Part shown: positions 1-37,519 of the stretch, one piece after another | How positions within the stretch are numbered: position 1 is the first letter of the stretch | Layout: every line of letters starts with the position of its first letter | Source: a virus | Length of the DNA: 37,519 nt | Strand: one strand, 5' to 3' | Virus record (IMG/VR): IMGVR_UViG_3300028298_000015 | Location: 1-37,519 of that record | Translations under genes and position numbers: made by a program | The notes under the pieces: model-generated | Databases searched by the model: none | What the model saw: only the letters and a program-made list of their open reading frames with translations | What the model was told of the DNA's origin: nothing

Positions 1-432
1 GATCCGCCACGCTACGCCTGGGGCCACGAGGTGCGACAAACCTCGTGGGTTGACGCAATCCCTTTACCCTGGCGGCGGCGAGCCGTGGCGGTCACCGTGG
101 AGCCTCCAGGCTTGGGCTATACGCACCTGATCTCGGTGCACCTAACTTCGGCGCCGGCCAATGAGGGCGAACGAAATGAGCAAATGAGCGGGCTGTTGGA
201 CTGGATCAAGGGCCTGGACTTTGCGGCCCTGATTGTCCTAGGAGGAGATTTCAACCTGAGCCGGGAAAAAGAGGCCTATCGATATCCCCGGCAGGATGGA
301 TTCCTGGAATCCGGGGCCAGCGTGCCGGATTTTATTTTTGTGCAGGGCCCTTGCCAGTTTGACGGGCGAGAGGTGCTGGCCGACCGGGTGATTAGCGATC
401 ATGGCGGCGTGATCGTGGAGGTGAAGCCGTGA
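1..432 (+). CDS. EEP-family endonuclease/phosphatase-like protein (5' end cut by window)
   Basis: The frame is open from base 1, so the N-terminus lies outside the window; an internal GTG at 31 is not needed as a start. The visible C-terminal part has two signatures of the endonuclease/exonuclease/phosphatase metal-dependent fold: GGDFN followed by LS near visible residue 80, and SDHGG with the catalytic Asp-His near the end. Members cut phosphodiester bonds in DNA, nucleotides or lipids; the substrate cannot be read here. It is transcribed with the lysis genes and its stop overlaps the next GTG by GTGA. An EEP protein beside the spanins is an unusual position. Fold is confident, role is not. 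Confidence 0.75.
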   Translation, partial: DPPRYAWGHEVRQTSWVDAIPLPWRRRAVAVTVEPPGLGYTHLISVHLTSAPANEGERNEQMSGLLDWIKGLDFAALIVLGGDFNLSREKEAYRYPRQDGFLESGASVPDFIFVQGPCQFDGREVLADRVISDHGGVIVEVKP

Positions 433-758
433 GATATCGTGGCTTTTGGCGGGAATTTTGGAGCCGGGATAACAGCATGGTTGACACTATGGCGGTGATC
501 TCGCTGATTATCTCGGCTCCTATCGTCGGATTGGCCTGTATCTCCTTGATCTACGATATTTTTTACTTGGGGTATGGGCTAACTGAGGTTTCGGTCAAAT
601 TGTTCGCAGCCCTAATCCTGGCAGCTACTGGAGGCTTGGCTGTCAGCCGGTTTAGCAAGCGGACCGCGATTGAGATGGCAGGCCGGGTGCTGGAGGATGA
701 GGGCAAGCCGCCTCAGGTCAAGCCCGCGCCGCTGCCGGAGTGCAAGGAGGAATCATGA
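429..758 (+). CDS. Two-TM small membrane protein, holin-like
   Basis: 109 aa. The GTG start at 429 is preceded by GGAGG with 7-nt spacing and overlaps the previous stop. Two hydrophobic segments are visible, about residues 22-48 and 58-75, followed by a charged tail rich in Lys, Glu and Pro. Size, topology and position immediately 5' of the spanins fit a phage holin, which permeabilises the inner membrane for endolysin release. No family signature is recognised, so holin is an inference from context. The stop overlaps the next ATG (ATGA). Confidence 0.6.
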   Translation: MRYRGFWREFWSRDNSMVDTMAVISLIISAPIVGLACISLIYDIFYLGYGLTEVSVKLFAALILAATGGLAVSRFSKRTAIEMAGRVLEDEGKPPQVKPAPLPECKEES

Positions 759-1057
759 TCTGGACTCTCATAACTTCCCGCCTGGGCGGATGGCTGGTGG
801 GGGGGTTGCTGGTAGCGATTCTGGCCGGGGGGTCATATCTCTGGATCGGCAGTCTCCGGTCTGAGGTTTCGACGCTTAAGGCCGAAAACCAGGTGGCCAA
901 AGATACCATAGACTTTTTTAAGAAGGCGGCAAAGATTAACGTGGAAACTGCCAAGGTCCAGGAGGAAATCAATGAAGTGGTTAAAAGTGGTGATCCTCAG
1001 CGCAAGCTTGATCTGCTTATTAAGCTGCGCAAAATGTCCGCCCCGGCCCCAGATTGA
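755..1057 (+). CDS. i-spanin, Rz-like inner-membrane subunit
   Basis: 100 aa. The ATG at 755 follows AAGGAGG. One N-terminal membrane segment (about residues 10-32) is followed by a charged, coiled-coil-like periplasmic region (SEVSTLKAENQ... to residue ~90). A lipoprotein gene starts inside its 3' end in another frame, the classic embedded Rz/Rz1 layout. Spanins fuse inner and outer membranes in the last step of Gram-negative lysis, so the host should have an outer membrane. Sequence similarity to a named family is not obvious; the call rests on topology and arrangement. Confidence 0.75.
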   Translation: MIWTLITSRLGGWLVGGLLVAILAGGSYLWIGSLRSEVSTLKAENQVAKDTIDFFKKAAKINVETAKVQEEINEVVKSGDPQRKLDLLIKLRKMSAPAPD

Positions 1058-1211
1058 TCTTGGGCAACCGCCGATGGTTCCGGAGTTCACCCTTGACGAA
1101 GTGATGAAAACTCCGGATTCGGTTTTTGAGAAGATGAGCCGGTTCTTCGCTGAATCTATCGGGTTTGCCAAGAAAGCACAGTTGGCAGTTGAGACGTGGA
1201 ACAAGAAATGA
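972..1211 (+). CDS. o-spanin, Rz1-like outer-membrane lipoprotein
   Basis: 79 aa, overlapping the i-spanin gene by 86 nt in another frame. The N-terminus has a lysine, a hydrophobic stretch and the lipobox LLSC, cleaved before Cys19. The mature protein begins with a proline-rich segment (PPRPQIDLGQPPMVPEF), typical of Rz1 proteins, then a short amphipathic helix. It should pair with the upstream protein across the periplasm. The lipobox plus overlap makes this one of the safer calls in the lysis block. Confidence 0.8.
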   Translation: MKWLKVVILSASLICLLSCAKCPPRPQIDLGQPPMVPEFTLDEVMKTPDSVFEKMSRFFAESIGFAKKAQLAVETWNKK

Positions 1212-1393
1212 CCCCCGCCTCCTGCCCTCACTGGGAGCTCGACCTTCACCAGATTTTCCCGTGGGTCAGGGTCTGCAAACATTTTATCGGGTGCTCCGGG
1301 TGCCGCTTAGAGGGGGTTGAGGTCTGCCGGTGGCAGGGGTTGCGGACGGTTGCAACCGGCGATGAAGACCGGGTGCTGCCGATCTACGCGTGA
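1208..1393 (+). CDS. Small Cys-rich hypothetical protein
   Basis: 61 aa, beginning with ATG at 1208 in an ATGA overlap with the o-spanin stop, which supports translation. Five or more cysteines (ASCPHW, RVCKHF, GCSGC, EVCRW) suggest zinc binding. No family is recognised. It is the last gene before attP, and its stop codon overlaps the first candidate integrase arm site. Confidence 0.5.
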   Translation: MTPASCPHWELDLHQIFPWVRVCKHFIGCSGCRLEGVEVCRWQGLRTVATGDEDRVLPIYA

Positions 1394-1413
1394 GCGGATG
1401 CGTGAGCGGTTTT
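1391..1413. repeat. 23-bp direct repeat, left copy; candidate integrase arm site (P arm)
   Basis: This 23-bp sequence recurs identically at 1598-1620. Each copy holds two tandem TGAGCGG motifs, and a further TGAGCGG lies at 1423-1429. The two copies flank the attP core at about -100 and +60, the geometry of arm-type sites bound by the N-terminal domain of lambda-like tyrosine integrases. The repeat is seen directly; its function is inferred. Confidence 0.65.
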
Positions 1414-1500
1414 CAGATATAATGAGCGGAAAAAGGAACAAAACAGAGACACAAAACCAGACAAAACTAACGTGGTTGAGGGAATTAACCAAGGGGCCGG

Positions 1501-1548
1501 TGCTTTGGGAGCAGGAAGTCGGCGGTTCGAATCCGCCCGTCCCGACCA
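1501..1548 (+). other. attP: attP core: 3' half of tRNA-Pro(UGG)
   Basis: The sequence runs from the 3' part of the anticodon arm to CCA. The anticodon loop TTTGGGA (anticodon TGG, 1506-1508) is followed by the variable loop, a 5-bp T stem around TTCGAAT, acceptor strand CGTCCCG, discriminator A and CCA. Upstream of 1501 nothing resembles a tRNA 5' half, so this is a tRNA-identical attachment core and not a working tRNA. Phages that integrate into tRNA genes carry such 3' fragments to restore the gene. The integrase stop codon lies 15 bp away. Confidence 0.85.
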
Positions 1549-1562
1549 GTTATTTCAGGTAG

Positions 1563-2621
1563 TTACTCGTTGTAACCGTTCTCGTTGCTGCTGGCTATGA
1601 GCGGATGCGTGAGCGGTTTTTGATTTTGCAGGCTGCGGGCGGCGCGTTTTAGTGATTCATCCGGGCGGCGGCGGAGATATTTTTCGGTAGTGGCCAGAGA
1701 TTTGTGGCGCAGGTATCGGGAGATGGTGCGCAGGTCTTCCCCCAGGTTCATCAGGGTGTCAGCCCCCAGGTGCCGGATGGCGTGAAACCCGAAATGGCGG
1801 ACGCCGGCCTGTCGGCAAATGGTCTTTAGGCGCTTACGGCGCTGGTTGAAGGGGCGGCCGGTGGAGGGGTTGATGAAGACATATTCGGGGTGCCGGTCCC
1901 GCCTCCGGTAAAGCTGCCGCAGGGTTTCCCGCAGTTCATCGGGCATGGGCAACCAATCCTCTTCCATCTGGCCGCCCTTGCGCTTCCGGGTCCAGAGACG
2001 GACTTCCCCCCTATCCCAGTCCATATCAGCCCATTTGAGGCGATAGATTTCGCCTACCCGCCCCAGGGTGTAAAACACGGTGAGAAAAAAAGGACGCTCC
2101 GGGCCAGCGGCCAAGAGAAAGCGGGCCCACTCCTCCGGGGTGATGTGGATCAGATCCCCAGGGTCGGCGGACAATCGGGCGATCTTGGCGCAGGGGTTGA
2201 CCGCCATCAAGCCACGGTCCACCGCCCAGCGGAACAGGGCTGAGAGGTCTTTGCGGTGAAAATTGTAGTTGTAATTGGAGGGGCGGGTCAGGAGATATCG
2301 GCCCACCAGGTGATCGGTGATCTGACTGAGGGGGAGATTGCCGGCGTGATCCCGGAAGGACTGATACACGAAGCGTTTGTATTTCCAGGTTTTGGGCTGG
2401 AATTTGCGCTGGGCCTCTTCGAGATAATCAAGGGTCAGTGAGTCGAAATCCCAACTCGGCGGCGAGCCTGAGCTTTTCCTCTCGTGTTTTAGGCGCTTGC
2501 GGTGTTCGGCCCGGGCTGCCTTCGCCTTCGCCTTGGAGGGGAACCACTGCCCTGAGTAGTTCTGCCCCTGCAATTCGAAGCGATACCTCCACCCCTTGCC
2601 CTTGACCTGCCAACACCCCAT
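1563..2621 (-). CDS. int: Tyrosine-recombinase integrase
   Basis: 352 aa. The N-terminal ~60 residues (lysine-rich, GWRYRFELQGQ) match the arm-binding domain; a SAM-like core-binding domain follows (about 65-150). The C-terminal catalytic domain shows Arg in LGRVGEIYRLKW, the HAIRH box, then HKSLATTEKYL with the nucleophilic Tyr. It catalyses recombination between attP and a host tRNA-Pro gene. The stop lies 15 bp from the attP core. Its start overlaps the upstream HTH gene by about 190 nt, so translation is probably coupled. It belongs to the leftward early operon and is likely repressed with it. Confidence 0.95.
   Translation of the reverse strand: MGCWQVKGKGWRYRFELQGQNYSGQWFPSKAKAKAARAEHRKRLKHERKSSGSPPSWDFDSLTLDYLEEAQRKFQPKTWKYKRFVYQSFRDHAGNLPLSQITDHLVGRYLLTRPSNYNYNFHRKDLSALFRWAVDRGLMAVNPCAKIARLSADPGDLIHITPEEWARFLLAAGPERPFFLTVFYTLGRVGEIYRLKWADMDWDRGEVRLWTRKRKGGQMEEDWLPMPDELRETLRQLYRRRDRHPEYVFINPSTGRPFNQRRKRLKTICRQAGVRHFGFHAIRHLGADTLMNLGEDLRTISRYLRHKSLATTEKYLRRRPDESLKRAARSLQNQKPLTHPLIASSNENGYNE
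1598..1620. repeat. 23-bp direct repeat, right copy; candidate integrase arm site (P' arm)
   Basis: Identical to 1391-1413. It lies inside the 3' end of the integrase coding sequence, so it is constrained both as protein and, presumably, as a binding site. Two TGAGCGG motifs occur 12 bp apart in the copy. Confidence 0.65.
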
Positions 2622-2763
2622 AGATGACCCCCGGAGAGAATCTCAAAACGCCGATCCCGGCAGGATAAAACCCCCCCAACCGGCGTTTATGCTTATACAC
2701 CGTTTTCGGGGAGAGATTCAAGAGTTTTGCGACCTGCTCCGGGGTCAGGAGCGGGGTGAGCAT
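2428..2763 (-). CDS. Excisionase-like HTH protein overlapping int
   Basis: 111 aa. The N-terminal MerR/excisionase-type helix-turn-helix reads TPEQVAKLLNLSPKTVYKHKRR, a family that includes AlpA/Xis directionality factors. The last ~65 residues are encoded in a frame overlapping int and look low-complexity (Gly/Arg rich), so that tail may be a by-product of the overlap. The first residues MLTPLLT are shared with the protein at 4800-5084. Position directly 5' of int suggests control of excision. HTH confident; excisionase role inferred. Confidence 0.7.
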   Translation of the reverse strand: MLTPLLTPEQVAKLLNLSPKTVYKHKRRLGGFYPAGIGVLRFSPGVIYGVLAGQGQGVEVSLRIAGAELLRAVVPLQGEGEGSPGRTPQAPKTREEKLRLAAELGFRLTDP

Positions 2764-2765
2764 GG

Positions 2766-3140
2766 TTAGGTGTCCTTTATGATCGCCTGAATATCGGGGC
2801 GCGAGAGAATGGCTTTGGCTGCATTAACAACTGTCATAAACTTTGCAGAATAAAATTTATTCCCCGGCATCCTTCCTGGGTTCTCTGTATGGCTTTCAAA
2901 GTATTGTTGTTCGGTGATTAATTTAATCAGTGGGGCCCCCAGTTCTTTTATTAGTTTCTTGAGGTTATCGAGTTCCTCAAGTTTTATCTGTAACTCCTGG
3001 TTATTTTTTATTGCCCATCCCCGCCAGCATTCATGCAAACGGGGTAACTGATCATTGTCCAGTGTCCCACATCTAAATTTCCCATAGGTAATGCTTGGAT
3101 CGGCGTATTTAACCGCTCCACAAAACGGACAATTAGCCAT
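2766..3140 (-). CDS. Zinc-ribbon hypothetical protein (MANCPFCGA paralogue 1)
   Basis: 124 aa. It begins MANCPFCGA with a CPFC knuckle, and further Cys/His (CGTL, LHECW) could complete a zinc site. The middle (residues 45-75) is predicted helical or coiled coil (ELQIKLEELDNLKKLIKEL). The start overlaps the stop of the 3140-3361 gene (TAATG). The same N-terminus in the neighbouring gene, together with a 63-bp DNA repeat, shows tandem duplication. Function unknown. Confidence 0.65.
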   Translation of the reverse strand: MANCPFCGAVKYADPSITYGKFRCGTLDNDQLPRLHECWRGWAIKNNQELQIKLEELDNLKKLIKELGAPLIKLITEQQYFESHTENPGRMPGNKFYSAKFMTVVNAAKAILSRPDIQAIIKDT

Positions 3141-3183
3141 TACTTTTTCTCCTCCACAATCTTCTCGCCCACGGCTGCCTCAA
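3121..3183. repeat. 63-bp direct repeat, copy 1
   Basis: Nearly identical to 3342-3404 with a few mismatches. It spans the 5' codons of one zinc-ribbon gene and the 3' codons of the gene transcribed before it (...AVGEKIVEEKK). It marks unequal recombination or duplication of the MANCPFCGA unit. Confidence 0.8.
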
Positions 3184-3361
3184 GCGTCTCCCTGGCAACT
3201 TTCTTGAGGTCGGCGATTTCGGTTTCAAAACACTTTTTGGTGTGTGGCGTACTAAACAATCTTTCTCCTGATGAAAGAATTTTATAGCATACTCCACAAT
3301 CATAGTGATGCCATGTTCCAGATTTATCTCCTATAGCGCCACAAAACGGGCAATTAGCCAT
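3140..3361 (-). CDS. Zinc-ribbon hypothetical protein (MANCPFCGA paralogue 2)
   Basis: 73 aa. It starts MANCPFCGA, then HHYDCGVCYK gives a second CxxC, so a four-Cys zinc ribbon is likely (Cys4, Cys7, Cys22, Cys25). A lysine/glutamate-rich helix ends the protein (AVGEKIVEEKK). The SD AAGGA precedes the ATG at 3361. The start overlaps the stop of a short remnant that repeats the same C-terminal peptide. Role unknown; small zinc-ribbon proteins are common in phage early operons. Confidence 0.65.
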   Translation of the reverse strand: MANCPFCGAIGDKSGTWHHYDCGVCYKILSSGERLFSTPHTKKCFETEIADLKKVARETLEAAVGEKIVEEKK

Positions 3362-3404
3362 TACTTTTCCTTATCCACAATCTTCTCGCCCACGGCTGCC
3401 TCAA
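3342..3404. repeat. 63-bp direct repeat, copy 2
   Basis: Partner of 3121-3183. This copy covers the start of the 3140-3361 gene and the remnant C-terminus at 3361-3426. Confidence 0.8.
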
Positions 3405-3426
3405 AACAGCTAACTGTGCTTCCCAT
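3361..3426 (-). pseudogene. Remnant 3' end of a third MANCPFCGA-type gene
   Basis: A 21-residue reading frame (MGSTVSCFEAAVGEKIVDKEK) whose last 12 residues copy the C-terminus of the adjacent zinc-ribbon protein. The TAATG overlap with the next gene is retained. No good SD precedes the ATG at 3426. It is best read as the tail left after duplication and deletion, possibly kept for translational coupling. Confidence 0.45.
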
Positions 3427-3452
3427 ATAGTCTTTAATAGGGAATTATATAG

Positions 3453-3812
3453 TTAATTCCCGTAGTCAATTGCCACCACCTGGCCATTCAGCCAACCAAA
3501 CGAATCTGATTTATCCTCTGCTGGAATCCGATAATCAGGATGGTCAACCAATGACTCGTAATCAAATTTTTCATATTCTTCGTCAGTCATTACCCGAACC
3601 CTGGGCATTACCACAAGAAGGCCACCGGGTAACGAAAAAAGAACAGGACAAAAGCCCTCAACATGGTTGGTAAGCCTTGAAATATTCTTTTCCTGCATAT
3701 TGGCTAACAATCCATGAAGAAATAAACGCCATTCTCTCAAGGACGGAATTTTTATTGCATAGGGACCAATCAGCAAAACTTCCCTTGTAGCGCCATTTCT
3801 ATTTAATCTCAT
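3453..3812 (-). CDS. Small kinase-like (APH/protein-kinase fold) hypothetical protein
   Basis: 119 aa from ATG 3812. The pattern resembles a miniature kinase: a Lys in a beta-3-like strand (GPYAIKIPS, ~20), a helix, a hinge-like segment (GGLLVVMPRVRV, ~68), and a C-terminal FGWLNGQVVAIDYGN recalling the Asn-containing catalytic loop plus DFG. An HxD motif is not clear, so activity is uncertain. A strong SD (AAAGGAG) precedes an out-of-frame 8-codon ORF, MREINEIK-stop, which overlaps this start and may couple translation. AT-rich relative to neighbours. Confidence 0.45.
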   Translation of the reverse strand: MRLNRNGATREVLLIGPYAIKIPSLREWRLFLHGLLANMQEKNISRLTNHVEGFCPVLFSLPGGLLVVMPRVRVMTDEEYEKFDYESLVDHPDYRIPAEDKSDSFGWLNGQVVAIDYGN

Positions 3813-3846
3813 TGATTTCTCGCATTTGATTTCTCCTTTAAAAGTT

Positions 3847-3952
3847 CCCTGGGGGCCGGAGTTTCGAGTATCCGGCTTGAGAAGGAAGGCGCGACCTTCT
3901 CCTAAATTTATCGCCCGTGTTGCCCCCGACCTCACGCCGGGCCGCCCCAGGG
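3847..3952 (-). ncRNA. Candidate structured leader RNA (multi-branch fold)
   Basis: Pairing seen by eye: an 8-bp closing stem (3847-3854 with 3945-3952), a 6-bp hairpin (3855-3860 with 3871-3876, 10-nt loop) and a 7-bp hairpin (3879-3885 with 3895-3901). The closing and first stems stack directly. It lies in the 144-bp gap 5' of the kinase-like gene on the leftward transcript. It may be an enlarged member of the intergenic hairpin family in this phage or a cis-regulatory RNA. Confidence 0.4.
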
Positions 3953-3956
3953 TTGT

Positions 3957-4139
3957 TTATTTTTCAAAGCAGTCTGGACAAACCTGCGTGTCCTCAGCAA
4001 TCCACCACCCCGCATCGGCTGCTGCGGCTGGAGGCCCCTCAAAGTAACCCCTATCATCTTGAGGGTAGTGAGGTCTCACGATCTCTTGAGTGCCATCCTG
4101 GGGGTTACACCGGTCACAGGTTATGATGGTGTGGATCAT
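3957..4139 (-). CDS. Small zinc-binding hypothetical protein
   Basis: 60 aa. ATG 4139 is chosen because it overlaps the DUF5131 stop as ATGA; an in-frame GTG lies at 4151. An N-terminal CDRC and a C-terminal CPDC make a plausible four-Cys zinc site separated by an acidic, aromatic middle. No family recognised. Translationally coupled to the gene before it. Confidence 0.6.
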   Translation of the reverse strand: MIHTIITCDRCNPQDGTQEIVRPHYPQDDRGYFEGPPAAAADAGWWIAEDTQVCPDCFEK

Positions 4140-4735
4140 GGGTTCGGCCACTCCTGAATCTTTACGGTGGAGGGGGCGCCCGGCGGATAAAGATTGTCTT
4201 TAAGGAATATCGGAACCCCCGCCGCCCGATACTGGTGGATAAGTCCCGACACGCACTCATCCTTTGGCTTCACCGGCCCGGAACCGGTCTGCGCGCCGAT
4301 GATGGCCCACGGCTCAATGCAGTTGGGGGGCCATAAGCCATTCCATTGCTCAAGGCGGCGGGGGTTCTTGGTTAAGAACTGATAGACATGCTGCGGAGCC
4401 CTACCACAAGCCCCCAGCACAGCGTTAATCCACACCGAATCTACCCAATCCCCGAACAGGTCCCCCATAGAAACAACAAAGATTTTGCTGGGCTTTTTGG
4501 TCTTGGCGGGCTGGGAGAGGCGGTCGGGGTGGAAGGTGGGGGCAAAGGGGTCCATCAAGGCCCAAAGCTCAGGATGATCGTGTGTCGGACGAAATCTCTC
4601 CCAAAATCTAAAAGCAATCTTTTGGGCATAGCAATAAGGACACCGATTCGGCTTTTCCGCCGTGCCGCCAGGACCCCAACAGCCGGTTACGGGGTTCCAG
4701 GTAAAGTCGGTCCATTCAATCTTGGTCTTGTTCAT
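4136..4735 (-). CDS. DUF5131 (phage Gp37/Gp68 family) protein
   Basis: 199 aa from ATG 4735, after GAGG. The family signature is clear: TKIEWTDFTWNPVTGC near the N-terminus, then CPYCYAQ, and mid-protein FVVSMGDLFGDWV and FLTKNPRRL. The family is widespread in phages and has a radical-SAM-like cysteine arrangement; its reaction is not established. An upstream in-frame GTG (4741) is less likely. It lies in the leftward operon with overlapping neighbours. Confidence 0.85.
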   Translation of the reverse strand: MNKTKIEWTDFTWNPVTGCWGPGGTAEKPNRCPYCYAQKIAFRFWERFRPTHDHPELWALMDPFAPTFHPDRLSQPAKTKKPSKIFVVSMGDLFGDWVDSVWINAVLGACGRAPQHVYQFLTKNPRRLEQWNGLWPPNCIEPWAIIGAQTGSGPVKPKDECVSGLIHQYRAAGVPIFLKDNLYPPGAPSTVKIQEWPNP

Positions 4736-4799
4736 GCTCACCTCAAAGTTCCCGGCCCCAGGGCGGCGGGGGCGGGGTTAGGGGTTGATATGTGGGAGG

Positions 4800-5084
4800 T
4801 TAGGTGATGCCAATTTTCAACGGAGCCTCGTTCAGGGGCGGCCAGGGGTCGCCGGTCATGGGGTCGCGGCGGGTTTTTAAATCCCGCCAGTCCTGGCAGT
4901 GGAACGCCGGGTCGGCGGGGTTCCGGAGGCTGTCGGCCTTGATCCGGAGGATGGCGTATTTCCCCCCGGGTTTGCGAAGGTCCACCACCTCTACTTGATG
5001 AGACTCAATCATGCGGGTGAGGGTGTTGGGGCAGACGTTCAGCAATTTGGCTGCCTGCGACCGGGTCAGGAGAGGGGTGAGCAT
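4800..5084 (-). CDS. Excisionase/MerR-type HTH protein, second MLTPLLT paralogue
   Basis: 94 aa. The helix-turn-helix (TRSQAAKLLNVCPNTLTRMIESHQV) is followed by a beta-wing-like strand (KYAILRIKADSL). The first seven residues, MLTPLLT, equal those of the HTH gene next to int, so the two genes share a duplicated 5' segment. The C-terminal DPMTGDPWPP recurs as a separate 22-residue ORF at 6770-6838, backed by a 43-bp DNA repeat. Probably a small DNA-binding regulator; a second excisionase is possible. Confidence 0.65.
   Translation of the reverse strand: MLTPLLTRSQAAKLLNVCPNTLTRMIESHQVEVVDLRKPGGKYAILRIKADSLRNPADPAFHCQDWRDLKTRRDPMTGDPWPPLNEAPLKIGIT
4837..4879. repeat. 43-bp direct repeat, copy 1
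   Basis: Matches 6786-6828 with two or three mismatches; the first 30 bp are identical. It encodes the DPMTGDPWPP peptide on the minus strand. Confidence 0.8.
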
Positions 5085-5136
5085 TTAGGTTTTCTCCCGC
5101 CCCGATATTTCTAACCCGCCTCGGGGCCGGCGGGGG

Positions 5137-5214
5137 TTACTGACAGGAACCTATATGCTTCTTACCACATAATGCGCATGGCGACTCAACACGGTCTCTG
5201 CTCGGTTTAATCAC
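5137..5214 (-). CDS. Possible 25-aa zinc-knuckle peptide, start unresolved
   Basis: The frame reads IKPSRDRVESPCALCGKKH then IGSC; CxxC-H-C spacing fits a zinc knuckle. A perfect AAGGAGGTGA SD lies at its 5' end, but the only in-frame start is a GTG inside the SD, or an AUU directly after it. Either the start is non-canonical or the start codon was lost. It follows the 38-aa membrane protein by a few bases. Confidence 0.35.
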   Translation of the reverse strand: MIKPSRDRVESPCALCGKKHIGSCQ

Positions 5215-5223
5215 CTCCTTTTA

Positions 5224-5340
5224 TTATGGCCAATCATCCAGAAAATCGCCAGTTAGGATGTACATAATCAAACAAAAGACTGCAATCCAATAACCGTCAC
5301 GTTGATATATTTCTTTAATAGACCAATGTTCTGAACTCAT
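5224..5340 (-). CDS. 38-aa single-TM peptide
   Basis: ATG 5340 follows a near-perfect SD (GGAGGTGAT). The peptide MSSEHWSIKEIYQRDG is followed by one hydrophobic helix (YWIAVFCLIMYIL) and an acidic end (GDFLDDWP). AT-rich, unlike the core phage genes. Function unknown; small membrane peptides in early operons may act in superinfection exclusion, but nothing here proves that. Confidence 0.6.
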   Translation of the reverse strand: MSSEHWSIKEIYQRDGYWIAVFCLIMYILTGDFLDDWP

Positions 5341-5471
5341 ATCACCTCCTTTCTCCCAGGGCCGGCGGCACTCAACCGCCCCTAATTATGCTTTCCGGAA
5401 CTTCCACCTCAAAAAGTCCTTGGCAACCCTTGACCGGGAAAGATTCTATAGCCTGCTTTGCTATTCCTTGT

Positions 5472-5774
5472 TCATGGTAACTCTACAATGCTGATTAATA
5501 CCCAATTGTGATGCTCCCATAATAACCCCTTAGATTGAGTACATGTGATCATAACTTTTTTCTTTGTATCCCTATTCTCACACACCATGACTAAATCACG
5601 ATCTAACTGCATTAAATATCGATATCTGACAATTTTTATAGGTTGATAGTTACTTAATCCCATTTCGCTAAGCGCCTCGTTTGCCATATTAAACTTACCA
5701 CTTGCTTCTGTGTTGTTACATATAATCAAAGACCCCATGAACACTATAAAAACAATAAATAACTTTTGTGTCAT
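5472..5774 (-). CDS. Exported small hypothetical protein
   Basis: 100 aa. A typical signal peptide (MTQKLFIVFIVFMGSLIICNNTEASG) has a likely cleavage site near residue 25. The mature part is beta-rich and contains two cysteines (VCEN and ITCT) that could form a disulphide. Markedly AT-rich, which suggests recent acquisition as a moron-type gene. The gap 5341-5471 holds no convincing gene: one frame without any start codon, plus a GC-rich hairpin at 5361-5384. Confidence 0.6.
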   Translation of the reverse strand: MTQKLFIVFIVFMGSLIICNNTEASGKFNMANEALSEMGLSNYQPIKIVRYRYLMQLDRDLVMVCENRDTKKKVMITCTQSKGLLWEHHNWVLISIVELP

Positions 5775-5796
5775 TTGATTTCATCCCCTTTTTCAA

Positions 5797-5818
5797 GGGC
5801 CAGCCACATTACTGGCCC
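5797..5818. other. Intergenic hairpin GGGCCAG/CTGGCCC
   Basis: A 7-bp perfect stem with an 8-nt loop sits just upstream of the 5774 start. The same stem sequence, one base pair longer, recurs at 31871-31898. Its outer side is followed by a 19-bp segment (5816-5834) repeated exactly at 6161-6179. No U-tract, so not a normal terminator. Confidence 0.6.
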
Positions 5819-5868
5819 CGGTTGCGCCCGCTTCGGCATATAGTCAAACATTTATCCCTCCATCGGGG

Positions 5869-6126
5869 CTATGCAATAGAGTCCTTTTCATACCACCTTT
5901 CATGTGGTGGGGCATCGGGAGACACCTTATCTCTGACTAACTGTTTAGGGAGCCAATAAGGACAATCCAAACCGCGCTTATTGTTTTCTTGGGTTGCTTC
6001 GGGATCAATGGTTAAGCTAAATTCCTGGCAAAACCCCGGTTCGCCATCGTATGCTTTGTAATTTAAGTGGCAATTATCACAAGTAATAAAGTCCTCTGAA
6101 AAATTAAAACACCTTTTTTGGCTCAT
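5869..6126 (-). CDS. Small Cys-rich hypothetical protein
   Basis: 85 aa. ATG 6126 is chosen for the GGGAG SD 6 nt before it. Cysteines at CFNF, TCDNCH, GFCQEF and DCPYW suggest metal binding. The first two thirds are acidic and aromatic. No family recognised. Preceded by a GC-rich intergenic hairpin. Confidence 0.55.
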   Translation of the reverse strand: MSQKRCFNFSEDFITCDNCHLNYKAYDGEPGFCQEFSLTIDPEATQENNKRGLDCPYWLPKQLVRDKVSPDAPPHERWYEKDSIA

Positions 6127-6139
6127 AGTTTTCTCCCAT

Positions 6140-6165
6140 CGGGGCGGCTGCGGTCCACCGCCCCG
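6140..6165. other. Intergenic hairpin CGGGGCGG/CCGCCCCG
   Basis: An 8-bp perfect stem with a 10-nt loop, 14 bp upstream of the 6126 start codon on the leftward transcript. Same family as 7430-7461. Confidence 0.6.
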
Positions 6166-6349
6166 GTTGCGCCCGCTTCCCAGCCCAGGATAAAACGACT
6201 CACGCGCCAGCGTGTTACTTTCCGTGGACCTCTGGGCGGTACTTAGCGGGCCTTTCTGTCGCCAGTCCTGGCCCACGGTTATCCCCGGTCACGGCCCGCA
6301 TGGGTTAAGTGCCGGGAAAACTTCCCTGATCTGGGGCCGGATAAACCCC

Positions 6350-6760
6350 CTACTTAATATGCTCGATTGGTTGATCTTGGTTATAAAGTCTCCAATTAGG
6401 CCAAACCCTGTTTTCATTCACGACTTGCTTCCTTTCGATGGCAGCGCATATTTCTTCTGCTGTGAAGCCAGCCCGCCAAGCTCCATCTAGGGCTAAAATC
6501 ACAACATCTATCCATTCATAAGAAGTGGGCTCAGCTTCAACTTCTTATAGCTCTTTATGAATATGATCAGTAATTCCCCTAACCCGAGGGCCGGGACCGA
6601 AAACTCTCAAAGAGAAATCAGCTTGGCGCTTTAAGTGAGCAATAAGGTCAAATTCCTTCTGGTCACAAATGGAACACTCCACGCATTCGCCAAATGATGA
6701 ACACCAGGAGGAATCGGGGCGATTAAAGAAACCACAATGAGGCTTTTTTGACTCTTCCAT
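6350..6760 (-). pseudogene. MazG-like dNTP pyrophosphohydrolase (DUF550 type) with in-frame TAA
   Basis: The open part 6545-6760 (71 aa) has a Cys-rich leader, then FDLIAHLKRQADFSLRVFG and DHIHKEL, the N-terminal signature of DUF550 dATP/dGTP pyrophosphohydrolases. After one TAA (6545-6547) the same frame continues EVEAEPTSYEWIDVVILAL, then a WRAGFTAEEI segment and NENRVWPNWR...PIEHIK, ending at TAG 6350-6352. That is the rest of the domain, including the EWID acidic metal motif. The break is a single nonsense codon with no shift. It could be a recent mutation or a readthrough site. The family hydrolyses dNTPs to dNMPs. Confidence 0.8.
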
Positions 6761-6769
6761 TTCAATCTC

Positions 6770-6838
6770 CTATATAGTCTCGGCCGGCGGCCAGGGGTCG
6801 CCGGTCATGGGGTCGGTGCGGGTTTTTATTCCATTCAT
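6770..6838 (-). CDS. 22-aa ORF repeating the DPMTGDPWPP peptide
   Basis: The frame MNGIKTRTDPMTGDPWPPAE ends with TI. It starts in an ATGA overlap with the zinc protein gene before it, so it is positioned for translation. Its core equals the C-terminus of the HTH protein at 4800-5084 (KTRRDPMTGDPWPP), so either a protein tail was copied alone or a longer gene decayed to its tail. Confidence 0.45.
   Translation of the reverse strand: MNGIKTRTDPMTGDPWPPAETI
6786..6828. repeat. 43-bp direct repeat, copy 2
   Basis: Partner of 4837-4879; encodes the shared DPMTGDPWPP peptide on the minus strand. Confidence 0.8.
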
Positions 6839-7152
6839 TGGACGCATCCCGGAGTGGAACAGTTCGCCCAGATGTGGCCGTTGCTGGCACTTACGGAATA
6901 GGTCAGGTCGCCGATCTCGCATACGGGGCAAGCTAACTTGCCCCGTATACCGCGATGGCCGTTGCTGTCCTCCACGATGGCGGCCCGGGCGATGATGATT
7001 TTTGCCAGTGAATCCTGTGCCCGCCGGTGTTTTTCTACCGCCAAGGCGCAATCACACCGTCGTATCCTGGGCGGGGTCGTGAACCGTTCCCGCAGGATTC
7101 CGGTGTTCAGGCATTTGGGGCAAATCGGCGTCAGTTCGGTTTTGTCAGGCAT
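6835..7152 (-). CDS. Zinc-binding hypothetical protein
   Basis: 105 aa; ATG 7152 follows GGAGACGTT. Two cysteine pairs flank the chain: ICPKCLNTG and RRCDCAL at the N-terminus, then LACPVCEIGDL and WANCSTPGC at the C-terminus. The first resembles the DnaJ-like or primosomal CxxC...CxC knuckle, the second a zinc ribbon. A basic helix lies between. Probably a nucleic-acid- or protein-binding accessory factor; no named family. Confidence 0.6.
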   Translation of the reverse strand: MPDKTELTPICPKCLNTGILRERFTTPPRIRRCDCALAVEKHRRAQDSLAKIIIARAAIVEDSNGHRGIRGKLACPVCEIGDLTYSVSASNGHIWANCSTPGCVQ

Positions 7153-7185
7153 AACGTCTCCGGGTAGTGGTTAAAATGCACATAG

Positions 7186-7416
7186 CTATTTCACCAATTC
7201 CATCTGGGTATAGCCCATCTGTTGGGCGGCTTTGATGGCCTTGGCCTGGGCCTGCTGGGCGGTGATGGCGGCGCTGAGGCCGGCAACGCCGAAGCCCCAA
7301 CTGTGATGGGCGATGTAGATTTTCTTGCCGGTCTCGGGGTTGGTCATAATGACGTTCATGGGAGTGGCGCAGCCCAGGGAAAAGAGCAGCGCCGCCATGA
7401 TGACAAGTTTTTTCAC
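7186..7416 (-). CDS. Small lipoprotein
   Basis: 76 aa from GTG 7416, chosen for the AAGGAGG SD. MKKLVIMAALLFSLGC gives a signal and lipobox ending at Cys16. The mature part contains a Gly/Ala helix (GFGVAGLSAAITAQQAQAKA). It is the first gene of the leftward operon, about 110 nt from the predicted PL start, so it should be expressed early or constantly repressed. A surface-exclusion role is conceivable but unproven. Confidence 0.6.
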   Translation of the reverse strand: MKKLVIMAALLFSLGCATPMNVIMTNPETGKKIYIAHHSWGFGVAGLSAAITAQQAQAKAIKAAQQMGYTQMELVK

Positions 7417-7429
7417 TGGAGGCCTCCTT

Positions 7430-7461
7430 CCGGGGCGGTCCTGGCACTTGCCCCGCCCCGG
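7430..7461. other. Intergenic hairpin CCGGGGCGG/CCGCCCCGG
   Basis: A 9-bp perfect stem (7430-7438 with 7453-7461), with a small inner GGC/GCC stem in the loop, ends 6 bp before the SD of the lipoprotein gene on the leftward transcript. Confidence 0.65.
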
Positions 7462-7533
7462 GGTTGTGGGTTGGTCAACGGCCCCGGCCTGGGCTTGGGT
7501 GTGCGGTGGCCGGGGGTGGTTCATGGGTTTTAC

Positions 7534-7560
7534 AGTATACCTCTATGATATACCTGTCAA
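7534..7560 (-). promoter_or_regulatory. Leftward early promoter (PL-like) with operator 7535-7553
   Basis: On the minus strand the -35 TTGACA (7555-7560) and the -10 TATACT (7534-7539) are 15 bp apart. The spacer and -10 are covered by a 19-bp near-palindrome, GTATATCATAGAGGTATAC as read on the minus strand. The same 15-bp arrangement occurs at 8038 and 18772. It should drive 7416 down to int. Confidence 0.75.
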
Positions 7561-7566
7561 GCAAAA

Positions 7567-7585
7567 AAATACCTATTTGGTAGAA
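7567..7585. promoter_or_regulatory. Second operator of the PL pair
   Basis: AAATACCTATTTGGTAGAA aligns with the 19-bp operator consensus at about 12 positions plus one C/T match. Its centre is 32 bp from that of 7535-7553, the same spacing as the pair at 18747 and 18779. Confidence 0.6.
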
Positions 7586-7611
7586 AATCGCAAAATAATT
7601 CGTAGGGAGGC

Positions 7612-7995
7612 TTAAATTTTTTTTGCGAGGTCTTTTAAGTTGATTATTTGATTGATAAACCCGCTTAAAAACTCAGGTTTATCTTGTATCGTGTAAAACA
7701 AATCGGTAAGATGGCTAACTATTTTTTCTTTCAGGTCGGCGGGAAGCTGGTGAAGTAAAACTAGCAAGACAGCGTCTTCTTTGTCTGCGTGTAGCGCCCT
7801 GGTAAAAGCATTCTCGGTCATGTTAAACGCCTTCGCCAGGCGAGGGCGAGTTGCTGGCCCAGCCCGTCTATTGCCGGTTTCAAGGTGGCTAATCTGCCCC
7901 TTAGACATTCCGGCCAGCTTGCCTAAATGCCCCTGGGTCCAGTGCAGGGCCTCGCGCATGGCTTTTAAATTTTTACCAGGATTCATGATAGTCAT
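7612..7995 (-). CDS. Phage repressor, XRE-family HTH
   Basis: 127 aa. The N-terminal XRE helix-turn-helix (NLKAMREALHWTQGHLGKLAG then SKGQISHLETGNRRAG) is followed by a helical C-terminal half (LVLLHQLPADLKEKIVSHL) suited to dimerisation. No LexA/CI Ser-Lys protease domain is present, so induction would not be by RecA-stimulated self-cleavage. It lies between divergent promoters bearing 19-bp operators and is probably the immunity repressor. SD AGAGGA lies 5 nt before ATG 7995. A possible promoter has a CATAAT -10 at about 8020 on the minus strand. Confidence 0.85.
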   Translation of the reverse strand: MTIMNPGKNLKAMREALHWTQGHLGKLAGMSKGQISHLETGNRRAGPATRPRLAKAFNMTENAFTRALHADKEDAVLLVLLHQLPADLKEKIVSHLTDLFYTIQDKPEFLSGFINQIINLKDLAKKI

Positions 7996-8037
7996 AATAT
8001 CCTCTTGAAAGCCAAAAAAAAATTATGCAAAAAGATA

Positions 8038-8064
8038 TTGACTTGAATATCTATTTGGTATACC
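8038..8064 (+). promoter_or_regulatory. Rightward early promoter (PR-like) with operator 8045-8063
   Basis: TTGACT (8038-8043), 15 bp, TATACC (8059-8064). The operator GAATATCTATTTGGTATAC covers the spacer and -10. The expected start near 8070 is only a few bases before the cro-like ATG at 8074, so the message may be leaderless. Confidence 0.75.
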
Positions 8065-8073
8065 GTGAAGCCC

Positions 8074-8313
8074 ATGCACCCTCTAAAAAAATTTCTTATG
8101 GAAACCAGACAGACTCAGGCGAAATTCGCTGCCCGAGTTGGGACATCGAAGGCATACCTTAATCACATAATCACTGGTTTAAAAATGCCCGGAGATGACC
8201 TGATCGAAGCGATGGTACGAGAGTCTGGTGGCATGTTGGTCTATCGGGATTTTAGGCCGGATAAGGCAGAACAACTCGACCGAATCAAGGGCCTTGAAGC
8301 CCAAAATGTATAG
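8074..8313 (+). CDS. Cro/YdaS-like HTH regulator
   Basis: 79 aa from ATG 8074 (an upstream in-frame GTG is at 8065). The HTH reads TQAKFAARVGTSKAYLNHIITG, the pattern of Cro/CI-superfamily YdaS-like proteins. A short C-terminal extension (GMLVYRDFRPDKAEQLDRI) follows. Divergent from the repressor and under the operator-covered promoter, so the natural role is the lytic-side antagonist. There is no SD in the few bases between promoter and ATG. Confidence 0.75.
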   Translation: MHPLKKFLMETRQTQAKFAARVGTSKAYLNHIITGLKMPGDDLIEAMVRESGGMLVYRDFRPDKAEQLDRIKGLEAQNV

Positions 8314-8314
8314 A

Positions 8315-8488
8315 TCATGTTTTATTCGGATCTTCCGGCTCCTCCGGAACCAGCCCCGGAAACATCTCTTTGAGCAGCTTCAGGGCGGCCTCGGCCTGGC
8401 GCTGGCGTTTCTGTAGGGGCTGGTGTTTGCAGTGGGGGCAGGTGGCCAGGCAGATGATGCAGGGGAGAATAATGAGAGAGAGTTTCAT
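8315..8488 (-). CDS. Small membrane/lipoprotein-like peptide
   Basis: 57 aa from ATG 8488, after GGAGATGT. MKLSLIILPCIICLATCPHC is a hydrophobic signal-like segment with several Cys that could act as lipobox, followed by a basic amphipathic helix and an acidic end. Convergent with the cro-like gene. No promoter was found for it. The stretch 8489-8691 shows no other gene. Confidence 0.45.
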   Translation of the reverse strand: MKLSLIILPCIICLATCPHCKHQPLQKRQRQAEAALKLLKEMFPGLVPEEPEDPNKT

Positions 8489-8691
8489 ACATCTCCAGGG
8501 GCAAGGCGCCGGATATGTGCATGGGCCAGCCTCCGGCGAACCGCGGGTTTTTAGCGCCGGTATCCTGGACCGGCTCATCCGTTTCGGTCGGGGTTTCTTG
8601 TTTTTCATGCTACCAGGATAATGACCCGGCTACAATCTTGTAAAGGTTAGAAGGTTTAATTTTTTGGATATTGTGAGGTGGAGGGGCTTAC

Positions 8692-9219
8692 GTGGACATT
8701 GATGAATATCTCGCCTTACCCCTGGAAGACCAGCGCAACATCCTCAAGGAAAAACTCTCAGAAACCGTGCCCCGGGGCGAAATCAAGGAAGCGGCCCACG
8801 CCGCCGGCCTAAACGACTACACGCTCTACAAAGCCAGGGACCCCGAATGCGAAACCCACAACCTCATCCGCCCCGAGCTTCTGGCTCTCATCCGCCACAC
8901 CGGGCGATACCTGCTGCTGGATTTTGTTGACGGCCTTTTCGGGCGCGTGGCTTTCAACCGTCCCCAGGCCATCGAGTCCCTATCCGAAATCAACCGCCGG
9001 ATTACCGACGTGCTCCGGGAAACCACCGGGGCAATCCAGACGGTGATCGGCGCCCTGGATGAGACATCCTCCGATGGGCTCCAGATAACCAAGGATGAGA
9101 TGCGCGCCATTGAACAGGAAATCCAAGAAGCCCACCAGCAGCTTGCTACCCTGGAAGATGCGGCCCGGCAGCTTTATTTGAGATGGAAAATGAAAGAACT
9201 TAAGGTGGTGGAGGGATGA
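8692..9219 (+). CDS. CII-like regulator (phage CP76-type)
   Basis: 175 aa; GTG 8692 follows GGAGG. The N-terminal half contains an HTH-like segment (GEIKEAAHAAGLNDYTLYKARDP) and a conserved helical block (RPELLALIRHTGRYLLLDFVDGLFG), then a long coiled-coil C-terminus. This matches the P2/186-type CII and CP76 regulatory family, which activates or tunes early lysogeny transcription. First gene of the rightward replication operon; its stop overlaps the next ATG. Confidence 0.65.
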   Translation: MDIDEYLALPLEDQRNILKEKLSETVPRGEIKEAAHAAGLNDYTLYKARDPECETHNLIRPELLALIRHTGRYLLLDFVDGLFGRVAFNRPQAIESLSEINRRITDVLRETTGAIQTVIGALDETSSDGLQITKDEMRAIEQEIQEAHQQLATLEDAARQLYLRWKMKELKVVEG

Positions 9220-9473
9220 ACCAGAAACCGCCAAGGCCCGACGTGGCTACTCCCGACGCCATAGAAGTTTGGCACCTGCCCATTAATCAAATCGGCTATC
9301 ACCTGGCTTTAACTGAGGCCGGCCTATTTAGGATTCATCCAACAGACCCGGTGCCTGAGGGCGCCGTGCGGCTCTATCCCGGGATGCTCCACGCCTGGAG
9401 GTGGTTTGAACGGGATGGCGGTTTGCGGCCTGAGTTTGCTGGGCGGCCGGTGTGGGGGAGTGCCAGTCAATGA
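9216..9473 (+). CDS. Hypothetical protein between CII-like and initiator genes
   Basis: 85 aa, linked to both neighbours by ATGA overlaps. It has no signal or clear motif; the chain is proline- and tryptophan-rich (DAIEVWHLPINQIGYHL, MLHAWRWFERDGG). Probably a real small operon gene; function unknown. Confidence 0.55.
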   Translation: MNQKPPRPDVATPDAIEVWHLPINQIGYHLALTEAGLFRIHPTDPVPEGAVRLYPGMLHAWRWFERDGGLRPEFAGRPVWGSASQ

Positions 9474-10429
9474 CACGGCCCCGCAAGCAGACCGTCGATT
9501 ATTTTCCGCATTATTGTCACCATGGCAAGACAATGGCGATACTTGAACAGAAATTTGGGAATGACGGTTACGCTTTTTGGTTCAAGCTCTTAGAGTTTTT
9601 GGGGTCATCTGAAGGGCATTTTGTCAACTGCAATGAATCAGTGGCATGGGAATACCTGCAATCCATCACCAGGCTTGAATCGGAAATTTGTGATGCGATT
9701 TTGAATTTGCTTTCCAGGGTGCAGGCCATAGACCCGGATTTATGGGAAGAACGGATTATTTGGTCAGATAATTTTGTGCAAGGGATAACCTATGCTTATC
9801 GTAATCGGGTAATAGAAACACCTCAAAAACCGTCAATCTTACGTAAGAAACCCCTAAGCGAAGGGCAATCTGACGTATTAAATCCGGGAAAGGAAAGGAA
9901 AGGAAAGGAAAGGAATAACCCCCCCTCCCCCCTTAAGGGGGAGTCGCCTCCCTTTCAAAAAATTATCGAACTCTGGAATACCCATGCCCCCGAACTTCTC
10001 CCTAGGGCGTCCTTAACCGAAAAGCGTAAACCAAAAATCAAGGCTGCTTGGAAAGAGTATCCTGACCTGGAATGGTGGAAGGCGCTCTTTACCGACATAA
10101 CCTTGTCATCCTGGCATAGCCACCGGGACAAGTGGCAGGGATGCTCGTTCGATTGGATACTGGCGAAGCGAACCGAGATGAGAGAAAAACTCAATGCTCT
10201 CAAAGGCAATGGGGCCGACAAATCGCCCCCCCGGGCCCGTGACCCGGCTTGCCCGCGTTGCCGCGGCTCCGGCCTTTATCAGAGCGGCACGGCCCCGGAT
10301 GGAAAACCCATAATGGCACAATGCGAGTGCAAGCGAGAACCAGATGAAACACACGAGACAAAACCACCAACAGCCCCAGCAGCCCCAACAGGTCCTGACC
10401 TACGCTCCGCCGGCCCACCTGGAGGCTGA
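9470..10429 (+). CDS. DUF4373-type phage replication initiator
   Basis: 319 aa from ATG 9470 (ATGA overlap). The N-terminal winged-helix of the Lin1244/Lin1753 or DUF4373 type reads VDYFPHYCHHGKTMAILEQK, FGNDGYAFWFKLLEFLG. A low-complexity linker (KGKERKGKERNN) follows, then a primosome-like domain (FQKIIELWNTHAPELLP... KWQGCSFDWIL) and a C-terminal zinc knuckle (CPRCRGSG...CECK). Such proteins open the phage origin and recruit helicase. The next gene is DnaB, overlapping by 86 nt. The first ~400 bp are more AT-rich than the rest, a mosaic sign. Confidence 0.75.
   Translation: MTRPRKQTVDYFPHYCHHGKTMAILEQKFGNDGYAFWFKLLEFLGSSEGHFVNCNESVAWEYLQSITRLESEICDAILNLLSRVQAIDPDLWEERIIWSDNFVQGITYAYRNRVIETPQKPSILRKKPLSEGQSDVLNPGKERKGKERNNPPSPLKGESPPFQKIIELWNTHAPELLPRASLTEKRKPKIKAAWKEYPDLEWWKALFTDITLSSWHSHRDKWQGCSFDWILAKRTEMREKLNALKGNGADKSPPRARDPACPRCRGSGLYQSGTAPDGKPIMAQCECKREPDETHETKPPTAPAAPTGPDLRSAGPPGG
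9887..9915 (+). repeat. GGAAA pentanucleotide tandem repeat in initiator gene
   Basis: Five full GGAAA units plus GGAA. The unit is not a multiple of three, so gain or loss of one unit shifts the frame. It encodes the linker KGKERKGKER. Confidence 0.85.
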
Positions 10430-11699
10430 GCAGTCGGTCCTGGGGGCCATCCTGGTACGGCCAGAAGTCCTGGACACCATGGCGGATATGTTGCGGCCGG
10501 AAGACTTCTACCGGGAAGCTCACGGCCTCATTTACCGGGCTATGCTTAACCTGTATGGGCGCAGTGAACCTGTGGATCTGGTAACCGTGTCGGCCCGGCT
10601 GCGGGAGAAGGGAAAACTGGATGAGGTCGGGGGGGCGGTGTTCTTGGCCGGCCTCAGTGAGGAAGTCGGGTTTGCCACCAACGCGGGGTACTATGCCAGG
10701 CTGGTAAGTGATAAGGCGGTACTGCGGCGGATGATAGACGCCACGCAGGAAATCGCCTCCGGGTGTCTGGCGCCAGTAGAAAATGTGCCGGAGTTTATGG
10801 ACCGGGCGGAGCAGAAAGTCTTTGACGTGGTTCATGCGGGGCGGGGCGGGGACGGTGCCATGGCCACCCTCGCAGACCTGGCCAAGGCAAACTGGAATCA
10901 CCTGGAAACCCTGTTTTACCAAAGCAAAGAAGACTCAGGACTGCTCACAGGATTTTATGATTATGACCGATTTACCGCCGGTCTCCACCCCGGGGAGTTG
11001 ACGGTTTTGGCGGCGCGGCCTGGCATGGGGAAGACCGCCCTTGCTTTAAATATTGCCTGGAACGTTGGGCAGGCTGAGCCGGTGGCGTTCTTCTCGATGG
11101 AAATGGACAAGGCCCGGCAGTTGATAACCCGGATGGTCGCCCAGGCCGGCCGGATCGACGGCGACAACTTGCGCCGGTGCAAATTGACTCAGGCGGAATG
11201 GGCGCAGCGGGGCCAAGTGCAGGTGGCTCTTGAGGATGCAAAAATTTGGATAGACGACACCCCGGGTCTCACCCCCTTGCAACTGCGGGCCCGGTGCAGG
11301 CGGCTCAAGGCAAGGCAAAACCTGGCCCTGGTGATCGTGGATTATTTACAACTCATGCGAGCCCCGGGAATGCGGGGCCGGGAAGACGAAATTCGGGAGA
11401 TCGCTTACAGCTTGAAGGAAATTTCTAAGGAGTTGGGGGTTCCGGTGCTGGCGGCCGCTCAGGTAAACCGGGACATAGAGAAACGCTCAGGGAATCGCTA
11501 CCAGCTATCGGACCTCCGGGAATCCGGGGCCATAGAGCAGGCCAGCGACAATGTGCTGTTTCTCTACCGCGGGAAGGAAGATGTTGTGGCCAAGATGGAC
11601 CTGGCGAAACAGCGGAACGGGCGGGTAGGTTTTTTTGAGCTGGCTTACTCGGCGCAGTTCTGCCGATTTGACAATCTAATGAGGGGAGGAGCGCTTTGA
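10344..11699 (+). CDS. dnaB: Replicative DNA helicase DnaB
   Basis: 451 aa. The N-terminal DnaB domain ([35 protein letters not shown]) precedes the RecA-like motor: Walker [15 protein letters not shown] (~224), Walker [12 protein letters not shown] (~340), then [11 protein letters not shown] and [13 protein letters not shown] glutamine-rich start ([11 protein letters not shown]) replaces the usual leader. The hexamer unwinds the fork 5'-3'. It overlaps the initiator gene in another frame, implying coupling. Confidence 0.95.
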
Positions 11700-11911
11700 A
11701 GGCAACCGGAACGGTCAAATGGTTCAATGACGTCAAGGGTTATGGGTTTATTTCCTGTGAAGGCAAACCAGATGTGTTTGTGCACTATTCCGAGATCGTC
11801 AGCAATGGCAATGGGCGGCGGACTCTTTACGAGGGGGGCTCGGTGGAGTTCGAAGTCGGCCAGGGCCCCAAGGGGCTCCAGGCGCTGAGTGTTAGAGTTG
11901 TGGTCAAGTGA
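11696..11911 (+). CDS. Cold-shock-domain protein
   Basis: 71 aa, starting with TTG in a TTGA overlap after GGAGGA. RNP1-like [10 protein letters not shown] and RNP2-like DVFVHYSEI are intact in a five-strand OB fold. These proteins bind single-stranded RNA/DNA and melt mRNA structure; here it could assist translation or replication of a transcript dense in GC hairpins (inference). Sited directly after dnaB. Confidence 0.9.
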
Positions 11912-11922
11912 GGTATCACGTC

Positions 11923-12099
11923 ATGGTTAACTGGCTATGGCTGTTAGCAGTGGGGTTTGGCGGGTTCTCTCTCGGTATTGTAGCCCTGGCGATTTTCGCA
12001 TCAGGCCGGGATGAGCACTTTTACCGGCAGGGCTATTTTGAAGGCCACGAGGAAGGCTATAAGGCAGGGGTGGTCGGCAAAGGCGGTATCGGGCGGTGA
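11923..12099 (+). CDS. Small single-TM protein
   Basis: 58 aa from ATG 11923, after GAGG. One membrane helix (LWLLAVGFGGFSLGIVALAIFA), then a polar, glycine-rich tail with charged repeats (GYFEGHEEGYKAG). Its stop overlaps the RusA start (TGATG). Function unknown. Confidence 0.55.
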   Translation: MVNWLWLLAVGFGGFSLGIVALAIFASGRDEHFYRQGYFEGHEEGYKAGVVGKGGIGR

Positions 12100-12680
12100 T
12101 GAGGTTCACCATCGTTATCCCTCCAAAGGGCCAGATGAGGGCAGGGCGCCGAGGATTTAGGGCTGGCAATAGAATTTGTGTCCAGACCTATAAAGACCCA
12201 GAGCAAGGCCAAGAAGAGGATAGGCTAATAACTTTGTTGCTTCAACACCGACCGCCAGAGCCGCTATCAGGACCTCTTATGCTGGGGATTTGGGCCTACC
12301 TGCCTATCCCTAAGAAGTCGAAGAAATGGATGGCCGCGGCCATGTCGGGCGAGATTCGGCCCATAGTTACTCCAGACCTGGATAATCTTTTGAAGCACAT
12401 CAAAGACTGTTGTAAGGGCATCTTTTGGAGTGACGACAAACAAGTCGTGGGGTACCTGCCGGAAACAGGAAAATATTATGGCAGCCCCCCCAGGTGGGTA
12501 TTCGAGCTTGTGACCTTGGATGAATACCGGGCAGGCCTGGAGCAGCGATACGCAGACCTCCTAAGTCAGGCGTTAAGCAAGGATTTTGTGATTACCTTGG
12601 AAGTTCACACAAAAGGGCCATTTGCCCCAGGGGATGGCCCTACCCAGGGCACCATCACGATTCCGGGAGGCCTTTTTTAA
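12099..12680 (+). CDS. rusA: RusA-family Holliday-junction resolvase
   Basis: 193 aa from ATG 12099. The RusA core shows TPDLDNLLKHIKDCCKGIFW followed by SDDKQVVG, containing the catalytic acidic residues, after a beta-rich N-terminus (FTIVIPPKGQMRAGR). It cleaves four-way junctions from replication or recombination before packaging. The C-terminal ~40 residues extend beyond the normal family length of about 120-150. Confidence 0.9.
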   Translation: MRFTIVIPPKGQMRAGRRGFRAGNRICVQTYKDPEQGQEEDRLITLLLQHRPPEPLSGPLMLGIWAYLPIPKKSKKWMAAAMSGEIRPIVTPDLDNLLKHIKDCCKGIFWSDDKQVVGYLPETGKYYGSPPRWVFELVTLDEYRAGLEQRYADLLSQALSKDFVITLEVHTKGPFAPGDGPTQGTITIPGGLF

Positions 12681-12880
12681 TGACTACTACCCCGCCCCAG
12701 ATAAACATCACTATCCCCATAGTGTTTTACCATGGGGTGCAGGAGATCGCCGACTTTCTGGGGTATCACGAGCGCACGGCCAGGAGGTTATTGCAAGAGG
12801 GCAAAATCCCGGCCAAAAAGGACGAGGCTGGGCGGTGGGTGCTTTCGAACCTGGACTACCTTTTGAGCTTACAGGCGTGA
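12680..12880 (+). CDS. Excisionase/MerR-type HTH protein
   Basis: 66 aa, ATG in a TAATG overlap with rusA. The HTH GVQEIADFLGYHERTARRLLQEGKI, then a wing (PAKKDEAGRWVLSNLDYLL), fits HTH_17 excisionase-fold domains. It precedes terminase genes, where such small proteins sometimes replace the small subunit's DNA-binding role; a regulator is equally possible. Confidence 0.65.
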   Translation: MTTTPPQINITIPIVFYHGVQEIADFLGYHERTARRLLQEGKIPAKKDEAGRWVLSNLDYLLSLQA

Positions 12881-12881
12881 T

Positions 12882-13469
12882 GTGGATCAACCAAAAGCCA
12901 AGCATTACATAGGCATTAAATGGGGGATCGAGAATCCGACCGTTATGTTAACCGCCGAATACGCCCCGCCCCCCAGGGATCATCTGCATATCATCCGGGA
13001 ACTTTATGAAGAAAGTTTTTATTTTGACGACCTGCTGCCCATCGCCAAGGCCTGGGCCGCGGAGTTCAATGTCAGAAAGATATTCGCGGACCCGAAAGAA
13101 CCGGAGTTCATCAAGCGAATGCGGCGACAGCGGTTGTGGGCGGTGGCGGCCTCGGAGGAATTGGCCCTGGCCCGGAACCTGATAGGTAAAAGGGTGAGGC
13201 AATCAATGACGATAGCGGCGGTACTCAAGGGGGAGCATGACCCGGTTAAAAAGGAACTGCTACTCAAGGCTGTTCAAGGGGGGATCAGTTTCTCTCAGGA
13301 ATGTTCAAAGACAGTGCAAGAGTTTTTCCGATATCGGATGCCGGACAAAGACCCCAGGAAGCCGTTCCGAGATAAGCCTCTAGAAATGGATAATTTCGGA
13401 ATCGGGGCGCTGCATTTTCTGGTACTGGGGTTGGCGATGGAAGTCCAGCCGCGGGTGAGGTGGTTATGA
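12882..13469 (+). CDS. Stand-alone terminase nuclease-like domain, catalytically degenerate
   Basis: 195 aa from GTG 12882. It matches the RNase H-like nuclease half of large terminases: strand YIGIKWGIENPTVML, then LHIIRELYEES, IFADPKEPEFIKRM, and the C-terminal DNFGIGALHFLVLGL. In active enzymes the first strand carries Asp (here Lys, AAA) and the last motif an Asp (DALRY; here GALHF). Only the middle acid (ADPKEPE) is kept. So it is probably a structural or regulatory pseudo-nuclease, or a decayed copy. The ATPase half lies about 4 kb downstream. Confidence 0.7.
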   Translation: MDQPKAKHYIGIKWGIENPTVMLTAEYAPPPRDHLHIIRELYEESFYFDDLLPIAKAWAAEFNVRKIFADPKEPEFIKRMRRQRLWAVAASEELALARNLIGKRVRQSMTIAAVLKGEHDPVKKELLLKAVQGGISFSQECSKTVQEFFRYRMPDKDPRKPFRDKPLEMDNFGIGALHFLVLGLAMEVQPRVRWL

Positions 13470-13648
13470 GACGCAAAAAGCTCTGCTGTCCCTGCGGCGC
13501 CAGGCTCAATCTGCTTGAAGGTGCTATCCGTATCGAATGCCCGAGGTGCGGCAGGGTCTTTGGTCAACCCAAGCCGGCCCCGAATCAGACTCGGGAGATG
13601 GAGTGGCGGCGGAGACAGGCGATCCGGAAGATTAACGAGGCTCCATGA
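13466..13648 (+). CDS. Zinc-ribbon small protein
   Basis: 60 aa from ATG 13466 (ATGA overlap). CCPCGARLNLL and IECPRCGRVFG form a four-Cys ribbon like Com-type translational regulators. A basic helix closes the chain (REMEWRRRQAIRKI). The stop overlaps the next start. Probably nucleic-acid binding; function unknown. Confidence 0.65.
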   Translation: MRRKKLCCPCGARLNLLEGAIRIECPRCGRVFGQPKPAPNQTREMEWRRRQAIRKINEAP

Positions 13649-13713
13649 CCGATGACCGCTACACCCCCGGTTGGCCGTTGTTCCTGGCGCTGGACTTGAG
13701 GGAAATATCTTGA
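13645..13713 (+). pseudogene. Orphaned original 5' end of the terminase nuclease gene
   Basis: A 22-codon ORF: MTDDRYTPGWPLFLALDL then REIS and a stop. The first 18 residues align with the start of the downstream nuclease (MKDDKYVPGHDLYLAIDF): 10 identities and several conservative changes, including the catalytic Asp at position 17. It keeps the ATGA overlap with the upstream gene, so this is the ancestral start, cut off by the HNH insertion. Confidence 0.8.
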
Positions 13714-13746
13714 CAATTCAGCCGAATATCCATAATATGAAACGAG

Positions 13747-13776
13747 CCTTGAAGGTGGTGAGACACCCGCAAGGCC
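13747..13776 (+). other. Hairpin upstream of the HNH gene
   Basis: GCCTTG (13747-13752) pairs with CAAGGC (13771-13776) and GGTG (13755-13758) with CACC (13765-13768), giving a two-stem hairpin with a 2x2 internal loop and 6-nt apical loop. It is about 20 nt before the HNH SD and could limit endonuclease translation. Confidence 0.5.
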
Positions 13777-13811
13777 CTAACCCAAAACCATCCTATCGAG
13801 GAGGATCGGTC

Positions 13812-14402
13812 ATGAGCTATTCCGAAATTATCATAAATGGGATTCCTGTCAAATTAATTCCCTCAGGCGACTGCGCCTGTGGTTGTGGCGGCAAAACTAA
13901 ATTGGCATCAAGCACCAGAAAAGGAGCCAGCAAAGGCGTCCCGAATAAATATATTCATGGCCATCATTCCAGGGGAACAAATAATTGGAAGTGGGCTGGT
14001 GGAAGGATTCATCAAAATAGATACCCAAGATTAATGAACAAAACGCATCCGCACAGCATCAATGGCTATGCTTATGAGCATATCTTAATCGCTGAGAAAG
14101 CATTGGGGAAACCTTTGCCCCCGGGAGCGGTTGTTCATCATGCCAATGGCATAAAAAACGACAACAGTAAAGGAAATCATGTTATTTGTCAGGATGAAAA
14201 ATATCACAGATTTATTGAAAAAAGATTAAGAGCTTTTTTGGCATGTGGAAACAAATCGTGGCGCAAATGCTTTGTTTGCGGGAAGTATGATGATCCAAAT
14301 AACATGTATACCAGGGATCATAACGCTTGGCATAGGTCATGCGTCAATGAATACAATAGGAAAAATGCCAATGAAAGACGACAAGTATGTGCCAGGCCAT
14401 GA
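13812..14402 (+). CDS. HNH homing endonuclease
   Basis: 196 aa; SD GAGGAGG before ATG 13812. N-terminal zinc knuckle CACGCGGKTKL; central HNH_3 fold (YAYEHILIAEKALGKPLP then VVHHANGIKNDNSKGNH); C-terminal zinc finger ACGNKSWRKCFVCGKYDDP ... WHRSC. It cuts DNA at a defined site and spreads by repair of the break. AT-rich compared with flanks. It separates two versions of the terminase-nuclease N-terminus, and its 3' end overlaps the new start by 32 nt. A copy of its C-terminal finger occurs at 23585-23725. Confidence 0.9.
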   Translation: MSYSEIIINGIPVKLIPSGDCACGCGGKTKLASSTRKGASKGVPNKYIHGHHSRGTNNWKWAGGRIHQNRYPRLMNKTHPHSINGYAYEHILIAEKALGKPLPPGAVVHHANGIKNDNSKGNHVICQDEKYHRFIEKRLRAFLACGNKSWRKCFVCGKYDDPNNMYTRDHNAWHRSCVNEYNRKNANERRQVCARP

Positions 14403-14880
14403 TTTATATCTCGCCATTGATTTTGGTTTTTGGAATAACGCGACCGTCTGGGTCCAGGCCAGCCCCGACAGCGAGCGGTTGACGGTCCTGTTCGCCCATT
14501 TCCAGGCGGCCCGGACGAATGAAGAAAACGCAAAGATAGCCCTGGCCATCCACCAGGAGCGGGGGTACGGTCCCCTGGCGCAGCCGGTGGGGGGATGGGG
14601 GGATGTCTCAAAGCCGGAGGCCTTACGCGCCTACTCCCAAATTTTCGGCGTAGATATCCTGGGGGCACCGGGCCGGGTAGACGCCGGACATGAACTCGTC
14701 AAGCAATGGCTCAAGGCAGCGCAGATGACCCGGGGCGAATCGGGGCTGGTTTTTTCTAGGCATTGTCCGAAGCGGCTTTTCCAGGAATGGCGGGACTACC
14801 GGGAGCACCAGGCGGGGATCGGGGCGCATCATAGCTGTGATGCAGTTCGATATTTCCTTAAGGGGTGGACGGGGCGCTAA
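14371..14880 (+). CDS. Terminase nuclease-domain protein with catalytic acids intact
   Basis: 169 aa from ATG 14371, inside the end of the HNH gene. RNase H-like strand LYLAIDFGFWNNATVWV has the first Asp, GWGDVSKPEALRAY offers the middle acid, and HHSCDAVRYFL the last, as in large-terminase headful nucleases. No ATPase domain is attached. The first ~60 bp are AT-rich and diverged from the orphan start at 13645. With the ATPase-only protein at 17328 it could rebuild a full packaging motor (inference). An alternative is a Holliday-junction-type RNase H fold enzyme. Confidence 0.75.
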   Translation: MKDDKYVPGHDLYLAIDFGFWNNATVWVQASPDSERLTVLFAHFQAARTNEENAKIALAIHQERGYGPLAQPVGGWGDVSKPEALRAYSQIFGVDILGAPGRVDAGHELVKQWLKAAQMTRGESGLVFSRHCPKRLFQEWRDYREHQAGIGAHHSCDAVRYFLKGWTGR

Positions 14881-15038
14881 GAAGCCCGTAGGCGATCCGG
14901 CCATGCAAGGGGTAGGGTGCGGGGGAGATCGTTCAATGGCGGGCCGTTAGACGGGCCAGACGGGGCAAGATAAGACCGGGCCACAAGCCGATTCGAGACT
15001 GAATCTGTCCTCAAGTGCCGGGAGGAGCGGCACGGCGA

Positions 15039-15509
15039 ATGGGTAAGCGGGAAGAAACCGACAATCTGGCGATGGAAGTCTACTCTCTGACACTTCAAAA
15101 GATGGGGAAGACCGAAATCGCCCGGTATCTGGGGATAGACCGGAAGCAAGTCTACCGCCTGGTGAAGCGATATGAGGCAATCTTGCGGTGGCTCGCTGAC
15201 CATATCGACGGGGCGCTGCATCTAGGGGAAACCCTTGTCGGCCTCAAGCAGCTCTACCGGGATGCCCTGGAGAACGTCGGGAAAGCGGACCCCGGAAGCG
15301 CGGTCGCCGTGGGCTGGGCGCGGATCGCCCTGGAAGCTCTCAAGGAAATGAAAAAGCTCCTGCAAGAGTGTGGGGCGGTGTTCAAAATGCCGGAAGCGAT
15401 TGAGGACGGGATATCATTCGATAAGCCGGAAATACGGGAAAAGTACATGCTGCTCAGGATTGAGGCTAAGGCCGGGGGCGGCGGTAAGGAGGAGGCGGGG
15501 GATGAATAA
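15039..15509 (+). CDS. Terminase small subunit-like HTH protein
   Basis: 156 aa from ATG 15039. The N-terminal HTH MGKTEIARYLGIDRKQVYRLVKRY is followed by a long helical oligomerisation region (HLGETLVGLKQLYRDALENVG, ARIALEALKEMKKLL) and an acidic, glycine-rich tail. This is the build of TerS proteins that recognise the packaging site. It lies between nuclease and ATPase genes. No strong family signature, so a generic HTH protein remains possible. The 158-bp gap before it has no evident gene. Confidence 0.6.
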   Translation: MGKREETDNLAMEVYSLTLQKMGKTEIARYLGIDRKQVYRLVKRYEAILRWLADHIDGALHLGETLVGLKQLYRDALENVGKADPGSAVAVGWARIALEALKEMKKLLQECGAVFKMPEAIEDGISFDKPEIREKYMLLRIEAKAGGGGKEEAGDE

Positions 15510-16014
15510 GAAGCCTGTGGGGTTGAAGGATTTTGAAATCGAGATGGTGCCGATTGACCAACTCAAGCCTTACGAGCGGAACGCTAAAGCGCACCCTGAA
15601 GCCCAGGTGGACAAGATCGCCCGAAGCATCAAAGAGTACGGGATTGCTAAGAACATCGTGATTAATGCCGACAACGTGATATTGGCGGGGCATGGTTCGG
15701 TCCTGGCATATCAGAAACTCGGGGTCGGCGTGGTGCCTTGCCGCCGGATGACGCACCTCAGTCAGGCCCAAGAGCGGGGCTTTTCCCTGGCCGACAACCG
15801 CACAGCAGAAAGTGAGTGGTTCCCCGAAGCCCTGGCGCTCGAACTCAAGGCCCTGGAGGAGATGGACTTCGATTTGGGGTTGACCGGGTTTGACCCAGGC
15901 GAACTGGAATTTCTTGACACCGATCCTCCCCCGGCCAAAGCTATCAAGAAAGAGGGCGGCACAGTGACTTGTCCTGAGTGCGGCTACAAGTTTTCGGTTT
16001 TGACGGAAGATTGA
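15502..16014 (+). CDS. ParB-like nuclease-domain protein
   Basis: 170 aa from ATG 15502, overlapping the previous stop by 8 nt. ParB/sulfiredoxin fold: MVPIDQLKPYERNAKAHPEA, QVDKIARSIKEYG, NVILAGHGSVLAYQKLG, then SLADNRTAESEWF. A C-terminal zinc ribbon (CPECGYKFSV) follows. In phages this domain is often fused to, or next to, a DNA methyltransferase, and a methyltransferase-like gene lies close by. DNA modification or recognition is likely; partitioning is less likely. Confidence 0.85.
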   Translation: MNKKPVGLKDFEIEMVPIDQLKPYERNAKAHPEAQVDKIARSIKEYGIAKNIVINADNVILAGHGSVLAYQKLGVGVVPCRRMTHLSQAQERGFSLADNRTAESEWFPEALALELKALEEMDFDLGLTGFDPGELEFLDTDPPPAKAIKKEGGTVTCPECGYKFSVLTED

Positions 16015-16018
16015 TTTT

Positions 16019-16180
16019 ATGCATAACTATCTCAAGAAATTGGGCAAGGTATGGGATCAAAAGAAATATCCGCCAAATATTTATGATGTAATTGTTGCCC
16101 ATGATGAATGGTGCAGTATTTATTCTGGACAAGAATGTAATTGCGACCCCGATATTACTATTAAAAAGAAAAAGGTGTAA
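16019..16180 (+). CDS. 53-aa AT-rich hypothetical protein
   Basis: Starts with ATG 5 bp after the ParB-like stop: MHNYLKKLGKVWDQKKYPPN, then IYDVIVAHDEWCSI and CNCDPDITIKKKKV. The base composition changes abruptly to AT-rich here and stays so through the next gene, so the two probably arrived together. Resembles small modification-cassette partners but no family is recognised. Confidence 0.6.
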   Translation: MHNYLKKLGKVWDQKKYPPNIYDVIVAHDEWCSIYSGQECNCDPDITIKKKKV

Positions 16181-16183
16181 GAC

Positions 16184-16990
16184 ATGGGTCTCGATTGTTA
16201 TAAATACGGCACAAAGAACAATCATCGTAGGTGGGCATGGAATCAAATAATTCGCATGTCGCATAAAAAGCCACAAGAATTAATAGTAGCATATTTGGCA
16301 GGCCCAGATGATATAGACAGAGAGATAGCAATACAAAAGGGGTTTAAAGATTGCAATTTAATAGCCATAGATGCAGATGTTATGAAAGTAAACAAAATAA
16401 AGCAATTAAAAAGACCGGCTATATGCATTGATATAGTAGATTTTATTAGAAATTGGACCGGTAACCCACCAATAGATATTATTATAGCTGATTTATGTTC
16501 AGGATTAACCAGAAAAGTAGCTAAAGATTTTATGACGTCCTGCTTTGATTCCACTGGTTTAGCGTCGCCAACCGTAATATATATTAATTTAATGAGAGGA
16601 AGAGATCAAGTTGGTGGCTTATATAGTAAACAATTTACAGAAGAGGTGGGGATTAATAATTTATTTAAACACCGTGGCTTCCAATTCTTTACTCATTTAA
16701 CTTGGCATTATTATCAATGGATGCTTCAACAATATCACGGTTCGAATATAACGTATTTCATTGAAGATATAGTTATTGATGCCATGGTTAAAAATATGGT
16801 GCCTATTTATAACAGCTATAAGAGTAAAAATAAAAAGACTATCATGGATTCAGCTATTTTTAAATACTATCCTTTAGGCCCAACAAATGTAATTAAAGAC
16901 AGGGATATTGGATGTAAACTGGCCGCACTAAAAGCCTGGCGCACTATGCGCATAAACAATATTAAAGGTTTTGCCCCATGCGCAAAATAG
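16184..16990 (+). CDS. SAM-dependent methyltransferase-like Rossmann protein
   Basis: 268 aa, about one-third GC, strongly unlike its neighbours. The middle looks like a class I methyltransferase: VAYLAGPDDIDREIAIQKGF as motif I, LIAIDADV with the motif II acid, and DIIIADLCSGLT as motif IV. The N-terminus (MGLDCYKYGTKNNHRRW) is basic. No NPPY or PC catalytic box is clear, so the target (DNA, RNA or protein) is unknown. With the ParB-like gene it could form a modification cassette. Alternative: a methyltransferase fold without activity. Confidence 0.5.
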   Translation: MGLDCYKYGTKNNHRRWAWNQIIRMSHKKPQELIVAYLAGPDDIDREIAIQKGFKDCNLIAIDADVMKVNKIKQLKRPAICIDIVDFIRNWTGNPPIDIIIADLCSGLTRKVAKDFMTSCFDSTGLASPTVIYINLMRGRDQVGGLYSKQFTEEVGINNLFKHRGFQFFTHLTWHYYQWMLQQYHGSNITYFIEDIVIDAMVKNMVPIYNSYKSKNKKTIMDSAIFKYYPLGPTNVIKDRDIGCKLAALKAWRTMRINNIKGFAPCAK

Positions 16991-17319
16991 CCCTGATCCG
17001 GTCATCCCCCGCCCTCTACCGGCTGGCGCTCGCCTGGCCCGCGGTGGAGAGGGATGATGTCCAGGGGACTACCCCGGAATCTGCCAATGACCCCTGGGCC
17101 ACCATCCGGTTCGACTTCACCCGCCTGGCGTACCTGGCCGACGTGCCCGCCGGAGTTGCCCTCGCCGGCTTCGACCGGCTCAAGGCCCACGGGATCATCA
17201 CCCCCGATGGCGGCCTGGCACCTTCGGTAGAGAGGTATTTCCGGGCTGAGGGCCTGGCCGGATTCGGATTGAAAATGAAGCTGCCGAAGGAAAAGAAGGA
17301 ACCGGCTGAGACCGGATAG
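16978..17319 (+). CDS. Winged-helix-like hypothetical protein
   Basis: 113 aa, overlapping the previous gene by 13 nt. GC-rich again. A winged-helix-like pattern appears: RFDFTRLAYLADVPAGVALA, GFDRLKAHGIITPDGGLAP, then a lysine-rich end. Placed directly before the terminase ATPase, so it may take part in packaging initiation or replication. Function not established. Confidence 0.5.
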   Translation: MRKIALIRSSPALYRLALAWPAVERDDVQGTTPESANDPWATIRFDFTRLAYLADVPAGVALAGFDRLKAHGIITPDGGLAPSVERYFRAEGLAGFGLKMKLPKEKKEPAETG

Positions 17320-17327
17320 CTTGCCCC

Positions 17328-18284
17328 ATGTTCACCGCCGATGACCGACGCCTGATAGAGCACTATCGCCAGCACCCCTTCACCACCGACGCCGAACTCC
17401 TGCTATTCGTCAAGGCTCTCTTCCGGGGCAAGTCAGGCGAATCCCTCAGCATCCCCCAGGCCCGCGTATGCCCTGGCCACGACTCCCCCGCCCAATACCT
17501 CTGTGACGCCTTTTTCGAGCGGACTTTGAACGCTATCTGCTGGGCTAACCGGGGCGGCGGCAAGACGCTGTTAGGCGGGTTGGTAGCTTTCCTGGACATG
17601 GTATTCAAGCCAGGATGCTCTACGCAGGTTCTGGCCGGCTCCCTGGAGCAGAGCAACCGGATGTATGAGCACTTGACCGGGGGCGGGGATGGCTGGGGGC
17701 TGGTGAACAAGAGTTTCCACTACCTGCTGGCCTCAGCCAAACAAATGCGCCGGGGGAAATCTGATAAGGACGGCGAAATGCTTACCCGGTCCATGGTACT
17801 CAAGAATTTCTCCAGCATCAACTTGCTCACCGCCTCTCCTAAAAGCGTCCGCGGCGCTCACCCGCAAAAAGTCAAGCTCGATGAGATTGATGAGATGGAC
17901 CCCAGGATTTACGAGGCGGCACTATCCACCCCCATGACCAAGGGCGGCCACCAGGCCAGCACGCACATCTACAGCACCATGCACAAGACTTACGGCCTCA
18001 TGCAGCAGATCGTGGAAGAGGCCCCGAGCCGGGGGTATCGGCTATATCATTGGTGTTTGCTCGACGTTTTAGAAAAATGTGAAGGAAGAATTTGCGCTGA
18101 ATGTTATTTGTGGGAAGATTGCCAAGGAAGGGCAGTCAATGCAGACGGCTATTACACAATAGAAAATGCGATAACTAAAAAGAGGCAGGTATCAGAACAA
18201 ACATGGCAATCAGAATATTTGTGTAGGATTCCTAGTAGCGAAGGACTGATTTACCCTGAGTTCGATATGTGCATAGTCGTTTAA
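17328..18284 (+). CDS. terL: Terminase large subunit, ATPase domain only
   Basis: 318 aa. Walker A ANRGGGKTLLGG (74-80), Walker B KVKLDEIDEMD (181-191), coupling motif STHIYSTMH (211-219), then a Cys-rich insert (CEGRICAECYLWEDC) known in this subgroup. The chain stops after EGLIYPEFDMCIVV, the linker where the nuclease domain normally begins, so the motor lacks its own nuclease. Full TerL proteins are about 450-550 aa. Codons from about 18040 onward are AT-rich while the first 700 bp are GC-rich, showing a replaced 3' segment. Confidence 0.85.
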   Translation: MFTADDRRLIEHYRQHPFTTDAELLLFVKALFRGKSGESLSIPQARVCPGHDSPAQYLCDAFFERTLNAICWANRGGGKTLLGGLVAFLDMVFKPGCSTQVLAGSLEQSNRMYEHLTGGGDGWGLVNKSFHYLLASAKQMRRGKSDKDGEMLTRSMVLKNFSSINLLTASPKSVRGAHPQKVKLDEIDEMDPRIYEAALSTPMTKGGHQASTHIYSTMHKTYGLMQQIVEEAPSRGYRLYHWCLLDVLEKCEGRICAECYLWEDCQGRAVNADGYYTIENAITKKRQVSEQTWQSEYLCRIPSSEGLIYPEFDMCIVV

Positions 18285-18299
18285 GGCACAAACCCCCGC

Positions 18300-18614
18300 C
18301 TACTCTGAATGATACCATTCAATGGGCACCCAGCCCACCTTCCCCGCCTGTGCTCCCGTAGTAATGAGCACCTTGTTCAAGCCATAACTCCATGAGCATT
18401 CCATCAGGTCGGCCTTCGTGCCCTTCGGCACTAGCCCCAAGGTCCTGGCGATGTAAGCGGGGGTCACGGTTTTGTTGTTGGCATCATAGAGCGCCATGGC
18501 CTCCCGGAACGCTTCCGGCGATTTGTAGACCACCACCATATCGTGCCCGGGGATCGCTAAAAAGCCGATAAAGGCGACGATTAAGCCCGCGAGTAATTTG
18601 CTCAAAGTCTCCAC
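18300..18614 (-). CDS. Small membrane-anchored hypothetical protein
   Basis: 104 aa from GTG 18614, 9 nt after AGGAGG; TTG 18620 is an alternative. One N-terminal membrane helix (LLAGLIVAFIGFLAIPG), then a soluble domain (VVVYKSPEAFREAMALY ... KVLITTGAQAGKVGWVPIEWY). It is the only minus-strand gene in this block and lies between terL and a repressor-type promoter, as lysogenic-conversion genes often do. Function unknown. Confidence 0.55.
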   Translation of the reverse strand: METLSKLLAGLIVAFIGFLAIPGHDMVVVYKSPEAFREAMALYDANNKTVTPAYIARTLGLVPKGTKADLMECSWSYGLNKVLITTGAQAGKVGWVPIEWYHSE

Positions 18615-18746
18615 GATCAAGTCCCTCCTCTCGCCAAGATGCCCTATGCCGGGCGGCGAAGTCAACTGGAAAATTACCTTCCTGTCTGCTCCGCTTTAAA
18701 GCCATCCCATAGATAATCCCGAGAGTCGGCCTCCCGAAGCTAATAA

Positions 18747-18765
18747 AAATATCAAATAGGTACTT
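18747..18765. promoter_or_regulatory. Upstream operator of the 18.78-kb promoter
   Basis: AAATATCAAATAGGTACTT agrees with the consensus at 13 of 19 positions. Its centre is 32 bp from that of the operator at 18779-18797. Confidence 0.6.
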
Positions 18766-18771
18766 TTTTAC

Positions 18772-18798
18772 TTGACGTGTATATCAAATTGGTATACG
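18772..18798 (+). promoter_or_regulatory. Repressor-controlled rightward promoter with operator 18779-18797
   Basis: TTGACG (18772-18777), 15 bp, TATACG (18793-18798). The operator GTATATCAAATTGGTATAC is the most symmetric copy in the window. It should drive the recombination module from 19413 to the terminator at 26259. Confidence 0.75.
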
Positions 18799-19412
18799 CT
18801 AAAGACAATCAATCAAACAATCACAACAAATCAAGGAGGTTAGCCACAACCGACAAAAAATCGCAAAAATCAAGGCGGGGGTGGCCAGGCTCACGGCGGC
18901 CAGCAAACTAAAGCAGAAACCGGACCCCAGCCAATCGGAGACGGGATAGCAACCGTAGAGGGTAGCGCCTCATAAAAATTGCAAATGGGGCGACAGGAGG
19001 GATTCCGGCCCCGCCTGGCCGACAGATCGAATCTGGTAGGGCAGGTAGGCGATGGAACCGAAACCATCTGGCGGCGCGGGCGCCAAGGTGATGAACCTGA
19101 CACCCGAGACAATTTGGGGGCACACGGCCCCGGCAACCGTGGCGAAGCTAAGAACCGGAAGTGAGGCGAAAGCGCAGGCGGCGCGACGTAGGGAAAGCTC
19201 AGGTGTAGGCCAGCCCATTAACCCCAGGGGTGAGCGGAAGGCCAGCAAGTACCGAAAGCGGCAAGGGCGCGAGTAGCAGCCGGGAAGTGCGATGCGAAAC
19301 GATAACCCTTAAACCGAAACTCAGTGAAGGCTCTGATCGGGGTCACGAGTTCTGGCGGATTCGCGACCCTCAATGAGCGCCTTTGCTCAAATCCAGAATG
19401 GAGGCAATGACC
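18799..19412 (+). other. Long transcribed region without a confident gene; possible structured RNA
   Basis: Over 600 bp separate a strong promoter from the first convincing start at 19413. A perfect AAGGAGG (18833-18839) is followed by no canonical start. One frame, 19052-19276 (74 aa, basic, MEPKPSGG...), is open but without clear homology or a good SD. Hairpins are visible: GGGTCaCGA/TCGcGACCC (19340-19369) and TGAGC/GCTCA (19374-19389). Either a leader or noncoding RNA, or small unrecognised genes. Confidence 0.4.
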
Positions 19413-19724
19413 ATGCAATCCACAGCCCAGCAAATCTACTTGGAACCGAACCCGATCCCGGAACTCAAGATCGTAGAGAAGCCCCTATACTGCGTGGGAA
19501 CGCAGGTCCAGGGCTGGGGCCGGGATGGATCATGGGAAGCGTTCAAAGATGATATGTCGGCCCTCTACGCCTGCAATTCCCGGTGGCTCGGCGGACGGTT
19601 TATCACCTGGGAACTAGAGTTTTGGACGTTCTCTAAGGGGATGCAGAGAAAGCGCGGCGGATACTTCGATGTGGAAACCGGAGTTTATTTCTATGGGGGC
19701 CGGGGGGAATTAAAAAATGCTTGA
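19413..19724 (+). CDS. Hypothetical protein, first gene of the recombination operon
   Basis: 103 aa from ATG 19413, 8 nt after GGAGG; ATGs at 19398 and 19407 are less well placed. Aromatic-rich (VQGWGRDGSWEAF, ITWELEFWTFSKGMQ, GGYFDVETGVYFYGG) and beta-rich by eye. No family recognised. Overlaps the next gene by 8 nt. Confidence 0.55.
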   Translation: MQSTAQQIYLEPNPIPELKIVEKPLYCVGTQVQGWGRDGSWEAFKDDMSALYACNSRWLGGRFITWELEFWTFSKGMQRKRGGYFDVETGVYFYGGRGELKNA

Positions 19725-20016
19725 GAAGATCGACAACCGCAGAAAACGACCGGACCGCAAGAAGTGCATTTGTTGTATGCGATGGTATTTCAAGGACAGG
19801 AAAGACCAGATCACTTGCGGCCGGGAGTCATGCCGAAAGGCGAGGAAGTTATGGTGGCAACGGCAGCACATGAAATCCGGTACTCGCATCGAAAATATGG
19901 TTAAGCGGATCTGCCTGGCTTGCAGCCAACCGTTTTGGAGTCATGAGCATAGGATATGCCCCCGGTGCCATGAACGGAATGCAAAATACGAATCCCATGC
20001 CCAGGCGTGGGGTTGA
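19717..20016 (+). CDS. Double zinc-finger hypothetical protein
   Basis: 99 aa. Two metal sites: KKCICCMRWYF...ITCGRESC, and RICLACSQPFW...RICPRCHERN. A basic linker (RKARKLWWQRQHMK) joins them. Very lysine/arginine-rich, so nucleic-acid binding is likely. Translationally linked to the preceding gene. Confidence 0.6.
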   Translation: MLEKIDNRRKRPDRKKCICCMRWYFKDRKDQITCGRESCRKARKLWWQRQHMKSGTRIENMVKRICLACSQPFWSHEHRICPRCHERNAKYESHAQAWG

Positions 20017-20030
20017 GACGAGGAGGTTTT

Positions 20031-20240
20031 ATGCCCCTATATGAGTATCTCTGCGCTGACTGCGGCGAAAGTGACAAGCGCATCGCCGGGGTCGACGATC
20101 ACATGGCCCTTTGCATTGAATGCGGCGGGGTCATGCTGCGGCTAGATGAGGACATTTGGGCGCCGTTGTGGGCGGAGCAAGAGGCCCGGGCGGTGCAGGA
20201 GGTAGAGACACGAAACTACTCAATATCTTCTGGCCCCTGA
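20031..20240 (+). CDS. FmdB-like zinc-ribbon protein
   Basis: 69 aa; ATG 20031 follows GAGGAGG. It starts MPLYEYLCADCGESDKRIAG, the hallmark of FmdB/CxxC_CxxC regulatory zinc ribbons, with the second pair in LCIECGG. Homologues are putative regulators. An acidic tail (QEVETRNYSISSGP) overlaps the SD of the next reading frame. Confidence 0.7.
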   Translation: MPLYEYLCADCGESDKRIAGVDDHMALCIECGGVMLRLDEDIWAPLWAEQEARAVQEVETRNYSISSGP

Positions 20241-20350
20241 GACGGGGTGAGTCGTGGCGGGATCGGCTAAAGATGGCCGCGCTGTTTCTCCTGCTGATCG
20301 GCGGCTGGGCTTCGATCTACGTGGCCGCCTATTTTATCGATGGCAAATAA
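20210..20350 (+). CDS. Small single-TM protein with non-canonical or downstream start
   Basis: The frame TKLLNIFWPLRRGESW continues into a membrane helix (MAALFLLLIGGWASIYVAAYF) and ends IDGK. The best SD, AGGAGG (20197-20202), is placed 7 nt before an ACG codon (20210). The first ATG (20273) lacks an SD and would leave only the helix (25 aa). It may use ACG, or start at 20273. Confidence 0.4.
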   Translation, partial: TKLLNIFWPLRRGESWRDRLKMAALFLLLIGGWASIYVAAYFIDGK

Positions 20351-20377
20351 TACCCCAAGGGTAAGGAGGGTTTTTTG

Positions 20378-21721
20378 ATGATTAAAAATCTCATTCCGAG
20401 ATTGGCAGAGAGAGGCCGGATTAAGATCGGGGAGAAGGGCGAGATGAAGACCTCAGCCCAGGGCAAGCAATTCGCCCAGCCCAAGAAGCTCGACCACATC
20501 GTTATTACGACCATGCAGAGGGACGCGGCCGGGCGCCTCATGCCCGACACCGACCTTATGGCCCAAATCAACCCCGGGGGCAGCAAACTCACCGAAATCC
20601 CGATCCGGCTTTTATACGATGACATCGACTTGAATTTCTTTACCCGCTATGCCTGCTACAAAGGCTCCCGGTGCTGGTGCTCCGGGGACGGGGAAACGGC
20701 CTCACGGCTCACCGGCGAGAATGGGAACTACCAGTCGTGCCCGTGCCCCTGTGAGCGGCAAGACCCCATGTACCAGGAGCAGGACAAGTGCAAGACCCTC
20801 GGAACTTTGTCCGTACTCATCGAAGGCGTCAACCGGGTGGGCGGCGTCTGGTCTTTTAGGACGACCTCCTTTAACAGCGTCAATGCCATCCTGTCGTCAA
20901 TGGCGCTCATCAAGGCAATCACCGGGGGGCCGCTATCGGGTATCCCCCTGATGCTGGTGCTCTCGCCTAAAACGGTCACCATCCCCACCACCGGCAAACC
21001 CATGGTGGTTTTCGTCATGAGCATCGAATACCGGGGGCCGGAGAGTGAGCTGGCTGAGTTGGGATATGAACGGGCTCGGCAACGCGTGGAGCACAAGATC
21101 AGGATGGACCTGATTGAGGATCAGGCCCGACGCCTGCTTGTCGCCCCGCATGAGGAACCGACACAAGAGCAGGTGGAAACGGCGGAAGAATTTTACCCCG
21201 AGGGGGTGGTCATCGAAACAACCGCACCTAAGCCCACTGGCGGCAAGAAAAAGACCCAGGCTACCCAACCCAGTACCCCCGACCCGGAACCCTCAGCAGC
21301 GGCAGGGACGCAAGACCAGGACCCCGGAAACGGAGGGGACCAGGAGCCCCTTGACAGGGCAATCACCCTCCCGGCTCTCATGGAACTGGCAAAGTCCCCT
21401 GATGCAGTTGTGGACCTGCCCTGTGCCCTGGTGACCACCAAAGGCGTCCGCATCGGCTGGTGGCTCGACTGGGGGCCGGACCTGGGCGGCGACATGACCA
21501 TGACCCTTGAACTGGTGGACAACCTGGCGGAAGTGGCCGGCGGGTTGACGGTGCAGAAGATCGGAAAAGCCTTTAACGAGGCTGGGATTGTGCTCAAGGT
21601 GGTCACCGCGGCGGATGAGGCCCAGGAGGGAAAGGAGCGGTTGGATGCTACCCCGGCGGCGGTCGTGGCTTCTCACCAGGTGCCCAAGGGTAACGGGGGG
21701 ACTCGTAAATCACTGTTTTAA
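20378..21721 (+). CDS. Gp3-like / recombination-directionality-factor family protein
   Basis: 447 aa from ATG 20378, after AAGGAGGG. N-terminus IKNLIPRLAERGRIKIGEKGE and the core PIRLLYDDIDLNFFTRY then CWCSGDGETASR match the phage Gp3-like family, which includes the phiC31 RDF and many proteins labelled metal-binding. Cys/His in CSGDGE and SCPCPCERQDP suggest zinc binding. A Pro/Lys-rich linker (~290-330) leads to a second helical domain. Here the integrase is a tyrosine enzyme and neighbours are nuclease and SMC-like genes, so a role in homologous recombination is more likely than serine-integrase control. Confidence 0.65.
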   Translation: MIKNLIPRLAERGRIKIGEKGEMKTSAQGKQFAQPKKLDHIVITTMQRDAAGRLMPDTDLMAQINPGGSKLTEIPIRLLYDDIDLNFFTRYACYKGSRCWCSGDGETASRLTGENGNYQSCPCPCERQDPMYQEQDKCKTLGTLSVLIEGVNRVGGVWSFRTTSFNSVNAILSSMALIKAITGGPLSGIPLMLVLSPKTVTIPTTGKPMVVFVMSIEYRGPESELAELGYERARQRVEHKIRMDLIEDQARRLLVAPHEEPTQEQVETAEEFYPEGVVIETTAPKPTGGKKKTQATQPSTPDPEPSAAAGTQDQDPGNGGDQEPLDRAITLPALMELAKSPDAVVDLPCALVTTKGVRIGWWLDWGPDLGGDMTMTLELVDNLAEVAGGLTVQKIGKAFNEAGIVLKVVTAADEAQEGKERLDATPAAVVASHQVPKGNGGTRKSLF

Positions 21722-21779
21722 TCACTCCTAGCCCGGCACCATCCGCACATCCAGGGCCGGGATAATGCTAACCACAACC

Positions 21780-21817
21780 GGGGCCGACCCGTATTGGACA
21801 AAGAGCGGGGAGGCCCC
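21780..21817 (+). other. Intergenic two-tier hairpin before 21830 gene
   Basis: GGGGCC/GGCCCC (21780-21785 with 21812-21817) with inner CCCG/CGGG, directly before the AGGGAGG SD. Member of the recurrent intergenic hairpin family; no U-tract. Confidence 0.55.
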
Positions 21818-21829
21818 AAGGGAGGATTT

Positions 21830-22141
21830 ATGAACGACAAAATCAGACAGCATTTAACCGAATACAATTTGCGCCAGGGCTATGGGGTTTCTGAGGACAC
21901 CCTGATCGAAACCCTCTTTAATGCCAACCGAGTGTACGAGGCTCAAAAAGGCGAGCATCGGTGGTGGACCGATGTTTTTGTGGTGGCCGAGGTTGACGGG
22001 ATGCTCATCGGTTTCCTGGATGCATATACCACGGGCGATAATTCTCCGAGAGAAATCGGATGGGAATTTAACCCCGACAGCATCTGCGAAGTGGCGGCCA
22101 AGGTGATAACGAAGACTATCTATGAGCGAATTCCCGACTAA
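21830..22141 (+). CDS. Hypothetical protein
   Basis: 103 aa from ATG 21830, after GGGAGG. Acidic, with a beta-rich middle (WWTDVFVVAEVDGMLIGFLDAYT) and a final helix (ICEVAAKVITKTIYERI). No family recognised. Lies between the Gp3-like and nuclease genes, so presumably an accessory of replication or recombination. Confidence 0.55.
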   Translation: MNDKIRQHLTEYNLRQGYGVSEDTLIETLFNANRVYEAQKGEHRWWTDVFVVAEVDGMLIGFLDAYTTGDNSPREIGWEFNPDSICEVAAKVITKTIYERIPD

Positions 22142-22210
22142 CGTCAACCCTAACACCAGGAGCCGGTACTGAGCAAAGAGCCGGTCCCCGGGGGAGGCGA
22201 AGGAGGCAAT

Positions 22211-22414
22211 ATGGACACATTTAGGGTAGGCTTGCTGCTGCAAACCATGATTGAGGCATTAGCAGTTAACGCAGAAATAGAGGGGATGAAAGCCGAAAAC
22301 CTTTATCACCAGAACCTGGGGGCAGTACCGTTCTATGGCGAGGCGTCTTTTGAAGAAAAGGCCCAAAAGCTCTGGTCATTATCGAAATTGGCCAGAGCGC
22401 GAGCGGAGAGATAA
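22211..22414 (+). CDS. Small helical hypothetical protein
   Basis: 67 aa; AAGGAGG precedes ATG 22211. Entirely helical in appearance (LLLQTMIEALAVNAEIEGMKAEN ... KLWSLSKLARARAER) with a basic end. Three bases separate it from the nuclease gene, so the two are likely coupled. Function unknown. Confidence 0.55.
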   Translation: MDTFRVGLLLQTMIEALAVNAEIEGMKAENLYHQNLGAVPFYGEASFEEKAQKLWSLSKLARARAER

Positions 22415-22416
22415 CC

Positions 22417-23559
22417 ATGAGCCAGGAGAGCCAAACTATGGGTAAAAAAATCGGATATTCTCACTCAGCTTTGGAGATGTACCACGGCGGCGACGTGCAT
22501 GGGGGGTGCCCTTACGCCTATAAGCTCATCCGCATCGACAAAATCCCCCGGGCCACCAGCGAACCGCTTATCATCGGCCAGATGCTTCACGAACTGGCGG
22601 CGAAATACCTGCTCCGGCTCATTGACGTTGGCCTACAAACCGACTGGACCTATGCCCAGGCGATCACCCCCAAGGAGGCCCCGGCGGACGTGCTGGAGGT
22701 ATGGCCCCGGTTCGTGAAAAACTTTATCTTGCCGCCCATGGCAGCCCCTGGGGTTGAAAAGCAACTCGCCTTTAACCGGGCATGGGAGCCGGTGGAGTGG
22801 TTCGCCAAGGACGCCTTTTTCCGGGCCGTGGTGGACCTCACCTACCGGCAGGGCGGCTTAGTCGTGGTGCAAGATTGGAAATCCAACAGGGCGGTCATGG
22901 ACATCGACAAGAACCTCCAGACCCGGATTTACGGGTGGGCAGTGCGCCGGGCGCTCTATCCGGATGCTCAAGAAATTCTGCTACGGCTCCACTTTCTCAG
23001 ATACGGCGCCGAGCGTGAAATCTTGCTGCTCCCGGAAGACCTGGACACCGTGCCGGCCGAACTGGAAAAACTGGTGGCCACCATCGAATCGGATAAAAAG
23101 TATGACCCTACACCCGGGTCTTACTGCTCATGGTGTGGAGTGCAAAGCCATTGCCCGGTTATGCAGTCGGCCCTCATCCCAGTGGAGGTCATGGCCCCGG
23201 CTACCCGGGAACAGGCCGAGAAAGCGGCGACCCTGCTCCTGGCCGTGCGGGAGACGGACAAGATGATCACCGGGCGTCTCAAGGAATACGTGCAGGCAAA
23301 CGGGCCGGTAAGGGTAAACGATCAAATCTACGGCACCTCCCTCAGCACATCCTACGACCTGGACCCACGGGAGATTACCGAGACGCTGCTGGGCGAGGGC
23401 CTGGAAGTTGACCAGGTATGGGGGCTATTGAATCTGACAAAGACCAGCTTGGAGCGTGGCCTTAAGAAGCTCAAGAGGAAGGACCTGCTTGAGGCGATCC
23501 TGGCCGGGGCTCCGAGTAAGCAGACTGAGAAGATCGGGTTCAGCAAGGTTAAGGGATGA
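22417..23559 (+). CDS. Cas4/RecB-like PD-(D/E)XK nuclease with predicted Fe-S cluster
   Basis: 380 aa; start ATG 22417, with ATG 22438 also possible. Motifs in order: early Cys (GGCPYAYK), GQMLHEL (motif I His), AVVDLTY (Asp), VVVQDWKSNR (D-x-K), LQTRIYGWAV (Q-x-x-x-Y), then CSWCGVQSHCPVM, completing a four-Cys cluster as in Cas4, AddB and Dna2. It should be a 5'-3' or end-resecting exonuclease. Followed by an SMC-like ATPase, recalling nuclease/ATPase pairs in phage recombination systems. Confidence 0.9.
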   Translation: MSQESQTMGKKIGYSHSALEMYHGGDVHGGCPYAYKLIRIDKIPRATSEPLIIGQMLHELAAKYLLRLIDVGLQTDWTYAQAITPKEAPADVLEVWPRFVKNFILPPMAAPGVEKQLAFNRAWEPVEWFAKDAFFRAVVDLTYRQGGLVVVQDWKSNRAVMDIDKNLQTRIYGWAVRRALYPDAQEILLRLHFLRYGAEREILLLPEDLDTVPAELEKLVATIESDKKYDPTPGSYCSWCGVQSHCPVMQSALIPVEVMAPATREQAEKAATLLLAVRETDKMITGRLKEYVQANGPVRVNDQIYGTSLSTSYDLDPREITETLLGEGLEVDQVWGLLNLTKTSLERGLKKLKRKDLLEAILAGAPSKQTEKIGFSKVKG

Positions 23560-23562
23560 ATC

Positions 23563-23637
23563 ATGGCAGCCAAGATATGCGTTAAATGCATGTGGACACG
23601 CGAACTGGCGAAAATGTACTATCTGCAAACTACATGA
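23563..23637 (+). pseudogene. Probable original start of the SMC-like ATPase gene, cut by insertion
   Basis: A 24-codon ORF beginning MAAKI, shortly after the nuclease stop, then unrelated codons to TGA. The functional ATPase start at 23736 begins MKIQHL. By analogy with 13645-13713, ATGGCAGCCAAGATA is likely the ancestral 5' end. Only five codons are available, so this is weaker than the terminase case. Confidence 0.45.
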
Positions 23638-23725
23638 TGACCCTATTCAACTGTCCATCGGCAAACAAGGTCAAGCTTGCCACCCTGAATGCAGGAGATT
23701 TTATCGGGTCAATGGCAAACAATAA
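23585..23725 (+). pseudogene. Orphan C-terminal zinc finger of an HNH homing endonuclease
   Basis: 46 codons: NACGHANWRKCTICKLHDDP ... GQACHPECRRFYRV. It aligns with the C-terminal finger of the HNH protein at 13812-14402 (ACGNKSWRKCFVCGKYDDP ... WHRSC), including ACG, WRKC, C and DDP. No start codon or HNH core remains upstream. It is followed within 10 bp by a recoded start of the ATPase gene, the same order as at the terminase locus. Confidence 0.75.
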
Positions 23726-23735
23726 CGGAGGTATC

Positions 23736-25544
23736 ATGAAAATACAGCATCTTTCTGTCAAAAATTTTCTTGCCATAGAATCGGTGAAATGGGATTTGTC
23801 AGGAGCACCCATCCATCTTTGTGCGGGTCCTAATGAGGCGGGAAAATCTTCTTTGAGGGATTCAATTTCTTGGGCGCTCACCGGCCAGGCCCGGGGACTC
23901 AAGACCCACGAACAACAGGCGGCTTTCATCCACGAGGGGGCCAAGACAGCGGAGGTCACGATCACTTGGGCCGACAAGACCACCACGACCCGCAAGAAGA
24001 CGCCTAAGACACCGGCTAGTGTCACCGGCCCTATCCCCGAAGATGCGGTCATGCTGTCCATCCTGGCGGACCCCCTTCACTTCCTCTCCCTGGAGGACAA
24101 GGCCCGGCGTGAGGTGCTGTTTCGGCTGTTGCCGGGGCTCTCACCGACGCGCAGCGATTTGGCTATCAGACTATCAAGCGCCTTGGGAGAAGTGAAATTT
24201 GAAGAGCACACGGTTGGCCCCATAAACGACCTCGCCAAAGTGGCTATTGAAAAAGGCTTTGCCGCCGCCGAAACCGAAGCCATCAATCGCCGGATCGTGG
24301 CCAAACGGATCGTCAAGGAATTCGCAGCAGAAGAACCCGAACCCAAGGCCACCATCGGCGGGGTGCTCCGTATCCTCCCCGACATCCAGACGGCGGACGT
24401 GGAAGCCGGGCTGTCGGCTCTCCGGGCCGAACGGGATAAGTTGCAGCGCAACCGCGGCAAGGTAGAAGCCAAGGTTGACAAGCTCCCGGAATTGGAAGCG
24501 GCCCTCGTCTCCCTGGAAGCATCCCCCCCGGACCCCCCGGACCCCGACCGCCCGGTGGAGGATTTCGTCAAGGCCCTGGAAATTAACCGGGGTATCCTGG
24601 AGGCATTGCAAAGGGATGTGGGCGCCATGACCGAAGGACAGGACCCGCAGAACTTCCCGGCCCTATGTCCGGCTTTCAACATCGGGTGCCCCAGCGCCGG
24701 CAAGGAAGCCGTCAAGGGCACTATACCAACAGGCATCGTCCCGGCAGTTATAGCTAGGGCCAAGGCCGACCTCCAAGAGCAGGAAAAGGAAGTCACTCTC
24801 ATCGAAACCGACCTTGCCGCGGCCCGGCTGGCCCAGGTCACCTATGACGACTACTGCAAACAGCGCCAGGTCCTGGCCGACAAGATCGCCAAGATCAAGG
24901 AAGCTCAGGTGCAGGCCCAGGACACCGCCACCATCGATGATCAGATCACCGCCCTGGACCTCCGCATGAAAACCGGATACGAACTCCTGGACGCGGTACG
25001 GGAGTTCTGGCGCAAGAAGGATGCGGCGGACGCGGCCCAAGCCAAGATCGCCCAGGCCGAAAAGGAGATTGCCCTTTACGATGCCCTGGCCAAGGCCCTG
25101 GCTCCGGACGGTATCCCCTCTCAGCTCATCGCTGAGGCCCTGGGGCCGGTCAATGAACGGCTTGCCTTTGCATCCGGGTATTTATTCCCGGATATCGATG
25201 AACATGAACCCCTGCGTCTCACGCAAGATCTGGAGGTGTGCCGGGGGACCACTCCGTACGCCCTGCTTTCGAAGTCCGCCAGGTATCGGGCAGGGATCGC
25301 GTTTCAATTCGTGCTGGCTACCCTGGCCGGCTCCCGCCTCCTGATGATCGACGAAGCCGACATTCTCGACCCCCTGAACAGAGCCAATCTGATCGATTTC
25401 CTCCTGGCTATTCGCCAGGACTTTGACACGATCCTTTGCTTCGCCACCAGTGACCACGCCGACCCCTCCCCCATCCCGGAGCTCGCGGTTTGGTGGATAT
25501 CGGATGGCCAGGTGGCCCCGGTGCGGGCGCAGGAGGCGGCATGA
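23736..25544 (+). CDS. SMC/SbcC-like AAA ATPase
   Basis: 602 aa; ATG 23736 after CGGAGG. N-terminal ATPase half MKIQHLSVKNFLAIESVKW with Walker A GPNEAGKSSLRD; long coiled coils (~210-500, SALRAERDKLQRNRG, AQAKIAQAEKEIAL); a mid-coil Cys pair (CPAFNIGCPSAGK) hinting at a zinc hook; C-terminal LMIDEADILDPLNRANL as Walker B/D-loop. It is likely the ATPase partner of the nuclease before it in end resection. The first ~135 bp are AT-rich, then GC-rich, consistent with 5'-end replacement. Confidence 0.85.
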   Translation: MKIQHLSVKNFLAIESVKWDLSGAPIHLCAGPNEAGKSSLRDSISWALTGQARGLKTHEQQAAFIHEGAKTAEVTITWADKTTTTRKKTPKTPASVTGPIPEDAVMLSILADPLHFLSLEDKARREVLFRLLPGLSPTRSDLAIRLSSALGEVKFEEHTVGPINDLAKVAIEKGFAAAETEAINRRIVAKRIVKEFAAEEPEPKATIGGVLRILPDIQTADVEAGLSALRAERDKLQRNRGKVEAKVDKLPELEAALVSLEASPPDPPDPDRPVEDFVKALEINRGILEALQRDVGAMTEGQDPQNFPALCPAFNIGCPSAGKEAVKGTIPTGIVPAVIARAKADLQEQEKEVTLIETDLAAARLAQVTYDDYCKQRQVLADKIAKIKEAQVQAQDTATIDDQITALDLRMKTGYELLDAVREFWRKKDAADAAQAKIAQAEKEIALYDALAKALAPDGIPSQLIAEALGPVNERLAFASGYLFPDIDEHEPLRLTQDLEVCRGTTPYALLSKSARYRAGIAFQFVLATLAGSRLLMIDEADILDPLNRANLIDFLLAIRQDFDTILCFATSDHADPSPIPELAVWWISDGQVAPVRAQEAA

Positions 25545-25726
25545 TGTGGAACCCCCAAAGACCCCCTTGCGTTCAGTATGTCAATACGGATGAAGAACAA
25601 GTAGAGGCAATCAACCGGGTATGGCATTACTGGCGCTATATGGATTATCGGCGCGTTGCTCACCTTGGAATTGAGAGATTGGCAGAGGGCCGAATAATCC
25701 TGGCGCAGATACAGGAGGCGGCATGA
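25541..25726 (+). CDS. Small hypothetical protein
   Basis: 61 aa, ATGA overlap with the ATPase gene. Helical, aromatic-rich (NRVWHYWRYMDYRRVAHLGI, ERLAEGRIILAQIQEA). Coupled to genes on both sides. Function unknown. Confidence 0.55.
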   Translation: MMWNPQRPPCVQYVNTDEEQVEAINRVWHYWRYMDYRRVAHLGIERLAEGRIILAQIQEAA

Positions 25727-25902
25727 AAAACTTTGACCTCTTTGTCGGCGTAACCGTGATCCCTCTTTGGAATGCCCCGACTCAGAGCGCGGATGAAGTC
25801 AAGACCAGGGCCGAACTGAAAGAGGCCTTTCTGAAAATCTCAGGCGAATTTGCTGAACAGCTTAAGCGGATAATTCAAATGCAGGGACAGCAGGTGCCAT
25901 AA
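25723..25902 (+). CDS. 59-aa hypothetical protein
   Basis: ATG 25723 overlaps the previous stop and follows GGAGGCGGC. MKNFDLFVGVTVIPLWN is hydrophobic at the N-terminus, then an amphipathic helix (KTRAELKEAFLKISGEFAEQ). Last small gene before HU. Function unknown. Confidence 0.55.
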   Translation: MKNFDLFVGVTVIPLWNAPTQSADEVKTRAELKEAFLKISGEFAEQLKRIIQMQGQQVP

Positions 25903-25911
25903 CACAACCAC

Positions 25912-25930
25912 CCGCGGCGGCGAGTCGCGG
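25912..25930 (+). other. Intergenic hairpin CCGCG/CGCGG
   Basis: A 5-bp stem, 9-nt loop, just before the AGGAGGGG SD of the HU gene; weaker member of the intergenic hairpin family. Confidence 0.4.
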
Positions 25931-25953
25931 TCATCCAAAAGCAGGAGGGGTTT

Positions 25954-26226
25954 ATGACTAAAACGGATATGATTAAAGAGGCGGCACAAATCCAACAGAT
26001 CACCCAAAAGGAAGCCGCCCGCTATCTGGACTTTTTCTTGAGTCAGATCACGGAGGAATTGAAAGCGGGCAAAGAAGTGGCCCTACCTGGCTTCGGCAAG
26101 TTCAGCACCAAAATCACCGCGGCCCGCACTGGCCGGAACCCGATCACCGGGGAGGTCCTGGACATCCCGGCCAAGCGGAAGGTTGTTTTCAAGGCGCAGA
26201 AGGCGCTCAAGGAGGCGGTGCAGTAA
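25954..26226 (+). CDS. HU/IHF-family DNA-bending protein
   Basis: 90 aa, full family length. Helical dimerisation half (TKTDMIKEAAQIQQITQKEA), then ALPGFGKFSTKITAARTGRN, PITGEVLDIPAKRKVVFKA, with the conserved GFGKF, RxGRNP and Pro in the DNA-intercalating arm. It bends and compacts DNA and could serve attP recombination or packaging in place of host IHF (inference). Followed by a terminator, so it ends the operon. Confidence 0.95.
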   Translation: MTKTDMIKEAAQIQQITQKEAARYLDFFLSQITEELKAGKEVALPGFGKFSTKITAARTGRNPITGEVLDIPAKRKVVFKAQKALKEAVQ

Positions 26227-26258
26227 GGATCGACTACCTGCTTTACTAACATCCCAAG

Positions 26259-26292
26259 CCGGAGTCCCTTCGGGGGCTCCGGTCTTTTTTTT
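26259..26292 (+). terminator. Strong intrinsic terminator
   Basis: A 10-bp stem CCGGAGTCCC/GGGGCTCCGG (one T-G pair) closed by a C(TTCG)G tetraloop and followed by TCTTTTTTTT. It ends the rightward recombination operon. The opposite side lacks a U-tract, so it works in one direction. Confidence 0.95.
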
Positions 26293-26294
26293 GC

Positions 26295-26957
26295 CTATTC
26301 CGAATCCAGGTTGACAGTAGTGTCGGCTTTCCCCAGGTTGCATTCGCGGCAAGCAGTAATCATGTTTTCCTCTCCATTTCCTCCTTTTTTGGAAATCGGT
26401 ATTATGTGGTCAGCATGTAATATAACGCTGGGGTCTTTTCGCGGGCTCCGTCCGCAATACTGACAGGCGAAGCCGTCTCTATTAAAAATCTTGAATCGTA
26501 ATTTCAAACCGATGTCGCAATTATCAGACCCGTCGAGCTTCCGTTGGATAGTCTCAAAATCGTCTAAGTCATATGGAACCCCCAACTTTAGAAGTGCCAG
26601 CTTTATCTTTAAGGCCGTAGCCACTCCTACGCTTTTTGTGTGCGGATTTTTAAGATTGATTTTCCGAAAATCAGAGAGTTCTCTTATGCCCCAATTCCTA
26701 ATGAGTTTCTTAACCCTCTCTATTAATTCTGAGTCAACTGTATAAATTAACTGCACCAAATCATCGCTGAGGTGGTCGATCCCTATCTTCCGTTTCCACT
26801 TCGCAACCTCTTCTTCATACATTATCCCTTTAAGGGCTTTGTTTAGCAGTTGGCGTGTCCTTTCGATTGAAATACCGAGAACAGTCGCAATGACCCTCAT
26901 AGATTTTTTCTCCACAAATCTTAATCTGATAACATCTAATTCTCTTGTTGTGATCAT
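26295..26957 (-). CDS. HNH endonuclease with sigma-region-4-like HTH
   Basis: 220 aa. The N-terminal ~45 residues look like sigma-70 region 4 (TTRELDVIRLRFVEKKSMRV, IATVLGISIERTRQLLNKAL). A central helical region follows, then a C-terminal HNH: ACQYCGRS, LHADHIIPISKKGGNGEENM, ACRECNLGK. It stands against the direction of both flanking operons and has its own promoter (26993-27021) and SD AGGAGG. A selfish homing endonuclease is most likely; the HTH may guide site recognition. Confidence 0.85.
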   Translation of the reverse strand: MITTRELDVIRLRFVEKKSMRVIATVLGISIERTRQLLNKALKGIMYEEEVAKWKRKIGIDHLSDDLVQLIYTVDSELIERVKKLIRNWGIRELSDFRKINLKNPHTKSVGVATALKIKLALLKLGVPYDLDDFETIQRKLDGSDNCDIGLKLRFKIFNRDGFACQYCGRSPRKDPSVILHADHIIPISKKGGNGEENMITACRECNLGKADTTVNLDSE

Positions 26958-26992
26958 GAGTTACCTCCTGTGTATTCACATTCAATGGGGGA

Positions 26993-27021
26993 ATTATACC
27001 CACTTGAAAATGACAAGTCAA
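26993..27021 (-). promoter_or_regulatory. Near-consensus sigma-70 promoter of the HNH gene
   Basis: On the minus strand TTGACT (27016-27021), 17 bp, TATAAT (26993-26998), then an AGGAGG SD before ATG 26957. No phage operator overlaps it, so expression should continue in the lysogen. Confidence 0.85.
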
Positions 27022-27070
27022 CAGGGCAGCTTATTTGATGTAATTATTAAATAAATTGGGTTTAGGCACT

Positions 27071-27121
27071 CATTTGGTAACAAATGCCCGTCTTGACAGG
27101 GTATTCGTGTGCCCTGAAAAT
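27071..27121 (+). promoter_or_regulatory. Candidate late promoter with upstream palindrome
   Basis: An inverted repeat CATTTG-GTAA-CAAATG (27071-27086) lies 6 bp before TTGACA (27093-27098), with a poor -10 GAAAAT 17 bp on. A good -35, a weak -10 and an adjacent palindrome suggest an activated promoter for the head genes. Function inferred. Confidence 0.45.
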
Positions 27122-27131
27122 CAGACCAGAC

Positions 27132-29282
27132 ATGGGACTCATTCGCCAGGGGCTGGAATATATACAGCGATTGCGCGGTTTTTGGGGTGGCGGTGCGGAC
27201 GCCGGCCTTGACCTGGTAGTGCGCCAGGCCGACGCCCCTGCCCTTGCCTCTCCCAATTTCGGCGCCATTGAACAAATGTTCATGGCGGGGTCATTTAGCC
27301 TGTTAAATCTCCGGCCCGGCGTGACAAAACCCTATGCTCAGCACGTCTGGGTCTATGCCTGCGTCAATGCCATCGCCCAGAACATCGCCGGAGTTCCCCT
27401 AAACTTCTACGCCGGAACCAAGAAAAATAAGCGCCTGGTGGAATCCGCCCCCATAGTCAAGCTCTTTGAAACCCCGAACCCCATGATGAGCGGATACCAA
27501 CTCATTGAGGCCACCATGATTTTCCTGGGGATTACCGGGGAGGCATTCTACATCCTGGACCGGCCCAATATCACCGCCGTCCCCAAAGAAATCTGGACCT
27601 TTCACCCCAACCGATTTGAGCATGTGCCGGCAGCGAACGGCGGCACCCGGGGGTGGATTTACCGGAAAGGCGGACAGCGAATCCCCCTAGAACCGCATGA
27701 GGTCGTGTTCTTCCGGTATCCGAATCCTTACGATGATTACCGGGGCCTCTCGCCGGTGTCAGTTGCCTCCCTGGGAATTGAGCAGGATTACCACGCCGCA
27801 CAATACAATGCCAATTTTTTCAAGAACGGGGCACAGCTTGGCGGCTTCCTTGAATCCGAAGAAAATTTAAGCCAGGAAGAGTTTGATCGGGTCCTGGCGC
27901 AGTTCAACGACCGCCACCAGGGCGTGAGCAAGGCTCATCAGATCGGGCTCCTGGAGGGCGGGCTCAAATACAAGGAAGCTGGTCTGTCTCAGCGTGACAT
28001 GGATTTCCTGGAGGGCCGGAAGTACAACCGGGAAGAGATCTGCGGCGGGGTCTATAAGGTCCCCATAGGCGAACTGGGCCTCAATGAAGATGTTGGCTCA
28101 GAAGCGCGGGAAAAGGTGCGCCGGAAACAATTTTGGGAAACGACTCTCGACCCCAAAATGACCTTGATCGAACTTATCCTGTGGAGCCAGTTGTGCCGGG
28201 GGTTAACCGGCCCGGAGGTCTGGCCGGAGTTTGACCGCAAATCCATCCCGGCCCTGCAAGAAGACCGTGAACTCCTCCTGGGGCAGGCTGAAAAACTTTG
28301 GGCCATGGGCTACCCGGCCAATGTGGTCAATGAATATCTGGACCTGGGCTTGCCTAAAGTTGAAGGCGGCGATACCGGATATATCCCCTTCAACCTGCAA
28401 CCGGTGGGCGACGCTGCCGCTCTCCCGGCCACCGAACCTCAAAAAGCTACGGTCATATCGATTCAGGATGTGCCGCCTAAATCCCTGCCTGCCCCGGCCA
28501 TAGCCAAGCGTGACCCCAAAAGCTATTGGCTCAACTTTAATAAGCTGCGCACGGCCATGGAAGAGAAGTTCCACAGCAAAATCAAGCGGTACTTCTATGA
28601 GCAGCGCAAGGTCCAGTTGCAGCTTCTGGCCGACAGACTGGGCGGTGATGATAAGACCGTGAGCGCCGTCAAGAAAGAATTTGTCGATGACCTCTTATTC
28701 GACCTCCAGGAGGCCAACGAAAAATTGCAGAAGATGTCCTGGAACTTCTGGCTGAATGCAGGGCAGGAGGCGGGGCAGGCCATCTACACTGAGCTTGGGT
28801 TCGATTTATCCGAGTTTGTCATCCAGGACAGCGCCGCTATTGATGTGCTCAAGGACAAGCTCATCAAGGTGGTGGAGATCAATGACATTACCCGGGACAA
28901 GCTGAGAGAAACCCTTTCTGAGGGTCTGTCGCAAGTCGAATCAGTGAGCCTGCTACAGGACCGGGTCCGGGAGGTCTTCAACTCCTATGAGCACCCCGCC
29001 CACGGCTCATTCTCCCGCAGCCTGACCATAGCCCGAACGGAAACTGGTCAGGCCATGGCAACGGCCCGGGATGCCGCCATGGATCAGTTGAAGGTGGAGA
29101 AAATCGAGTGGGGCACGGCGGGAGATGGGAATGTAAGAAATTCCCATATTGCCCAATCCGGCATGGTGATTAAAAGAGGCGAAACCTTCCCGAACGGCTG
29201 CCGGTATCCCTGCGATCCGGCGGGGGCGGCTGGCGAAGTTATCAACTGCCGGTGTGTCGGGATTCCTGTGCTGGGGGATTGA
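27132..29282 (+). CDS. Portal protein fused to MuF-like head morphogenesis domain
   Basis: 716 aa from ATG 27132 (another ATG at 27084 would add 16 residues; neither has a good SD). The HK97-type portal part has KPYAQHVWVYACVNAIAQNI, LEPHEVVFFRYPNPYDDYRG and AAQYNANFFKNGAQLGGFL. From about residue 455 a new helical region leads to a MuF/SPP1 gp7 domain: SLTIARTETGQAMATARDAA, then GTAGDGNVRNSH and CRCVGIPVL at the end. The dodecamer forms the packaging channel; the MuF part usually enters the prohead. The fusion is known in some phages. Confidence 0.9.
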   Translation: MGLIRQGLEYIQRLRGFWGGGADAGLDLVVRQADAPALASPNFGAIEQMFMAGSFSLLNLRPGVTKPYAQHVWVYACVNAIAQNIAGVPLNFYAGTKKNKRLVESAPIVKLFETPNPMMSGYQLIEATMIFLGITGEAFYILDRPNITAVPKEIWTFHPNRFEHVPAANGGTRGWIYRKGGQRIPLEPHEVVFFRYPNPYDDYRGLSPVSVASLGIEQDYHAAQYNANFFKNGAQLGGFLESEENLSQEEFDRVLAQFNDRHQGVSKAHQIGLLEGGLKYKEAGLSQRDMDFLEGRKYNREEICGGVYKVPIGELGLNEDVGSEAREKVRRKQFWETTLDPKMTLIELILWSQLCRGLTGPEVWPEFDRKSIPALQEDRELLLGQAEKLWAMGYPANVVNEYLDLGLPKVEGGDTGYIPFNLQPVGDAAALPATEPQKATVISIQDVPPKSLPAPAIAKRDPKSYWLNFNKLRTAMEEKFHSKIKRYFYEQRKVQLQLLADRLGGDDKTVSAVKKEFVDDLLFDLQEANEKLQKMSWNFWLNAGQEAGQAIYTELGFDLSEFVIQDSAAIDVLKDKLIKVVEINDITRDKLRETLSEGLSQVESVSLLQDRVREVFNSYEHPAHGSFSRSLTIARTETGQAMATARDAAMDQLKVEKIEWGTAGDGNVRNSHIAQSGMVIKRGETFPNGCRYPCDPAGAAGEVINCRCVGIPVLGD

Positions 29283-29286
29283 GGCC

Positions 29287-29565
29287 ATGCCGGTAAAACT
29301 CGGAATCCGATTCTCACCCCACCTCCTGGCGGAACTAGTGCGCATCGGGGCCAAGGTCAGCGGGGAACATGGGTTTGCCGCCCGGCTGACAGACAAGGGT
29401 GTCCCTGAGAACTTCAAGCTGCTCAATAGCGGCGTGGACCGGGAGACCGGGGAGTTTTTTCTGGTCTTTAGCGAAGGCGGCCAGAAGTCCCCCGATCCGG
29501 TGCAATGGCAGGCCCCGGTTTACGAAAAGGAAAATAAGGAGGCAAGTGATGGCCCTACTACATAA
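29287..29565 (+). CDS. Small hypothetical protein between portal and protease
   Basis: 92 aa; GAGG lies 2 nt before ATG 29287. Contains KLGIRFSPHLLAELVRIGAKV and a beta-rich stretch (GEFFLVFSEGGQKSP). Overlaps the protease start by 17 nt. Probably a minor head assembly factor; unknown. Confidence 0.55.
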   Translation: MPVKLGIRFSPHLLAELVRIGAKVSGEHGFAARLTDKGVPENFKLLNSGVDRETGEFFLVFSEGGQKSPDPVQWQAPVYEKENKEASDGPTT

Positions 29566-30568
29566 AGCCTTAGATTTCCAGGTCCGGCAGGTAGGCACCC
29601 CTGATGATCGCGTTCTTGAGTTCATCGGCTCCACCGCCGACGTGGACCGCTACGGCGACATCATTGAGGTGGAAGGCTGGGATCTGAAGCACTACCTGAA
29701 AAATCCTCAATTCCTGTGGGCGCATAACTACAGCGTCCCCCCGGTGGGCACGACCCGGAAGGTAACCAAGGCCGACGGCGCCCTGGCTTTCCAGGTCTAC
29801 TTTCCCAAGGATGAGGAAATTAATGTCGCCGGCTGGCCCACGCACGTTCCCACGCCCGAGACAGTCTACCGTCTTTATCTGGGCGGGTTCCTCCGGGCTA
29901 CCTCCGTAGGCTTCCAGGGGCTCGAATGGGAGCCAATCTTGGGCGAAGCGGATGAACAGGGATACCGGCCCCGGACTGGCACTAAATATTTAAAACAGGA
30001 CCTTTACGAACTCTCCGCGGTCCCTGTCCCCGCTAACCCCTACGCCCTGATGAATGCGGTGCAGAAGGGGGTTATCCAGGAAGAGCAGGCGCGGCTTTTT
30101 CAGCCCCAGGAGGGTGAAGAAAGAACTGGGGAAGACCTTATTGCTGACCTCCGCAAAAAGGTTAGCGATCTGGAAGCCGAACTCACCGCAGCCAGAGCCA
30201 TAGTTGCCCCGGTGAAATTCGATCTGGTTATCTCGGAAGATCAATTAGAAGCGATCCGGCAGGATGCGATCAAGGTCTTTCATGAGCAGTTCAAGGTGAC
30301 AGTTGACACCAAAGCCGGGGCCGTCCTCAGCGCCAAAAACAAGACGGCCTTGAAAAATGCCCAGGCCATGATCCAGCAAGTCCTGGACGCGGCCGAGCCC
30401 GCCGATGATGAGGGCAAGGCGGCTACCCCTACCCCGAGTATCTATTCTCTCGCGTTAAACCCCGGCGAAGAGCCTGAGGGGGGGAGACAAGCGGGGGGAT
30501 CATTGGATATGGCGGAAATCATGCACCTCACCAAAGAACTGAAGCAATCACCCTGCCTGGCCAAGTAA
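29549..30568 (+). CDS. HK97-type prohead protease (S78), extended C-terminus
   Basis: 339 aa from ATG 29549 (AAGGAGG SD). Protease core: DVDRYGDIIEVEGWDL, LWAHNYSVPPVG with the catalytic His, and FLRATSVGFQGLEW with the catalytic Ser, then YELSAVPVPANPYAL. The family is about 200 aa; here ~150 extra residues with a coiled coil (DLIADLRKKVSDLEAELTAA) could serve as a scaffold. It matures the capsid by cutting the delta domain. Confidence 0.9.
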   Translation: MALLHKALDFQVRQVGTPDDRVLEFIGSTADVDRYGDIIEVEGWDLKHYLKNPQFLWAHNYSVPPVGTTRKVTKADGALAFQVYFPKDEEINVAGWPTHVPTPETVYRLYLGGFLRATSVGFQGLEWEPILGEADEQGYRPRTGTKYLKQDLYELSAVPVPANPYALMNAVQKGVIQEEQARLFQPQEGEERTGEDLIADLRKKVSDLEAELTAARAIVAPVKFDLVISEDQLEAIRQDAIKVFHEQFKVTVDTKAGAVLSAKNKTALKNAQAMIQQVLDAAEPADDEGKAATPTPSIYSLALNPGEEPEGGRQAGGSLDMAEIMHLTKELKQSPCLAK

Positions 30569-30586
30569 CCGGGCAAAGGAGCGAAT

Positions 30587-31852
30587 ATGCCTGACACCAA
30601 CGTTGCTCAAGAAATCAAAACCATGCTGGAGGAGGTTAAGGGCCAGCTCGAAACCAAAACCGAGGACGGCCAGGCCATCAAATTGCTCGACCTCTTCAAG
30701 ATGTTCCCGGCGCTCCAGGAGAAACATAGCTCCCTGGAAAAGCGCCTGGAAGAGTTCGAGAAGCAGGCCAAGAGTCGCAAGTGGGCGGGAATCCCTGGGC
30801 TCGAACTGGACGCTGATCAATTCTCCATCCTGCGGGCGCTGCCCTACATCAAAAACAACGTCCCCATGGACAACTGGAAGAACGCCGGGTTTGAGGCCGA
30901 CGTGTTCCGGCAGACGGCGCAACAGCGTACCATGTCCACCACGGACGACGCGACCGGCGGCTATCTGGTCCCGGCTCAGGCCATGCCCGACTTCATCGAA
31001 ATGTACCGGGCCGAGGCGGTCTGCGTGCGCATGGGGGCCCGGGTCCTCTCCGGCCTCACAGGGAGCCCGGTGACCTTCGTCAAGCAGACCGGCGGATGCA
31101 CCGCCTACTGGGTAGGTGAGGGCGCCGCCATTACCCCGTCTGACCTGGGGACGGGTCTGATCAAGATGGTCCCCAAGAAGCTGGCGGGCCTGACCTATAT
31201 CAACAACGAACTGATCCGCCGCGGGTCCCCGTCGGCAGAGGCCCTGGTGCGCCAGGACTTTGCTATGGCACTGGGCCTGGCCCTGGATTTGGCCATTCTC
31301 CGCGGCTCCGGTTCGGAAAACCAGCCCTTGGGTATCGCCAACACGACCGGGATCAATACCGTCACCCTGGGCACCGGGGCGGGCGCGGTTCCCGATTGGG
31401 TCAACCCCTGGCCGCAGATGCGGTATGAGCTGGCGGTGGACAATGCCCTGCGCGGCAAGCTGGGGTTCGTGTTTCACCCGGCCATCTCCAATGTGCTGCG
31501 GAAGCTACGGAACCCGTATTTCTCCGGGGATACCGGCGGTGAATACCCGCTCCTGCCCTTGACCGACCCCCAGATCGGCGCGGCCATCGGCTACCCCTTC
31601 GCAGAGTCCACGCAACTCCCGATCAATCTGAGTGGTGGCGGGTCCACCAATATGACCGAGATTTATTTCGGTAACTGGCTGGAAGTGCTGATCGGCGAAT
31701 GGATGGGGTTCGAGATCATGGCCTCCAACGTGGCCGGGACCGCCTTCGCCACTGACCAGACTTGGGTGCGGATTCTCACCGAAGTTGACACGGCGTTGCG
31801 ACACGCTGAGAGCATGTGCCTCTGCAATACCGCCCGGATCGCCGCCAGCTAA
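30587..31852 (+). CDS. Major capsid protein, HK97 fold
   Basis: 421 aa. The N-terminal ~100 residues are a coiled-coil delta-like domain (IKTMLEEVKGQLETKTEDGQ, LEKRLEEFEKQAKSRKW). The HK97 core follows: TTDDATGGYLVPAQAMPDFI, GSPVTFVKQTGGCTAYWVGE, LAGLTYINNELIRRGSPSAE, AILRGSGSENQPLGIANT. Order portal-protease-capsid is the standard HK97 module. Confidence 0.95.
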   Translation: MPDTNVAQEIKTMLEEVKGQLETKTEDGQAIKLLDLFKMFPALQEKHSSLEKRLEEFEKQAKSRKWAGIPGLELDADQFSILRALPYIKNNVPMDNWKNAGFEADVFRQTAQQRTMSTTDDATGGYLVPAQAMPDFIEMYRAEAVCVRMGARVLSGLTGSPVTFVKQTGGCTAYWVGEGAAITPSDLGTGLIKMVPKKLAGLTYINNELIRRGSPSAEALVRQDFAMALGLALDLAILRGSGSENQPLGIANTTGINTVTLGTGAGAVPDWVNPWPQMRYELAVDNALRGKLGFVFHPAISNVLRKLRNPYFSGDTGGEYPLLPLTDPQIGAAIGYPFAESTQLPINLSGGGSTNMTEIYFGNWLEVLIGEWMGFEIMASNVAGTAFATDQTWVRILTEVDTALRHAESMCLCNTARIAAS

Positions 31853-31870
31853 ACCCTGAACCCTGACATG

Positions 31871-31898
31871 GGGGCCAGGGTCTGAGGGTTCTGGCCCC
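31871..31898 (+). other. Intergenic hairpin GGGGCCAG/CTGGCCCC after capsid gene
   Basis: An 8-bp perfect stem with a 12-nt loop between capsid and the next SD (AAGGAG). Same stem sequence as 5797-5818 in the early operon. No U-tract follows; it may tune or process the late message. Confidence 0.6.
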
Positions 31899-31919
31899 GT
31901 TACCATAAGGAGAATTGAC

Positions 31920-32336
31920 ATGCCGAAAGGAACTGCTTCTCAGGAAATGGTTGCCAAGGTACTTCTTACCCCCGTTGCCCAGACTGCCGGGACCGCTACC
32001 GGCACCGGAATTGACTGCCGGGGCTATGACGAGGCCCTGATTATTCTGGCTCTGGGGGTTATCCCCAGCAACGGGACTGTTGACGTTCACATCGAGGAGT
32101 CCGATGCTTTGGGGTCCGGGTATGCGGACATTACCGACGCGGATTTTGCACAGAAGGTTGCGGGCACTGGCGCCCTGACCTACGTTGGCCGTATCAATCT
32201 GCGGGGCCGGAAACGCTATATCCGGGCCATTAACGTTGTGGCTAACCAGACCGTCCCCATGAGCGCGGTGGCGGTTCTTTCCCAGGCACAGATTAACCCG
32301 GTTACTCAGGTCAACGACGTAGAGTTCAGCGTCTAA
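31920..32336 (+). CDS. Head decoration-like protein
   Basis: 138 aa; SD AAGGAG. Beta-rich, Gly/Ala/Thr-rich with few charges (VAQTAGTATGTGIDCRGYDE, RINLRGRKRYIRAINVVANQ). Directly downstream of the major capsid, where decoration or head-fibre proteins normally lie. No family name can be assigned with certainty. It is one candidate target of the following glycosyltransferases. Confidence 0.65.
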   Translation: MPKGTASQEMVAKVLLTPVAQTAGTATGTGIDCRGYDEALIILALGVIPSNGTVDVHIEESDALGSGYADITDADFAQKVAGTGALTYVGRINLRGRKRYIRAINVVANQTVPMSAVAVLSQAQINPVTQVNDVEFSV

Positions 32337-32348
32337 AACAGGAGAAAC

Positions 32349-33227
32349 ATGGAAGCAACGGTTTACCAGGTGAAGCCAGGCTATACGATCCATCTCCCAT
32401 GCCAGCGTGTTTTGGGGGGCGGGGACCTCTTAGAGAATCCATCACCCGGCCTAGTGCGGGATAATGCTTGGAAACTGACCCTGGTAAGCCCCGTTGTCAC
32501 TCCCTCCCCTACCCCCCTTCCGGTCCCTCAAAAGCCGGAAGGGGTCTCTATTGTCATCCCGGCATGGAAGGCGGCTGATTTTCTCCAGGAATGCCTTGAC
32601 TCCCTGGTGGCTCAAAGTCACTTCGCCGGGGGAGCCAAGTACGAAATCCTCCTGGGGATTGACGCCTGTAAGTCTTCCAGGCGCCGGGCGCTCAAAATAT
32701 TGCGGGACTATGAAAATCTGCGGGTCTTTTGGTTCGATCAGAATTATGGCCCGTACCTGGTCAAGAACAGCCTGGCGGCCAAGGCGAAGCATGACCTCAT
32801 CCTCTTTTTCGATGCTGATGACACGGCTGAGCCGGGGATGGTCACCGCCTTATTAGAACTAAATCAGGGCCGGTTTGATGTCGCGGTCTACATGATGGGC
32901 GAGGATTCTAAGGGCAATGTCAAGCAAGCCTGCGGGGTCTTTCTCATCGGGCGGAAAAAGTTTTTAGCGGTCGGCGGGTTCATGCCCTGGCGGTGCGCGG
33001 CGGATACCGAATTTTTAAAGCGTCTGCCAGCCGCCGAAATCGGTCATCGGTGCGGCCAAGAGATATTGATGCGGCGCCGGGTCCACGATAACCAGCTCAC
33101 CGTGAAAGCCGATACCGGGTTCGGCTCGGAACTGCGGGCCTGCTATATGAAGCAAATCCGGCAGATAGTCAGGCTGGGGATAGCTAATATCGGATTGGTC
33201 ACGGCCAAATGTGAGGAGATGAATTGA
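32349..33227 (+). CDS. GT2 glycosyltransferase with N-terminal phage-structural-like domain
   Basis: 292 aa. Residues 1-50 (YQVKPGYTIHLPCQRVLGGG ... SPGLVRDNAWKL) resemble small phage proteins of the type found next to capsid genes. A proline-rich linker (VVTPSPTPLPVPQKP) follows, then a family 2 GT-A fold: GVSIVIPAWKAADFLQECLD, then DLILFFDADDTAEPG with the DxD-type metal motif. It should transfer a nucleotide-sugar moiety. The fusion suggests tethering to the head or assembly intermediate (inference). Overlaps the next gene by 4 nt. Confidence 0.8.
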   Translation: MEATVYQVKPGYTIHLPCQRVLGGGDLLENPSPGLVRDNAWKLTLVSPVVTPSPTPLPVPQKPEGVSIVIPAWKAADFLQECLDSLVAQSHFAGGAKYEILLGIDACKSSRRRALKILRDYENLRVFWFDQNYGPYLVKNSLAAKAKHDLILFFDADDTAEPGMVTALLELNQGRFDVAVYMMGEDSKGNVKQACGVFLIGRKKFLAVGGFMPWRCAADTEFLKRLPAAEIGHRCGQEILMRRRVHDNQLTVKADTGFGSELRACYMKQIRQIVRLGIANIGLVTAKCEEMN

Positions 33228-33880
33228 TCCACCATGTCATTACTCGCATGGCTTTCAAGCCGGAAGATCCGCAATGGGAATGGCGGCTGGCCTTCTACCG
33301 GAGCATGGTGCTTCCGCGGTTCCTGCGCCAGACAGACCAGAACTTTGAAATCTGGCTGCGGTGCTATCCGGCGCATAATGAGGTCGTGGATGCGCTACAC
33401 CCGAAAGTACATCCATATCAGGGGTACGGAATTGAGGATGAGATTATGGGGATCGCCAAGACCTGTCAGAACCATAATATCCCCCGCTCTCATATCCAGA
33501 CTCGGGTTGATTGTGACGACCTGGTAAGCCCCGACTTTATTTCCCGGATTCATGCGGAGGTATCCCGGCAGCCGGACAAACCCTTGATAATTAGCTTTCA
33601 GCCCTGGAAACTGGACCTCTACACCTTGACCCGGTATCGCATGGGCCAACGTTATCATGAGCAGAGCACATCTATGTTTCTGGCGCTTTATCAGCCGGAC
33701 ATTGAAGGGGGGAATTACTGGAATATCTACTACTCTAAGCATGGCCACCTTGCCAAAGAATTAGGAGAACCTGTCCGGGTCGTCACGATCCCGGAGGGGT
33801 ATTGCGACATGGTAATCCACGACAAAAACATGGCCACGAGTATTTTGAACGGGGACAAGGCTTTGGAGGTGCTAAATTGA
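33224..33880 (+). CDS. Rhamnosyltransferase-like glycosyltransferase
   Basis: 218 aa, ATGA overlap. HHVITRMAFKPEDPQWEWRL, FYRSMVLPRFLRQTDQNFEI and HIQTRVDCDDLVSPDFI match putative phage/bacterial rhamnosyl-transferase proteins (PF11316-like), with DCDD as the DxD element. Likely GT-A fold and cytoplasmic. It continues the glycosylation cassette; the sugar identity is not determinable from sequence. Confidence 0.7.
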   Translation: MIHHVITRMAFKPEDPQWEWRLAFYRSMVLPRFLRQTDQNFEIWLRCYPAHNEVVDALHPKVHPYQGYGIEDEIMGIAKTCQNHNIPRSHIQTRVDCDDLVSPDFISRIHAEVSRQPDKPLIISFQPWKLDLYTLTRYRMGQRYHEQSTSMFLALYQPDIEGGNYWNIYYSKHGHLAKELGEPVRVVTIPEGYCDMVIHDKNMATSILNGDKALEVLN

Positions 33881-34785
33881 CGATCCGGGTCAAATACATC
33901 GGGGGCGCTTATAAGGGCTTTGGCGAGAAGTGGGGGGGCACCTGCGCCACCAACTATGCGCTCGTCGCGGCCTTGGGCCTACACCCTGAGTTTCTCTTAA
34001 AGGCCCGCTTCCGGCATCATTTCTCCTCGCCTGGCGCAATTTCAGATTTCCTGGCCGATGCAGACCTTACCCATGTTGACGACACCAGGATCATAACCGT
34101 CATGCATGGGGCCGGGATGGCCCCCCCGGACGTTATCGGGCCGATCACCCGGTCACCCCTGAAAAGCTACGGCGGGTGGAAAGCTACATACGGCCGGGAG
34201 TGGTTTTACCGGGCGACGGTTGTCCGGTTGAACTATTTCGAAGAGCCAGAAGATCGGGGCCTCGTGTGCCTGATCCGGCATGGGGTGGACACGGGCAAAC
34301 TGCGGCCTGGGAAAGCTGGTCCGCGGTGCTTCGTTTTGTGGGCCGGCGACAAGGGCCGTTGGGCCAAGCATTACCCTCTCATGGAAAAGATTATGCAGGA
34401 CTTCCCCCTGCCCCCGGGGTTCGAGTTCAAGATTTTGTCTGACTACCGGGTTCAAGACTACTGGACCGTCCTGGATGAAACGGCGGTCCTGGTGAACACC
34501 AGCCGAAACGAGTCATTCTGCGCCGCGGCATTTGAGGCCATGGCTAAGGGTGTCCCGGTTATCTGGCGCCAGGGGCTCCAGGGCGGCGTCCATGAGGCGG
34601 CGGGAGTGAGGGTGGACTATGAGGCCGGGGCTTACCGGGCGGCTATCCTGGAGGCCCTGAGCGGCGAGAACTACCTGATTCAGGGACAGGCTGCACGGGA
34701 ATACTGCGAAGCCCACGCCTCCCTGAAAGTCATGGGCGAGGACCTGGCGGCGGTTTACTGGGACGTTCTGGAGGCCAAGCCATGA
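33877..34785 (+). CDS. GT4-like (GT-B) glycosyltransferase
   Basis: 302 aa, starting TTG 33877 in a TTGA overlap after GGAGG (7-nt spacing). The C-terminal Rossmann half carries the family 1/4 donor-site signature: VLVNTSRNESFCAAAFEAMA, KGVPVIWRQGLQGGVHEAAG. The N-terminus has a glycine-rich loop (YIGGAYKGFGEKWGG). Third enzyme of the cassette. Confidence 0.8.
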   Translation: MTIRVKYIGGAYKGFGEKWGGTCATNYALVAALGLHPEFLLKARFRHHFSSPGAISDFLADADLTHVDDTRIITVMHGAGMAPPDVIGPITRSPLKSYGGWKATYGREWFYRATVVRLNYFEEPEDRGLVCLIRHGVDTGKLRPGKAGPRCFVLWAGDKGRWAKHYPLMEKIMQDFPLPPGFEFKILSDYRVQDYWTVLDETAVLVNTSRNESFCAAAFEAMAKGVPVIWRQGLQGGVHEAAGVRVDYEAGAYRAAILEALSGENYLIQGQAAREYCEAHASLKVMGEDLAAVYWDVLEAKP

Positions 34786-35390
34786 CCCGTAGCTTCGTCA
34801 AAGAGTTTTTCGACAACAAGCCCCTGGACGGCCTCAAGATAACCATCACCGGGGACTGGTCTGAGAAGAACGTGAACTACCACTTGGGCCTGCTCAAGCC
34901 GCCCCCCAAGGCCCGGAAGTTACTGGAAATCGGTTGCGGCCTGGGGCGCCTGCTTATCCCCCTGTATGATCGGGGAGCGGAGCACTGCATCGGGGTTGAT
35001 GCAAGCCAGGCCATGGTTGACGCGGGCCAGGAGTTTATCAAGGGCCGCAACATCCAAATGCTCCACTATGACGGGACCGGGATCATCGGGCTGCCTTTGG
35101 ACAACTATTTCGATTGGGTGTTCTCCATCATCACTTTTCAGCACATCCCGGATACCGAGACGGTGAAGCGGTATCTCGAAGAGGCGCACCGGCTCTTGAA
35201 GCATTGGGGCGGTCTGACTTTTCAGATCCTTTCCCATGATGTGAAGCCGGGCCGGGAGTTGTGGACTTATCATGACCGGCAGGTCCTGCAAGATCATCTG
35301 GATGATCTGGGGTTCAAGGGCCAATGGGAAGAGGCCGGAGTCTGGGCTATCTACCGGGGGCGGAAATGGCGCAAGAAGAAAATGATTTGA
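34782..35390 (+). CDS. Class I SAM-dependent methyltransferase
   Basis: 202 aa, ATGA overlap with the GT4 gene. Motif I LLEIGCGLGRLLIPLY, motif II CIGVDASQAM, motif IV DWVFSIITFQHIP, then LKHWGGLTFQILSH, the small-molecule/sugar methyltransferase pattern of UbiE-like enzymes. Placement suggests it caps or modifies the transferred sugar. The last ~20 residues are basic and overlap the next small gene. Confidence 0.85.
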   Translation: MTRSFVKEFFDNKPLDGLKITITGDWSEKNVNYHLGLLKPPPKARKLLEIGCGLGRLLIPLYDRGAEHCIGVDASQAMVDAGQEFIKGRNIQMLHYDGTGIIGLPLDNYFDWVFSIITFQHIPDTETVKRYLEEAHRLLKHWGGLTFQILSHDVKPGRELWTYHDRQVLQDHLDDLGFKGQWEEAGVWAIYRGRKWRKKKMI

Positions 35391-35479
35391 GCCAGAAGGA
35401 TGAGCAGAAACAGGAGCGGAAGGCCCCGGATAAACCGCCCCGGGATCGCATGATTAAGGAACCGCCGGAGAGGAAATAA
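35366..35479 (+). CDS. 37-aa highly charged peptide
   Basis: Starts inside the methyltransferase 3' end: MAQEENDLSQKDEQKQERKA then PDKPPRDRMIKEPPERK. TAATG overlap with the connector gene. Low complexity, disordered. Overlaps on both sides support expression; role unknown, possibly only coupling. Confidence 0.5.
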   Translation: MAQEENDLSQKDEQKQERKAPDKPPRDRMIKEPPERK

Positions 35480-36084
35480 TGGACCTGACCACCATCGAAA
35501 ATGTGCAGCAGCTCCTAGGCGAAACCGAAGCCCTGGATGCCGATGTGCAGGCGCAACTTGAGGCCAAGATCACCGAACTCTCGGCCCGGGCCGCACGGTT
35601 TTGCAACCGTGAGTTTGAACGGGTGGAGCGGGTGTCCTATCACGACGGTGGGGGCCGGTTCCTCTTCTTGACCGAAATGCCGGTGTCCGAAATCGCTGAG
35701 ATTCTTTATTCCTATACCTGGGAATGGGATGCGGCTACCGAGTATGGCACCTCCGATTATGCCCTGGTGAACGCTAAGGCCGGAATGATCGGGTACAAGG
35801 GCGGCGGGTGCTGGCCGGCAGGGGTCAAGGCTTACCGGGTGACTTACACCGGCGGCTACGATCCTCCCGAAGGCGATAACTTCTCGGCTGCTGATTACGT
35901 CCCCATCCCGGCGGACCTGGAAGGCGCTATTTGCCAGCAGGTGGTTTACGAATGGCGCCGGCGCAATGACCCCGGCCTGAGCGCCGTCTCCCTCCCGGAT
36001 GGCACGATCAACAAGATGCAGGTGGGCGAGTGGCTGGAGTCGGTGAAGGCTACCCTTAACCGTTACCGCGTGAGGCCTGGGTAA
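35479..36084 (+). CDS. Head-tail connector, gp6-like
   Basis: 201 aa. Gp6/gp15-type adaptor pattern: TIENVQQLLGETEALDADVQ, ARAARFCNREFERVERVSYH, AYRVTYTGGYDPPE, ADLEGAICQQVVYEWRRRND. It should form a ring under the portal. Overlaps the next start (ATGG shared base). Confidence 0.85.
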   Translation: MDLTTIENVQQLLGETEALDADVQAQLEAKITELSARAARFCNREFERVERVSYHDGGGRFLFLTEMPVSEIAEILYSYTWEWDAATEYGTSDYALVNAKAGMIGYKGGGCWPAGVKAYRVTYTGGYDPPEGDNFSAADYVPIPADLEGAICQQVVYEWRRRNDPGLSAVSLPDGTINKMQVGEWLESVKATLNRYRVRPG

Positions 36085-36716
36085 TGGCGGACAAAGACGC
36101 TGTTGAAAGCCTGGACAAGATCATCAATGCCCTGATCCCCAAGGCGATCCGGGCGGTTACCCGCACGGCCAAAAAGGTTGAGGCGAAGCTGCTGCGGCAG
36201 CACATGGCGGGGGCCAGCGATCATTCTCTTGCCAAGCGCACCGGCGCTGCGGCCAAGAGCTTGAAGGCAGAGCCAGCCACCGCGCAGGGAACCGTTGTGA
36301 CTTCCAAAATTACTGGCGGGGTGAATTATCTCAGAATCCATTTCACCGGCGGCACCATCAAGGCAAAGAAAAGATTCCTGACCATCCCGACTGACTTTGC
36401 CAAGACCAATGCCGGGGTTGCCAAGGGGCGGATGGTTAACGCGGGTGGGCAATGGACGTTTTTGGGGATGCCGACCTTCATAGCCAAGGGAATCATTTTC
36501 GGCAAGGTTGGCGGCCCGAATGCACGGTCAGAAGGTGTCCGGCAGCGCCGGGCGGCGGGGGAAAAGATGGCCAAGGGTACAATCATCCCCTTGTTCATCC
36601 TCAAGAACTCGGTAGTCATCAAACGCCGGATTGATCCCCAGGTGGATATCGTTCAGTGGGCCAAGCCGGTTTTAACGGAAGAACTCAAAAGAGCCGGAAT
36701 CATCAAGGTCGGTTAG
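36084..36716 (+). CDS. HK97 gp10-like head-tail joining / tail morphogenesis protein
   Basis: 210 aa. Helical N-terminus with basic residues (ALIPKAIRAVTRTAKKVEAK), then beta-rich GVNYLRIHFTGGTIKAKKRF, as in gp10/virion-morphogenesis proteins of this position. Exact family assignment is moderate; position between connector and tail terminator supports it. Confidence 0.65.
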   Translation: MADKDAVESLDKIINALIPKAIRAVTRTAKKVEAKLLRQHMAGASDHSLAKRTGAAAKSLKAEPATAQGTVVTSKITGGVNYLRIHFTGGTIKAKKRFLTIPTDFAKTNAGVAKGRMVNAGGQWTFLGMPTFIAKGIIFGKVGGPNARSEGVRQRRAAGEKMAKGTIIPLFILKNSVVIKRRIDPQVDIVQWAKPVLTEELKRAGIIKVG

Positions 36717-36720
36717 GGCC

Positions 36721-37182
36721 ATGGCAGACACCATCCAGACGCAGTTCATGAAATCCTTGGAAACGGCCCTGGCAGCCGGGGTCGCCGGAGTTGACAAGGT
36801 GCACCGGCGTGACCCGATAGGAACTGACTTGGAGAAGATCAAGCAGTCGCAGCTATTTTTCTATGAGGCCGACCCCCTTACCCGGGAACGAGGTAACCGC
36901 CATGCCGAAGGGATTCTATCTCTTGAAATGGTGGCTTTTATCAGGCTCAAGGCAGACAAGGATCATGGCTTCCAAACCTTTTATGACCAGGCGGATGAGA
37001 TCGCCGCCCAGGTTTACATGGTGATGTTTGGCCCCTCAGTCCTGGCCAGCCCAGTAAAAAAAGTTGAAGAGGAACTAAAGCGCCCGGCTATTGGTAACGA
37101 GGCGTTTGGCGAACTCGTGTTGCGTTACCGGGTCACCTACGGTCACGCCCTTAATAACCCCTTTACCACCATTTTAACTTAG
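36721..37182 (+). CDS. Tail terminator/completion-like protein
   Basis: 153 aa. Alpha/beta pattern QTQFMKSLETALAAGVAGVD, SLEMVAFIRLKADKDHGFQ, FYDQADEIAAQVYMVMFG, GELVLRYRVTYGHALNNPF. Length and position directly before the major tail protein fit a tail terminator. Family match is by layout more than motif. Confidence 0.65.
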   Translation: MADTIQTQFMKSLETALAAGVAGVDKVHRRDPIGTDLEKIKQSQLFFYEADPLTRERGNRHAEGILSLEMVAFIRLKADKDHGFQTFYDQADEIAAQVYMVMFGPSVLASPVKKVEEELKRPAIGNEAFGELVLRYRVTYGHALNNPFTTILT

Positions 37183-37194
37183 GAGGGCTTTACC

Positions 37195-37519
37195 ATGCCA
37201 ACCCCGCCGAGCTTAGACAATATCACCGTCCCCGGTGGTATCATTCTCAATTTTGATACCGGTGCCGGGATGCGCGACTTGGGAGAAATCGTCCCCAATA
37301 GCGTGAAGATTAAACAAAAAACCGATGAGCTGCGGATTGACTCGCAACGTTCCGGGAAGCTGCGGCTCCTCGATATCATTTCCAAGCGGGAAGAGTTCAC
37401 GCTGGAATTTACCCTGATTGACCCGGTGGTGGACAACCTGCGGCCTTTTATGAAGGGCGGCGCAATTACCGTGGTTGGCGAAAGCACCGACGCCATTGTG
37501 GACCAGAAAGCCACCCTGA
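37195..37519 (+). CDS. Major tail protein (3' end cut by window)
   Basis: ATG 37195 follows AGGAGGG. 108 residues are visible: PPSLDNITVPGGIILNFDTG, NSVKIKQKTDELRIDSQRSG, REEFTLEFTLIDPVVDNLRP. Beta-rich with no signal sequence, and in the usual place for a tail tube gene. Incomplete at the window end. Confidence 0.6.
   Translation, partial: MPTPPSLDNITVPGGIILNFDTGAGMRDLGEIVPNSVKIKQKTDELRIDSQRSGKLRLLDIISKREEFTLEFTLIDPVVDNLRPFMKGGAITVVGESTDAIVDQKATL

Follow-up and report, generated by a model that had tools for sequence, protein, structure and literature searches.

A lambda-type attP at the 3' half of tRNA-Pro(UGG) in an uncultured temperate phage and its relatives in one order of Desulfobacterota

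In the attP of phage lambda, a central core is flanked by arm-type sites in a P and a P' arm, and an IHF site lies between the core and the P' arm; the P arm also contains Xis sites, and the role of the H' site in lambda att has been described (PMC4880445). Islander counts 2083 anticodon-centred islands, and in its class A the tRNA 3' half carried by the element restores the gene and the displaced fragment marks the far end (PMC4383910). The attP sites of Cluster K, L5 and Giles have paired arm repeats around a tRNA or tmRNA core, the repeats of L5 and Giles being direct, and in Cluster K the arm motifs vary among integrases that share the same attB (PMC3203893).

The site described here, located in a window of 37,519 nt (the whole stretch of DNA that was analysed, which is an entire virus record and not a part of a bacterial contig), is a lambda-type attP at a tRNA gene and, as such, is of an ordinary, known kind. 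It shares with the lambda attP (PMC4880445) the central core, the P and P' arm-type sites (five in each of the two attP) and an IHF-like site, with a putative IHF role, between the core and the P' arm, but differs in that the core is a tRNA 3' half, the paired sites are spaced by 12 bp and the P' arm lies inside the int gene. The arm repeats are paired around the tRNA core as in Cluster K, L5 and Giles and are direct as in the latter two phages; in contrast to the Cluster K1 attP, which is located 5' of int, the attP in the window overlaps int at the 3' end of the gene (PMC3203893). Compared with Islander class A (PMC4383910), there is no difference in kind, and the window adds a new host lineage and a tRNA-Pro(UGG) example.

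We interpret this interval, with a probability of roughly 0.95, as the intact attP of an unintegrated temperate phage whose integrase recombines the core with the 3' half of a host tRNA-Pro(UGG) gene. An intact attP had been proposed in a sequence-only reading of the same DNA, and that proposal is supported by the host tRNA match and by a related prophage at tRNA-Pro(UGG), both detailed below.

The core (positions 1501..1548, plus strand; TGCTTTGGGAGCAGGAAGTCGGCGGTTCGAATCCGCCCGTCCCGACCA) represents a tRNA-Pro(UGG) 3' half, which runs from the anticodon stem through the CCA and includes the anticodon loop (TTTGGGA), the T-arm and the CCA itself; by analogy with the 55-bp block shared by attL and attR of an integrated relative (genome G014, see below), it may extend in the 3' direction by GTTATTT (1549..1555, plus strand). 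ARAGORN detected no complete tRNA in the 37,519 nt, and no copy of the 5' half of the host tRNA was found in the window at up to 8 mismatches, so that the candidate of a complete tRNA gene in the window was dropped. Thus, the assignment of 1501-1548 to tRNA-Pro(UGG) holds, with the 3' half present and no 5' half, and a complete tRNA-Pro gene reaching into 1440-1500, which the sequence-only reading had named as evidence against an attP, was looked for and not found. Strand exchange likely occurs in the anticodon loop (1504-1510), where we place the crossover because the identity between phage and host begins inside the anticodon stem.

Among the approximately 85,000 species genomes searched, the 48-bp core is matched exactly in two, a Syntrophobacterales MAG (L003) and a Deltaproteobacteria MAG (L004), which belong to one and the same order of Desulfobacterota (29 genomes of this order were searched). 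In each of them, the match (48/48 identical) is part of a complete tRNA-Pro(UGG) gene located just downstream of an rdgB-type gene. The expectation that the core predicts the host target is borne out by this identical 48-bp sequence in two bacterial tRNA-Pro(UGG) genes, which identifies tRNA-Pro(UGG) as the predicted target gene. No integrase was recognised beside the tRNA-Pro(UGG) in the DNA read from L003 and L004, with the L003 sequence ending 401 bp past the tRNA.

An integrase search of the order identified an integrated relative in G014, with an integrase that is ~73-74% identical to that of the window. At the G014 attL (L033, contig C177), the rdgB-type gene is followed by a complete tRNA-Pro(UGG) gene and then by TGAGCGGGTCCGTGAGCGG in the end of int. 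At attR (L032, contig C35), TGAGCGGATTTGTGAGCGT and TGAGCGG are followed by a lone tRNA-Pro 3' half and then by other DNA, whose first reading frame is HigA-like by inspection; phage tail-fibre and virion genes are located on the inner side of this attR. The two junctions have in common a 55-bp block that runs from the anticodon stem through GTTATTT; the flanks are unrelated. The proposed check for prophages ending at tRNA-Pro(UGG) thus yielded a related prophage for which both attL and attR were found, and, at the level of sequence, these have the structure expected of the products of recombination in the tRNA 3' half. The two junctions lie on different contigs, and a search for an uninterrupted empty site that combines both G014 flanks found none; the integrated copies seen are those of relatives, with none of the window's own phage.

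On both sides of the core, the window contains 23-bp repeats that are 100% identical to each other, one in the P arm (1391..1413, plus strand) and one in the P' arm (1598..1620, plus strand). Each includes, as originally noticed, two TGAGCGG motifs (1391-1397 and 1403-1409; 1598-1604 and 1610-1616), and a third P-arm site is located at 1423..1429 (plus strand), so that TGAGCGG starts in the window at 1391, 1403, 1423, 1598 and 1610. The arms, which had been described as symmetric, are so with respect to the identical repeats and not with respect to the number of sites, which is three in the P arm and two in the P' arm. The P' repeat indeed lies within the int coding sequence, in its last codons, and the TGA of the P-arm repeat at 1391 is the stop codon of the ORF 1196-1393. 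By our own estimate, a DNA of 37.5 kb would contain ~1e-5 exact 23-bp repeats by chance, although the window also holds a few other long repeats elsewhere. A near-exact duplication was observed around two small adjacent genes (3130-3180 and 3351-3400, with the repeats CAATTAGCCATTACTTTT and TCCACAATCTTCTCGCCCACGGCTGCCTCAA).

With the centre of the anticodon loop taken as zero, the arm sites are at -116, -104 and -84 in the P arm and at +91 and +103 in the P' arm. All these offsets are the same in the window and in G014, where the P-arm sites are found at attR and one site contains 1 mismatch. Between the P arms of the window and G014, 20 of 21 positions are identical at the arm sites compared to 38 of 86 (44%) elsewhere (Fisher p 1.3e-5). 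A search of 29 genomes from the order detected the pattern TGAGCGG-N5-TGAGCGG only at the G014 attL and in G015, and both occurrences adjoin a tRNA and an integrase of this kind. The predicted arm geometry of the window attP is apparent from this sequence comparison. The 23-bp repeat as the arm unit did not survive it: the conserved unit is TGAGCGG(N5)TGAGCGG, and because the ATGCG spacer of the repeat is not conserved, the binding unit is probably the pair of TGAGCGG sites 12 bp apart.

The gene for the tyrosine integrase (1563..2621, minus strand; 352 aa; PF00589, E 4.7e-22; PHROG 1 integrase, E 3.8e-48) has its stop codon 14 bp from the CCA of the tRNA core. Residues 1-55 of the integrase have no Pfam match, and an AlphaFold2 model, checked for the N-terminal arm-binding domain, was too poor for use (pLDDT 43). 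A small HTH_17 protein, a candidate excisionase, is encoded at 2428..2763 (minus strand; PF12728, E 2.5e-6; TIGR01764 excisionase domain, E 0.004, below the cut-off) by an ORF that overlaps the int start by 194 bp in another frame. The same overlap exists in a related viral record (L002), and homologues of the HTH_17 protein are encoded upstream of int in G014, G007, L002 and others. The H' site of lambda lies at a distance from the core centre similar to that of an IHF-like site in the window, TTTCAGGTAGTTA (1553..1565, plus strand), which occupies an H'-like position at about +52 and has 2 mismatches to WATCAANNNNTTR, the IHF consensus. In 8 of 20 loci, including the window, the IHF-like motif starts 5 bp past the CCA (binomial p ~6e-15 for the fixed position, with the loci treated as independent). 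Proteins of the HU/IHF family are present in all 29 genomes of the order, none of them above the curated IHF-alpha cut-off.

We propose that recombination by the integrase (1563-2621) takes place between the core (1501-1548) and its identical counterpart, the 3' half of the tRNA-Pro(UGG) gene of the host. In the integrated state, a complete tRNA-Pro gene would be restored at attL from the 5' half contributed by the host and the 3' half contributed by the phage, and the displaced host 3' half would stay at attR. The TGAGCGG motifs would serve as arm-type sites for the N-terminal domain of the integrase, three in the P arm and two in the P' arm, and a bend just 3' of the core, putatively introduced by IHF, would fold the P' arm, which is part of the end of int, back towards the core; the HTH_17 protein may act as the excisionase. 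That the TGAGCGG repeats are instead sites for another protein, such as a repressor or an excisionase, has a parallel in the Xis sites that the lambda P arm also holds (PMC4880445), but this appears quite unlikely: the TGAGCGG pairs are in both arms, with the P' pair inside int, the motif varies between integrases and the layout persists, and paired arm sites of this sort are used by lambda-type integrases (PMC3203893, PMC4880445).

In the left flank of the window (1-1390), there are no family matches above the cut-off. By inspection, we recognised an overlapping pair of spanin-like ORFs (740-1057 and 972-1211, plus strand), a putative lysis cassette just left of the attP; the first is i-spanin-like, with an N-terminal membrane segment and a coiled region, the second is o-spanin-like, with the lipobox LLSC, and neither has a family match. 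An endonuclease/exonuclease/phosphatase-like ORF at the contig edge (31-432, plus strand; Pfam E 3e-4, below the cut-off) is an unusual neighbour for a phage lysis region. The statement that the core has phage genes on both sides accordingly stands for the right side, and on the left, in 1-1390, the spanin-like pair recognised by inspection is the only indication of phage genes.

On the right, the gene order starting from int is, with gaps, that of an integrated prophage in genome G007 from its attL on. This prophage (contig C59, about 12-66 kb; L038-L040) is located at tRNA-Ala(CGC) and is syntenic with the window, with 52% identity for the portal, 52% for the major head protein and 69% for another gene; its attR was not found in C59 10-100 kb. 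Given the genes on both sides of the core and the rightward synteny with the G007 prophage, the window DNA fits a circular or replicating phage form, not a lysogen. The scarcity of recognisable phage genes in 1-1390 and the resemblance of an attR to a lone tRNA 3' half are what might be expected if the window were the end of an integrated prophage (attL or attR) or a decayed tRNA remnant. We consider this very improbable: neither int nor the P' arm is present at an attR, whereas the window has both arms and int around one core, the ORFs left of the core include the spanin-like pair, and the P arm of the window corresponds to the phage side of the G014 attR, not to host DNA. The notion that the P' repeat merely reflects a repeated peptide (PLTHPLI) at the end of the integrase is barely credible. 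The spacing of 12 bp corresponds to four codons, and a repeat (PLT.PL) is seen in the encoded residues, but the identical 23 bp also occur outside int, in the P arm, all 3 sequences compared (a small sample) retain the codons CCG CTC, and the 11- and 13-bp spacings in relatives are out of frame, so that a repeated peptide cannot explain the repeats.

Of the related integrases that were examined in this order, most sit directly next to the 3' end of a tRNA gene (Pro, Ala, SeC, Arg, Leu and Glu). When paired direct repeats with a spacing of 11-13 bp in the P' region were evaluated against shuffles in 20 loci, the window among them, p<0.01 was obtained in 12 and p<0.05 in 14; in one locus (L018), there is no paired P' repeat at this spacing. 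The arm motifs differ between the relatives (TGAGCGG, ATGGGAG, GGGGAGC, TGAGTAGG, TGTGTGACT and others). Other arms, with the same layout, are found at the same tRNA-Pro in two viral records compared to the window: L002 has an attP with the tRNA-Pro 3' half and ATGGGAG at -118, -106, +68 and +81, and L055 has a tRNA-Pro attP with GGGGAGC-type sites at about -117, -86, +68 and +81. Conversely, the arms of the window and G014 (Pro) recur at another tRNA in G015 (contig C105; L019/L031), where a decayed integrase remnant with a TGAGCGG pair at +91/+103 is located at tRNA-Ala(CGC). The sequence of this locus suggests a switch of the tRNA target with the arms kept, and because the same arm sites are found at tRNA-Ala(CGC), the arms would not dictate the tRNA target.

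Searches of viral sequences added few members. No relative was found in IMG/VR with the integrase as a single-protein query, and a search with an alignment query retrieved five, one of which is the L002 record again, the others being L055-L058; in L056-L058, the surroundings of int showed no att site. The arm pattern occurs in at least 120 stretches of IMG/VR, chiefly by chance given the size of the collection, and among the 80 matches listed, there are only four weak integrase matches, with about 28% identity or less. In 50,697 reference phage records, window positions 1-12000 have no megablast match and no close relative, and the best tblastn matches of the integrase, among those listed, are below 30% identity. 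Considering these relatives together, we lean towards an integrase family of one Desulfobacterota order in which the att layout is held and arm motifs and tRNA targets vary independently of each other; the proposed layout consists of arm pairs 11-13 bp apart, a P' pair that is usually in the end of int, and an IHF-like site past the tRNA.

The exact tRNA core links an uncultured temperate phage to a host order, with the attP resolved to the base, and predicts a working set of integrase, attP and attB for Desulfobacterota. The relatives offer independent variation of the arm motif and of the tRNA target, and if the layout is indeed held across the family, it would provide a natural series for reading the arm-recognition code of integrases.
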